NCBI GenBank assembly: GCA_025642065.1
Contig: JAODUP010000322.1
Span: 102,501 to 166,500, forward strand
Direction of reading: 5' to 3'
Length of the DNA stretch: 64,000 nucleotides
DNA from: Paralvinella palmiformis
Lineage: Eukaryota > Annelida > Polychaeta > Terebellida > Alvinellidae
The notes under the pieces were generated by a model. That model did no database searches. It worked only from the letters and a program-made list of their open reading frames with translations, and was not told the DNA's origin. This document shows positions 1-64,000 of this stretch, piece by piece. Position numbers and translations under genes: made by a program. The first letter of the stretch is position 1, and each line of letters begins with the position of its first letter.

Positions 1-84
1 AGAACGAGGGCATAGAAGATTTATACTTTCTGTTTGTATGTATAAAGGTAATTAAGTAGAATCTGGATGTCGAGTTTGTCGCGT

Positions 85-190
85 TGTTTTGTTTAGCCTG
101 GCTATATAAACATCCCACAAACACAGGCATGAGTCGGCTTCGAAACCAACAACCTAGAGGTTTTCATTGCAATGCTCTAGCAACCGTGCT
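85..190 (-). mobile_element. Degenerate tRNA-derived SINE, family B
   Basis: Contains the block catcccacaaacacaggcat followed by an inverted box-B-like sequence (ggtttcgaa on the minus strand) and a degenerate gtgctct-type box A region. The same order occurs at 11633, 18775 and 53275, which identifies a dispersed family. This copy is old and lacks clear target-site duplications. Confidence 0.5.
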
Positions 191-800
191 ATCGGAATAC
201 TCTCGAGTGTGTGTGTGCGCGCGCGCGTGTCTGTGTGCCGGCATGCATGAAATACTACAAAACGTGCCTAATCAGACCAATCGAGGGACTTTTCAATGCC
301 GAAGACTTATAACACAGTTCTCTGGTCACCCATCTTTCATCATTGAGAAAAACAAACAAAGCTGGCATCATACAACCAAAATAGCCCGATACCCACAATA
401 CAGAGGTGACCGCTAATTCGGGTGCAACTGCATGTATAAGTAATTCCCATTGTCACGACTCGTGCCGAACAATGTCTAGACGACACGGCGGCACAAATTG
501 TCGACAAACGGGATCCTATCACGACTCCTCGGGAGGACTATTGGCTTTTAGCTAGTTGAGCTTCTCTTGGCGTCGGCTAATTAAATGTAGCCAGTCCTCA
601 AACAACACGACGACTGGACCGGACAAGGGCACAAGTCGACTGATGCTAGTTGTGACCGGTAGGTGTCTTCAGCTGCTAACAGTCACTTATTGGCGGACTC
701 GGAAGATCACGGCTCCGGTAGCCAGTACAGCACAATCATGTGTACACGGCACCGAAATGTAATAGCGAATTATTTATTGTGTTTAACATTCACGGTATGT

Positions 801-985
801 TTAAAATGTTGCTGTTCCGCGGCTACATCGTGCACACGGTAGGTTAGATGGGCCGAGCGGGTTATAAAGGTTAATGGGCGAAAAGGAAGACAAAACATCC
901 TTCAGACCTAGCCACACAGGGTAATGGTGAGGGTAATGATGCGAAGCGAAAGATGAAACCCACTCCTTTGAGGCCCAAATCTAAT
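801..985 (-). mobile_element. Degenerate SINE family A, apparently doubled
   Basis: The minus-strand body matches the family A consensus seen at 26008 and 39603 (taggttagatgggccgagcg, then a gacaaaacatccttcagac block). A second partial match (gcgaagcgaaagatgaaacc) follows at about 941. Either one copy carries an internal duplication or two copies lie next to each other. Confidence 0.5.
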
Positions 986-1316
986 CTCGCATCTACCTGT
1001 CTAAAGCATCACCGGAATCTACTCTTTCCAATTCACCCATTAATCCTCTTTCTATATAAGCAGTAAGATTTGGAGGACAATAGTCTTTAGACGAGTTAGA
1101 CAATGTACATCATATACACCGATCGAAGCTGTACCGACCAATCGTTATAAATGTACAATAACTGCAAAAGTACGTAACACATGCTTAAAATACTCTAAAG
1201 CCAAAGAAACTGTAATGCCACACGATTTCGTTTAAACATTCGCCATCTTCTTTGCTTCCTAGTTCATATTTCTCTCTCTGACCAAACCAGGAAGTTAACC
1301 CCGGATAGGGAGAGAT

Positions 1317-1317
1317 A

Positions 1318-1361
<44 letters not shown>
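1317..1361. repeat. (TA)n microsatellite
   Basis: An uninterrupted TA run of about 22 units. Confidence 0.95.
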
Positions 1362-1363
<2 letters not shown>

Positions 1364-2096
1364 TCACACACATGGGTACGCATCGTGGAAACGCATAATC
1401 TCCAATCAGTAAACCCCACCAAGGTATGCTAGCTCCACGAGTAGTTTACTTTACCGATGTCTGTCCATACTCTCACAGACCCCGTGGCTGATGCTATAGC
1501 CCCATAAAGCCAGTCTCGGGCGACACTTGAGGCTGGCCCGCTATCAGTGGGCAAAAGTTTCGCCAAAGCGTCGAGCTCCGCTAGAGCCACTCGGCTCGCC
1601 GATTGTAGAGTCCTCTAGCGGCAGATGGCTGGTTGGCTGGCTGACTGACTGGCTTGGTGAGCCGCCGTTGGTCCCTTGCTAGCCACAACCCACAGAGACT
1701 CGACTACGGCGACACCAGCAGCCTCAACAAACACGGCTCCGATCCGTAGCACTTCTTCGATCGACGCCGACAACGACATCGAGACGATGGGACGGAACAA
1801 CGCAACGGCCATCAACGGCACCACGGATGATGTTGACGATGATCACGACGACGGATGTACGATAGATGGCGTGTTCAAAGGGATAACATAAAGGCGCGTC
1901 GGGTCCAGTTCAACACCGCAGATCCCATTTCCGAGAGGCGCTCTCGGTAAAGACAGATTTTAGGGTTCCCTTTTCCGTGTTTTCTGGGGGTTTCAGGGGT
2001 ATTTTTTGTCTTCGTTTTCACTTTCGTTTTCTCACTAATCGCATACGCCATCAATTTGACTCGATTCGGCGGTGATTGGTTGAGGATGGCCTTGGT

Positions 2097-2102
2097 CACG
2101 TG
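2097..2102. promoter_or_regulatory. CACGTG E-box upstream of exon 1
   Basis: A palindromic CACGTG lies about 55 bases before the chosen start codon, inside ggtcacgtgacg, the extended form favoured by USF/MITF-type bHLH-ZIP factors. A 6-mer is common by chance, so function is only suggested by position. Confidence 0.2.
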
Positions 2103-2156
2103 ACGAACAGGTCAACGACCGAGCAGTCCGACAAAATATCGACCCGCGGAAGGAAA

Positions 2157-2658
2157 ATGGATATACGTCATCGATCCATGAGACTTTTGGTAACGGTAAC
2201 TGTCGCCTGTTACGTCAGCGCTAAGCCGAGCGAAGACAAACAGCCGGAAGCGATCCGTTTGCCGGGACACATCATTCTCGGCGGGCTGTTCCCGATGCAC
2301 GAGAAAGGCACGCGGGGCCGGATCTGCGGCGCCATCAAAGGAGGAGAAGGGCATCCAGCGGGCCGAGGCCATGCTCTACGCCATCGACAGGATCAACAAC
2401 GACAGCGCCATCCTGCCCAAGGTCACCCTCGGCGTCTACATCCTGGACACCTGTCTTCGGGATACCTTCGCCCTGGAGCAGTCGCTGACGTTCATCAGGG
2501 CCCACATGAGCTCGCTGACCGCCGAACAGTTCCTGCACTGTACGCCGAAACCGCGCTACGGGAAGAACCATGCCGTCATCAAGCCCGTCGCTGGAGTGAT
2601 AGGAGCCGCCGCTAGTCCGGTCTCTGTAATGGTAGCTAACATATTGAGATTGTTTAAG
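2157..2658 (+). CDS. Metabotropic glutamate receptor exon 1 (signal peptide and first part of lobe 1), with +1 frameshift
   Basis: Encodes the N-terminus of a class C GPCR. ATG at 2157 (aaaATGg context) starts a basic then hydrophobic signal peptide (residues 1-22, ending YVSA). The mGluR hallmark [15 protein letters not shown] follows, then ICGAIK. At 2337-2341 the frame slips: one extra base (G2340 or its neighbour) is present, and the reading resumes one base later as [20 protein letters not shown]. The rest is canonical: [36 protein letters not shown]. The donor AAG|GTAAGA at 2658/2659 leaves phase 0. Expected ligand contacts are visible: K64 and R68 (2359-2361; R78 in mGluR1, the K/R pair being typical of group III) and S153 (2614; S165 in mGluR1). 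Everything else is intact, so an assembly indel is likelier than a dead gene. Without correction the frame would continue to a stop near 2615. Confidence 0.9.
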
Positions 2659-2742
2659 GTAAGATCATTAATGACCAACTACCGTGTATAGGTTTCTACA
2701 AGCGTGTGTTTGTCTGTTTGTTCCTTTTCTTGTTTGTGTATG

Positions 2743-2743
<1 letters not shown>

Positions 2744-2796
<53 letters not shown>

Positions 2797-2818
2797 AATA
2801 CACACACACACACACAAC

Positions 2819-2900
<82 letters not shown>
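2744..2900. repeat. Compound (TA)n (CA)n (TA)n (GT)n microsatellite
   Basis: About 48 bases of TA, then CA, a short TA block and about 69 bases of GT, ending at tttaggg. It begins 85 bases after the exon 1 donor. The CA and GT halves are inverted relative to each other and could fold back. Confidence 0.95.
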
Positions 2901-2903
<3 letters not shown>

Positions 2904-3061
2904 AGGGTACATAATAAGAGGCAACAGGCACAGAGCATCAACATATCTAAACCTCCTTCGAAACCTACCTCCATAAATCTAAATACAACTATGCATACAT
3001 TAATCTAAATATTAAATGTTCAATACCTCCACATATTGATAAATGTGTCGTATACCTAAGC

Positions 3062-3105
3062 ATGTGTCTGTGTGTGCGTGTGTGTGTGTGTGTATATACA
3101 TCTAG

Positions 3106-3150
<45 letters not shown>
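3062..3150. repeat. (GT)n and (TA)n microsatellites
   Basis: A GT-rich run (3062-3095) is followed by a TA run (about 3110-3150), with tatacatctagttc between them. Nothing coding is seen from here to 3414. Confidence 0.9.
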
Positions 3151-3158
<8 letters not shown>

Positions 3159-3414
3159 TATTCATACATATTAAAACAAAATATTATTTAGTTGATATTA
3201 CTGATAAAGAGGACAATCTCAGGATCCGACCTACATGCTGTTAGATAACATCTCTGATATTAGTCACTGTTAGTATCTATATACATTATAAATGACATTA
3301 TATGCTGTCCGTATATAAATAACTCTGTGGGATTATGATATAAAATTTACCTCGATCTGTGTTATTTGTCGGCTGATTTGAGCAATTATGCTAATGCTCT
3401 TATCAAACTGGAGA

Positions 3415-3580
3415 TCTGTTTGTCTGTCAATCTGTAAATCCGTTTTAGACCTATCCGTCTGTCTCTGTGTATCTGTATGCATGACTGTCTGTTAGTCTAC
3501 CTTCTCTGTCTGCCTGTCTGTCTGTATGTGTCTGTCTGTCTGTCTGTCTATCTGTCTGTCTGTCTGTCTGTCTGTCTGAT
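3415..3580. repeat. Imperfect (TCTG)n tetranucleotide array
   Basis: Degenerate at the left (tctgtttgtctgtcaatctg) and perfect toward 3530-3580, showing a purity gradient. Similar TCTG/CAGA arrays lie at 18135, 55767 and 57807. Confidence 0.9.
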
Positions 3581-4005
3581 GCACTATACCAGGATACGTA
3601 TATACTGCATAACAATTCTAGGCCGCAGGTATAATTCGACGCATTAAAAACTACCCAGTTAATGACCGGCGGATAACGGGGCAGCTTTTGATGCGACGTG
3701 AAGCCGTTAATCGTAAAACTGATCACACGACGTCCATCGATTATATGCCTGACGCCATTGTGCTGAACTCCGTCCCTGATAAAAATCGTACCCGCAGCAT
3801 CACACGTAACGGCCCCGACCCGGCCGCACTCCATAAATCAGCGTTAATTTTGGCCACAATACGGTTCACCCCCCCCCCCCACACACACACACCTCCCGAT
3901 GGTCGGGTACTGTTCTGACGGCAATCTCAGACTTGACTCGGCTAGAGGTAGTTGACCGTATCGTACACACCTGTACACACCTGTACATCAGGTGTGTGTG
4001 TGTGT

Positions 4006-4082
4006 ATAATGAAGCGAACTCACCGATGAAACACCCTACAGATATACCCACGCCGAGGTTCGAACTCAGGTGGTAGTTCAAC
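4006..4082 (-). mobile_element. SINE family A fragment
   Basis: The minus strand retains gatgaaacaccctacagata, then a box B inversion (gaggttcgaactcaggtgg). The box A end is missing. The left side is replaced by a GT run and the right runs into (AAC)n. Confidence 0.6.
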
Positions 4083-4085
4083 ATC

Positions 4086-4109
4086 ACGAACAACAACAAT
4101 AGCAAAAAT

Positions 4110-4143
<34 letters not shown>

Positions 4144-4146
4144 ACA
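4086..4146. repeat. (AAC)n microsatellite
   Basis: An AAC/CAA run with a few interruptions, directly next to the SINE fragment. From 4147 to 4890 there is unique AT-rich sequence with no coding signal that I can recognise. Confidence 0.9.
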
Positions 4147-4891
4147 TGATATCTTATAACACCTTTATAATATTAACATTTTTGCCATTTAAAACTGAGC
4201 TTATGGAGCCAGTCAAAGAGTAGAAATTAATTACTTCGTTATCGCGAACAAAACTCGATATACGTCATCGAGAGAAAATTGGACGAGGAATAAAACAAAC
4301 GAAAAACTGAGAAAAATCGCGATTTTCAAAATAAAACTCGACGATGGAGAATATCAGTCTGAAAGTGACTCTCCTTCGTGTCGTACTAGTTCAGATAACA
4401 TTAACATCAAAGTTTTGATTCACTCTGGATATTTCGGCTTAGAAACTACGGACTTCCCGGATGTAATCCCGTCAACTTTATGCTTTGAGATATACCCAGG
4501 AGAGGCGGAGTAACGAGGTTTTGAATTATACGTTGGGAACACTGCTATCGCTTCTCGACCTGACCGACTTCGTGAAGGTGTTGACCTTTCTTCGTGAGTA
4601 AATCCGACGATTTGAGTCCTTACAACGTTTCGTCATTTTTAATTCAGCGTCTTGACCGACGAAGCTCGTACTTCCTACGGTATCCCGTGTACCGTCTTCG
4701 TGGTCGTTTCTCCTTCCCGAATGTGTATTTATATTTCCTCCGAAGAAGCATCCCGCATTGTCATATGAAGCAGATGAATCATTTAGATCGGATTAGCATA
4801 CGTTTTTGCGTTGTTACTTTTGCAATCTGGCCACGTACATGCATGTATTGATCAAAAGGTCGGCTGTTGTCTTTGTTTATTGCTCGTAAAT

Positions 4892-4915
4892 GGAGAGAGA
4901 GGGGGGAGAGAGAGG

Positions 4916-4965
<50 letters not shown>
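4892..4965. repeat. (GA)n purine tract
   Basis: GA dinucleotide run with a G-rich start (gagagaggggggagagagag). It is followed by two copies of agcatctaccctat (about 4965 and 4985), a small local duplication. Confidence 0.9.
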
Positions 4966-4966
<1 letters not shown>

Positions 4967-5214
4967 ATCTACCCTATGAGAACTAGCATCTACCCTATAT
5001 TTGTAGAGCCTCGGATAAAATGACGTGCGTCAGTTTCAGCGTCGAAAGCCATAATAGATTCTTATAATTGACGATCAAAATGGCTTCTCAGGAGAGCGAA
5101 AACATGACTGTATGACATCTCGTTATCGAATCCCGTCTGGAGCCAGTGTCTTACGTTGATTATCATGTATTTGAATAAATACCACAGTTCAATAATAAAT
5201 ATTTGTTTTGTTCC

Positions 5215-5735
5215 AGCTGCTCTGGTTTCCTCCTATGTGTTTCAGACAGCTGTAGAAGATTCTGTTTCACACATTCAAGGTACTGAGAGGAAGTATTCAA
5301 GCGAACCGATTCAAAAACGTAGACCAATGAGACTGCTGCGATCTGAGTCTTGTTTGCTTTTGAAGGCCTCAAAAGGTCACACCGCAATGTACGGAGAGAA
5401 ATCCTTCCTAACATCAGCTCCCAAACTGTGGAATAAGTTGCCTAATTATATTGAACGTGCAAAACATAAAGAAACTTTTATGAGGTTCTTAAAACCGACT
5501 TATTTAAATTAGCTTATTTATAATATTTATCGATCGGTCTATTTCTGCATAAAAAGTGTTTGTGCTATATGATCCAGAACAAGTCGTAATTCTGTTTTTA
5601 ATATAAAGCGACTTAAAGCAACTCAAGTTGAGTAGATGGTTGGATGAATGTGGTTTAATGACACAGTGGCATAATTTAACCCAATCAGTGATCTGGAACG
5701 TTTGCACAAGTTAATTAATTCGCTATATAACAATA
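5215..5735 (+). mobile_element. Decayed non-LTR retrotransposon 3' end (CR1/L2-like family 1)
   Basis: The plus strand encodes the typical C-terminal end of a LINE reverse-transcriptase protein: MRLLRSESCLLL, then GEKSFLTSAPKLWNKLPN, ending at a stop at 5510. A 3' UTR with aagcaactcaagttgagtag and gctatataac leads into an ATT/AGT microsatellite. The stretch accaatgagactgctgcgat is shared with the copy at about 26204, which shows one family. The upstream part is frameshifted and 5'-truncated. It has no autonomous coding capacity. Confidence 0.75.
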
Positions 5736-5777
5736 TTATTATTAGTAGTAGTAGTAGTAGTAATAGTAGTAGTATCC
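5736..5777. repeat. (ATT)n/(AGT)n tail microsatellite
   Basis: ATT units pass into AGT units immediately after the LINE 3' UTR. It is most simply read as the element's simple-repeat tail. From 5778 to 6009 I see only unique AT-rich sequence. Confidence 0.85.
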
Positions 5778-6009
5778 GAACTTTGACCATCTCACCGTAT
5801 CTGGTCTCCATTCGCAAATTAGCATAACACGAACAAAAAGAAGTAATATGCCTCAAGTAGCGAGCTCGTTAAAAAGTACTTTATGACTGCATATTTAAAT
5901 TCTATGCAAAAAAATATTAATCTGTATCAATATGGCACAAATTGATTTGCGACGTTAGTGTAATGATTACGTATGAAATTGATTTGTTTGTATATGGCAA
6001 CAACCAACG

Positions 6010-6225
6010 TAAATGTTGTTGCTGTTGTTGTTGTTGTTGTTGTTGTTGTTTACTGTCACTTTTGGGGCACACGGTGGGCTAACAGGAGCCGAGCGAGCTG
6101 TAACGATAATGACGCGACGTAAAAGATGAAACAGCCTCCAGACGTAGCCCCACCCGGGGGGGGAGGGGCGAGGGCTTTAATCCAGGTTCTAGACATCCGC
6201 GACCTAGCGCGCCACCAGTAAATCC
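6010..6225 (-). mobile_element. SINE family A with (TTG)n tail
   Basis: On the plus strand a (TTG)n run (6010-6050) precedes ttttggggcacacggtgggc, ggagccgagcgagctg, gatgaaacagcctccagac and a degenerate box B/box A end (to about 6225). The simple repeat corresponds to the 3' tail of the minus-strand element. The body is interrupted by a poly-G expansion near 6155. Confidence 0.65.
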
Positions 6226-9200
6226 GTAGAGACGTCAGGAGGAGGCCGATGGGTATAGGCATCTAGTCGGCGCGGCGCATCCGATTCAACCTGCCGTAAA
6301 TACCTCTGGTCGAATAAGATTAATACTATCGTTGATTCACCGCACGATGGCTTGCCCATTATCGGAGATCAATAATTCAGCTCGTTTCGGGCATAGATTG
6401 CCCACAACGTGAATACCCGCGGCCATTCGCCGCGGCGCAGACGTTGTTTTTGCCAAATAAGGCTAATTATTCGGAGCGGCTTAAACCCGTTTACGTACGG
6501 TTCCCACTTGTTTCCCACTTGGCGTGTTGCGGTCCGTCACCTTGGACCCGTTCTGGAATCGTCTCGACGCCATTATATAGCAATGAATGGAATCTCCGGC
6601 TGGTGCTCGGCCGTGATCTTTTGTGTAAGGGGGCGCGCCGCTATTCGGCGTATCCCACCGGAGCCAGGGAAACATTCTAAACGCACTTCCCCCCTTTCCG
6701 GCTCCGACGTTCGAGTACCCAAATCGCTGAATGATTTAAACATAATCTCTCGACCCGTCCCGCGGAGGGCGAATGCAAAACTCTACGGGCTGCGGGGAAG
6801 GCTTTTTTTTTGGTCGCCAGCTAACGTCAGTGATTCCATTAATATTAATTATTAGGATAATGCCATTTATGCGGGATTCATGCCCTTCCGTGTGTCATAT
6901 CTAATTGAAGCAGACGTCCGCCGAACGTAAACCTGTTATGCATTGCGTAGTACAAAATGGATATTATTAAGCGGCTAGTGGTTCTCGCGCAATTGGGCGC
7001 GCGCGTGTTTGCGGATGATATGCCGTCGTGGCGGCGGCGGCGGCGGCGGGTAGGAGGGGGGGGGGTGTTAAGGTGGCGGCTGCTCGGCTCTTAACTGGAT
7101 CGATTATTCTTCCGGCGCATTAAAATACTGCTCGCGCATCGTCGGTCGCCCAGTTCGGGAACACCTGAACTGACACGCGTCAGTCGGCCCGAATAAGACA
7201 TTCTTTTGACTTAGCATTTCGACATTTATCTCCGACAAAGGCACCCGTCTCCAGAAGAGCGTCCGGCTACTCGCCGAAAGACGATCCACTTCCGAGACCT
7301 AAGGGCGAATAATTACAACGGATCAATGGAATACTAATGGACGAAGATAAGCCGTTTAACCTTGGACCGGGCTCGGTAGGACCAAAGAGGGGTCATCTTC
7401 AGCCAGGTATGCGTGAACCTTAGAGATGACGACTTGGCAGCGCGATCGAAGGCTTTAGGCGAATCGTTCGATGATTTTCGGTCAGCATCCCGTAAATGCA
7501 AAACAGTATCATTGTTCGTCATCCATGATTAATGCCCGGTTCTGCATATATCAGGGTACAGATCCAGACACGTCGGTTCGTGTTTACGAAACCGGATCCG
7601 CTTTTGTTCGTCATCGTCGGATCAACGGAGTCGTGCGTATTGACGAACGTTCACGAACTGACAGACGAATAGAAATAATACAACAGTATATATTCGGCCG
7701 TGGGTTAATACAATAGCTCACGGTCGTTCCGGATTGTTTTCCCATCCAACCTTCAAACGTGGTGATCAGATACTCGAATAGATTTTAAAACGTTCGACCA
7801 GTCAGATAAATCGACCGACCGACCGACCGGGAAATGACGAAACTGGACGCCAAACTGGTGACATAAAAAGAGGAGACGTTACATACGATATCACATCACA
7901 GAATCCCATCCGGGGAGAGGGACGGGGGGAATGGAGCCGAAAATCGGTCGTGAGCGGAAGAACATATCGGCGATGAGATGTCATTATATATACGAGGTTG
8001 TCAATCATCGGTGTTGTACTGTCAGTTCGCGGCTCATTGTTGATTCGTCTTCGGAAAATGTTCGCTGCACATTTCAACCGTCAGCATATGCCACCCTCTC
8101 CCACCCCCACCCCCCACCCCCGCCCCGGAGTAAGATAGATCAATCGAGATTCGGTAGCATTTGTGCGATCTCTAAATAAGCACAATAAGGAGGCATTAGT
8201 GAATTGCCGTTGGCTCGAATCAGCATCAATCATGAATCCGGATGACGGCAGATGAGAATATATGACGCCGATGATAACAAATGATAAGACGATGCGCTCA
8301 TCGAATTAGTCGGCTAATCAACGCCACCCGTGTACTGACATTAACATAAAAAGACGAGGTTCTCCGTTCGTCCATACGTGAGCCGCATTCATTAGTAAAC
8401 ACCTAAATGATATGCACTTCTCTCGGTGGTGCGTGCAGTTAAAACGTCCTCCTACGACAAGCCCCAATGCGGCGTCAGGAATTCTCCAAAACAACTTCAA
8501 ATATGTCCCACTTTCCTTGCCTCGTTTCAATAGTTAACATTATTCCATATTTCGGTACCAATATATACCGGTATTGCTGCCAGGCTGCGGACAATGCCTA
8601 ATCGGATAATACCTAATCCGCCATTAATACAATGGTCCCCCGATAGGGGCAATATCGTGTCGTACCGGTTGCTCTCGTAATAATCGTCCCCGTTAAAATG
8701 CTGTCGTGTCGTCGAGGTATTTAGTCGGAACGTGTCGACCTACGGCGGACGATAGGTAACTGTCGTCAGGTGCGCTGTTTAATATGGGATTACCTAACAC
8801 GGAGGGATCGTGTTGTCGTCTGCACGAGTATGAAACTTTTTATGATTCCGGGAGGGAAAATGCGGCGTGCCACGCGATGACAGGTAATTGTACCGGATCG
8901 GCTTATAGTCCGTCCGTCGGTGGATTTTTCTGGATTGTTTTGCTTCAGGTGCCAGCTGTTTGATTGCTACCGAAAATTACACTTTATTTCCCAACCAGCT
9001 TCCAGTAATGGGCTCGCCGTAGAAGTGTTTTTATAGGGGGCGGTCTCAAAAACTGTAAACCGTCAGTTTCATTCGTAGAGAAATCACGCGTTTGAAGTCA
9101 CGTGTTTCGAGTCAGGTGCATATAATAATGTATGGCTATATGCCAAAACGAAAATACCAAACCTAGAAATAAATAAAATGCCCCATCGTTGCCACAACCA

Positions 9201-9480
9201 TATAATTGGGCAGGGAAGGACTTCATGGTTTCTTACTGACTGTAATAATCTTTAAAAATATGTATGTCACAATAAAATAATAATAATAATAATATTAAAG
9301 ATACCTATTTACCGTTTCTATGTCTTCATGATATAATTGATAATTGGTAAAGCGGTTGATCACTGAACCCGACTATGTCTCAAGGATGTTAAATTTTTTC
9401 AATTAGGATCACTACCTTTCGAAATATATTGACCTACTTAGCCGACGATATTTAGAGCCGTATTGAGTAAACTATTACTC
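6226..9480. other. Unique intronic DNA, no genes seen
   Basis: About 3.2 kb of low-repeat, CpG-containing sequence. Short open frames (for example 6409-6855 and 7471-7716) resemble no protein I know and lack splice or family support. Small features include a CGG run near 7027-7049, poly-G near 7057 and a CCCCA-rich patch at 8098-8126. The low repeat density stands out from the rest of the intron and makes this a candidate region for cis-regulatory elements, but no specific element is identified. Confidence 0.4.
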
Positions 9481-9502
9481 ACGTTACACTTTAAACCTCC
9501 AA

Positions 9503-9710
9503 GTTAGTATTGACTGACTGACTCACTCACTCACTCACTGATTGACTGACTCATTCACTCACTCACTCACTACTTGACTCGGTCAATCATTCAATCAGTC
9601 GATCACTCACTCACTCAATTTATCCATTCACTCATTCACTCTTTCTCTCACTCACACACTCACTCACTCAGTTATTCAATCACTCACTGATTCACTCATC
9701 CAACAGAACC
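9503..9710. repeat. Degenerate (ACTC)n tetranucleotide array
   Basis: About 200 bases of ctcactcactcactca units with many ATTC and ACTG variants. This unit also forms the tail of SINE family B (53030, 10960), so the array may descend from such a tail. Confidence 0.85.
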
Positions 9711-10115
9711 CGTAACTACCAAACTCCATGCCCACGTGACTGTACACCTAGTGATCTTCTCACCTGACAGCAACCCAGCTCTACATCGACCAGTTCCCGA
9801 CCCCCCTGCATCATCCACCCTGCCCCCTCCCACCCCGTCGTCCTTCCATCGTGACAAATCGGCCTTGTAGCCAGTATGTCACGGCAGACGTGATCCAGAA
9901 CGCGATGTCCTCGCCCCAAAATGCGTCGATTAGCCGCGTCGGTGTTAACAAACACGCGTCATACAGATGAGAGATTCGATGGTCAGAGATCGTTATCGAC
10001 TTCTCTGTATTATTGCCCCCCCCCCCCCCCCAGATGGACGTGATAGAGCTGCTCACGCATGTCCAGACGACAGTCGGTCAGAGACACACACACGTCACGT
10101 GAGCCACTCGTAAAA
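9711..10115. other. Intronic sequence with poly-C tract
   Basis: Non-coding. It contains a C run of 15 or more bases at 10016-10030 and C-rich sequence near 9800-9840. No gene is seen. Confidence 0.5.
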
Positions 10116-10275
10116 TGTAAATGTTGGTGTTTCACGACCATTTTTTAGCAGATACTGTCAGCTGGATGGGCCGAGCGAGCTCCATACATAATGAGGGCGA
10201 AGTGTAGGTTTGAACTCAGGTCGTAGATGTCTGAGGCCAACCGTACAATCGGGTGGAGACCATGGAGACACTCGT
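10116..10275 (-). mobile_element. SINE family A
   Basis: Plus-strand order is gtaaatgttggtgtttcacg, then tggatgggccgagcgagctc, taatgagggcgaagtg, an inverted box B (aggtttgaactcagg) and gccaaccgtacaatcggg. The dgatgaaac block of other copies is deleted here. Confidence 0.7.
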
Positions 10276-10685
10276 AAGCGACTTCGGGATATTTTAAAGC
10301 ATAGGGGCGCGCGTGTGAGATGGGGGAGGGGCGGGCCACCAACTACGGTCGACTCAACCCGCTCGTAAAACCGACGGCCTGACCGTCTACTTACGCACGT
10401 AATCCATATCCGACTTTGAAGTCGTACCTGAGTGCGCTGTATCCGAGGAGGCGGTTATTACGGACTTCCGCCGTAAATTCGACTGTTACAGAGCTGTTAG
10501 TGATCTGAAGTCTCCACTGCTCGGGCCAGAGTCGGGTCGGATTCGGGTCGTAGGCGAATGAATGAAATCCTTAGAGCATGCCGTCGGCGAAATCGATTCT
10601 CGTGGATATTAAGAACATTTAGCATAATTAGTGGCATTCGATGGTACACTTGATCAGGGCAACGTCAACATCATCGGGGGAGTTC

Positions 10686-10885
10686 GTTCTCTCTCTCTCT
10701 CTCTCTCTTTCCCACTCACGCATCCTCTACGCCCCCCCCCTTCTCTCTCCCCTCTCTCTCCCCCTTCTCTCTCCCCCTCTCCCTATCTCTTTCTTTCAAC
10801 TCCACCTCTCTCTCTCTCTCTCTCTCTCCCTCCTTTTCTTTTTCTCTCTCTCCACCCCCCCCCTCTCTCTCTCTCTTTCTCTGAT
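10686..10885. repeat. CT-rich polypyrimidine tract
   Basis: About 200 bases of (CT)n with C-run interruptions, almost purine-free on the plus strand. Such a mirror-like homopyrimidine stretch can form triplex (H-DNA). The 10276-10685 stretch before it is unique non-coding DNA. Confidence 0.9.
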
Positions 10886-10959
10886 CATCCGTAGAGACAC
10901 TTTGTATCCAGTTCAGGCATACCTGGAAATAGTTAGTGTATGATATTTACCTTCAGAGT

Positions 10960-11190
10960 GAGTAAAGCGCTTTCCAAGCGTTATGTTTGAGTTAGAAAGT
11001 GAGTGAGTTAGTGAATGAGTGAGCCAGAAACAGCGTGCGAGTGAATGTTTAGCCGCTATGCTAGTCACACCTGAGACATACGACCTGAAGGCAACTCCCT
11101 CCAGAAACATCCCACAAAGGCATTCCACATATGATACATCTCACAGACGCGGGTAATACTCGAATTCGAACCGAGAACCGAATATCTGCA
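10960..11190 (-). mobile_element. SINE family B with (GAGT)n tail
   Basis: A degenerate (GAGT)n block (10960-11035) is followed by tagtcacacctgagacatac, gaaacatcccacaaaggc and gaattcgaaccgag (inverted box B). The 53030-53365 copy has the same order, including tail position, so the tetranucleotide repeat belongs to the element. Confidence 0.6.
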
Positions 11191-11632
11191 ACACAGCACA
11201 TTATCAACTATTCAAAGGGGGCGCCCTCGTCGATCGACGCTTATTGGATTATATGCGAAAACGAAACTAAAACGCCGCACAGCGACCTTGGAGTGACATT
11301 CTTTTTATCTTACGAAATGAGAAAAATACTTTGTTAACAAAAGGCGTTCATTTCAAGGTCAGTACAATGTCAGAGTTATATCAGTCAAAAAAATAAGACA
11401 AATACAAAAGTAAACATGATAAAAATGAAACGAGAAAATCGGGTTAATGGCACAGATTGCCTGAGGTCAGAATTGATTAATTACAGCCGACAACAACACA
11501 AGAAGAAAGTTTTACGAAATACGAAATACGGTATATTGTGTCCAACCAGGTACACCCATGACCTTATGTTGTTGAGTCGAGTTGGCTAGCCAAGTCGCTG
11601 GTCATAGCTAGTAAATACGCTCCTTATGGGTA
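11191..11632. other. Unique intronic sequence
   Basis: AT-rich, non-coding. No feature recognised. Confidence 0.4.
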
Positions 11633-11730
11633 GCAAATCCCACAAAACAGATATGAGCCGGATTTGACCCGAAAACCCAGAGATTCGCAGATGACTGCTC
11701 GACATACTACGCTATCGAAGCGATAGACGC
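11633..11730 (-). mobile_element. SINE family B, tRNA-like portion
   Basis: aaatcccacaaaacagatat, then gagccggatttgacccgaaa (inverted box B region), gagattcgcagatgactgct and a degenerate box A end near ctatcgaagcgat. Confidence 0.55.
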
Positions 11731-11837
11731 CCATAACTTAAATGTCGGTTTTGTTAAGAGAACTGTTTTGGGACTGTTTCTATGACCTAATTGTTAACGC
11801 TAGCCGCATATCTCCAGAACATGGTTTCAAGCAAGGC

Positions 11838-11875
11838 CTGGTTATGTCTGAAGGGTGTTTCATCTTTCACCTCGC

Positions 11876-11908
<33 letters not shown>

Positions 11909-11935
11909 GGAGGTCACTTAGTCCATTTGGCCAAC
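11838..11935 (+). mobile_element. SINE family A fragment with internal (ATC)n expansion
   Basis: Plus-strand ggttatgtctgaagggtgtt, then catctttcacctcgcttcat, interrupted by an (ATC)n run (11876-11907), then cggaggtcacttagtcc. The repeat sits where other copies read cattacctttggagg, so a microsatellite has expanded inside the SINE body. Confidence 0.65.
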
Positions 11936-12028
11936 CATGAACGTGGAGGCCACCGGGATGTAGCCACATTTTAGCATCTCGTACGAACTATCTCGAAGCT
12001 GAGACAGCGTCACGCAGCAGCAGCAGCA

Positions 12029-12189
12029 ATGTAAATGTTAATGTTGCTGTTTTACGGCCATTGTTGTGCAACGGTAATGGGGCGAAGAGACAAGATGAAA
12101 CAACCTTCCGACATAGCCCAGTCGGGATTTGAACTCGGGTACTATAGATCTGCGGCCAACCGCGCTACCAGTTAGGCCATGGGGGCGCC
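12029..12189 (-). mobile_element. SINE family A, near full length
   Basis: Well preserved: tgctgttttacggccattgt, gatgaaacaaccttccgaca, cgggatttgaactcgggt (inverted box B), ccgcgctaccagttaggcca (inverted box A) and a terminal gggggcgcc. A (CAG)n run abuts the tail side at 12016. Confidence 0.8.
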
Positions 12190-13599
12190 CCGGAGGTTTG
12201 TCAACGTTTGATGATCAGTTTTAGACCATAAAATATCGGATATTAATGAGATTTACTTTAGTAACCGTAGGCTGTGGTTATTAAATGAGGAGGGTGAGTT
12301 GGGGGGGGGCTTTCACGGCGAGAAACGCATGCGTCATGATAGCCCCGTCCTTGAGCGATTTTATTATAGAACTCCAAATATAGGCAAAGGTCATCGTGTC
12401 GTGCGCATAATATGCAACCCGCAATAGAATTATACGCGTCATCTGATGCTTTATAACGCCCCCTGGGGTCTAATGCGTCGGTATTTCCTGTTCTTGGTAA
12501 CGTACCGCATAATGGTAATTGTCGACGTACGGTAAAAACCCGTTCGGGTTTTTCCCCCCTTTTCTCGGAATCAAAGGCCGCGAGCAACTGATTGGACTTC
12601 CGTCGGTATATTTATTCCAGAGAGATGCCTTCTCTGTGTTGTGAGCGACCATGCTACTAAGAACCATTCAAAGGCTCTGAATGGCGAAGTTACGCCATGA
12701 AGTATTTAAAAAACGTTGGTCGGAAATGACGATGGTGTTGGGTGATTTTGTCCGAACTCTATGACCTAAATTATCATTCCATTGATATTCTCTTATTGAA
12801 CCTATGATGTAAACTGTTTTGATGTCATATTAACTCCCGGTATATATCCCGAGACTCGGTATCAGACTATTATTAGTCAACTCTTCGAAAGAGGATCCAG
12901 ATCTGATGTGAAAAACTATCCGGGCATTTCTTTGTCGTGCCGTTGTTGTTTTTGTTTTGTAAAATATTTCCAAAACCTTTTGGTCATGTGGTATCACTGG
13001 TATGATATGCAGATTGAGCTTGATCAAGGACCAGCAGCGTACAGGATTGGTACGTCGACAACCGACCGTCCGTTTGCATTATACAACCTAATAGCGAAAT
13101 AATGAGTTAGCCCAAAGGTTGATTTTATTGTGCGTTTATTGATTTTTCCCGCGTTTTCGATTTAATCTCGCATCCACATTTATGACGTCGATTTGTGGGA
13201 AATGGTAGTCGTGGTAAATTATGGCACCGTGTGCAGTCCAGCTATTTTCAACTTAAGTCTTGTGTTAAGACAGCTCAAAGTGTCCCATATTATTTTAGAT
13301 CTGTCATTGAAATAAGACAGTGACGAGTGATCGGTTCAGTTTTATTCATTTGCGCATCAACCAATTAGTAAATGTCTGTAATGTGGCAGACGGTAATGAA
13401 TTATCTCTCAATCATTTGAATCTCTACAACGTCCACATGTTTGATGCTTGCCAATGATGATATTGCAATATTGAATTACTCTTTTGTCAGATTACAACAA
13501 CAATTAAATACGCATTTTATTGTTAATATAGGAAGCGTGTAGATTTGTCGAAAACAAATGTCATTGTTTTTCGAAATGTTGGAATTATAATTGGAAATG
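12190..13599. other. Unique intronic sequence
   Basis: Low-repeat non-coding DNA. Short open frames around 12258-12667 have no recognisable family and no splice support. Confidence 0.4.
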
Positions 13600-14410
13600 A
13601 AAAACTGTATTAGAATATACAATCAGATACAGTCCTGTACATCTTACGAGTATCTGGGGATATTCATTAAGCTGGTCTCTTCCTCTTAAGATACTCGTCC
13701 AGCAAACGAACAAAACTATGTTAGCTTTGTAGGAAATATTCAATATTTATGAGGTTCTCTACCAGCTGATGTGCGTTTTATATTATTTGATAAAATAATT
13801 GCGCCAATTATTTATATGGATGTAAAATTATGAATTCAGAAGTGACATCGAAGACTGTCGGTTGTCCATCTGACTGGATGCATCAAGTACTGGCTCCGCA
13901 TATTACCAATATATTATATAGATTTTAGCGCGGCTATGCTGAATTATCTCATGGGACCGAAAATGTTCAACTATTTAGCTATTTCTAATCAGATGGTATC
14001 CGATATCTTTGTCCAGGATTGGTCTTTAATTATCGGAAGTCTGTCAAAATTATGCAGGTATTGTATTTTTAAATTTCTAAGTCGCTTCTCATAACAGAAA
14101 AAAAACCGTCGCAATTATGCAATTAAACACAACCACAGTAACGTCTTGGCTACATTGAGATGTTCAAATCATCAGCTAGTTATAGAAAGTTGTGTCCATT
14201 GATGTGTCCATTGTTCTGTTCATTGTTGTGTTCGTTGTAATAAATTATTAGCGAAATATGTATCTCAATATATTGCATTAATGTGTTACTTGCATCATTT
14301 ATTCACTTAATTACACTCACACTTCATGGGATTGTAACATGGTACTGATCTGGATCGGTGTGTGTATGGCTGTAATTACATTGTATTATGGCTTTCTATG
14401 TGTTGATGAA
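13600..14410 (+). mobile_element. Decayed non-LTR retrotransposon C-terminal region and 3' UTR
   Basis: A frameshifted translation retains EYLGI-type sequence (tatctggggatattcatt at 13651), then GSLPADVRFILFDKIIAPIIYMD (in parts). This resembles the conserved 'LFDKLVKPILLYGSE' segment near the C-terminus of many LINE polyproteins. It ends with tgttgatgaataaacgatta and an ATT tail. Several stops and indels make it non-functional. It is a different family from the 5215/25805/43195 copies. Confidence 0.55.
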
Positions 14411-14416
14411 TAAACG

Positions 14417-14452
<36 letters not shown>

Positions 14453-14485
14453 GTTATTATTATTATTATTGTTATTATTATTATA
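14411..14485. repeat. (ATT)n tail microsatellite
   Basis: TTA/ATT units with single-base interruptions, directly following the LINE 3' end. Confidence 0.9.
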
Positions 14486-15086
14486 ACACATTGTATGTAT
14501 ACTGCGTCGTGCACTCTGGTACGGCCTCGTTAATTGGTTTTATCTACGTCGAGCAAATTTGATCAGAACGAAGAAATTATTAATAATAAATATTTTAAAA
14601 TTAATCGTATACCATTTCAAGCTTATCCCCCAGAGATTACACAGACGACATCAGGTGTTAATTGTTTCATAATGCATAAAGCCATCTTGCAGATGTAAAA
14701 TTTATTCAAAGAAGGCTTCCATGTATATGTCTTACTGACCAACCATATTACTGACGTAATGCAATTCCCCGTCTGTGCGTCTCGGATAAATTTAAATAAT
14801 TACTAACGAATAGCGTTAATATTATTTTTCACACTAGCATCCTATTGGTCAGTTCAAATCCGTCTTGTTACGTTTAAAATTAGATCTATATCTAGAGAAC
14901 TGCAAAATATTTATCTCACCGGAAGGCGGAACAGTCAGCCACCTGATATAAGACCGTCCGCCAGATGTCTCTGAAGTCCACCTAGAAATCTGCTCTAATA
15001 TGACTCTTTGATCATTGTTAAATCCCAGGTGACTCACCTTTAATCTACTTCCAACGGATGCTTGGTTAGTAGACGTTGTATTGGTA

Positions 15087-15141
<55 letters not shown>

Positions 15142-15934
15142 ACTACTATAATGTGGTCTCTAAATTCACGAGCCGATATTTCTCGATATCTTTGCGATGG
15201 CAGCAACTGACAGACATATTCTCCTGGATTCCATTTATAAATGTTCAACTTTTCCTTTTTATGGTGGGTTCAGGGACGTTGATAGAACCGCGTAACAGAG
15301 ATAGCAATGCAATAGAATATCAAATCCGACGTGGATTGTCTCAAATAGATGTCATTGTCCGTGTTATATTATGTTTCTCGTCGATTTTTAAACTGTTTGT
15401 TCTAGCTAAGACTGACAAGACATTAACCAGCCATTTCGGCTCCGGGCAGTAAACGCCAATTAAAATTTGCACGCCGGCGAACTCGTACACAGTAGGACAT
15501 CTGATGCGTGATGGTGTATAGTAAAGTGATCGTATCGAACCGAATGTTAACACGACAGTCATAACACATTAGCCAACGTTACGGACCATTTATACCGTTC
15601 CATTTCCGTGATCGCTGGATAAGATTGATACGGATTGAAAATGGCCATTACGTCAATAGTTATACTAAGTATATACGTCATTATGTGAGTTATACCGGAG
15701 TGCTTAAATAAATCAAGTGTATAGTTAATTATACACGATGACTTATTATACTGATAGCTAGTACAGCTGTGTTTACTGTTACAGTCGTCTACGTTATAAT
15801 TCAGAGCTGGTCAATGTATAGAGATTATTCCGTAGAGCGTCTTATATCTCATGGTTAGATTGGACTGAATATGTTTGGGTTCGGAGCCCAATATTGATTA
15901 AAATATTTTGTGTCTGTGTGTATATTCGTGTTTA

Positions 15935-15979
<45 letters not shown>

Positions 15980-17036
15980 TTTCTTTCTTTTTTTTCTTGA
16001 GAATCTTAGGAAGTATTCATACATTCTTGCAAAAAAATTAAATCCATAAATCTTCAATGTTACTACTTATAATATTACCAAATAATGTTTTTGTGTATTT
16101 GAGTGTGTGTGCGCGTGTATGTGCGTATGCGCGCGCGTCTGTGTGTACTTGCATGTGTGTGCTTGCGTGCGTGTTTGCGGGCTATTAATATCCACCAGGA
16201 GATAATTTAATCCAAAAACAAAGAATCATTTATAACCAAATAAATGCTAGCGGCATCGGAACGGGATACATCGTGCGTGTGTCGAGCGCAGTAACATGAA
16301 GACTTTAAATACCGGATATCCTCTATGACGACATCGGGCCGCCATATCTCTCTCCTTAATAACCTGATAGATTATCGACCTGCGCGCGAAGATAAGCTAT
16401 CACCTAGCAACGCATCATCGTACCCATCCGGAGCTAACCTTTCACCGACGTCCCACTAACAACGTATTATGATCCGGTATGACGCCATTGGCGCCGTAAT
16501 TATAGACATTAATCAGGTGAACGAAAACCTTCCAGGGATGTGTGAATACAATACCTCATCATTACGGAAGGGATTCTCTACAGAAGATAATACGACGCGC
16601 ATCTGAAAAGCATTCCTACGCCTCCCAGCCAACACTCCACCAAACCCCCCCACCCCACGGGCCCCTCCTTCCGTGATCAAAGGTCGAATGTTGGGGGACA
16701 CTGACACTATATTTCGTCCACTGTAAGTAATTATGGCTACCTCTTAGCTCAAATATTAATTACAGTCTATTGGCTAATAGCGATGAGAAGATCCATCCCT
16801 CCTATCTGTTTTCGGCTAAGTACGTGATGAGTATAGATAAGATAAGACTTCATCTCGGATGATGATGTATAAGTCTTTATGTGATTGTTGTTTTATCATC
16901 GGCAGGTTTTATGTAATGTTTCATTACTCAGATTAGAGTTTGGGGTCAATAATGTTAATTTGGTAATGAATAAGCCGAGTTGGTTATATTAGGGGTCAAC
17001 AACAACATTAACAACAACAACAACAAGTATTCTTAG
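14486..17036. other. Intronic DNA with two (TA)n runs
   Basis: Non-coding. Holds (TA)n at 15087-15136 and 15937-15976, and a GT/GC-alternating patch at about 16100-16175 (potential Z-DNA). The remainder (for example 16200-16900) is unique with mixed base composition and no gene. Confidence 0.5.
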
Positions 17037-17195
17037 TACTACTACTACTACTAGTAGTAGTAGTAGTAATAGTAGTAAAAATAGTACAGTATTTCTCATA
17101 CTAGCATTACCACCACCACCACCACCACCACCACCACACTACTCACTACTACTACTAACTACTACTACTACTACTACACTACTACTACTACTACA
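17037..17195. repeat. (CTA)n, (AGT)n and (ACC)n trinucleotide cluster
   Basis: (ACT)n passes directly into (AGT)n, forming an inverted pair at about 17040-17070, then ACC units (17108-17138) and more ACT units. Confidence 0.9.
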
Positions 17196-17501
17196 TTCTA
17201 AGTGGTTCATCGTAAGCTAATTACTGTAAATATTACAAGTAAATAAAAATAAGTAGTGTAAACAGTAGAATAAAATAAATAATGTAAAATAACCCAAATA
17301 TAAACAATTTAAATATATTTCTATTGTTATATTATTTCACATTTCCTAACATTAGATGATGAGCTTCTTTTGAGAGTTTTAAAATGTTCTAATGTCATTC
17401 CATTATGATTTTATTTTATTTTACTGCTAGATATTCTAAATTTGTATAATATTAAATGAGTTTGTCGATGCCATTTGGCCACGGCACCCACATGAGAAAA
17501 T

Positions 17502-17505
17502 ATGT

Positions 17506-17559
<54 letters not shown>

Positions 17560-17660
17560 TGTGTGTATGTGTGTGTGGTGTGTGTGTGTGTGTAATGTGT
17601 GTGTTTGTATGTATGTGTGTTGTGTGTGTGTGTGTATGTGTGTGTATGTGTGAGAATGTG
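17502..17660. repeat. Imperfect (GT)n array
   Basis: About 150 bases of GT with TATG and TGTTG interruptions. Confidence 0.95.
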
Positions 17661-17774
17661 TGTACGAAATGAAAGTGCTCTTTTAAGATCCACTTTCTGC
17701 AAATTGTTCAGGCTAATAAGACCAAGGATGACCCGAGAGAAATGAAATAAAGGATGAAAACACCTTTGAGATTT

Positions 17775-17860
17775 GCGTCTGCTGGGAAGGGCAATCGAAC
17801 ATGGGACCTATTGATATCGGGTCCAGCGCGCTACCACTGGGCCAAGAGTGCCCGTGTTTT
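17775..17860 (-). mobile_element. tRNA-like SINE head
   Basis: gggaagggcaatcgaacatg then ggtccagcgcgctaccactg and ggccaagagtgccc. On the minus strand this reads as box A followed by a box-B-like GTTCGATT. A resemblance to a tRNA alone would be unconvincing because the anticodon arm is not intact. Confidence 0.45.
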
Positions 17861-18134
17861 GTTTTTTTGTTTTTGTTTTAGTTTGTGTATGTGTGTATGT
17901 GTGTATGTGTGTGTAAAAATGAAGAAACTGCTAATTACTAAACCTACATAATAACTAAAAGAGACAATATAATAAATTAATCAGATGGATCAGTGTAAGT
18001 GTGTGATGTACTTCCTCGGATCAAATAACTTAGACACGTGATACTCAGGAATCATCGGCTGCTGATAACGGAAACAATTTAGCGATATCAACATAACCAC
18101 ACTCAATAGAGACAGAAAGCGACGCCGGAAGACC

Positions 18135-18225
18135 AGACAGACAGACAGACAAACAGGCAGAAAGACAGACAGACAGACGGACAGACAGACAGGCAGAAAG
18201 ACAGACAGACAGACGGACGGACGCA
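18135..18225. repeat. (CAGA)n tetranucleotide array
   Basis: Imperfect, with two copies of a longer unit (acaggcagaaagacagacag) suggesting a higher-order duplication of about 42 bases. Confidence 0.85.
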
Positions 18226-18774
18226 CGGACAAGCGAATGAAAGCTGGACTGTACAATATGTAGACTGTATACGTCCAGTTTAGACTTTATTACCGAAAAT
18301 CAGATCAAAGGGCGAAGGTCACCAACGACGGGAAATCCTGGGGTTTGACTTTAATAAATTACTAGTCAACGTCCTGACAGAGATTGAGCAGGTAATGAAT
18401 AACGCCGACCTAGAGTAATATATCTTGACCTTGATGGACGGTTCTAGGTCACAGCGGTGGCCATCGACTGGGAAGAGCCGATTGTCACAGCTTAGAGACA
18501 GTAATCGGTGATGGTCTGTCATCGATAAGAACTCTGATCGTCCAACCTTCCAGGGATTCTCTACCGAGGCGTAGAGCAGCCCATTGAGATACGGAATAAG
18601 TCCTTCTTCTTCTTCTTCTGGATCTCGGAGTGTGGGAAGATGGTGGAGACATGATACGATGGATTAATGTGATGACGATGGGGATGAACAAGTGATTGGG
18701 TTAAGGGTTAGTTGGTTGGTTTAGTCTCAGCGGTGGTCGCACATATATTGTTTATGGCCGATGGGTGTCTACCT

Positions 18775-18870
18775 AGGGATACACATCCCACAGACACGAG
18801 TTTGAACCGGATTGGAACCCACCACTTGGAGGTTTAGAGCGTAGTGCTCTAACGCCTGCGCCATAGCGAA
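18775..18870 (-). mobile_element. SINE family B, tRNA-like portion
   Basis: Best preserved head of this family. The minus strand gives tggcgcaggcgttagagcac (box A) and GGGTTCCAATCCGG (box B). On the plus strand the conserved cacatcccacagacacgag lies on the tail side. Confidence 0.65.
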
Positions 18871-19891
18871 GAGTTCAAGGAGTGGCTTTGGTGTTTGTAC
18901 CACATCGCTGTAACTTCATCAGATCTCTCTTTCTCTGTGTGTGGTGCGTGTGTGTGTGTGCGTGCGTGTGGGTGCGTGCGTGCGCATGCGCATGCGTCAT
19001 CACATCGTACTAAACGATTTTTTAAACGCTATTAATTCTCCAAAATCAATCAATCCCATAGCGAAAGTCATAATTAAGGATCCCGACATCCTCCCGAGAC
19101 CCTAACTAGGCACCCGGACGAGGCCACGTTGATGTGCGACGAAATCTATTTACTCGAAACTCGGTTTTATGGTCATCATGACCTCTGGATGTTTACTACG
19201 ACTGACACAATCACCTTCTGGATAGTGGATGATTACACTGGCTCGCAGACGATAAGTGATCGGTCATCTAGCCAGGGGACACGGGATAGATGACCTCTGA
19301 ACGACGACTCGGGATCCATTTTGGGTGGCGCCATTTCTCGATCTTCTAACCGGCCAACCCGTTCAAAGAAGGAGCCGGCGGCTAACCTGCGGCTGGTCAG
19401 ATCGTATTGGACGCAATGGCCGCCAGGCGACCACCACGACAACAACGACGACGTCTTTAGGCGGCCAGACGTCGGCCCGTCGCGAACGCCCAATCGAACG
19501 CTCGTTGTCCGCGGGCCAACGTCGGCGAATCGTCGGCACGAACGACTGTATTAGTTTCTGCGTGAGCAACAAGGTTCGGGGTCGGTCGCGTGATTGGATA
19601 AACCGATACGGACCTTTATGCCGCCGGCTGAACGCGATCTCTGGCTCGTTGGCTTCGGGAACGAGGCGTCAGCGGTACACGTGACCGATCTCAGCCGACG
19701 GAACGGCAGCGGGAAGATAATCAACGTTCAATGCCAATTAACGTCGTCGGCCATTCCGACGCCGGTAATAACCGCAGTCAGGTATCGGCCATCCCATCAC
19801 GTCGACCCCGTCATCTTCCCGGGCGCACTATCAGCAGCACGCAGACTCCGGACATACCATGCCATCATCAAATTTGGCAGTCGTTCTCGGC

Positions 19892-19939
<48 letters not shown>

Positions 19940-20470
19940 TGTGTGTGTGTGCAGGTTCCGGATCGCTGACAGTTTTATGTCCCATTATCGGGAGGAGCGG
20001 TCTTAGTGGGCCCACTTCGCCCTCGGTACGTAAATAACCATCGCCATCTGACCCGAAAATACCGGAAACTACCCGAGCGCCATCTCTCGTCGCTTGCTCG
20101 TCTTTCGCCGCCTGGTCCGGATGGTCGAGGATTGGCCCGCCGCCGCGATGGTCCGGCCATTGTGATTGATGCGGCCGCCATATTTTCCGGGTCGAGGTGA
20201 CTCGCCCGGGTCGTGACTTGGCACGCCGTCCTTACGACTGATCCGGGTCGTTAGGTCAGGCGATCCGATTTTGATAAAATCCTGTAATTATAAGTATCGA
20301 GGCTTATCGTAGTCCGGCGGCCATATTTGATTTCTATAAGCAAATATGGCGTCCTCTCCGGAAAGAAGGTTGTGCGAGATGGATGTCGATCCTGATGGGA
20401 TTTTTGTTCATCTTACTAGAATTTTCTGGATTAATGTGTGTAAGAACTCTGTACTCGCTTTTAATTATCA
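18871..20470. other. Intronic DNA with a GC-rich island and (GT)n run
   Basis: From about 19230 to 20350 the sequence is markedly GC- and CpG-rich and open in several frames on both strands, as expected for stop-poor GC-rich DNA. No frame resembles a protein family. A (GT)n run lies at 19893-19950 and a GT/GC patch at 18940-18990. The island could be regulatory, but nothing specific shows this. Confidence 0.4.
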
Positions 20471-20475
20471 TTATT

Positions 20476-20478
20476 TTA

Positions 20479-20536
<58 letters not shown>

Positions 20537-20668
20537 GGTGTTGTATAAGTAGCAGTAGTGTTAGTGTACTAGTAGTAGTAGTAGTAGTAGTAGTAGTAGG
20601 ATTAACAGGAGCAGCTTCTGAAATAGTAGCAACAGCAAGAGTAGTAGTACTAGTAGTAGTAGTAGTAG

Positions 20669-20699
<31 letters not shown>

Positions 20700-20700
20700 A
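20476..20700. repeat. (ATT)n, (AGT)n and (TTG)n trinucleotide cluster
   Basis: Perfect ATT run at 20476-20536, AGT runs near 20570-20600 and 20643-20668, and TTG at 20668-20698. It resembles a small version of the large array at 45870. Confidence 0.9.
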
Positions 20701-20759
20701 AAATCATCAGCAATAGGTACGACAACATCAGTAGCGTTATTATTTATTTACTTGTTATA

Positions 20760-21955
20760 ACTTCTCACGATAATCCATTTCTGTAATAATCAGAACAAGA
20801 AACCATAAATATCGATCACGTCATAGCCGAAGATATTGTTAAAATATTCATAAACTAATAAACAATTATTACTAAACCTTTTTAGTCATTAAGAGAGTTT
20901 TATGACGAAACATTACAAGGATTAGTATCACAGAAGTCATAGGACGTTTCGTATTGAAGAAAAGTTGCTCACTTCGGGAGAATAATAATTACAGTAAGCA
21001 ATGGTCAGTCAACTCCCAACTTCACCCTCCCCCCCTCCCCCCTCCCCCCAAAAAAAAGTTCGGTGAGGAATCTGGTTTTAGTATTTTGGCCACCGATTTC
21101 TAATACAATCGTCATGAGCTGCGTACCTGGAGTTACGTCGAGATTTTTTTTTTACAGGACAATCGCACAATAAGCTTTGGTACAGGACACAACGGCTACC
21201 GGGCGTAATTACATCGAATGATTTGATTTTCCTAGGCCGATCACGGACAAAATTGTCCGATCAGATAGCCGGACAATGTGCTGACAATCGGCCACGGAAT
21301 ATTAAATCATTTCCGTTTCATGTCAGATGCGATAAGATCGGAATTAATTTGATAAAACGTTCGTCGGGCATTTGTTGCCTTATCGGGTACTGGATGCGTT
21401 CGATCTGAACGCCATCTCCGACGAATCGAACTATTTTGTTTAAATCGTTAAAATCTCCTCACTCTGACAGTAACTCGACATTAATTGCATTGAAGAGGAA
21501 CCCGTACATATAAATGGAACATTTAAAAGGTAGCCACTTCACGTACGAGGCCTCAATCGCTAATATCTATTGCCTCAAATCCGGTAGAGAAGCGTACATC
21601 CAGGTGCGCGTTTACGGGATTTCATGTCGTTGCACTGGGGTACATCCCATCTCGGATCGCGAGTGGCTCACATTTGGCCCTTTTTGGAAGCTTTTAGCAT
21701 TGGACGCAATCAATCCGGACTTCATTCAATTCTAAGGACATCTTCCCGTTGAAATTGTCTTTTCCCCGGGCATATCGTGACCTAGTTGGGGCTTCGGGAT
21801 GGCGAGGGGATTCGATAATCCCGGAGTATTTAGGAAATCGTTCACGAAAGAGGGACAACGTAATCGGGTTTTATGAAATGGGGTCAAATTTCGTCTTCTG
21901 TCTTAATTTTTTTAAATAGTTTTTTCATGTGTCTTCTAAGGACTTGGCTCTTTTG
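20760..21955. other. Unique intronic sequence
   Basis: No gene seen. Minor features are a C-rich/A-run patch at 21025-21057 and T-runs. Confidence 0.4.
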
Positions 21956-21957
21956 GA

Positions 21958-21988
21958 ACACACACATCCATACATACATGCACGCACG

Positions 21989-22027
<39 letters not shown>
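21958..22027. repeat. (CA)n microsatellite with CG-alternating start
   Basis: acgcacgcgcgcgcacacac followed by pure CA. The alternating purine-pyrimidine order favours Z-DNA. Confidence 0.9.
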
Positions 22028-22030
<3 letters not shown>

Positions 22031-22564
22031 TATTGACTTGTATAACCGGGAACCTTCATCAGAGATATTGAATGTCTTTTGTTTCTGGTTGCCAATTGCA
22101 CAACCATAATATACCATAATCCTTCTCAATGAGCCACATGGCGGATTCGAGCCAAGCACCTAAACCACTTTCAAGCGGGCCACTTCACACTGTCAGCCAA
22201 TATCACCTACACTGACGGTGTATTTACACCCCTAGACTTCGCTATAGCGCAGCTCCTTGTTTTAGTGGTTTTTTTAATTACCACTCCCTGTACGTTTGTG
22301 GCAATTTAACATCATGTTTATAAACGCGCGAAGTTTATATTCTCATGCAGTATCTTATACATAATGCCTGTCCTCTTATACCAGCTTCATCCGAAAACTG
22401 TCTTCCTTGGCGCTTCAATATTTGTCGATAGTATTCAAGGAGGCGAAATCTTAGCTGATCTAAATACGACATCAGAAACAGCCGGGAAAGTTTACGGGTG
22501 ACCAGAAAAGTTAAAACTGTTTCAGATACGAAGAAATAATCATGCCATGTTAAATGGGGCTGTT

Positions 22565-22732
22565 TTCTCGGCCAATATTTGGCACAAGGTCGGCTAAATG
22601 AGCCGAGCGACCTACAGAGGCAATGGGGATTGAAAGATGAAACACCCTTCTGGCATAGTCCGGCCGAGGTTTGAATCGACGTGCTATAGATCTGTGGTCA
22701 GCCGCGCTACCCGTTTGGCCATGCGGGCGCCA
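22565..22732 (-). mobile_element. SINE family A, near full length
   Basis: Plus-strand landmarks are ggctaaatgagccgagcgac, gatgaaacacccttctggca, gaggtttgaatcgacgtgc (inverted box B), cagccgcgctacccgtttgg (inverted box A) and cgggcgcc. The flanking word gccatgttaaa occurs on both sides (about 22543 and 22734), a possible target-site duplication. Confidence 0.8.
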
Positions 22733-22734
22733 TG

Positions 22735-24410
22735 CCATGTTAAAAGATAGCCGGCTGGTTGGTATCAGCGGTATGATTGAGATCGTCTGCTAAGATCGTC
22801 TGCGCTTCCCTTTGAAAAGAATCTCATCATAAATATTTCGTTTGAAATTTGATGACATGCGTTGTATTCTAAGCCAGTTCCGAACTCGCCGATATCTACG
22901 TAGATACTCCAGCCTCGTATACCGCGACTCCCATCCTAATACCATCATGATCATTTTCCTCGCTACCATCGTGATTCATTTAATCACGGCCCGATCACGT
23001 GGTCTATAGTCACGTGTGTCCTGAGCCGAAAAAGTCAAAACATAAACAGAACCCGACGTGGACGATGACTGTACTTGGATTGCTAGTTACCTTATAACTG
23101 GGATAAATATATATATATTGTTTTGAAAGCTGTGATTCCAAGATATAATTTATTTATTTTTTCTAATTGAATCCTGCTGGGAAAATATACGAATCCGGAA
23201 AGGTTCCGTTTTATGTATTGTATATCATTTACTGGAAATGAGCAATCGAACGCTTGGTCAAATTATTCATCGTCAAAGGCTAGTACTCCAATATTTGTTT
23301 ACATGTGAGACAAGGAAGAATCTTCCACAAAGTACAACATGACACAATTGTTCTTTGTAAGCAAACCTAAGACAGTTTGACACATCGTTGTTATTTGACA
23401 CATTTGTTCGTTTCTCATTAGTTTTTGGGTTTTTGGTTTGTTCGCTTGTTCGTTTGTCTTATTTGTTTGTTCGTTTTGTTTCACTGGTTGATATCGCCGC
23501 TATCCCCTGGGACGTGCTATATCCCGTAACGGTGGTTAATTTCGGGTTTTCCGGGAGCTAAACGGTTCCCTCGCCCACTTACGATCACTATCGTTCAACT
23601 GCATCACGTACTCATCCATAGTTGGTTTAGTGCAAACGGATTTGTGTTCTTGGACGTACCGAGGTAATTAGTTCTTAATAATGAAGAGCGTCATATTTTA
23701 GACATCAATAAAATATCTGAAGTGAGGCATCTCTGGATGCTGGTCATGCGCACTGAATGCTATCAGCATTATTAATTACGCTCCAGAAGGGCTGCAACAA
23801 TTCCTATAACGGTTTCCCTGGGTGACAAACGCGGCAAACGAATACGGTTTGGATCTGTGGCCGATTTCTAATGAGGTCGATGAAGAAAAGCGGCCGAAGG
23901 AACCCGTGGGGACGAATCGTTTGTTTGTCCTCGCCATCGGGGCTCTCGTTATGGCTAATATATCGACTGGACGGCGAGATGCGATGGCCGCCACTTAAAT
24001 CGTACGATCTTCTCTAATGGCGTAACCGCCCGGTGGTTTATTTCACTAATGGCCGCGCAATGGCCCGGGCGCCGATGGCGTCGTGACATCGGCGTGACGT
24101 CGGCGTGACGTCGCGTCTCCCGCCGGCCCTATCTTCGTGCTGTCGACCATCGACCCGAGCCCGGCTCATTACGGCGACGGGTCGTCGAAGGTAAGCCTTT
24201 AATAATTCAGCAAATCTCGGCGGAGATCGTATGGATTAATGGTTGGTCCCTTACTCCCGATGTCTTCCCATAATTCCCTACGGGTCTGAGGCCGCCAGAC
24301 AAAGTCGGCCGTGTTAGACACGAAATGATTGAAGTAAAAACACACAGAAAACGAATAAAGGGAGATGTTGGAGAAAGACTTCATCAATAATTGTTTTTAC
24401 CTGCGTGTGA
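22735..24410. other. Unique intronic sequence
   Basis: Non-coding and low in repeats apart from a short TA run at 23108. The stretch 23990-24190 is GC-rich with two tandem CRE half-site contexts (gcgtgacgtcg). No gene recognised. Confidence 0.4.
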
Positions 24411-24424
24411 ACACACACACACAC

Positions 24425-24455
<31 letters not shown>

Positions 24456-24500
24456 GGGGGAGAGAGAAGAGGGGGAAAGTGTGTGTGTGTGTGTGTGTGC
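24411..24500. repeat. Compound (CA)n (TA)n (GA)n (GT)n microsatellite
   Basis: Four dinucleotide types in 90 bases. The CA and GT ends are inverted with respect to each other. Confidence 0.9.
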
Positions 24501-25304
24501 GTGACACCATCCAGACAACTGGACCAATAAACATAGATAATAGCCTGTTTGTCAATTAATAACGTGATCCACCCCAAAGAAGACAAGACTTACTTCTATA
24601 TTTGTTCGTCGAAGGACGTAAACAAAATAACATTTTAAGTTTTGATTCTATCATATTCAGGTTTAAAGTTGCTGTACTGAGGACTAACATTTTAATTAGT
24701 TTTCTAACTTCCCCCCCACCCCCCCCCAGTACAATCTGGCACCGTGCCAACTCCCCTCGAAGTATATATTCGTGATGTTGGAGTGCAATTAGTGACGAAA
24801 AACTATGCCGACATACGGGTCATTCGTCATATCCGAGCGTTACGCAATTCTATGCGATGTTTCTCAGACGTGGCCAGCACCAACGCTATACAAAAATATA
24901 CTTAAGCATTCCTTGTCTCACTCACTCACTCACCTACTTACTCATCCCAAGATGTAAATTCTTTCTAGCTGTCAAAATAATTCCAACTGGGAATCCACGA
25001 TGTCACATGACTATAGGCGAATGACGTGATCACATTACAAAACGACATTCTTATCGCATGAGCTTCGTCTACCGGAGAACATAAATAAACAGCGCTCGTA
25101 GATCACGTGACAGCCAATGTGACGTGACGATGACCGCAAACTTGTGACCACTGATCTTGTGCATGACGTCAACATTCTCGTCACGTCACCGATTCGGGTC
25201 TAAGATGGGGTCTGATGAGTTTGACACCAGATGTCAGCACCTGCCTCGTGATTTATGTCCAAACAATGGATATGGTACTTCAGGGAATTGTCAAAAGCCA
25301 GCCA
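24501..25304. other. Intronic sequence with short (ACTC)n and a CRE palindrome
   Basis: Contains a poly-C patch at 24711-24728, a short (ACTC) run at 24918-24935 and TGACGTCA at 25164-25171. No gene seen. Confidence 0.4.
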
Positions 25305-25358
25305 GGAGTAGCAGCAGTAGCAGCAGTACTAGTAGTAGTAGTAGTAGTAGTAGTAGTA
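25305..25358. repeat. (AGC)n/(AGT)n trinucleotide repeat
   Basis: AGC units change to AGT units by single substitutions, the same AGC/AGT mixture that dominates the large array on its other strand. From 25359 to 25804 there is AT-rich unique DNA, a poly-C run (25766-25777) and a short CT run. Confidence 0.85.
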
Positions 25359-25804
25359 AACATATCGGCTTGTGGGGGTATAGGTCGTGGTGAAGGGCCA
25401 AACATGAAAACGGTTCAACGGAATTCGTACCTGAAATTCCTTTCTCTCTAAGCGAAACATAAGTGACGGTTGAAATTTAAATCTAGAATTTAAAATAAAA
25501 CATTTAGAATTGGCAACGCGTGTAGAATACAAAATACTAAATGTTTTATGCGTTGTGCCCACGCCTATTCAGAAATGTAGTAGGGTCCTTTCCCTAATGA
25601 TATCGATTAGATCCCGGAGCTGTGCTTGAATAGTGAGAGCATGTTGTTGAGTTGTTACTCTCACTGCAAGTGACATTTGCAGAAGAAATAAAAAACTTCC
25701 ATTTGCATATTTCAAAATATTATTAAATAAATTATGAACCCATGTCTACATTGTTATATAATACCCCCCCCCCCCACCTCTCTTTCTCTCTCTCTCTAAC
25801 AAAC

Positions 25805-26530
25805 AAACCGCCTAGAGCGAGTGCAGAACTGTGCTGCATGTCTGGTGACACGCACTCGTAAAAAGGAACATATAACATCAGCTTGTTTCAGCTTCACTGG
25901 TTTCCTTTACGTTTCAGATCATTGTACAAGATCCTATTTCACGCACTCGAAGTACTGAGTGGATCGGCATCACTGTATCTACGCGATCTGATCCAAAAGT
26001 ATATACCTCCGTCGTCTAGCGGTAGCGTGTTGGACCACAGATCACTACCACCCGTGTTCGAATCTCGGCGTGGGCATATCTGAAATTTGTTTCATCCTTT
26101 ACTTCGCTTCATTACCTTCGGAGGTCGCTCGGCCCATTTAGCCTACCATATGCACAAAAGTAGCCGTAAAACGCCAATCATCATCATCACCAAAATGATA
26201 TACCAATGAGACTGCTGCGATCTGAGTCCTATTCACTTTTGACGATCCCTAAAAACCAAACAGCAATCAATGTAGAGAGAAAAATCCTTCCTAGCATCAA
26301 CTCCCAAGGTGTGGAATAAGTTACTAAGCCATATTAAACTATTTTACCAGGTTCTTAAAATCCACTTATTTAATTTGACATATTTATAATATGTAAACTA
26401 GTGTATTTGTGTATAAATCTGTTTGTGCTGTAAGAGCTTAAAAGATCTGTTAAATTATGGTTTGAAATATAAATCACCTTGGAACAATTCAAGTTGAATA
26501 AGGCGCTATATAAAATGCTATTACTTCTTA
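25805..26530 (+). mobile_element. Decayed CR1/L2-like LINE 3' end, split by a SINE
   Basis: Plus strand encodes LERVQNCAACLVTRTRKKEH, then (in another frame) FQLHWFPLRFRSLYKILFHA and LYLRDLIQKYIPP, the standard end of CR1/L2-type reverse-transcriptase proteins. The frame is cut at 26008 by a family A SINE and resumes at 26205 with RLLRSES, followed by APK/LWNK-type sequence. It ends with a 3' UTR whose ggcgctatataaaatgctat is typical of such families. Frameshifts make it inactive. Confidence 0.8.
26008..26189 (+). mobile_element. SINE family A with target-site duplication (reference copy)
   Basis: Inserted in the LINE and flanked by a 15-base target-site duplication with two mismatches (ccaaaagtatatacc at 25993-26007; ccaaaatgatatacc at 26190-26204). 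It therefore defines the element ends: 182 bases. The 5' tRNA-derived head has box A (tctagcggtagcgtgttgg) and box B (gtgttcgaatc). The body has tttcatcctttacttcgctt and gctcggcccatttagcctac. The tail is gccgtaaaacgccaatcatc with a short ATC run. It has no coding capacity and would depend on LINE machinery. Confidence 0.85.
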
Positions 26531-27934
26531 AGGGGAAATTCCTACAGTTGTATGATGCTGTATGTTGTGTAGCCTAGCGTAACAGGATTATATATGACAA
26601 CCGTATGTCTTCGTGGGGGGTGTAACAACGTACACTGGCCAATGCCTTTATAGATATGCCTGGGGTGTATGAGAGTACATTAAACATGTCTGAAAGATAT
26701 ATATGTTAAGTGTATGGGTAGATGGACATTGAACGTATGACGACATACACGGATCTATGACAGACATACACTAACTTGATGGGTATGGTCTATGTGTACA
26801 TGTGTATGTATGTGGGGTTGTGTGTATGACAACGCGCGCACGCGTCCACACACACACACACACACACACACACAGGGGTGATAAGGAGAGAGACACGGGA
26901 GAAGGAACATGATCCGACCCCAAAACCATAGCCAAACTTGTTGACAAAATCTAAAACCCATCAATTGAACGACAATTAGAGCTGAGAGCTAATCCGCGCT
27001 ATAGTAGCCTGCGTCGTGAATGAGACAATTCCCACCTGTGGCTCATCTTCACCTGTAATCTGTCCTCGTCTTAGTCTCCCCTCATCGCCGAGTATCATCC
27101 GACAGTCGGCTATGATGACGTCCTGATTACTCAATGAAGCCAGAAGCCGACTTTACAACGATGATAAACGCCACTTTTATTAGAGAAGTCAGTAATTGGA
27201 CAGAAAGTCATCACTTCAGTCAGTCGTCCATCTTCCTCTGATTAGTGTTAACAGACTGACTGAAAGAACGGGAAGATGCCGCAGTTTGGTGCAATGGCTT
27301 CGTCGGTGATCTTCATGAAGATAAATAGCCCGGTCGTTGTCGTTGGTGCCACGGCCGGCCTTAGACGTCGTCGTTATCGTTTTCGTTGTTGTTATTGTCG
27401 TTGCTGTTATTGTTGTTATAGTTTCGTCGTCGACGTGTTTTACGCGTGGATAACGGTCACCGAGTCTCTTCGGGCCGATTTCGTTTCTGCGTAAACGTCA
27501 TGACGTAGGCACGTCCGCGTTATGATAACGTCGGGCTTCTGACTATGAAGCGTTAATTGATAAGTCGTTTCCAATCAGAGATTCTTGATTTTGTCTTAAT
27601 TCCAACTTGGAAAGGAATTGTAAAACGGAATTGTGAAAGATAATCACTTAACCGTGATTTTGTTTTCTTCCGAAATAATGCAATCAAAGTTTATCATTCC
27701 TTAATGTTTTATTTGTTTACATCAGCTGCCTTCGTATCCGAACTCGACATCCAGATTGATACCAAAAAAAAAATAGGCACGTAGCCTTCAGTACCATCCC
27801 AGAGGCTAATCCAGACAAGATGTGATAACGATACTGAGTGGGGAAAAGGTCAAATATTGAGGTTATTACGACTGAAATAACTTGATAACAAACTAAACGG
27901 ATGTAAAATATAAGGAAATATAATTACCATCTGA
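26531..27934. other. Unique intronic sequence with (CA)n
   Basis: Contains GT/CA dinucleotides (26790-26875, perfect CA at 26848-26874), a TTG/TCG-rich patch near 27370-27430 and otherwise unique DNA. No gene seen. Confidence 0.4.
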
Positions 27935-28488
27935 TGATCTATAGATGGGTGACATGAAGATCTATAGTGGGTGGCATGATGATCTATAGTGGGTGACATG
28001 ATGATCTACAATGGGTGACATGATGATCTATAATGGGTGACATGATGATCGCTGTTCTAAGGACTTCGTAGTTCAATTGAAATTTGCAAAACCGCGCTGT
28101 ATACTTTTGATGTGGACATGCATTCCTGTTAAATGGGTTAAATGAGTCGACAGACTTCTAACGGTAGTGAGGCTAAGTGATCGATAGTGGGTGACCTGAA
28201 GATTTATAGTGGGTGGCATGATGATCTACAATGGGTGACATGATGATCTATAGTGGGTGACATGAAGATCTATAGTGGGTGGCATGATGATCTATAGTGG
28301 GTGACATGATGATCTACAATGGGTGACATGATGATCTATAATGGGTGACATGATGATCGCTGTTCTAAGGACTTCGTAGTTCAATTGAAATTTGCAAAAC
28401 CGCGCTGTATACTTTTGATGTGGACATGCATTCCTGTTAAATGGGTTAAATGAGTCGACAGACTTCTAACGGTAGTGAGGCTAAGTGA
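27935..28488. repeat. 308-bp tandem duplication containing a 22-23-bp minisatellite and a SINE fragment
   Basis: Units of gatctatagtgggtgacatg repeat with gat/gaag variants at 27940-28050 and 28180-28358. Each block is followed by the same unique 130-base segment (gctgttctaaggacttcgta at 28051 and 28359) and a piece of SINE family A ending ggctaagtga at 28180 and 28488. The offset is 308 bases throughout, and the second copy continues into the rest of the SINE. The two copies look identical over more than 200 bases, so the duplication is recent. Confidence 0.9.
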
Positions 28489-28550
28489 GAGATGAAACAC
28501 CTTTCAGCCATAGTCCGGTTGGGATTTCAAGTCCGGTGCTACAGGACGGC
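28442..28550 (-). mobile_element. SINE family A fragment
   Basis: aaatgggttaaatgagtcga, gaggctaagtgagagatgaa, acacctttcagccatagtcc and an inverted, mutated box B (gggatttcaagtcc). Its left part is also present, truncated, at 28134-28180 owing to the 308-bp duplication. Confidence 0.65.
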
Positions 28551-28649
28551 CTATTATGGATATCAGCCGTAATACACTTATATGTAGTCACACTTGATAG
28601 ATACTCAGTTCTGTGTGAATTAGCCATATCAGTATAGTTTGGTGTTTGA

Positions 28650-28735
28650 GTGTGAGTGGTGGTCCTGATGGTGGTCCTGGTGGCTATGGTGGTGATGATG
28701 GTTGTGGTGATGGTGAAGGTGGTCGTGATGGTGGG
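28650..28735. repeat. (GGT)n/(GAT)n-rich trinucleotide patch
   Basis: ggtggtcctgatggtggtcc and related units. It could encode a Val/Met-rich peptide in one frame, but composition explains this. Confidence 0.7.
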
Positions 28736-28867
28736 GGATTTTCATCTTATCATAACGTTCTCAATTGATCATGATAATACTCATCATCACGTTCTTTGTG
28801 GAAAGTTCGCATTTATTTATAAAGAAGGGTTACTGTCAACACAAACCGCTAAGGTATATTGTGAAGT

Positions 28868-29018
28868 TGTGTGTGTGCGCGCGCGCGTGCGTGTGTGTGC
28901 GTGCGCGTGTGCGCGCGTTTTACATATAAAAAAGCATCGGCATATGTCTTCATGATGTTTGTAAATATTACAGAATTGTGACGTATGATCACTTTCTGAA
29001 TAGAAAAGAAAATATATA

Positions 29019-29062
<44 letters not shown>
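28868..29062. repeat. (GT)n/(GC)n patch and (TA)n run
   Basis: GT/GC alternation at 28868-28918 (tgcgcgcgcgcgtgcgtgtg) and TA at 29012-29062. Confidence 0.9.
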
Positions 29063-29063
<1 letters not shown>

Positions 29064-30460
29064 TTGAACTTAAATATACAAAAGACTTCTATAACATCTA
29101 TAACATCTATACATACGTAGACCTTGTATACATTTGGTCTACTCATCAGCCTCTGGGTTAGAGCTAATCCGCTTTTGAACAGGCAAGCGGTCGTGTGTCG
29201 ACCACGTACAGAAAGCGGAAGCGCATACAAAAAGTACCATTTGATACCAGAGCTCGCAGTGAACAACAACTGCCCGTGCTTTAATCCTAAGCTAAAACAT
29301 ATATAAGATAACTACTTCAACGGGTACAGTTTAAATTCAGCAGTAATCTTCTAATTTTCCAAAGAAACCTATTACTAAGAACATTTAGACATCACAGATG
29401 CTAACCTCAGCTTTATACTGGGTTGGAATAACTGAACAAATTGGACCTATATAAACGGTCCGTATGACCGTCCATACGATCTCGGTCCGTCGACCAACAT
29501 AACAGTTTGTTGAACACGTGACAAGTTTTTATTGCATACGCTACCTACATATGGAAGCAGCGAAGGGGTTAACTAAAAAAAAGTAACAATACCGAAAAAT
29601 GGATTATTACTGGACAAGAACGAAATATCGCCTCAATCAAGAATAAATACTAAATATAGTTTTGGCGTCAAAAACTGTTTAAAACGGTGAAAAGGTTTTT
29701 GACATGACGAAAATTATCTTTAAAAATGTAATATGGGCTGGTATGTCAAAAACTATGACTTTATTTTTAGCATATCTATACAAGTGGCCATAAGTGAAAT
29801 ATAATTGAAACCTACGTAGTGATACATGTATTGTGCTTTGATTGTAGGCATATTTTTGAAATATTAATATGACTAATAAATCAGATAAATCATATACATA
29901 TCAATTAGTTTTTTTTAAATCAACTTGTGACATGATCAAGGGGTGTAGACAATTTTTCAAGGAAATTAATCGTGCATGTCTTTTAAAAACAGAAAAGTTG
30001 TTGGCAGCCGGATAAAACCCTGGTTAAAACCAACCCTGTATTCTAGCAACATTCAGGATTATGCCAGAAAAACACATCGTAACAAACAAAAAAACTCATA
30101 CCATCTCACTATTACCCCGCCCAACATGTTACTATCTGTTAACATTGTATTGTATCAGACATTCTCCTCAAGTATAACCGGAAGAGAGGAAATAAGGAGC
30201 TGTCGTGTTACTATGGAGACCAAAAGAGCTCTTTCCAATCACCGAAATCTCGGGCCCATTACCTATCACACTACGACGGCGGAGGGATGTTTGGCGTCCT
30301 CGCTGTAGATTGTCCAATCTTGGTCTGTCAGTGGCATGGATCTTATTGTTTCAGGATGAACTTCCATCACAATAAATACACTCTTCGTTGATGAGAGAAG
30401 TACATCATCGTTATCTCATGGTATATGTGTTTATCTCACTCGAAATATTGGATATATATA
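29063..30460. other. Unique AT-rich intronic sequence
   Basis: No gene or recognisable element. An open frame at 29976-30308 has no similarity that I recognise and lacks supporting splice sites. Confidence 0.4.
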
Positions 30461-30519
30461 TTATCTGTGTCTGTGTGTGTGTGTGTTGTGTTTGTGTGTG
30501 TGCTTGTATATATATATAA

Positions 30520-30606
<87 letters not shown>
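30461..30606. repeat. (GT)n (TA)n (GT)n microsatellite
   Basis: Imperfect GT, a short TA block and about 75 bases of perfect GT, followed by a short GA run. Confidence 0.95.
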
Positions 30607-30607
<1 letters not shown>

Positions 30608-31175
30608 AGAGAGAGGAGATAGGGTGTGAGTGTGAGGGGGGATACTTAATACCACCAAATCGACGGATCGTCCATTATACACGTGTCATTGTATGCTTCG
30701 AAACAAATGCCGTAAATTGCTTCTCTGATCTCTTATATGACGCTTACTGATAATGTAATATTGATAACAACAATAGGGTCTAGCAACGTGCGCACAATAC
30801 TAAGTGCACGCCATTGTTAGATAGGTCTAACATATGTTGGTTTATTTATCACATTTATGAGCTCGATGACGGGGTATTGTTTGATAATATACAAGTGACA
30901 ACCAATATGTTGTATTATGCATGATGGAATAAGGCAGCTTTATAACTTATAAGTTCAATGGCGAGTAACGTTAAAGATAGGCAGGAAATTGGTGATAATG
31001 AAGGACCAAACAAACAAACAAACAAACAGATAGACAAACAGGCAAACGAACAAACAAAATAAATATTTAAAGTCTCTTATAGTTGCTGAGAAATAGTCAC
31101 TTGTCCCGGACATAAAAATGCATAGGTCGTGCCACTGATTCCAATATATGTATTCCTAACAGTGGCTACTGGACG
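30607..31175. other. Unique intronic sequence
   Basis: Non-coding. A short (ACAA)n run lies at 31007-31060. Confidence 0.4.
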
Positions 31176-31352
31176 TGTTCGTGGCCTAGTGGGTAGCGCA
31201 GTTGGTCGCATACGTCTACCTCGTTGGTCGAAGCTTTGGCTGGGCTATGTTTGAAAGGTTTTTCATTTACCATTTCGTTATCTTTGGAATTCGCTCGGCG
31301 CATTTAGCCTGCCACGTGCACAAAAGAGGCCGTTGAGCAGCAACATTTCCCA
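31176..31352 (+). mobile_element. SINE family A
   Basis: Head ttcgtggcctagtgggtagc (box A), degenerate box B (gtcgaagctttggc), body ttgaaaggtttttcatttac, ttcgctcggcgcatttagcc and tail gaggccgttgagcagcaaca. This tail type (gcaacatt) differs from the ATC tail of the 26008 copy, so at least two tail variants exist. Confidence 0.75.
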
Positions 31353-32538
31353 GTAGTTACTACGACGGCGAGCGAGCGAGCGAGAGAGATAGAGAAAGGG
31401 AGAGATAGAGAGAGTCGGCTTGTTACATCTAAGGACCACAATTTTATAACATTTCCCCTAACCAATCACACGAATGGACCACATACATTCTCTCAACAAT
31501 ACGTGTTTCTTGGTCAGAAAGCGATGCAATTTTGTCTAAATTGTTTTATCATTCCAACTGATCCATATACGTTTGTTCTACCCGAGGAGAGTGACTGTCG
31601 ATGGTTGGAAGGCATCATTTTCAGAGCAAACTTGTTTAACTAAAACATATAAAGTTTCTACTCTCTGGCGAGGTTCTTTATCTTTAAGTGAAGACCTCGA
31701 AATGTCTACTTTTGTTAATTAAGCCATACTGTTCATCCTATACTCCACCATCCCTTTGTATAAATGTATTTAAATTAATTACTACGTCTCCGTCTGGTGT
31801 GAAAAACAAAGCTCCCTTCATATGCGGAGCTAGTGCGTCACAAAAACATACATATTCATGAGCGATTCCTGGATGCATCGTGGTAAAACGCCTGAAAGAT
31901 CTTAACGTATAAACTATGGTGACCTCGTCGTACAAAGTATATTCGTGAGAAGAAAGAAAAGAGAAAAAAATACATATTTGAAAGTCTACAAGAATATCCT
32001 GTAATAAGAGAAACTGACAAAATCCTTCCACATATTTACTAAATTATAATCTATAACACGTTCCTAGGGTATTAAATTTCACGTAAAACGTAATGTTGCA
32101 TCACGCACATACTCGACAGTAATAGAACTCCTTCCTGGAACTAGTCCTACAACGGGAAAGGTATATTATGAGCATAATAACACTTGTAGAGTAGAACAAT
32201 ACTTTATTGTCGATAATATAACTCCGGCTCTACTCTCGTGTATGAGTGCAACTGAATCCCCTGGTAAACCAACGCTAGCAGACCAATTCCTATATCGTCT
32301 ATGGCACTATAACAGTAGGATGATAATACGTGTACTGTTATCGCGTAACACAAACGGATCCCTTTGATTCATTTTCTGCCTTTCCATCACAAAATGTCCC
32401 GATGTCATTTCCTTGCACAACAAACTTAACGTCAACATTAAAAACACATTGGCCATACGGAATCGGGTACGGGTTTGTTTGAAGTGATGCATTCAAGAAA
32501 TGCTTATCCCTATATTTCCCCATTCCCTGCACACATTC

Positions 32539-32578
<40 letters not shown>

Positions 32579-32579
32579 C
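31353..32579. other. Intronic sequence with (GA)n and (TA)n
   Basis: (GA)n-rich at 31368-31415 and (TA)n at 32540-32576. The rest is unique and non-coding as far as I can see. Confidence 0.45.
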
Positions 32580-33635
32580 GACACCCTGACCAGTCGACTA
32601 TATCTATCTGCAAGGAAGTAGAACAGGCAGCCATTATGCCGTAAACCGGTCCATGAGCGATAACGTCAAGTAACCTTTGTTAGACAGCTTGACGCCATTA
32701 ACAAAGATAACAGCTGGGGGCAGCGTTCAAAGGACAAAGAATCGCAATCAAAGCGCTCGACTGCCGTAAAGGCTTTTTGGGAGAGGCGAGTGCCAGCTTG
32801 GGACGATCCGTTCGTGAAATATGGCGTCCGCTTCTTTAGTGGCACGACTTTAAACTGGTCGAAAACGCCATCCACTCGGCAGGTTCACCCCCCGCAACAA
32901 CCGACTCATTAACGCGGAGCCAAATTTAATCACCGAGTAACGCGACACCGAGGCCAACCGGTTCACGATGCTACATGATTTATCAACTATAAATGGCCGC
33001 CGGTGATTTCGGTTATTTCGGCAGTCAACCGTTCGGAACCGGCGGCATTTCGTCCCAAGCGCTGACCCACACACGAACCACACCGGCCCGACTCCCAGCG
33101 GCCGCCGCAGCTGACCGGATTGGCTCGATAAGATTTCAGGAAATTATCATTTCTGCAAACCAGAATTCGAAAGTTGCCCGCTAAGATGGCTCAGTGCCGT
33201 CTGGAATTGTCGGAGTTATTGCCGGATTTGGCCATAGTGTGTGGCCATTCCTCTCTGTAGCGTGCTAGTTGGCCAACAACGCCTCCTGGTGGTGACTGAC
33301 GACGGCGTCTAGGCCAAGGTCTGGCCATTGGACTGATTTCCCCCATTCGTCGGTAGTTTGCAAGATGGCCGACAGATGGGGCTATTTCCCGTCGCCAAGA
33401 AGACCTTTATTATCGTAACCTTTGTGTTCGTCATCATACGGCGCAGCATGTTGGGTCCATTTTTTGGCCATAGGTCATAGATAATCTCGTCTGTGGTGGC
33501 GAAAAGTAGACACGGAATGGTCGACAATATGGGACGTTGTACGGTGCTTCTCTTCAGTTCTGTTCAGTGAACGTCTAATTAGCCACCGTACGACAACCAC
33601 CGTGACGTGTACGACACGGACGTGACGTAAGCAAC
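32580..33635. other. Unique CpG-rich DNA upstream of the alternative module; candidate second promoter
   Basis: About 1 kb of low-repeat, GC-richer sequence just before the ATG at 33636. Close to the start are two TGACGT motifs, one extended to TGACGTAA (33623-33630), which resembles a CRE/ATF site. There is no TATA box at a convincing distance. The change from microsatellite-rich to clean DNA exactly before a coding module is what suggests a promoter; this is inference. Confidence 0.35.
33623..33630. promoter_or_regulatory. CRE-like TGACGTAA before the alternative first exon
   Basis: Six bases upstream of the ATG, with another TGACGT at 33603-33608. This position would put it in the 5' UTR rather than a classical upstream promoter. 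Weak evidence. Confidence 0.2.
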
Positions 33636-34109
33636 ATGGCGCTCATCGCCGTCAGACCGTTCCTCTACGTCATTATGATGTCGGCCCACAACATGGCACT
33701 GTTTCGGCCGTCCAGGGATTTGGGTAGGAAGCAGGTGAAGCATCCCGGCGACTTCATGATCGAAGCCTGGATCGAGGTGCATCGCTGCGATCCGGACTGC
33801 AGCTCCCCGAAAATCAACCCGTCCGGATTGCAACAGTTGGAAGCGGTTTTCTACGCTCTGGACGTCATAAACGCGGATGGCGGCATTCTGCGGAATTGTT
33901 CGATTGGCTTCCAGTTGACGGATGCCATTAATCTGGAGACGCTCTGGTCCAGATTGCTACCGCTCCGGAATCAGAGCAAGCGGATACCGATACGGGATGA
34001 CGGTATCATCGGGATTATCGACGGCACACCGGAACCACGTGACATCGACAAGAAATGGCATTATCTCGGCGTAGCGGAATATATTGGCCGGAAGGCTTTT
34101 AACGTCCAG
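33636..34109 (+). CDS. Divergent mGluR-like N-terminal module (possible alternative exon 1)
   Basis: A 158-codon coding stretch that starts with ATG (aacATGg) and a moderately hydrophobic leader (residues 2-20) and ends at donor CAG|GTAAAT in phase 0. It aligns with exon 1 in order: HPGDFMIEAWIEVH against [34 protein letters not shown] against [29 protein letters not shown] against [10 protein letters not shown]. It is therefore a lobe 1 start of a class C receptor. Differences matter: the distal-carboxylate arginine (R78 of mGluR1) is Gln (33834-33836), the GPGSSS-type serine loop is replaced by a longer IIDGTPEPRD segment, ALEQS is lost and the cysteine pattern is changed. It lies on the same strand inside intron 1. 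It may be an alternative first exon, or the remnant of a duplicated paralogue. No frameshift or stop is present. Confidence 0.72.
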
Positions 34110-34978
34110 GTAAATTATGACTGGTTTGTTATCCTAAGCTTTATTGTGGGATGGGGGGGGGGGCTGGAATAGAAATTGTTTCCTCTCCTCGTACTCTCTA
34201 CAATTGTCATGTTCAAGTACCATAAATGAATTAAGGTATCACGCAGAAATAAAACCATGGACACGATAAATCCTATGTGTACCAATTTTCTTAAGGATGA
34301 TCGCTAATTTTGGATTTTGTTGTGCTTCAATTATTGTACTAGCTCAATAATTATGTCGTCTTCAGAATACACGCACACGCACATGCACACAGAGAGAGAG
34401 GGGGGGGTGAGGTATCCGCTATCTATCTATTGATGGTGCTATTATTCCCTGATCAGGCAAAACGTTCGATTATCAATTGGATTACATTTGATACAAAGGT
34501 ACAAAGGTAACACTACGGTGATATTTTCTTCGCTTAATATGCACTCGTTGGGGATTATGATTGACGTATTGTACAGACACCCCCCCCCCCCGTGCAATTA
34601 GATGACCTTTCTGCGCTGAGTATTATTAAACTTTACCTACAGACTAGCCGTATTTTGAATGTGTACTATGGTTTAAGCTTTAGGGGGCATTTTTTAACCA
34701 ATGGACTTTTGTAGCGTACAACATTCAGTTAAAATTATATATCTTTTTAACGGTCGGTTATGTAATCATTGTATCTGCGAGTAACAGTTTCGAGTATATA
34801 CCCGGCTTAGCTAGTATTTTATTGGCATCTGGAGAATCGTATTAAGAACGTGTACACAACACCTGGGAATAAGCCCACACCATGATTTAAGTCATTATCC
34901 CAGCCACACATCCATTATATGAAGATATTCCTTAAACTTTTCCTTCAAGACTAATCTAATTACCGTGTTAACCGGCAG
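34110..34978. other. Intron between the two alternative-module exons
   Basis: 869 bases, donor GTAAAT and acceptor ggcAG. Includes a G-run just after the donor (34151-34162), a (CA/GA) patch at 34372-34410 and a C-run at 34580-34590. No coding sequence seen. Confidence 0.45.
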
Positions 34979-35026
34979 GTGGCGTACGAAGCTGGCCTCA
35001 TTTTAGATCTTATCCAATCGTTCCAA
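34979..35026 (+). CDS. Likely second alternative mini-exon (16 codons) of the divergent module
   Basis: Acceptor accggcAG at 34978 and phase 0 continuity with 34109 give VAYEAGLILDLIQSFQ, followed by a weak donor (CAA|GTGAAC). Its end aligns with the end of canonical exon 1 ([11 protein letters not shown]), which in mGluRs immediately precedes IPQISYAS, the start of exon 2 at 49313. Joining 33636-34109 + 34979-35026 + exon 2 keeps the frame and gives a lobe 1 start of 174 codons against 167 in exon 1. The poor donor and short length make this tentative. The alternative is direct splicing of 34109 to 49313, which is also in phase. Confidence 0.45.
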
Positions 35027-35199
35027 GTGAACTATATGATAAACAATAGATCAATAGATAACAATGTTACTTTCAAATTGTCAGCACGTCACAAACCAAT
35101 CACTCAAACTCCGCCCCCTTCCCTCTGCCGCCCCCCGCTTGGGTTTAGATCATTTATTACGTGGTAGAGGTCGTTTTAATTTAATTTTAATCTATAGCA

Positions 35200-35282
35200 G
35201 AGAAGCTTTGGCTATTCGGTTTCGAACTCACAACCTGGAGGCTTGCAGCGCAGCGCTCTAACCATTCCGCCACCGGAAGCCC
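35200..35282 (-). mobile_element. tRNA-like SINE head (family B-related)
   Basis: ggctattcggtttcgaactc (inverted box B), caacctggaggcttgcagcg, cagcgctctaaccattccgc (inverted box A) and gccaccggaagc. A CT run and a GT/GC patch (35288-35355) follow. Confidence 0.55.
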
Positions 35283-35355
35283 CATATTGCTCTCTCTCTC
35301 TCTCCCTCTGCCTCCCTCCCTCTGTTGGCGTGTGCGTGCGCGCGCACGTGCGTGC

Positions 35356-38300
35356 TAGGACGATGTGTCGAATGCACGCGACTAAAATCCTCCGAGGCAG
35401 GGAAGGTTGCACTAGATTGCAGGCATTGAAACAAAACGATTTTAAATATTAAAATGTAACCACGAGCCGTCTTTAACCGATACTGTTACAACGGTTGCTG
35501 TAACCTTTATTTTGTTAATGTAATGAGTTGCTGGATAAAGTGAATTTAGATTGATTTAGGAACCATTCATGTCGACCAATCTACTTAATAAATGGCTTCG
35601 TACTTTTTACCAGGAAATAACGTTCTATTTAAACGACGAACAGTTGGGCGACGCCTCTCGTACTGTCCTTTGCGTACTTCATCCATCTGATCCATCCTCG
35701 TTATGTTGAATCGGCGAGATGTACCCGCTCCGTTGTTCGTTCGCTGATTAATTAATATCCCGGAAGTCTGTGAGATAGCAGTCAGCCATCCCCTCGCGAT
35801 AGTTCACCTGAGTTTGTCTTCTCAGGTAATGTATACAATCCAGTAACAGAGTACTCTCGAGTTACACGTTAGCGTCATCGGGTTACCTGCGGATCGCCAA
35901 CTTCTGTCTCGGCCTGTTCAGAGATTGAGAAATACGTGTTTGTCCATCCGGTTATTAATGATCCAGATCAAACACCAAATCGTTCCCTGCGTTATTAGTT
36001 CATCAGCGGCTCTAGCCGGTCTGACGGCTGTCTTTCGGGATAGCAGCCGCTGACGTGTACTCGGGAGACACTAATGATGACAAATCAGCAACAGATAAGC
36101 CACTGTCCACGAAGAGGGACGAAGTTGGCCATTTAATGCGGTGCAAGTTTATGATCCAGACCGACTTCAATTAACAACCACACCGACGGTAACTGCGATC
36201 GTCGGATTCGAAATGCGAAGTCCGGTTGTTTTACATCAACATCTCTCGACAATTTTCCTAAATCGGCCAAGAAGCCATGACAGACGAAACGCGCATAAAA
36301 GAACTCGATTATCAATCCCATCCATCAACGTTTTGTGCGTCGGTTTTTTTCCGATGGCCGACGTAGCAAACAAATGTAAACGGAAGCCACTCGACATTCA
36401 GTAGCAGTCCCGTGACATCGTCCATTGTAACTGCCATCCGCGTATAGGCGACGTGACGTCAAACGGCAATCGGCAACATTTCTAGTTTCCCTTCAGTTAC
36501 GTAACTATATTATTAATAATTAATAATTATGTTATCCGGGTGAAATGGCTTGTTTAGGAACACTTCGAAATTCCGCTTTCAAATCTCCGAACATTAACGT
36601 CGAATTGAAGCCAGTATTTGGTGAGTGTTCAACGTTGGTTCAACTTCTCGGGAGCATGGTGCAGGTCAATATGCCTCATTATCACCCGCTGCTAGTTAAC
36701 ATAAATTGAATACACAACGAGTACAGACATCAGGCGTTTTCCGTATTGACAGATGCCGGAGATGTTCTTTTGATGATTTCCAGGAGTGACAATAAATTAA
36801 TTATACATAGTTATTCAACAGACAATTATGAGTTAACTAAATCCGAACAACAAACGAAACAGGAACAGCATTAACTCAACATATTCATGGAACAATAGCT
36901 GGCGTCCAGCAGTCGGAGGGGGGGGAGAAGGAGCAGGAGCTGTTAATTCCCCGGAGCGGCTCCAATCAGTAGTGGGAAAACGGCATTAAATCAAACAGAC
37001 TCGGTTAGGACCGACGACAAACATTGGCCAACAATGTCAATTTAACCTTTCGGGAATTAACAGCTGCCCGTCATCGTTTGAGTGGCTCGATGACGGGCCG
37101 CTCGTCAAAGTCTCCCCATTCCAATCCGATCCTCCGCTAGGGCTGCTGAGGCCGGGGCAACCGTCTCACTCGTGGACATCGCGCAGTACGGAGGACGTTT
37201 CGGGTGGCGATTGGCGCCCAATAAGAAACCTTGGCTTTTCTTCTTCTCCCGATATCTCGATGGTCGTGTTCGTAATTTCGGCCACGATTGCCTACAAGTG
37301 TTCGCTCTTCTGGCCGAAGCTTATTTTCCACAAACGCCAATTGCACTCAGTGAAGCCGACCCGTCGGTGCTGTTGATGGTCGGGTCGCGGCGCCGAGGCT
37401 CTCGCATCGCGTCGGGTATTTCCGAAGACGGTTGGACGATCAGCCGAGATAATGTGCCCATCATTCGGCCGACTACTGTATGACTAATTAGCTTCGCAGA
37501 TGTATTCCGGGCGTGTGTTGTCTTTCTACTGAGAATCTTCCCCGGGACATCACGCCCCTGCCCTATCCCGACCCTCGGATATCGCTTCCTTTCTCCGAGC
37601 TAATCCAGACAATTGCTCAACCTTATCGGACATTGTGTTGATATTTCTGGAGTCGGGAACTGATCGAGGGGAAGGGGAGATGGTGTGGGGTACGATTATG
37701 TGTGTCCTCTTGCATTACTCTTTTGTGTATTTCGCTCTCTAGCAGTTGTCCTTTGTTTGCCCTGATTCCATGTGCATGCCCGATTACGGTTCTCAGTTCC
37801 ACCCAAAAGCGTCATCCTTACAATGGCGGCGAAGGTTACTGGGTCATGATGAAATTTTGTCCGGTGTTTAACTTCGCTGTGTGTTTCCAAATCTTAAGTA
37901 AATATCTCAAAGAGAAGGTCAACACCGATAAATGAACATTTGTCGGATGTCAAGAAGAAGTCTTTCATCTCTACAACGTTGTTTACCGACTCGTGAAACT
38001 CGCCATGGCTTAATAAGATCATCCTCTCCCTCCGCCCCTACATCAACCCCTCCCCCTCCCCCCATCTTAACCTGAACCGTTCATCAACGTGGTATCTTCC
38101 TCATTCAAATGTTGACGGCACGATAAACCTCCCATCGCTGTCCCTAAGCAATAATTCTTCCTTTGGGTTGCGAAAGACATTGTTATGTAAATAGCATAAA
38201 ATCGCCGCGTATCGGGCGCGGTTGCTTTATAGACAATATCCGGTTTTATCGCTCATCGCTGCAATACTGGAGCACTCTTTACGTCGTCCTCCCGACATCC

Positions 38301-38487
38301 CGGTGTCCGGATGGAAATCTCTGGCAACCACGTGGCTTCTCCGAACGAATGAACTCGCTGAGGAACAAAATACGGGTGTCCTAGTTGATAATGTTTCCTT
38401 TTTGGATCGTTTGCGTGTAGAAATGTTGTCATCAAGAACGGGGTCGGTCTTCTTAAATGAACTTGCGCCAAATGATGATGATGATGA
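35356..38487. other. Unique intronic DNA, largest low-repeat block of intron 1
   Basis: About 3 kb almost free of microsatellites, including a CRE palindrome TGACGTCA (36454-36461), a G-run near 36919 and C-rich sequence at 38030-38065. An open frame at 37172-37483 has no recognisable family. Low repeat content beside the alternative module makes it a reasonable place to look for conserved regulatory DNA. No element is demonstrated. Confidence 0.4.
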
Positions 38488-38645
38488 CGATTGATGTTTT
38501 ACGGCCACTTCTGTGCACATGGTAGGCTAAATTGGCCGAGCGACCTCCAAAGGTAATGAGACGAAGTGAAAGACGAAACAACCTTCAGATAGCACGGGGA
38601 TCGAACACATAAGGATCGAATCCACACCTACCGCAGACACACGGA
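38488..38645 (-). mobile_element. SINE family A with (GAT)n tail
   Basis: A (GAT)n run (38474-38490) leads into gatgttttacggccacttct, taggctaaattggccgagcg, aaaggtaatgagacgaagtg, gacgaaacaaccttcagata and a rearranged box B end (cacggggatcgaacacataa). The head is partly duplicated and truncated. Confidence 0.75.
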
Positions 38646-38814
38646 GGCCGCGCAATAATTATATTTACCCATTTGATCTAGATTAGACGATCGTGAGTTT
38701 AAGACATCAGAACAACATACAGACACTTCACAGCAAACATAAAAACACAATCCACACATACGTCACATTACTAATCACATAATCTATATTTATAATATAT
38801 ATATATATATATAT

Positions 38815-38859
<45 letters not shown>

Positions 38860-39424
38860 TTGAGAGGTGCCTTGAATAAAATGAGGAAATCATATATAAG
38901 AAACTAATCTAATGCCCACGACCATTACCTCATCCAAACTGAACAGAGGAACCAAGATGTGAGGATAATTTTACTAATCCTACAATTGTGATTCGGTTCT
39001 TACAGTTTTTAGTTAAAATAAACGACATAGATCCTGAATGTGTCCTAACCTTGACTAGGGACTAATCACATAACACCTTCTAACCACTCGGGCTGAAGCT
39101 ATCCGACCGGAAGTAGACCAGCGTGGCTCTGTCACGAAGTTATAATTTCCTGTCCCACTTTGAGCAATGTGTATCAAATGTGAGCGCCATCTCTGTCCAG
39201 ATTGGTATTAGCCAACGACACCACGAAGCAATTAGGTGTCATCCCCAATACAGCATTTTCTTTCCGGAAAATCACGTTGTCATGGTCACTTGATCCAGTA
39301 AATTTCACTACGTTTTAGCAGAATTTTGGTTGGACGGTTGAGATCACCTGCGAAAACTATCTCCTGGTGTAACATGTAGTGAGTGATTAAACGAAGTTTA
39401 GAAAGGGCTTCTTTTTGTGGCTCC
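38646..39424. other. Intronic sequence with (TA)n (GA)n
   Basis: (TA)n at 38796-38816 followed by (GA)n at 38818-38856. Otherwise unique and non-coding. Confidence 0.5.
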
Positions 39425-39515
39425 TTTTGGCGGAACAACCTGCAAAGGTAATGAGCCGAAATGAAGAATGAAACACCCATATATGTGGCCAACCCTATTA
39501 CCAGTTAGGCTATGA
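39425..39515 (-). mobile_element. SINE family A fragment
   Basis: cggaacaacctgcaaaggta, atgagccgaaatgaagaatg, aaacaccc, then a direct jump to gtggccaaccctattaccag and ttaggctatg. The box B part is deleted. Confidence 0.6.
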
Positions 39516-39602
39516 AAACTTGCCGTTAGAGATATATTATTATGTATTAATTTACGAATTATTTACTTAGTTAAAATCGGTTTTTCTGTGACCTAATTAG
39601 AT

Positions 39603-39799
39603 AATGATGATTTATGTTTTACGGGCACTTTTGTGCACATGTTAGGCTAAATGGGCCGAGTTACCTCCAAAGGTAATGAAGCGAAGTGAAAGACGAAACA
39701 ACCTTCAGATATGCCCACGCCGGGATTCGAACACGGGTGGTAGTGATCTGTGGTCCAACACCAACACGCTACCCGTTAGACCACGGAGGCGCCCCTTGG
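39603..39799 (-). mobile_element. SINE family A, full length, 11-bp target-site duplication
   Basis: Best conserved copy. Flanked by cctaattagat on both sides (39592-39602 and 39800-39810). Landmarks: atgttttacgggcacttttg, ttaggctaaatgggccgagt, gacgaaacaaccttcagata, cgggattcgaacacgggtgg (inverted box B), gctacccgttagaccacgga (inverted box A) and a terminal ggcgcc. The exact duplication suggests it is younger than the others. Confidence 0.9.
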
Positions 39800-39810
39800 C
39801 CTAATTAGAT

Positions 39811-40475
39811 GAACGGTTAGCTGCAAATCTGTGGGATCCTGGTTCTAATCCCGACAATTCAGTTTCGCGCTTCGTATCATAACCCTTGATGGTAATTTAC
39901 CTTATGCACACAACTGGTTGAAAACTTTTACGTTTCACATTTCTCAATCGACATCCGGTTTAAATCACGCTCACCAAAAATAACCTGGCTGGTGAAAAGA
40001 GGCTTTTCGTGAAGAATGACAAAGAAACCGAAAATTAATATTAAAAAAGAAGTATTCCAGAAGCCTGACGAGCTCATGCCAAATTTCCTTACGCCATGGC
40101 AGTACCCCATATTAAACATATTGGGAGGTGGTGACACGTGCCATTTCAGAAGGAATGCGCCGTTCCTGTGAAGTAACTGCGACTTGGCTTAGGGCGCTTC
40201 AATGTCCTGAATGTCGTTCCATCAAACAAAACTGAATGCGGAATGTTAATAAAATAAAATTCGCTTTGCGCTAATATTTTAGATCCGGGCTCCGTTTTTG
40301 GGATTCAGGTGTTTGGTCAGATGGCGTCAATATTATAATATCAGCGGCCGTTAGGTAATATTATAAGATCTTGTTAACAACATTTACTGCACTGATATTT
40401 CAGATAAATAATGCTATTTTGTTTCTCCGTTTACTGTTATCGTTATTGTTATTATAGATAAGGTAACTGCTAATC

Positions 40476-40477
<2 letters not shown>
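39811..40477. other. Unique intronic sequence
   Basis: AT-rich, non-coding. No element recognised. Confidence 0.4.
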
Positions 40478-40531
<54 letters not shown>

Positions 40532-40682
40532 TACTACTACTACCAAAAATAACACCTACTACTCATCATCAGTATTATCGTCATCATCGTGAACATCATC
40601 ATCATCATGTTGCTGACGACGACGACGACGATGATGACGATAATGATGATGATGATGATGATGATGATGCTGATGATGATGC

Positions 40683-40729
<47 letters not shown>

Positions 40730-40732
40730 GCA
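40478..40732. repeat. (ATT)n, (ACT)n and (GAT)n trinucleotide cluster
   Basis: Perfect ATT at 40478-40530, short ACT, then GAC/GAT units at 40615-40730. Open frames across it are low-complexity products of the repeat. Confidence 0.9.
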
Positions 40733-40892
40733 ATACTCGAGTATTACTATCATTAGTAACAACAGTATTGTCAGGTAGTCTGTCTCTAACAATGGATGAC
40801 TTATATAATAGACATAATTGGCTTCTGGCAGCCAAAGATCAGCCTTAACGTTAGTCTTCTTTGTGCTATATAAGGGCCGGGGAGAAGGAGAC

Positions 40893-40901
40893 ACACACAC
40901 A

Positions 40902-40952
<51 letters not shown>

Positions 40953-40977
40953 TAGACAGAGAGAGATAGATAGATAG

Positions 40978-41035
<58 letters not shown>

Positions 41036-41310
41036 CAGAAGTCAACATAATGGAACTGTGGCCAGACTTGAAGACTGATTATAATGATGCTGTCGGTATT
41101 AGATATTGGCAGCTAATGGCTAATGGCTGGCCTCCGTGTTTAAAGATAAACACGCACACACACGCACCTACGTACGACACACAAACAGACACATACATAC
41201 ATACACACACACAACACACACACAGAAACAGACATATATACACCCACAGGGAGAGTGAGAGAGAGAGAGAGAGAGACACTCACACACTCACGCACACGCA
41301 CAAACATACG

Positions 41311-41380
<70 letters not shown>
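40893..41380. repeat. Compound (CA)n, (GA)n, (TA)n cluster
   Basis: (GA)n at 40903-41030 broken by GATA units, CA-rich at 41153-41230, GA at 41250-41276, CA, then TA at 41316-41348 and GA at 41349-41378. Confidence 0.9.
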
Positions 41381-41507
41381 CACACATATACATATAATTT
41401 TTATATTTAGATTGAAGTAAATGTAATTGTATTTGTGTTTAGATTTATGGAGGTATAAGTTTCAAAGGATGTTTAGATGTTGATATTCTAAGCCAGTGTC
41501 ACTGTGT

Positions 41508-41508
41508 G

Positions 41509-41546
<38 letters not shown>

Positions 41547-41590
41547 AGTGTGTGTTTATCAAATTGTGTGTGTGTGTTTTGGGGGACACT

Positions 41591-41627
<37 letters not shown>

Positions 41628-41628
41628 C
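41508..41628. repeat. (TA)n (GT)n and (CA)n inverted pair
   Basis: TA/GT run at 41508-41548, GT at 41563-41578, then a CA run at 41596-41627. The GT and CA arms are complementary with a short spacer and could form a hairpin. Confidence 0.9.
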
Positions 41629-42215
41629 GTCAGACAATGGGACAGAGATACCCAATCATTTCGTCAGTGATGTATTACCTTTGTTACCAGTTATTATCCT
41701 CCGTGTCCATCCTCGGCGATGAATGATGTTTATGTAATTCCTACTCGAGTGTCCCGGGTACTCTCGACTAATAACGACACTAATGCTATATTAGTGCTGT
41801 GGCGAGCGTTAACGTTAGCGCTAACAACGTCGGGCGATTGCCCTGTTGCCCGTGGTGTGGTGGTGTTCCTCTGTCGCCCACATCACGAGGGATCGGTCTG
41901 GAGATTCTTCCTCAAAGACAAAATATCTCTGGCAGGAACTAAGTCGAGATTTTCCCTGTGTTTTGTAGACATGGCGGGCGTTTTATCATTTTGTCAGCTC
42001 ACCAGTAAAAGAATCTGTTCATTTTGTGAAATTAGCTCAGCTCGGGGGTGGAGGGGGGGGGATTTCCTCTGGGCCAGATGGCACCAATCCTGGGCGTCTC
42101 TTTTTAGAGCTAATTCCGAATTGTCGATTTACTCACTCTGATCCGAAGATGTGTTTCCATTGCACGAACATTGGGTTATAGCTGATTGAGTCTGGAAGGG
42201 TGAATTATCCCTGGT
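41629..42215. other. Unique intronic sequence
   Basis: An open frame of 140 codons at 41719-42141 shows no family signature or splice context. Regarded as non-coding. Confidence 0.4.
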
Positions 42216-42358
42216 TCACAGCCGCCTTATTTGGGCACGGTGGACAAAATGGCACGAGCGTTATCATCCAAATGAAATATCCTTCTGACTTCGCCTCACT
42301 CGGTTTTGAACCAGGCAGCTATAAGTCAATGGCCAACCGCGCTACCCGTCAATCGTAC
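42216..42358 (-). mobile_element. SINE family A, degenerate
   Basis: gccttatttgggcacggtgg, aatgaaatatccttctgact, actcggttttgaaccaggca (inverted box B) and ggccaaccgcgctacccgtc (inverted box A). Confidence 0.6.
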
Positions 42359-42427
42359 ATTAAATACATACCCCTATTACCCAGAGGTTAAGGGATATAT
42401 ATTGATACACAGCCCATTTATACATCT

Positions 42428-42617
42428 GTGAGTGAGTGAGTGAGTGAGTGAGTGAGTGAGTGAGTGAGTGAGTGAGTGAGTGAGTGAGTGAGTGAGTGAG
42501 TGAGTGAGTGAGTGAGTGAGTGAGTGAGTGAGTGAGTGAGTGAGTGAGTGAGTGAGTGAGTGAGTGAGTGAGTGTGGAGTGAGTGAGTGGTGAGTGAGTG
42601 AGTGAGTGAGTGAGTGA
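42428..42617. repeat. Long (GAGT)n tetranucleotide array
   Basis: About 190 bases, nearly perfect, with two one-base slips near 42573-42592. On the minus strand it reads as repeated Thr-His-Ser-Leu in an open frame, which is a repeat artefact. The unit matches the family B SINE tail. Confidence 0.95.
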
Positions 42618-42879
42618 TATAGGGAGAAGGGTAGCGATTGGTGGTTTATGAGGTAACGGTTGGCAGTTAAGGGCGAAAGCCTTCCGGGGTGAATTATACA
42701 GGTCCAGACATCGGTATATCGCCTCAGTTCTGACCACATCTTAAAATATATTAATAAAACTGTAAAGATGTAACATACGTAATGGATCCAGAGACGACGT
42801 GGATCGGTCTGATACTGGATACATCTTACACTAAAAAAGACGTGTAATTAGTAGTGTACAGTAGGTGAAATACCTCTGG
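42618..42879. other. Unique intronic sequence
   Basis: Nothing recognised. Confidence 0.4.
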
Positions 42880-43000
42880 TACCTCGGTTCAAATACCCGC
42901 TTGGCTAAATCTGAAGGATGTTTCATGTTACACCACTTCACCTGATTACATTTGGAATTCATTCTATCCATTTACTTTGTAGGAAAAACGCAGTTATATA
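42880..43000 (+). mobile_element. SINE family A fragment (3' two-thirds)
   Basis: Starts inside box B (cggttcaaatacccgcttgg), then gaaggatgtttcatgttaca, ccacttcacctgattacatt and tggaattcattctatccatt. The head is missing. Confidence 0.6.
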
Positions 43001-43194
43001 AATCTTCACCTTATGATAGATAATACTCTTAAAATAAGAATCAGATAAATTCTATATATAAATCCTGCTATTAATCAAATAAGCAACATAGTGCCCACAG
43101 TTAAACACATAAATGATTACATTTGTGAGTGTTTAGTCCCCGCACTACTTATAATCTGTCGATCGGACTCACGATTGTTATATAAACACCTTCC

Positions 43195-43745
43195 CTTCTC
43201 TGACAATTCGACTACAGCAGCGAGTGCAAAACTCGTAACCTGCACTCTTAAAAGATAATGTATAACGGGGGGGGGGGGGTTCTATCTGTACTGGCTTCTT
43301 GTATCTTTGAAATCGCTGTACCAAATCCTGTTTCACACATCCAGAAAGTACTAAGTGGGATGGCACCACAGTATCTAGCTGATCTATAGTACGGATATAT
43401 ATGCCAGTCAGACTGGTGCCATCTGGATCTCGTTCACGCCTGAAGGTGCTAAAACGTCGCACAGAAATGTACGCCGAGAGAAATCTTTTCGAGCCTCAGC
43501 TCTTAAGCTCTGGAATGAATTGCCTCATCGCGTCATACAAGCATCAAGCCAGACGATATTTCGAGAGGTTATTAAAATCCACTTTTTAAATTATCCTGTT
43601 TGATATAATCTATATTACCGTAAATGTCTGTTTATGTATAAAATATGTTCTACTTTATGAGCTGGAATACGTTTGAATTATGTCTACATCGTAAAGCTCC
43701 ATAGAGCAACTCATATTAATTAAGGTACCATGCGAAATATTATTA
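43195..43745 (+). mobile_element. Decayed CR1/L2-like LINE 3' end
   Basis: Begins with cagcagcgagtgcaaaactc (the LQRVQN region), is interrupted by a poly-G run of 13 at 43267, then encodes RLVPSGSRSRLKVLKRRTEM and a frameshifted LWNELP-type segment (ctggaatgaattgcctcatc). The terminal KSTF stop is at about 43589. The 3' UTR (gagcaactcatattaattaa) parallels the copies at 5215 and 25805. Confidence 0.75.
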
Positions 43746-44495
43746 CTAGTTTATTAATAGTTATTGCATGCCGTGTACACGGAGCGGCCACGAGACGGCG
43801 ACATTTCACATTTCTGCGCATCACCGAATTACAGTTGAAATGTATAGGCCAGCACTTGTGAGACAAATCTCGGTTTTTTTTTTGTTTTTTGTCATTTCTT
43901 TCAATTTTTCCGAATATCCGAGGCAGCTTTGAAACAACTGACTAATGTACACCAGGGAGTGCCCTGGTCAGCGTCTTTTTAGATAAGTTAGTACATTATT
44001 GTTATGTGAATACCAGGAGAGAAGGCTGTCACGCGCGGTACAACCGTTGACAACATGCCATCATTTATCTCATCACGGGCAGGCTTTCCTCATCGGTACA
44101 CATTTGCCAAACTCCTCCTCAACTGACTCGGCGTTGCTAATGATCCGTCTCTCGGTGCAAGGTCTGTCGCCTCATGACCCCAGACTTATACATTATTTAG
44201 CGACATCTATTGGCAGATGGTGTCGTCTGTACTGGATTCAGCCGAAAGTTTCTTTTCGTAGTATTTGCAGTGTGTGTGTGTTGGGGGAGGGGGGGGGGGT
44301 TGCCAACCGATACTTAACTCAAAGATTGTCGTGTGTTGACTTGAGAAGGAGACGTTGTTAAGTCTTAATTTAGCTGCTTTACTATTTAAATTGAAAACAG
44401 GAATAAATCCGATTCGTCAGATAAGGGACATCGGTTTTTAAAATCACAAGCACGCGCGCACGCACACACATACAAACACACACTTACATACATAT

Positions 44496-44530
<35 letters not shown>

Positions 44531-45640
44531 CTTTCCTCCTTTTTTGTAATTTGATTTTCCTTATATTATTTTCCTTCTAATAAGTATATTTAAAGCATGT
44601 TAGCTTTTAGATAATTACTTTTAATAGTACTACGAATGAAACCAAGGCGACCACCACCACAACAACAACAATAACAACAATAACAATAACGATAATAACA
44701 ATGATGACGATGATGATGACCACTACCACCACCACTACAATAACAACAACTGGTACTACTACTACTACAAAGGCAATAAAAACCAGAACTATTAATAAAT
44801 AACATTAACAACAACAACAATAATAATAATAATAATAGTTATTATTATTATTATTATTATTATTACACTTCTATAGCTGAAGCTAACGGAATACATTAAT
44901 TTAGCTATAATGGAAAATGTATTTATATTTTGTCAAAGCAAGCCATAATATAATCGACAATATTGAGATGTTGCGTTAGCTGTCATATCAAAATATCGAT
45001 TTAAAAAGCAAAATTATCGGGGGTTGTTTGGAAATTGACAACTTACCGACATCATCAACTGATGCTGATGTTGATCACCTAAGTGCACCAGAAATGGGAT
45101 GTCGCCGAAATAAAAATCTATTTGCACGTTTTTGAATCATCGAACAAATACTTCGTCGACGCGTATCGGCGTAATAACAGACAATTCGTCGAAAACGATT
45201 TCCTCCCGCCAGCCTCCTTTTATTTCGAAGCCCCATCTGCCATGTTCTGTCAACGCTCTGCTTTCGCAGCTGTTCTAGCTGCCATCGCAGCTGTTCCGGA
45301 TGCTGGTAGCGTCGTATCGGCGCTAAACCATTTCATATTTCCAGTTATCGGCGCTTGTCTCGTGGCCCGGTGTCATATTTCAACTTCCGGTGACCAAAAA
45401 TCACGCCGACCGTAATAATTGCTGATGTATGGGGTAAGGAAACGACGCCGTAGGCGAGTGTTGTCTCGCCGAATCGTACCCTAGCGGGTGGCTGGATAGT
45501 TGCTGTGGTCACGTGACCCGTTCCCACAGTTGCTGGCTAAAATGGCGACTTCTGACGTCACTAAATGTGTGGCTGAATTTTAGCTGACGGAATTACAGTC
45601 GAGTTGCGTTTGGATCAGAAGTACACTGAACGGATGTTGT
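43746..45640. other. Intronic sequence with scattered simple repeats
   Basis: G-run at 44285-44300, CA/TA at 44455-44530, AAC/ACT/ATT trinucleotides at 44655-44865, CRE palindrome TGACGTCA at 45553-45560. The frame at 45083-45415 (110 codons, Ala-rich) has no recognisable family. Confidence 0.4.
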
Positions 45641-45727
45641 TTTTGTTTGTTTGTTTGTTTGTTTGTTTGTTTGTTTGTTTGTTTGTTTGTTTGTTTGTTT
45701 GTTTGTTTGTTTGTTTGTTTGTTTGTT
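45641..45727. repeat. (GTTT)n tetranucleotide array
   Basis: About 21 perfect GTTT units. Confidence 0.95.
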
Positions 45728-45869
45728 GATTGTGTAGATTATGTAGACCACCGATCAATTAATATTAGGACAGTTTATCGTGAATCTACAAAGAGAAATC
45801 TCCTACAATATTAGCCTGAAGATTATAAACATGTGTTATATCTATTCGTTTGTCCTTGTATTTAATTGT

Positions 45870-45964
45870 ACTACTACTACTACTACTAGTACTATTACTA
45901 CTATTACTACTACTAATACTCTCATCGTCATTATCATCATCATCATCATCATCATCACCATCAC

Positions 45965-46033
<69 letters not shown>

Positions 46034-46096
46034 TTACTTCTACTATTACTACTCCTACCACTACTACCAGTACTACTACTACTACCACATCATCAT

Positions 46097-46127
<31 letters not shown>

Positions 46128-46141
46128 ATCATCATCATCTA

Positions 46142-46193
<52 letters not shown>

Positions 46194-46327
46194 ATCATCA
46201 TCATCATCATCTACTACTACTACTACTACTACTACATCATCATCATCTTACTACTACTACTACTACTACTACTACTACCTACTATCTACTACTACTACTA
46301 CTACTACTGCTACTACATCATCATCAT

Positions 46328-46360
<33 letters not shown>

Positions 46361-46458
46361 TATCATCATCATCTTACTACTACTACTACTACTGCTACTA
46401 CATCAATATACTACTACTCACAATATCTTCTACTACTACTACTACTATCCATCATCAT

Positions 46459-46495
<37 letters not shown>

Positions 46496-46689
46496 ATCAT
46501 CATCATCTTCTACTACTACTACTACTACTACTACATCATCATCATCTACTACTACTACTACTGCTACTACATCATGTTCTTCTACTACTACTACTACTAC
46601 TACTACATCCATCATATCTACTACTACTACTACTACTGCTACTACATCATCATCTACTACTACTACTACTACTACTACTACATCATCAT

Positions 46690-46720
<31 letters not shown>

Positions 46721-46889
46721 ATCATCATCTACTACTACTACTACTACTACTACATACTCATCATCTTCTACTACTACTACTACTACTGCTACTACATCAT
46801 CATCATCTACTACTACTACTACTACTACTACTACTCTATACATCATCTATCTACTACTACTACTACTACTACTGCTACTACATCATCTT

Positions 46890-46923
<34 letters not shown>

Positions 46924-47150
46924 ATCATCATCATCTTCTACTACTACTACTACTACTACTACTACATCATCATCTACTACTACTACTACTACTACACTCA
47001 TCATCTTCTACTACTACTACTACTACTGCTACTACATCATCTTCTACTACACTACTACTACTACTACATCATCATCATATTCTACTACTACTACTACTAC
47101 TACATCATCATCTACTACGACTACTACTACTACTACATCATCATCATATT

Positions 47151-47185
<35 letters not shown>

Positions 47186-47561
47186 GCTACTGCTGTTACT
47201 GTCGTGTCTGCTGCTGCTGCTGCTGCTGCTGCTGCTACCACGACTATTTGTACTGCCACTGCTGCTGCTGCTGCTGCTGCTTCTGCTACTACATCATCTT
47301 CTTCTACTACTACTACTACATCATCATCATCTTCTACTACTACTACTACTGCTACTACATCATCTTCTACTACTACTTCTACTACTACTACTACTACTAC
47401 ATCATCTACTACTACTACTACTACTGCTACTACATCATCATCTACTACTACTACTACTACTACTACTACATCATCATCATCTTCTACTACTACTACTACT
47501 ACTACTGCTACTACATCATCTTCTACTGCTGCTGCTGCTGCTGCTGCATCATCATCAACTA

Positions 47562-47592
<31 letters not shown>

Positions 47593-47644
47593 CTGCTGTG
47601 CTCTCTGCTGCCTACACAACTGTCTGTCTTATCTGGTCATCTGC

Positions 47645-47675
<31 letters not shown>

Positions 47676-48395
47676 GTACTGGCGTCTGCTGCTGCTGCTG
47701 CTGCTGTGTCGTTCTCTACTCGTGCTGCTGCCTCTAAGGGCCTGCTACTAATGCTACATCTTACTTGTGCATATCATCATCCCTTCTGTTCTGCTGCTGC
47801 TGCTGCTGCTCATCACATCATCATCTGCTGTTTTGCTGCTGCTGCGCATACTTCTTGTACGCTGCTGTCTGCTGCTGCGTACGCTTCTGCTAGCTTCGAA
47901 CTCTGCTGCTGCTCTGCTGCTGCTAGCTGCTACTGTGTTGCTGAAGCTAAATGCATGCTGCTCGCTGCTGCTGCGCTCATCATGTCTGCTACTGCTGACT
48001 CGCTGACTGCTGCTGCTGCATCATCATCGTTTCTGCTGCTGTACTGCTGCTGCATCTCGCGTTCTGCTGCTGCTCGTGCTGCTGCTGCATCGTCAGTCTT
48101 CGTGCTGCTGCTGCTGCTGCTGCTGCTGTGCTCTGCTGCTGCTGTACTGCTGCTGCTGCTCTGCTTCTGCTGCTAGCTGCTGCTGCTGCTGACGCATCTT
48201 CGTGCTGTGCTGCTGCTGCTGTCTCTACTGCTCCTACTCTGTACTACACTCATCATCACTTCTACTACTACTACTGCTACTACATCATCATCTACTACGA
48301 CTACTACTACTACTACATCATCATCATATTCTACTACTACTACTACTACTACATCATCATCTACTACTACTACTACTACTGCTACTACATCATCT

Positions 48396-48427
<32 letters not shown>

Positions 48428-48828
48428 GCTACTACATCATCATCTACTACTACTACTACTACTACTACTACTCTGCTACTACATCATCTTCTTCTACTAC
48501 TACTACTACATCATCATCATCTTCTACTACTACTACTACTGCTACTACATCATCTTCTGACTGCTCTTCTACTACTATCTACAGTGTCACACTACTCTAC
48601 TACTACATCATCATCTACTACTACTACTACTACTACTACTACATCATCATCATCTTCTACTACTACTACTACTGCTACTACATCATCTTCTACTACTACT
48701 ACTACTACTACTACTACATCATCATCTTCTTCTTCTACTACTACTACTACTGCTACTACATCATCATCTACTACTACTACTATCTACTACTGCTACTACA
48801 TCATCATCTACTACTACTACTACATCTA
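45870..48828. repeat. Giant 3-kb interlaced trinucleotide array (ACT/ATC/CTG)
   Basis: Nearly 3 kb built almost wholly from three trinucleotides. A left (ATC)n block (45930-46033) is followed by many cassettes of a CTA run, a single CTG, two CTA and a CATCATCAT run (46085-47190). The right part is dominated by CTG (47195-47283, 47526-48220), with non-repeat words such as ctgtctgtcttatctggtca. Cassettes return at 48255-48828. A block with the word tactacgactactac and catcatcatcatattctact occurs at about 47107-47155 and again at 48290-48335, so the array was rebuilt by segmental duplication. All three frames stay open for hundreds of codons because the unit is three bases long; this is not a gene. 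It ends about 480 bases before exon 2. Confidence 0.93.
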
Positions 48829-49558
<730 letters not shown>

Positions 49559-49655
49559 TAACCAAACATTTATTGATGATTATTGGGGTTGTGTATGTGT
49601 ATGTGTGTTTTACAATGCTAATTAAGACGCTTATACAACACGATAGTAGTTATTG

Positions 49656-49698
<43 letters not shown>

Positions 49699-50356
49699 TT
49701 AGAGATACAGGCCCTTGGCTGTTGGGTATTGGGCACGTAAATTTAGACCCACATTGCTACCTAGTATCGATTTCTTATTTCTTAATATTACCATATTATT
49801 GCTCGATATGTATATAATTTCCACTAATAAGCCACTCGCTTCAGTCTTTATTTATTTTCTTCAAAAAGATATGTGATATTTAAACTCTTTGTTCTTCTTG
49901 TTTGTGAAAATACGTAACCGAACGTTAGAAAACATGCCAATGAAATGTCGACAACAATTGGATGGAATTAATATGATCATACAGGTGTGAAAATGCCCCG
50001 CTTATCCACTGAAATTATATTGTAGGTATACTTCAAATGAATTATTGGCCGCTTTTCGTGTGGCAATTGATATTCATTCATTGCATTGCTTTACATGCAT
50101 ATTAAAAGTGGATTAAAAATGATTCTGTTTTGAGAAATTCACGCTTTACTGGAGTTCCATTTGACACAACATTTTCAGAGCTTCGAGAGACATTCTATTT
50201 ATTTCAACCTATTTAACGTTAATTAACACGAGAAGCTGTTTTGTTATATTTATTAGGTTCTAAATATTTGTTTGCTTTATTTATTTTAAAACAGTTTGCT
50301 TGTTCTAAAAAATGGCATCGCTGGAGCCGCAGTGTGACTCTTTTCGGCTGATTCTA

Positions 50357-50360
<4 letters not shown>

Positions 50361-50432
<72 letters not shown>

Positions 50433-50442
50433 TGTGTGTGTT
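50361..50442. repeat. (TA)n (GT)n microsatellite
   Basis: Short TA, then about 70 bases of GT with one missing base near 50425. Confidence 0.95.
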
Positions 50443-51667
50443 GAAGCTTGTTGGCTCTAATGATCTCAGGATATTAACCCAAAAGGTATCCAGTTTTAAT
50501 CTATTCATTCGGTCCTACCAATCAGAATCTGTGCTGTGGATCCATTCAATCGGCACTAAAATACAATCACCGAGAGATGGACGATGGTACTCGAGACGAG
50601 AAGAGTCCTCCATGCGCTCTTGTAAATAAAGAAGAACGTAGCTGTTTTCTTTCGATTGCAAATCGTTTGCCATTGGCTGTTACGTGAACGGATAAACCAG
50701 CTTCGCCAACATATTGTTTATTACAGAAGTAGCTCTGATAAGCATAAATAACGTTTGAAAGAAGAGCAATCTCCATCTGCCATCATGCCAAACGTTATAT
50801 TGGGTGACAGCGCCCGTAATATGTGAGCAATATGATTTACTAGAACGGACGTTTACAACAAATAATAATCCATTGTTTTGAACCTCAACAGGTAGTAGTC
50901 GGAATAAACCATATTGTACGGCGTTGTTTTATCTCCAAGCGTCTAACACTTTTGCTTTCTATATCATGCAACCATCTTTTGGAACAATTTCTCTTGTACA
51001 AAGCTCGAAAGCGAATAACTAATGCCTTATCAAAGACATATTCTCATTAGAACATATCTGGAAAAATTGCACAATCCGTGTTTTCAATCAACCTCTAAGG
51101 TATGTTCGGGAAGAAAAGAATACTTTTTTGTAACATCCGATGAGTGTCCCTTTGGTGTAAAAAGCAAATGCGTCGATTAATAAGATCGGGTAAATATAGA
51201 TCCGGAAGATTTAAATTTAGTCGGTGATTCGTGTGTATTAAAATGATTTAGAACGGGGGAAAACGCCGCCTTGCCATGTGGCTATATTGTGAAAACATCA
51301 TCCAAATATGGTTAGTAGGTATGACGTTTTAGCAGACATTTAACGTAATGCCTCTTTCTAAAATTTTGACAGGTAACTATCGGCGTAGATTTCTGCCCAA
51401 TCCCTGCCCATAGAAGTGCTTATCTTTTGAATGTGCCATCAATCATTAATTACAGTTAGTATTCTTCAAGGATAGTTCCAAAAGGTCTAGGACTGGGTCA
51501 TATATGGGATAATTTCCCTTTATAATCCTGACCGCTTTGTGTGATCTATATTAGTGTACAGACAGTGGTGTATAATTATTAATAATGGAAATTTTCCCTA
51601 CAAAATCGAATTTAAGAAAGATGATCCATTGCAAACGGTTTTAAGTGATTATCTATAAAAGAGTATG

Positions 51668-51690
51668 TATATATATATATATATATATAT

Positions 51691-51751
<61 letters not shown>

Positions 51752-51834
51752 TTTGTATGTATGTATGTATGTATGTATGTATGTATGTATGTATGTATGT
51801 ATGTATGTATGTATGTATGTAGCAGGTAGGTGTC

Positions 51835-51880
<46 letters not shown>
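51668..51880. repeat. Compound (TA)n (GT)n (GTAT)n (TA)n microsatellite
   Basis: TA at 51668-51692, GT to 51749, about 16 perfect GTAT units at 51756-51821, then TA at 51838-51879. GTAT is the sum of its neighbours, so the blocks may have grown from one another. Confidence 0.95.
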
Positions 51881-51881
<1 letters not shown>

Positions 51882-51990
51882 CTCTATCTATCTATCATTC
51901 TATTAACTATCACTCCTATTTCCGTCCGTAGTTTTGTATATTTATCTGAACAAGAGCCACATTTAACAAATCATTATAGACGTTGATTTA

Positions 51991-52518
51991 CTCTAACACT
52001 AAATCAGTTATCTGTCTTCTAACTCTACACTAATCAGTTATCTGTCTTCTAGCTCTACACTAATCAGTTCTCTGTCTTCTAACTCTACACTAATTAGTTA
52101 TCTGTCTTCTAACTCTACACTAATCAGTTCTCTGTCTTCTAACTCTACACTAATCAGTTCTCTGTCTTCTAACTCTACACTAATCAGTTATCTGTCTTAT
52201 AACTCTACGCTAATCAGTTATCTGTCTTCTAACTCTACACTAATCAGTTATCTGTCTTCTAACTCTACACTAATCAGTTATCTGTCTTCTAACTCTACAC
52301 TAATCAGTTATCTGTCTTCTAACTCTACACTAATCAGTTATCTGTCTTCTAACTCTACACTAATCAGTTCTCTGTCTTCTAACTCTACACTAATCAGTTC
52401 TCTGTCTTCTAACTCTACACTAATCAGTTATCTGTCTTCTAACTCTACACTAATCAGTTCTCTGTCTTCTAACTCTACACTAATCAGTTATCTGTCTTCT
52501 AACTCTACACTAATCAGT
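51991..52518. repeat. 30-bp minisatellite, 17.6 units
   Basis: Unit aactctacactaatcagtta + tctgtcttct, exactly 30 bases with no length change over 528 bases. Differences are rare: a common A/C switch in cagttatc/cagttctc (A in units 1, 2, 4, 7-12, 15, 17; C in 3, 5, 6, 13, 14, 16) plus single changes (unit 4 taattag, unit 7 cttat, unit 8 tacgc). There are no spacers between units, so it is not CRISPR-like. A 30-base unit is divisible by 3 but contains stop codons. Confidence 0.97.
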
Positions 52519-52637
52519 GTTTGTTCATTTATAAATCATCCATAATAATAAACAATTCCCGAGACGTAGCAGACGACATTGCTTACGGGAATTAAAGGGC
52601 TCAGTTCTCTTCTTTTTTGAACAAAACCTTAATTTAA

Positions 52638-52657
52638 AAGAGAGAGAGGAGGGGAGG

Positions 52658-52728
<71 letters not shown>
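52638..52728. repeat. (GA)n tract
   Basis: GA dinucleotides with a G-rich start and one CTT interruption near 52700. Confidence 0.95.
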
Positions 52729-53029
52729 AGACTCGTCTCTTAAGAACTCCTGGTGCGGTGCATTAGTTAGAGACAATAAGTGACATTCATGTAGAAAACA
52801 TTGTCAACACATTAGAATATTGTTACTGTAATGTTACGGCTTCATAATAACACGACACATTAGTGTAGCACAGCCTCGGGATAATACAATTAGAATAACA
52901 TTACACTCGGAATGAGGATCTCCAGAATAACGAAGTTTTAGAATAACCTTGTGTCAGATGAGCATAACATTCAAATGACACCAACTTGGTATAACTTGAG
53001 ACCAAATAAGTTTTATAATTACTATGGAA

Positions 53030-53368
53030 GAGTGAGTGAATGAGTGAGTGACTGAGTGTGACTTAGTGAAAGTGAGTGAGTGAGTGAGTGAGTGAGTGAG
53101 TGAGTGAAGTGAGTGAGTGAGTGAGTGAGTGAGTGAGTGAGTGAGTGAATCAGTGAGTGAATCAGTGAATGAGTGAATGGTTGAGTCAGTGAGTCAGTGA
53201 GTAAGTTAGTCAGTCAGTCAGTGGCTTGTACAGCCTTGACGCTGCTCTCACCTAGAATATATGGCCTAGAGTCGACTTCCCAGTAAACATCCAACAAACA
53301 CAGATATGAGTTGGATTCGAAACCACGGCCCGGAGGTTTGTGTCGCACTCCTCTAATCAACGCCCCAT
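53030..53368 (-). mobile_element. SINE family B with expanded (GAGT)n tail
   Basis: Plus-strand (GAGT)n at 53030-53218 runs into cttgtacagccttgacgctg, ctctcacctagaatatatgg, acatccaacaaacacagata, gagttggattcgaaaccacg (inverted box B) and a degenerate box A (ctcctctaatcaacgcccc). Tail, body and head are all visible, which links the tetranucleotide array to the transposon. Confidence 0.65.
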
Positions 53369-55284
53369 CGTAATCGCCCCCCTCTCCCCCCCCTCCCCTG
53401 GAATATTACGAAAGAGCACGACTTCAACATACCACGGTCTCGAAATAGCAGCACTCTTCAATCCTGTGCGAGTAGGACATTATCCGGTAGGACTGTACCG
53501 ACACACGTCACCTTATTAGGCTGACAACCATTCGTGAAGCGACATAAGCGATATTACAGTCATCTGTCATGTCAGGAATTCATCTCGAACGTAAATTAAC
53601 GACAGACATATGGCGAGGCTGGGCTTGTAGAAATAGTCCCGGTTTGGTAAGAAATCGAGTCAGTTACCCATCGCATCGCGCCAAAGATGGTCGACATATC
53701 ACGGAAGTCACACCGACCCGGTTATCGCAGACTGGGTCGTTTCGGGGGGACATCATGTCAACCCACATAGGGTCGGACCAGTCACGATTGGTCTCCGCGC
53801 GCCCGTGTGTTTGTGCGTTCGTTATCGTCACCGGCCGATCTGTCCCGGCGGGGATATAATCTGGACGGGTCGGCCGACAAACCTAGCCAAGTTAACTGCC
53901 CCAACCCGATTTCATTGCTCGAAATAAAAGCCGCACCCAGTTACCGCGACGCCGGATCGACGGCGCATGCGCGCGACCTTTCGACATTGTAGGACACATG
54001 GGCCCTCCCTCCTTAGGCTATCCCACTAGGACGCTGGGTCGAACGCCGAACAGATGAGATCAATAAGGAAACAGCCATGAACATTGACTCGTACTGGCCA
54101 AACTAATATCGTTCTGTGGCCGACGGCATTATATAACAACAGTCTAGCGACAAGAACTCGATAAAAACGTGCCACAAACGCCACAAACTCGTTCATGTTT
54201 ATAAACATTGTATCACCGTTACGAGGAATCCGTCGCGTCTGTCATTGGATAGGAATAACCGTGTCGGGTCATAAGGTGAATCGATTGACATCGTTAGAGT
54301 TAAGAGTTTGCTTCGGTAGACATTATGAACAAGTGTGTTGGTAGGCGGGTGGGTGTATGGGTGAATAATTTGAAATAAGGTGACCTTGAATGTAGGTTTT
54401 ATTTTTGGATATGCAATTCACTAAATGGGATGGGTTAAGATCTGAGACAGCACAAGTCTGAATTTAAAAATTAGCTTTTGCGTATTCATTCACCTGAGGA
54501 ACCATCCAGAGCATGTATTCACGATTCGTGATTCTCTGCTATGGTATATTTTCATACACTGCTAATACGCACATAGGAGACAGCTAACAGACTGACAGAC
54601 AGCTACATACAGGCAGGCAGACTGACAGACAGACACTGACGCATGGCGACACTTACCCATACATACACCCGGATCCACCCAAATACACACATGTTATTAT
54701 ACTCTTTCCAACAATTACAGATATAAACGTATAAACACCCAGAGAGAAACATACACGTGCCACACCGGAAACAGTCTGCCTACTGGCTGCTAAATGTTCA
54801 TCACCGACAACACTACATCACCGTCAGCCAGAGGTCGCTGATATCTGCTTGTCGACGCCACGTGACTAAATATCTTCCGGATTTCGGAACCGTTACGACG
54901 TTTTCTGTGGCTCCTCTGCCTGTTCATAATACGTCATAGAGATAGACAGCAAATTATAACAATCGTCATTATACGTTACAACGAAGCTATTTTTGAACCT
55001 CACAGATCAACGCCGCAATTCAACTTGTTGTCTGTAATATTATTAATAATTCTCTCAATTATCGCCGACTAGCTGTAATTGTACCGTATACTTAGACGTA
55101 CCTTTTCTACGAATCTAGCCTCCGTATAATGACTTATTAAGAACAGGAGGAGCATTAAGCACTTAGTATTCAGATGGATTCAATAATGCATATTCGAATA
55201 GATATTTATTTATTTTGAGAGAATTATTCGAATATATCCGATTACTTTAAAGGCAATTTTCCAATTCCCCATGTCGTAATCTAT
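53369..55284. other. Unique DNA within intron 2
   Basis: Low-repeat, partly CpG-rich (53560-53960). No coding exon with family support was found. A short CAGA-type patch lies at 54580-54640. Confidence 0.4.
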
Positions 55285-55420
55285 GATATGTTGTTGGTGT
55301 TTTGGGGCTACATCTTTGCACACGACACGATAAATGAGCCAAGTCAACTCCAAAGGTAATCAGGCGAAGTGAAAGATGAAACATCCTTGAAATATAGCTA
55401 CGGCGAGATTGTAAATATGT
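55285..55420 (-). mobile_element. SINE family A fragment
   Basis: gttgttggtgttttggggct, cgataaatgagccaagtcaa, aaaggtaatcaggcgaagtg, aaagatgaaacatccttgaa and acggcgagattgtaaa. Truncated within box B. Confidence 0.65.
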
Positions 55421-55539
55421 CTCATTCTGTTATTATCTTTATGAATGATTGCCAATTTATGCTCGAGCCATTTTACTGCTCACGTGGTCTAGGAACACTT
55501 CCGGTTGTGCATATGATAGGATACTGACCGGTGAACCTC

Positions 55540-55604
55540 CAGTTCGTGGGTTGTATCTCACTCGCTCTCTTACTCACTCACTAACTCACTCAGCTTCTTC
55601 AGTC

Positions 55605-55640
<36 letters not shown>
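55540..55640. repeat. Short (ACTC)n and (GT)n repeats
   Basis: ctcactcgctctcttactca to about 55592, then GT at 55605-55639. The ACTC part follows a tRNA-like gtgaacctccagttcgtggg, so it may be the tail of a family B relic in plus orientation. Confidence 0.6.
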
Positions 55641-55641
<1 letters not shown>

Positions 55642-55764
55642 AGATTTGCCTCTATTGGTAATTTTTATACCTTCTCGTTTCCCCGTTCGTCCAAGCATGG
55701 GCATTCTCCGGCTGTCTACCCATCCAGGTTTATCTCCTTCTATCTGTCTATCCGTCCGTCTCCA

Positions 55765-55874
<110 letters not shown>

Positions 55875-56092
55875 CGTCTTTCTATCAGTCCAATATTCCT
55901 TCTAAGCGCGGTCTCGGAGTGGCGCTGATTTATTTTCCACTAAACCCAATCAGTGATAAATGACTCACACCCTCTCAGACGAAGCCTCCAGCGAACTGGT
56001 GGCGATATTTCGTGGACCGAATTATATCTCGCGCAATACACGAGGCGGAGTGATCTTCTTACCAATGTTCCCTCATCCCCAATATTTTCCAG

Positions 56093-56380
56093 GTATATGC
56101 GTGGCGAAGTCTCTGGAAATACCGCGAGAGCCGACAAATGACACCTTTTCAGACATCATCACCGTGCTGGCGGACAACGGGAAGGCCAAGGTGGTGGTGT
56201 TGTTCGTGAACGAGGACAACTGCCAGAAACTAGTGAAGGCTTCGCTGGAGAAAGGCCACAACAACGATCTTTATTGGCTGGCCTCGGATAGCTGGGGCGC
56301 CAAGGAGGTACCAGTCAGGGGCCAGGAATTGGCCGCTGAGGGAACAGTCACCATACTGCCACAAAGAGAGGTTGTTAAAG
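56093..56380 (+). CDS. mGluR exon 3 (lobe 2)
   Basis: 288 bases, phase 1 at both ends. Reads ICVAKSLEIPREPTND, FSDIITVLADNGKAKVVVLF, NDLYWLASDSWGAKEVPV and AAEGTVTILPQREVVK. The ASD-W motif carries the ligand ammonium-binding aspartate (D305, 56287-56289; D318 in mGluR1). The next residue is Ser (56290) where most mGluRs have Gly (SDGW), a change beside the pocket. Acceptor ttttccAG, donor GTCAGC. The frame is open upstream of the acceptor (an ATG at 55960), but the splice site and homology start at 56093. Confidence 0.93.
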
Positions 56381-56898
56381 GTCAGCCGATTCGAGGGCCG
56401 AAGCTCGATGGGTCTAAATATTCGCCGATGTCCATGAGATTGGCGGAGATGATACGATCAGGGCCAAACGGGCCCGTTTTAACTATTTGGCACAATATTT
56501 CGGAATGGCGATAATTGCGACCGGTTGGAACAGCAAAAAGGGACACTCTTTCACATTCTTGTCCAAAATTTCCAACTCGGAACAACTTACAAATAACTTA
56601 CACAAAGTTTAAAAATCGACCAAAACTTCCATAAAGTGCTTGAATCAGTATCGTAAGTCTTTGTTCGAACTATCAAATAACATCACCGATTGAATTCTCT
56701 ATGCGTTCACCTTTTAATCTGTTGTTTTCTGGCTTTGTCACACGGGGAATTAAAAACCACCATCTGAATATTTAAATATTCGTTTTCCCTCAAAACTCGA
56801 TGGTCTAATTAATTCTTATGTTAATTTACAATTTAAAATGTTTGCTTAAAGACCAGTAACAAGACATTTGTGATTAGATTACTCCCACATTTGCTATG

Positions 56899-56934
<36 letters not shown>

Positions 56935-57060
56935 GTTGCCTTTATAATTCGTCCTTAACGCCAATTTTTAGTAAAGTTCAATTCAGTTCGCTTTAGTTCA
57001 GCTAGCTATCAGATGGCGGTTGATGTTTTGATCAGTTGTTAATGTTGTTGTTGTTGTTAA

Positions 57061-57550
<490 letters not shown>

Positions 57551-57745
57551 GCTTAGAAAAATTGACGTATCCCGGATATCAACAGGAAGGCATCGTACCA
57601 TTTGTCATAGATGCTGTTTACGCCATGGCACATGCGCTTCACAACATGATGGTGAAGGAGTGTGGTGGTCATACTATATGTAAGGCGATGGAGCCGCCTA
57701 GTGGACTAAAGCTTCTACAATACATACGTAATGTAACATTCACAG
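57551..57745 (+). CDS. mGluR exon 5, distal-carboxylate lysine replaced by isoleucine
   Basis: 195 bases, phase 1-1. Reads [20 protein letters not shown] then [20 protein letters not shown] and a final NVTFT (N-glycosylation site). The motif corresponds to [19 protein letters not shown] of group III receptors. The lysine three residues before FVI (K409 in mGluR1, K377 in mGluR2) contacts the side-chain carboxylate of glutamate in family structures. Here that position is Ile392 (ATC, 57592-57594). The surrounding residues are well conserved, so this is a specific change, not decay. Acceptor tgttttgtAG, donor GTTAGT. Confidence 0.93.
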
Positions 57746-57803
57746 GTTAGTTCCTCGTTAGAAGCGCGTGTGTGCGCACACAGTCTTTTTACACATAGCT
57801 AAA

Positions 57804-57836
<33 letters not shown>

Positions 57837-57885
57837 TAGATTACAAATTAGCAATCATTTATTTATATCTTCCTTACATTTCTAG

Positions 57886-58012
57886 GTGTGGCCGGTCAGA
57901 CCATTAAGTTTAACAAAAATGGTGACGCCATGGGCCGGTATACTATTTACCAGTTTCAAAGAAGACCAAATGGACGATTTGAATATGTTCCGATAGGAAA
58001 CTGGTCTGATAC
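57886..58012 (+). CDS. mGluR exon 6
   Basis: 127 bases, phase 1 to phase 2. Reads GVAGQTIKFNKNGDAMGRYT then IYQFQRRPNGRFEYVPIGNW and SD. The F-NGDA-GRY block is standard for mGluRs just before the cysteine-rich domain. NWS is a possible glycosylation site. Acceptor catttctAG, donor GTAAGT, a perfect consensus. It is preceded by a 140-bp intron with an (ACAG)n run (57807-57836). Confidence 0.93.
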
Positions 58013-58060
58013 GTAAGTATAACGAAGGCAATTTATTGGAATACGTTTTAAACCTGCAAT

Positions 58061-58061
<1 letters not shown>

Positions 58062-58120
<59 letters not shown>
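58062..58120. repeat. (TA)n (GA)n microsatellite
   Basis: TA at 58062-58096 and GA at 58097-58120, immediately left of the inverted-repeat element. TA also flanks its right end (58770-58812). Confidence 0.95.
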
Positions 58121-58121
<1 letters not shown>

Positions 58122-58379
58122 TCAGACATGGGGTCAATTCAATTCCCGAATTGATGGTCAATTATAATTCCGAAATTGGAATTGGAATTGATTATTTAAA
58201 AAAAAATGAATTGGAATTGAAAATTTTGAATTCAAATTGGAATTGAGAAATTTGGAATTGGAATTGAAGTTTCCTACAAAAAAATTTAATCCAGAAATTA
58301 AGTTACCATTTTTACAATGTTAACTCTTACATGTGGTGTTACGAATATACTGGAACCATAATGATCCAGAGCTTTGATT

Positions 58380-58419
<40 letters not shown>

Positions 58420-58766
58420 TAGGCACACCGACCGTGGCACCCCAAGTGAGCATTTAACCAATTAAAGTGGTCTGGAAACCATGAGCTCACCTGTAAGCAT
58501 GCCTGTAATCTTATAGAGATATTGCCATTTAGGAATTTACCACAAAATTAAATCCACAAATTAATTTACCATTTAATTTTTTAATTCAGAAATATTTCCT
58601 CCATGATAATCCTACTTGGAATATAAACTACTCGGAGTACCTACTCATGGTTAAAAAAAATAGACAAAAAGAGTTGGAATTGGAATTGATAAATTTGAGG
58701 TGGAATTGGAATTGACCAAATCGAATTGAGTGGAATTGGAATTGACAAAATGGAATTGACTCCATG

Positions 58767-58772
<6 letters not shown>
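58121..58772. mobile_element. 652-bp terminal-inverted-repeat element with GGAATT-rich ends
   Basis: The left end atcagacatggggtcaattc (58121-58140) is the reverse complement of the right end gaattgactccatgtctgat (58753-58772) with one mismatch. Subterminal zones on both sides are packed with ggaattg units. The middle has a (TA)n run (58386-58416) and a unique core. It has no coding sequence. Both ends abut TA repeats, consistent with TA-targeting insertion of a non-autonomous (MITE-like) DNA transposon. Which superfamily is unknown. Confidence 0.65.
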
Positions 58773-58814
<42 letters not shown>

Positions 58815-59837
58815 TAGACACAATATTTTACGCAATGGTGAAAATCTATAAGAATTAACGGCTGACAAATAATGGTCACACAATGTGTGCCAAACAAACA
58901 TGGACTGATTTCAGAACAGAAGCTTGGTAGAGAATTATTCAATACGTTAATTGTTATGATGATAACAAGCAGATAGAATAGATAGAAAGTCTTAGGTATC
59001 GATTTACACTGAACATAACTTGTAACATCAATGCCGAGGTAACAAAGTTTCGGTTGAATTAGAAATCAGATCCAGACGTATCCGTCTTCTAATAAGATAC
59101 GTCCCCTACGGAGGCTGACAAACAGACATCGGACATCGACAAATTCAGAACGTCCATCAGACTGAAACTGAAACGGCTCCAAAAAAAGCTCCTTTCCAAT
59201 CGGTATAAATGTTTATGGCATTGGTTTAACACTCCACCGTGTCCTATACAAGGTTAACGTCACACTTGTCTGGCATCGGGCTTGTTCTTTTGTGGCTTGA
59301 AATCGATCGGAAACCAAAAACAGTTTCGCTTCAAGATATACGAAGATTCGTATTAAGAATAAAGACATAAGTCGAACGATGTCCCTTCATCCAATATGCT
59401 TCAATTTATATGTTTTGTTACTTTTGCAGTATTTATTGCGTCAAGTTTATTTTAACCGAATCTGATTTAATTTCTAAACCATATTATGAAGTTTTCCTAG
59501 CATTGTCGTTTTTTCTCAACATTCGTAGCACGTCAATTCGACGTCTACAGCAGCGAAAACATTAATATAGTTACGTTGTCATTACCTACGACTTGCTCTC
59601 CATTCCATTCTATCGGTTTAGTGTGTTTAGCCGAATGTTTAACATAATTCGCTAAGCCAGGTTATGTATTACGAATATTGGTTTTCACAGCCGAATATGC
59701 CATATATTGTAAATTTTAAATTTATTTAAAATTAGTTTTCGTGGTGAAGAAGTAATCTCAGGCCATATTCATCTCCTTCGTTTGAGATTACCAGCCACGT
59801 AAAATAACTGTCATTTCGTCCATTATTTGTTTTAACT

Positions 59838-59839
59838 TC

Positions 59840-59881
<42 letters not shown>

Positions 59882-59882
59882 T
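59838..59882. repeat. (ATT)n microsatellite
   Basis: About 15 perfect units. Confidence 0.95.
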
Positions 59883-60169
59883 CGGAATATTGAGATGAAC
59901 ATACGTTGTACATGAAAAGCTTTATTTGTAAAAAGATATGGGGGAGAGGGATTATAGCTCGAATAGATGAAACATTTAATACAGGTGAGAGACGATACAG
60001 GTATAGTTTTTAGCTAAATATGGCTGCCAGTTATCTTATCTTGTCTACGGACTGAAGATGTATAACAAATAACTGAGAATCATCATTGACTGTAACAAGG
60101 AATAGATGTTGGCCTTAAAATGCACACGAATTCACAAAAGATGAAGTGATATCACGATGACGATATGAT

Positions 60170-60285
60170 TATCACCATCATCATCATTATATTCATCATC
60201 GTTATTTATTATTATTATTATTATTATTATCATCATTAGCATCATCATCATCACCACCACCACCATCATCATCATCATCATGTAG
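60170..60285. repeat. (ATC)n, (ATT)n and (ACC)n trinucleotide cluster
   Basis: ATC/ATT/ACC units abut the 3' end of the minus-strand LINE relic, consistent with its tail. Confidence 0.85.
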
Positions 60286-61745
60286 TAGTCGTAATAGTAG
60301 GGTGGCTGTTTAAAATCGGAACTGGAATACCTGTTTGAGAGGTAACTCCTTCATCATCATCATCTTCAGCCATGATCAGTCCACTGCAGGACAAAAGCCT
60401 AGCACGTTGCCTCCAAAGTTCTCGGTTTCTTCTTCTCATGTACCAGTTCACATTGCCCCAGTACTGTTGTAGTTCATCTCTCCAAATGTTTCGTTGCCTT
60501 CCTCGGTTTATTTTGTCACCCATGGGTGAGCAAACTGTCAGTGCTGCACTCCGTCTATTATCCATTCAGCGGCTGATGTGACCCGTACATTCCACAATGT
60601 CCATAACTTTAGTTTGGTCCGTCACCCACTTGTTTGTTTTCCGGTCTTTATAAGGGATGTTGGGCATGTTATGTTCCATGTTGTGTTGTGCTGCAGACAA
60701 TTTCGTTTCCATTTTTGTTGTTAATGTCCAGGTCTCTGCTCCATATGTCATGGCTGGAAGGATGTAATGGTCGAAGGCTTTACTTTTTAAGCATGTTGGT
60801 AGTGTATCCTTCATAATTGTGCTGTGTCTTCCAAATGCCCGTCATCCTGCTTTGATCCTTCTTCTTATTTCGCTGTCTTGGTTTTTCCCTGTTAATGTAA
60901 AAGGTTCGCCTAGGTAAACATACTCTTCTACTTGATCAAGTTGGATTCCATTTACATATACTGCCTTGGTTGTTCTTGTGGTTCCTGCCATAATCTTTGT
61001 TTTTCTCATGTTCATTTTCAGTCCACATTTCTTGCTTGGGTTGACCAGCTCTTGAAGCGTTACTTCAACGTCCTTTACAGCGTGAGCTATTATTATAATA
61101 TCATCTGCAAATCGTAGATGGTTGAGTTTCTCTCCATTAATATTGATACCCTTTATTGTCCAGTCTTAGTCCTAAAGATTTTCTCCAAGCAGGCTATTAA
61201 TAACTTTGGTAAGATCGCGTTTCCTTGTCGGACCCCCTTTTTATCTTTATTTTGTTGCTATCTTTGTGCAGACAAACTGTTGTGGAATTATCTGTTCCTG
61301 CAGTGCTTCTAGAACCGAATCAGTTTCCGCAGAATCAAAAGCTTTCTCGTAATCCACAAATGCCACGCTGAGTGGTATGTTGCGTTCCAGACAGTTTTCC
61401 TTTGGCTGGTTTATTGTATGAATGTGGTCGATGGTTGAAAAACGTCTACTTAATCCGGCTTGTTCCTTTGACTGGATGATGTCTGGGACACTTTCCAGTC
61501 TGTTGAAAATTACTTTACTAAAGAGTTTGTAGATGTTGGAGAGCAGACTGATCGTTGTATCTTGTTTTATCCCCTTATGTATGATTATCTTATTTGTTTC
61601 TTCCCATTGTTGTGGAACTTTTCACCCTCTGTAGGCATGCTGAGGATAGTTTTGCAAGTTCTTTGTTGATTACATTATTTCAATCTTTGATTGTATCACT
61701 GAAGATGTTATCTGACCCTGGAGCTTTTCGTCTAGCATGTGGTTT
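60280..61745 (-). mobile_element. Decayed RTE-like non-LTR retrotransposon (reverse-transcriptase region)
   Basis: Read on the minus strand from right to left. It retains RT block A (FVDYEKAFDS region near 61340), a GVRQG-type block near 61225, the catalytic FADD (61100-61111) in NHLRFADDIIIIAHAVKDVE, then LGEPFTLTGK and the post-RT region HYILPAMTYGAETWTLTTKM (about 60720-60780). It ends with RGRQRNIWRDELQQYWGNVN and NRELWRQRA (60400-60500), the standard C-terminus of such proteins. Stops and frameshifts split it into several frames, so it is inactive. No endonuclease domain is seen (5' truncated). It lies antisense to the host gene. Confidence 0.85.
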
Positions 61746-61754
61746 ACTGGAGAG

Positions 61755-61842
61755 TCACAAATACAGATGGAAGACGGATTCGAACCCATAACCTGAACGA
61801 TTACAGCACGATGCTCCAATGAATGCGCTCTCGGAGTACCCC
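61755..61842 (-). mobile_element. tRNA-like SINE head (family B-related)
   Basis: cacaaatacagatggaagac, ggattcgaacccataacctg (inverted box B) and cacgatgctccaatgaatgc (degenerate box A). Directly next to the LINE relic. Confidence 0.55.
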
Positions 61843-61859
61843 AGTCGTATTAGTAACTT

Positions 61860-62014
61860 TACTATTACTACAACTATAACAACTAGTACTACTACTACTA
61901 CTAGTAGTATTAGTAATAGTAGTAGTAGTAGTAGTAGTAAGGAATAGGTAGATGGGAGTGGTGACCGTGATGATAATGGTGGTGGTGGGGCGGTAGTTGC
62001 AGTAGAAGTTACTG

Positions 62015-62055
<41 letters not shown>

Positions 62056-62078
62056 GTTGTTGTCGTTGTTGTTACTGC
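61860..62078. repeat. (ACT)n, (AGT)n and (ATT)n trinucleotide cluster
   Basis: ACT units (61885-61905) followed by AGT units (61903-61940) form an inverted pair. ATT runs at 62019-62055. It ends about 100 bases before exon 7. Confidence 0.9.
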
Positions 62079-62181
62079 TGCTGTAATAAGAAAAAGAATG
62101 TTAAAGTAAGTCAGAGAACAACACAACCTTCCAGTTTCCGGTCTATTCCATAATCCTTCCAAATTATAAATCTCGTTTCAG

Positions 62182-63115
62182 ATTAGCAATAGATGTCTCG
62201 TTAACGAAATGGAAGCCATCACACCTGATTGTACCGAAGTCTGTATGCAGCGAGCCGTGTCCGCCGGGTCACATGAAGCGTAACGACGACGCCCTGGACA
62301 AGTGCTGCTGGGTGTGCATCCGGTGCGGACGACACATGATCCTGAAGGATGAGAACACGTGCGAGCCGTGTCCGAATGGTACCTATCCGGATCTATCGCA
62401 GACCGTCTGCAAGCCGCTCCCCGTCGACTACATGACATTCGACAGCATATGGGCGATCGTTCCGGTCGTGATGGCCTCTGTCGGGATCCTGTCGACCATC
62501 TTCATCGCGGCCGTCTTCATCAAGTTCAACAACACTCCGGTCATCATGGCCTCGGGTCGGGAACTCTGTTACGTCCTGATGATCGGGCTGTTGCTCAGCT
62601 ATCTGATGACCTTCGTCATGGTGGCCAAGCCGACCGTAGCCACCTGCTGCCTGACCCGTGTCGGGCTCGGATTATCTCTCTCGATGTGCTACGCGGCCCT
62701 GTTCACGAAGACGAACCGGATCTCGCGCATCTTCAACCGGGGGGTCAAGGCCATGGTGAAGCGGCCGAGCTACACGAGTCCACGGTCGCAGCTGGTGATC
62801 TGCTCCTGTCTGGTCGCCGTCCAGATCATCGCCGCCATCACGTGGGTCGGCATGGATCTGCCGGACACGGCGCTGGTATATCCGGATCGCCGGACAGTCG
62901 TACTGCGCTGCAAGAGTACCAACGTCGCCATCGTACTGTCTCTACTCTATAACATGATACTGATTACGCTCTGCACGGTGTACGCCTTCAAGACTCGAAA
63001 GATCCCGGAGAACTTCAACGAGGCGAAGCACATAGCGTTTACCATGTACTCTACGTGTATTGTGTGGCTAGCGTTCATTCCCATCTATTTCGGGACGAAC
63101 AAAAGCGATTTTAGG
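62182..63115 (+). CDS. mGluR exon 7 (cysteine-rich domain and TM1-TM6)
   Basis: 934 bases, phase 2 to phase 0. Starts LAIDVSLTKWKP. The cysteine-rich domain has all nine cysteines (VCSEPC, KCCWVC, RC, TCEPC, VC). TM1 starts near WAIVPVVMASVG, TM2 ELCYVLMIGLLLSY, TM3 CCLTRVGLGLSLSMCYAALF, TM4 SQLVICSCLVAVQIIAAITW, TM5 NVAIVLSLLYNMILITLCTV, TM6 FTMYSTCIVWLAFIPIYFGT. The TM3 and loop-2 cysteines are present. Intracellular loop 3 reads FKTRKIPENFNEAKHIAF, nearly invariant in mGluRs and part of the G-protein contact. Donor AGG|GTAAGT follows SDFR. Other mGluRs continue there with TM7, absent from the window. Confidence 0.95.
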
Positions 63116-64000
63116 GTAAGTACAACTGAAACTCGACGTCTGCGAAGTGTTCAGCTTCCCTGTAGAGAACATCCGGATCTTATATGCCGGAAGTGAACGG
63201 TCCTTTCCTGCCTTTTTTAAAATTTATTTCGAAGGAGCATATGTAGAATCTACGCAAAATAATTCTAGCTCGACATAACATATATACACCTGTATTCGTT
63301 ACAATTCACATTGTCGTCCAAATCCCAACAAAGATAAATATTCGCTCTCTTTGCCGAACGATGTTTATTTACACTGACAGGATGGTTGTTTCTTCCGGAT
63401 TTTAGTTTATGGTGTGTTTGCAAATTCGAATTGCACACGGACGTTACCAGATATCATCGATATAAATCAACCGTAGCGATGATTCTGATGTCACTGATGC
63501 GGTGCGGAAGAGCTTTAAGGCGTTATTCAAAAATTTAGTGTTGAGTAAAAGAAGAATATAGCCAGGAGACAGTTGAAAGCATAAACAAATAACTCTTTGA
63601 TGGGATTTTTCCGTAAGTTGTCTTCACCAAAGGTCGTCTGTTTTTATGGGTGCTTATTAAAATGCGAGTTGACGTGGCGTCTGGATAATTATCAAAGCAT
63701 AAACAGTGATCAGCAGAAAGTGATTTAGTTGTGAATGTGAATACATGGATAGCTTTTAATTTATCTCTAAATGGTACATATAACCAACATTGTTTGTACA
63801 CATATAAGTTAAGCGATATTTTCGCGTAAGCTGTATTTATTCGAATAACTTAAATCGGTAAAGCAGTTTTAATAACTGAACTTTTATAATACAGTATTAA
63901 ATGTGTACATGTGTGGTGTGTGTGGGGGGGGGTGTAGGTGGGGGGGTATCTGGGTATCTGTGTGTGTGTGGTGACACAACGGGCACCCATTTATCACCAA
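63116..64000 (+). other. Start of mGluR intron 7
   Basis: Begins with a perfect GTAAGT. If retained, the reading frame runs 27 more codons to a stop at 63194-63196. The remainder is AT-rich and unique, with a G/GT-rich patch at 63912-63975. No TM7-coding sequence (an MCISVS-like motif) was found here. Confidence 0.75.

Follow-up and report, generated by a model that had tools for sequence, protein, structure and literature searches.

A divergent lobe-1 module in the first intron of a Paralvinella palmiformis mGluR gene is a candidate alternative first exon

Results

An mGluR gene with a second lobe-1 module in intron 1

The window, the whole stretch of 64,000 nucleotides of Paralvinella palmiformis contig JAODUP010000322.1 that was analysed, carries seven mapped exons of a metabotropic glutamate receptor (mGluR) gene, whose introns are all flanked by AG and GT; the gene extends past the mapped part (Table 1). 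Exons 2-7 join in an open frame. Exon 1 contains, by eye and relative to homologs, an extra base at about 2338-2344, and its assembled frame stops at residue 153; the base could be either an assembly error or a real allele. Among 120 listed matches to the first 250 residues of the gene, the best identity was that of a Capitella teleta protein (70% over 88% of the query); by E-value a Polyodon GRM2 protein (52% identity), which has an internal repeat, came first. In this Polyodon spathula protein part of the ligand domain appears, by eye, twice in succession, which is probably an annotation error. Two further features of the window were seen by eye, a three-kilobase near-triplet repeat array with long open frames in several frames at 45747-48855 of intron 1, and minus-strand ORFs at 60278-61621 that resemble pieces of a non-LTR reverse transcriptase. 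Rfam gave 0 matches over the window at gathering cut-offs.

A second module resembling the start of lobe 1 lies within intron 1. A recheck bore out its coordinates, plus strand, open frame, GT donor and phase 0, all of which had been proposed in an earlier sequence-only reading. The module begins at an ATG in the context AGCAACATGG, a strong or good start context, and ends at a strong donor that matches 8 of 9 consensus positions. Simple repeats aside, only one frame in the ORF lists is longer than its stop-to-stop frame, 33606-34172 (188 aa), which runs for 20 codons past the donor to a stop at 34170-34172. By eye, the leader lacks classical signal peptide features. Cysteines occur in the module at residues 51, 55 and 88 only, and in the gene's own exon 1 at 18, 57, 99 and 128.

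Table 1. Mapped and candidate exons, in window coordinates
Feature	Position	Strand	Remarks
Canonical mGluR exon 1	2157..2658	+	Leader and lobe-1 start; donor AAG/GTAAGA
Module, candidate alternative first coding exon	33636..34109	+	Leader and divergent lobe-1 start; 158 codons; donor CAG/GTAAAT; phase 0
Candidate mini-exon VAYEAGLILDLIQSFQ	34979..35026	+	16 codons; acceptor AG; donor CAA/GTGAAC; phase 0
mGluR exon 2 (IPQISYAST...)	49313..49529	+	Phase-0 acceptor; ANF_receptor E 9e-24
mGluR exon 3, ligand domain	56093..56380	+	Profile scan, joined frame
mGluR exon 4, ligand domain	57083..57208	+	Profile scan, joined frame
mGluR exon 5, ligand domain	57551..57745	+	Profile scan, joined frame
mGluR exon 6, ligand domain	57886..58012	+	Profile scan, joined frame
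mGluR exon 7, nine-cysteine domain and most of seven-helix core	62182..63115	+	PF07562 E 3e-15; PF00003 E 2e-67

Homology of the module to mGluR lobe 1

A profile of 24 ligand domains, from which the module was excluded, was scanned against six frames of the window (2790 translated segments). The matches comprised eight segments of the seven mGluR exons, with exon 1 found in two frames, and the module at 42 bits (E 4.5e-12); the next unexplained segment scored 2.2 bits. The best PDB match of the module was mGluR7 (E 5e-4), and profile-profile comparison with lobe 1 gave an E-value of 1.2e-12 and a probability of 98%. The profile score and the mGluR7 match, taken with the coding score described below, mark the module as more than a chance open frame. 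The sequence-only reading had aligned the module in order with the lobe start of exon 1. This homology is firm for residues about 27-102, though Pfam's own ANF_receptor model misses the module and a Pfam search with it returned no match at E<=1, but the GIIG match that had been proposed in the tail was placed differently by different aligners. Residues about 103-158 align poorly, which we count against use of the module as an alternative first exon. The tail, where the serine-bearing loop and the helix before IPQISY would be expected, aligns unreliably.

The module is a distant member of the family, with 23-31% identity to 25 aligned mGluRs and a branch of 6.7 substitutions per site in the tree, versus 0.63 for exon 1; its placement had 30% support and was unresolved. 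A database of 5.77 billion proteins, animal mGluRs included, was searched with the module joined to the rest of the receptor (759 aa) or to part of exon 2 (237 aa), and no relative of the module was found among 365 and 98 candidates. The canonical N-terminal region, by contrast, gave 2443 matches at E<=1e-5. How much this absence says is limited, because the database seems to have no near kin of the canonical exons either: 70% was the best identity among their 120 listed matches. In the genome assembly (594 Mb, 2597 contigs) canonical exon 1 matches 17 places, with the module 16th of the 17 at 22 bits. A search that skipped very common words found no second DNA copy of the module, and a mobile element was therefore rejected as its source. 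A recent tandem copy of exon 1 was rejected as well, because the two are only 29-33% identical and the module has better matches in several other receptors.

Coding signal

Codon usage was scored with a model trained on 17 exon stretches from in-genome relatives, 8140 codons that had been chosen for being open. The module reached 44 bits in frame, or 0.28 per codon, similar to most true exons. Its other plus frames scored -9 and -4 and its antisense frames +23, +30 and -23, and the two positive antisense values are a point against the alternative-first-exon reading. The score is informative and not infallible, as six pieces of true exons span -0.03 to 0.44 per codon. Along the window, coding score peaked at 46.5 bits over 162 codons at the module and was higher only in true exons and in the repeat array at 45.7-48.9 kb; once true exons with their antisense, and simple repeats, are set aside, no other stretch exceeded 19.5 bits. 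A 35-codon block of the module was also compared with seven in-genome relatives, own exon 1 included. Over 245 codon pairs, codon positions 1, 2 and 3 matched at 0.48, 0.59 and 0.35, and the third position being the least conserved is the pattern expected if the protein was selected. Judged on its sequence, the module is an exon of the lobe-1 family that codes for protein or did so until recently.

The in-frame partner of the module

When the module is joined to exons 2-7, the frame stays open for 787 aa, and for 803 aa if the 16-codon stretch is included. It had been claimed that either end, 34109 or 35026, joins exon 2 at 49313 in frame, as exon 1 does. Both joins do keep the frame; the comparison with exon 1 fails as assembled, owing to the extra base and the stop at residue 153. 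The module has its own start codon, a donor, a phase matching that of exon 2 and an open joined frame.

We found no other gene in the window that could receive the module. Apart from the module, every ligand-domain exon that the six-frame profile scan detected belongs to the mGluR, and none lies between 35026 and 49313. None of 10 ORFs, nine on the plus strand at 35-46 kb and the module's own, had a Pfam domain above cut-off. Across the genome, where only the best candidates were scored, ANF_receptor gave 79 matches, and the four on the module's contig are all exons of the host mGluR. Exon 2 was the only in-frame partner found for the module in the window.

The genome-wide matches also included three loci of unusual layout. 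At L022:2-7045 (C1953) four ANF_receptor ORFs are followed by 7tm_3, and at L010:2011-7609 (C666) about three tandem ligand domains lie ahead of one seven-helix core; if each locus is one gene, both are multi-flytrap class C receptors. At a third locus, L011:4593-6290 (C1731), one exon encodes the greater part of an mGluR ligand domain, and no 7tm_3 is among the matches listed for its contig, which could reflect a missed core, a split assembly or a receptor that lacks a core.

The module lies on the same strand as the mGluR and in its first intron, with its own start and a matching phase, and the window yielded no other acceptor gene; an alternative N-terminus therefore fits best. Besides the poorly aligning residues and the antisense scores, points against it are the missing Pfam match and database relatives, the long branch, the loss of the D-T-C cysteine, the weak case for the mini-exon and the leader that lacks classical signal features. 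We judge it an even call, on this sequence evidence, that the sole mGluR gene of the window uses the module as an alternative first exon. The CpG profile was rejected as evidence for a promoter. The window median ratio was 1.03; the stretches preceding the module and exon 1 share a ratio of 1.22, and higher values occur in many places.

A candidate mini-exon and the direct join

The sequence-only reading had taken the 16-codon stretch at 34979-35026 as the continuation of the module. Its segment LILDLIQSFQ resembles the helix before IPQISY. Its acceptor is weak, with 9 pyrimidines among the 16 bases before it, and its donor matches 6 of 9 consensus positions. Intron 1 holds 199 open phase-0 AG-GT stretches of 12-25 codons, nine of them, the mini-exon included, before 35100. 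The mini-exon ranked first of the 199 in an ungapped test, and its score was reached by only 2 of 572 upstream and 2 of 1169 minus-strand control stretches; however, 70% of 200 Markov-shuffled introns held a stretch as good. Global alignment anchored on the module tail again placed it first of 199 (3.4 versus 3.0 for the runner-up), and none of 500 sampled control stretches did as well. The third test, by hhalign, did not favour it, as 186 of the 199 stretches, the mini-exon itself included, scored at least as well. That score hardly discriminates, given that among the controls 514 of the 572 upstream stretches and 367 of 400 sampled from the minus strand were also at least as good. Open frames and profile coordinates suggest that one in-genome relative (C2224) has an intron at the spot of the mini-exon and that in another (C743) the intron lies somewhat earlier in the lobe.

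The proposed continuation is thus the best of the 199 stretches in two tests, while equally good stretches are common in shuffled introns. The module may instead join the mGluR directly, 34109 to 49313, with the mini-exon a product of chance, a variant that is compatible with use of the module as an alternative first exon. The shuffled introns, the weak acceptor, the donor at 6 of 9 positions and the indifferent hhalign result speak for the direct join. The tail-anchored ranking, the rarity of comparable control stretches in the ungapped test, its being one of nine candidates before 35100 and the apparent intron position in the C2224 relative speak against it, and we consider the direct join possible though on the doubtful side.

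A possible relic exon or separate product

The module could also be a relic: a lobe-1 exon was copied, the copy diverged and stayed behind in the intron, and it has now gone out of use or is decaying. Its very long branch, the lack of relatives in the protein database, the lost cysteines and arginine (see below) and the poorly alignable last third would all suit such a copy. Set against this, the 158 codons are open from a good start context to a strong donor, the codon score is like that of real exons and third codon positions are the least conserved; one would expect stops in so divergent a copy after a long period of free drift. We regard a relic as unlikely.

A separate product that uses no mGluR exons, from a nested gene or as a short lobe-1-like protein terminating within intron 1, seems improbable to us: truncated mGluR-like proteins that lack the seven-helix core do exist, as described for SmGBP of Schistosoma (PMC3206071), and the module frame does reach a stop 20 codons past the donor, but that donor is strong, no other ligand-domain exon and no Pfam domain above cut-off (nine plus-strand ORFs) was found between 35026 and 49313, and part of a lobe would be unlikely to fold alone.

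Key residues of the glutamate site

In solved mGluRs, the arginine of the G-[IL]-[QH]-R motif contacts glutamate, and the cysteine of D-T-C together with that of the long loop stabilises lobe 1 and the dimer. The module reads GLQQ where the gene's own exon 1 has GIQR and mGluR7 has GIHR, so that glutamine replaces the lobe-1 arginine. It lacks both the D-T-C cysteine and the long-loop cysteine, with no cysteine aligned at either place. A glycosylation sequon, NCS (ILRNCS), is present where several homologs carry NIT, NVT or NIS, a point in favour of the alternative-first-exon reading. The arginine is absent from some in-genome class C relatives as well (L013, L014, L010 and C2224) and is kept in others (L015 and L011), and its loss is therefore compatible with a receptor of the class C superfamily.

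Since the conserved lobe-1 arginine and cysteines are missing, a glutamate-insensitive or retuned receptor appears likelier than a second glutamate receptor, and we infer that a receptor carrying the module would have a changed or empty glutamate site. With the arginine absent, the different halves of the ligand cleft that were proposed for the two forms may mean that glutamate binding was lost, and not that a second specificity was gained.

Discussion

The alternative N-terminus put forward by the sequence-only reading remains the best fit to the anatomy of the locus, with the qualification that its different half of the ligand cleft may instead amount to loss of glutamate binding. Under this reading, transcription would begin ahead of 33636 from a promoter within intron 1, and a phase-0 splice would connect 33636-34109 with exon 2, either directly or by way of the mini-exon. 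The resulting isoform would have the first part of lobe 1 swapped and would keep everything from exon 2 onward, namely the rest of the ligand domain, the cysteine-rich domain and the seven-helix core. It would most likely be glutamate-insensitive or retuned to another ligand, and in dimers with the canonical receptor it may play a silent or modulatory part. Tentatively, and with somewhat less than even confidence, we propose that the choice of first exon lets one mGluR gene make two receptors in which the start of lobe 1 is different, the second having a cleft that lacks the lobe-1 glutamate contacts and that senses something else or belongs to a ligand-blind dimer partner.

The specificity of class C receptors is thought to evolve mainly by gene duplication. 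If the proposal is true, a receptor gene could, by choosing a first exon that swaps part of the ligand cleft, gain new specificities or built-in silent dimer partners at little cost, and the ligand cleft of a class C GPCR would be assembled combinatorially.

The host gene is itself a member of the group II/III metabotropic glutamate receptors, its 120 listed matches carrying such names as mGluR 2, 3, 4, 6, 7 and 8-like. The module differs from this group, being only 23-31% identical to the 25 aligned receptors and having lost key residues. Among the papers listed in searches on alternative N-termini and first exons, which covered few subscription papers, titles and abstract openings pointed to no mGluR with an alternative ligand-binding half. 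A phylogeny of metazoan mGluRs adds a class IV, and the words 'splice' and 'isoform' are absent from its main text (PMC6307864).

Two known systems come near to the arrangement proposed here. SmGBP of Schistosoma mansoni is a truncated, membrane-associated mGluR-like protein and, like the module, an invertebrate mGluR-type ligand domain in an unusual form. SmGBP differs in that it binds glutamate and has a flytrap module in which a glutamate site is predicted, whereas the Paralvinella module is part of one lobe (PMC3206071). In the class C GPCR gene GABBR1, alternative promoter usage and splicing give GABAB1a and GABAB1b different N-termini (PMC12314290). The likeness is that one class C gene has alternative N-termini, which for Paralvinella are proposed from sequence. 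The two systems differ in what is exchanged: in GABAB1a/b two sushi domains vary and the orthosteric site is unchanged (PMC12314290), whereas in the Paralvinella receptor the exchange would affect part of lobe 1 itself.
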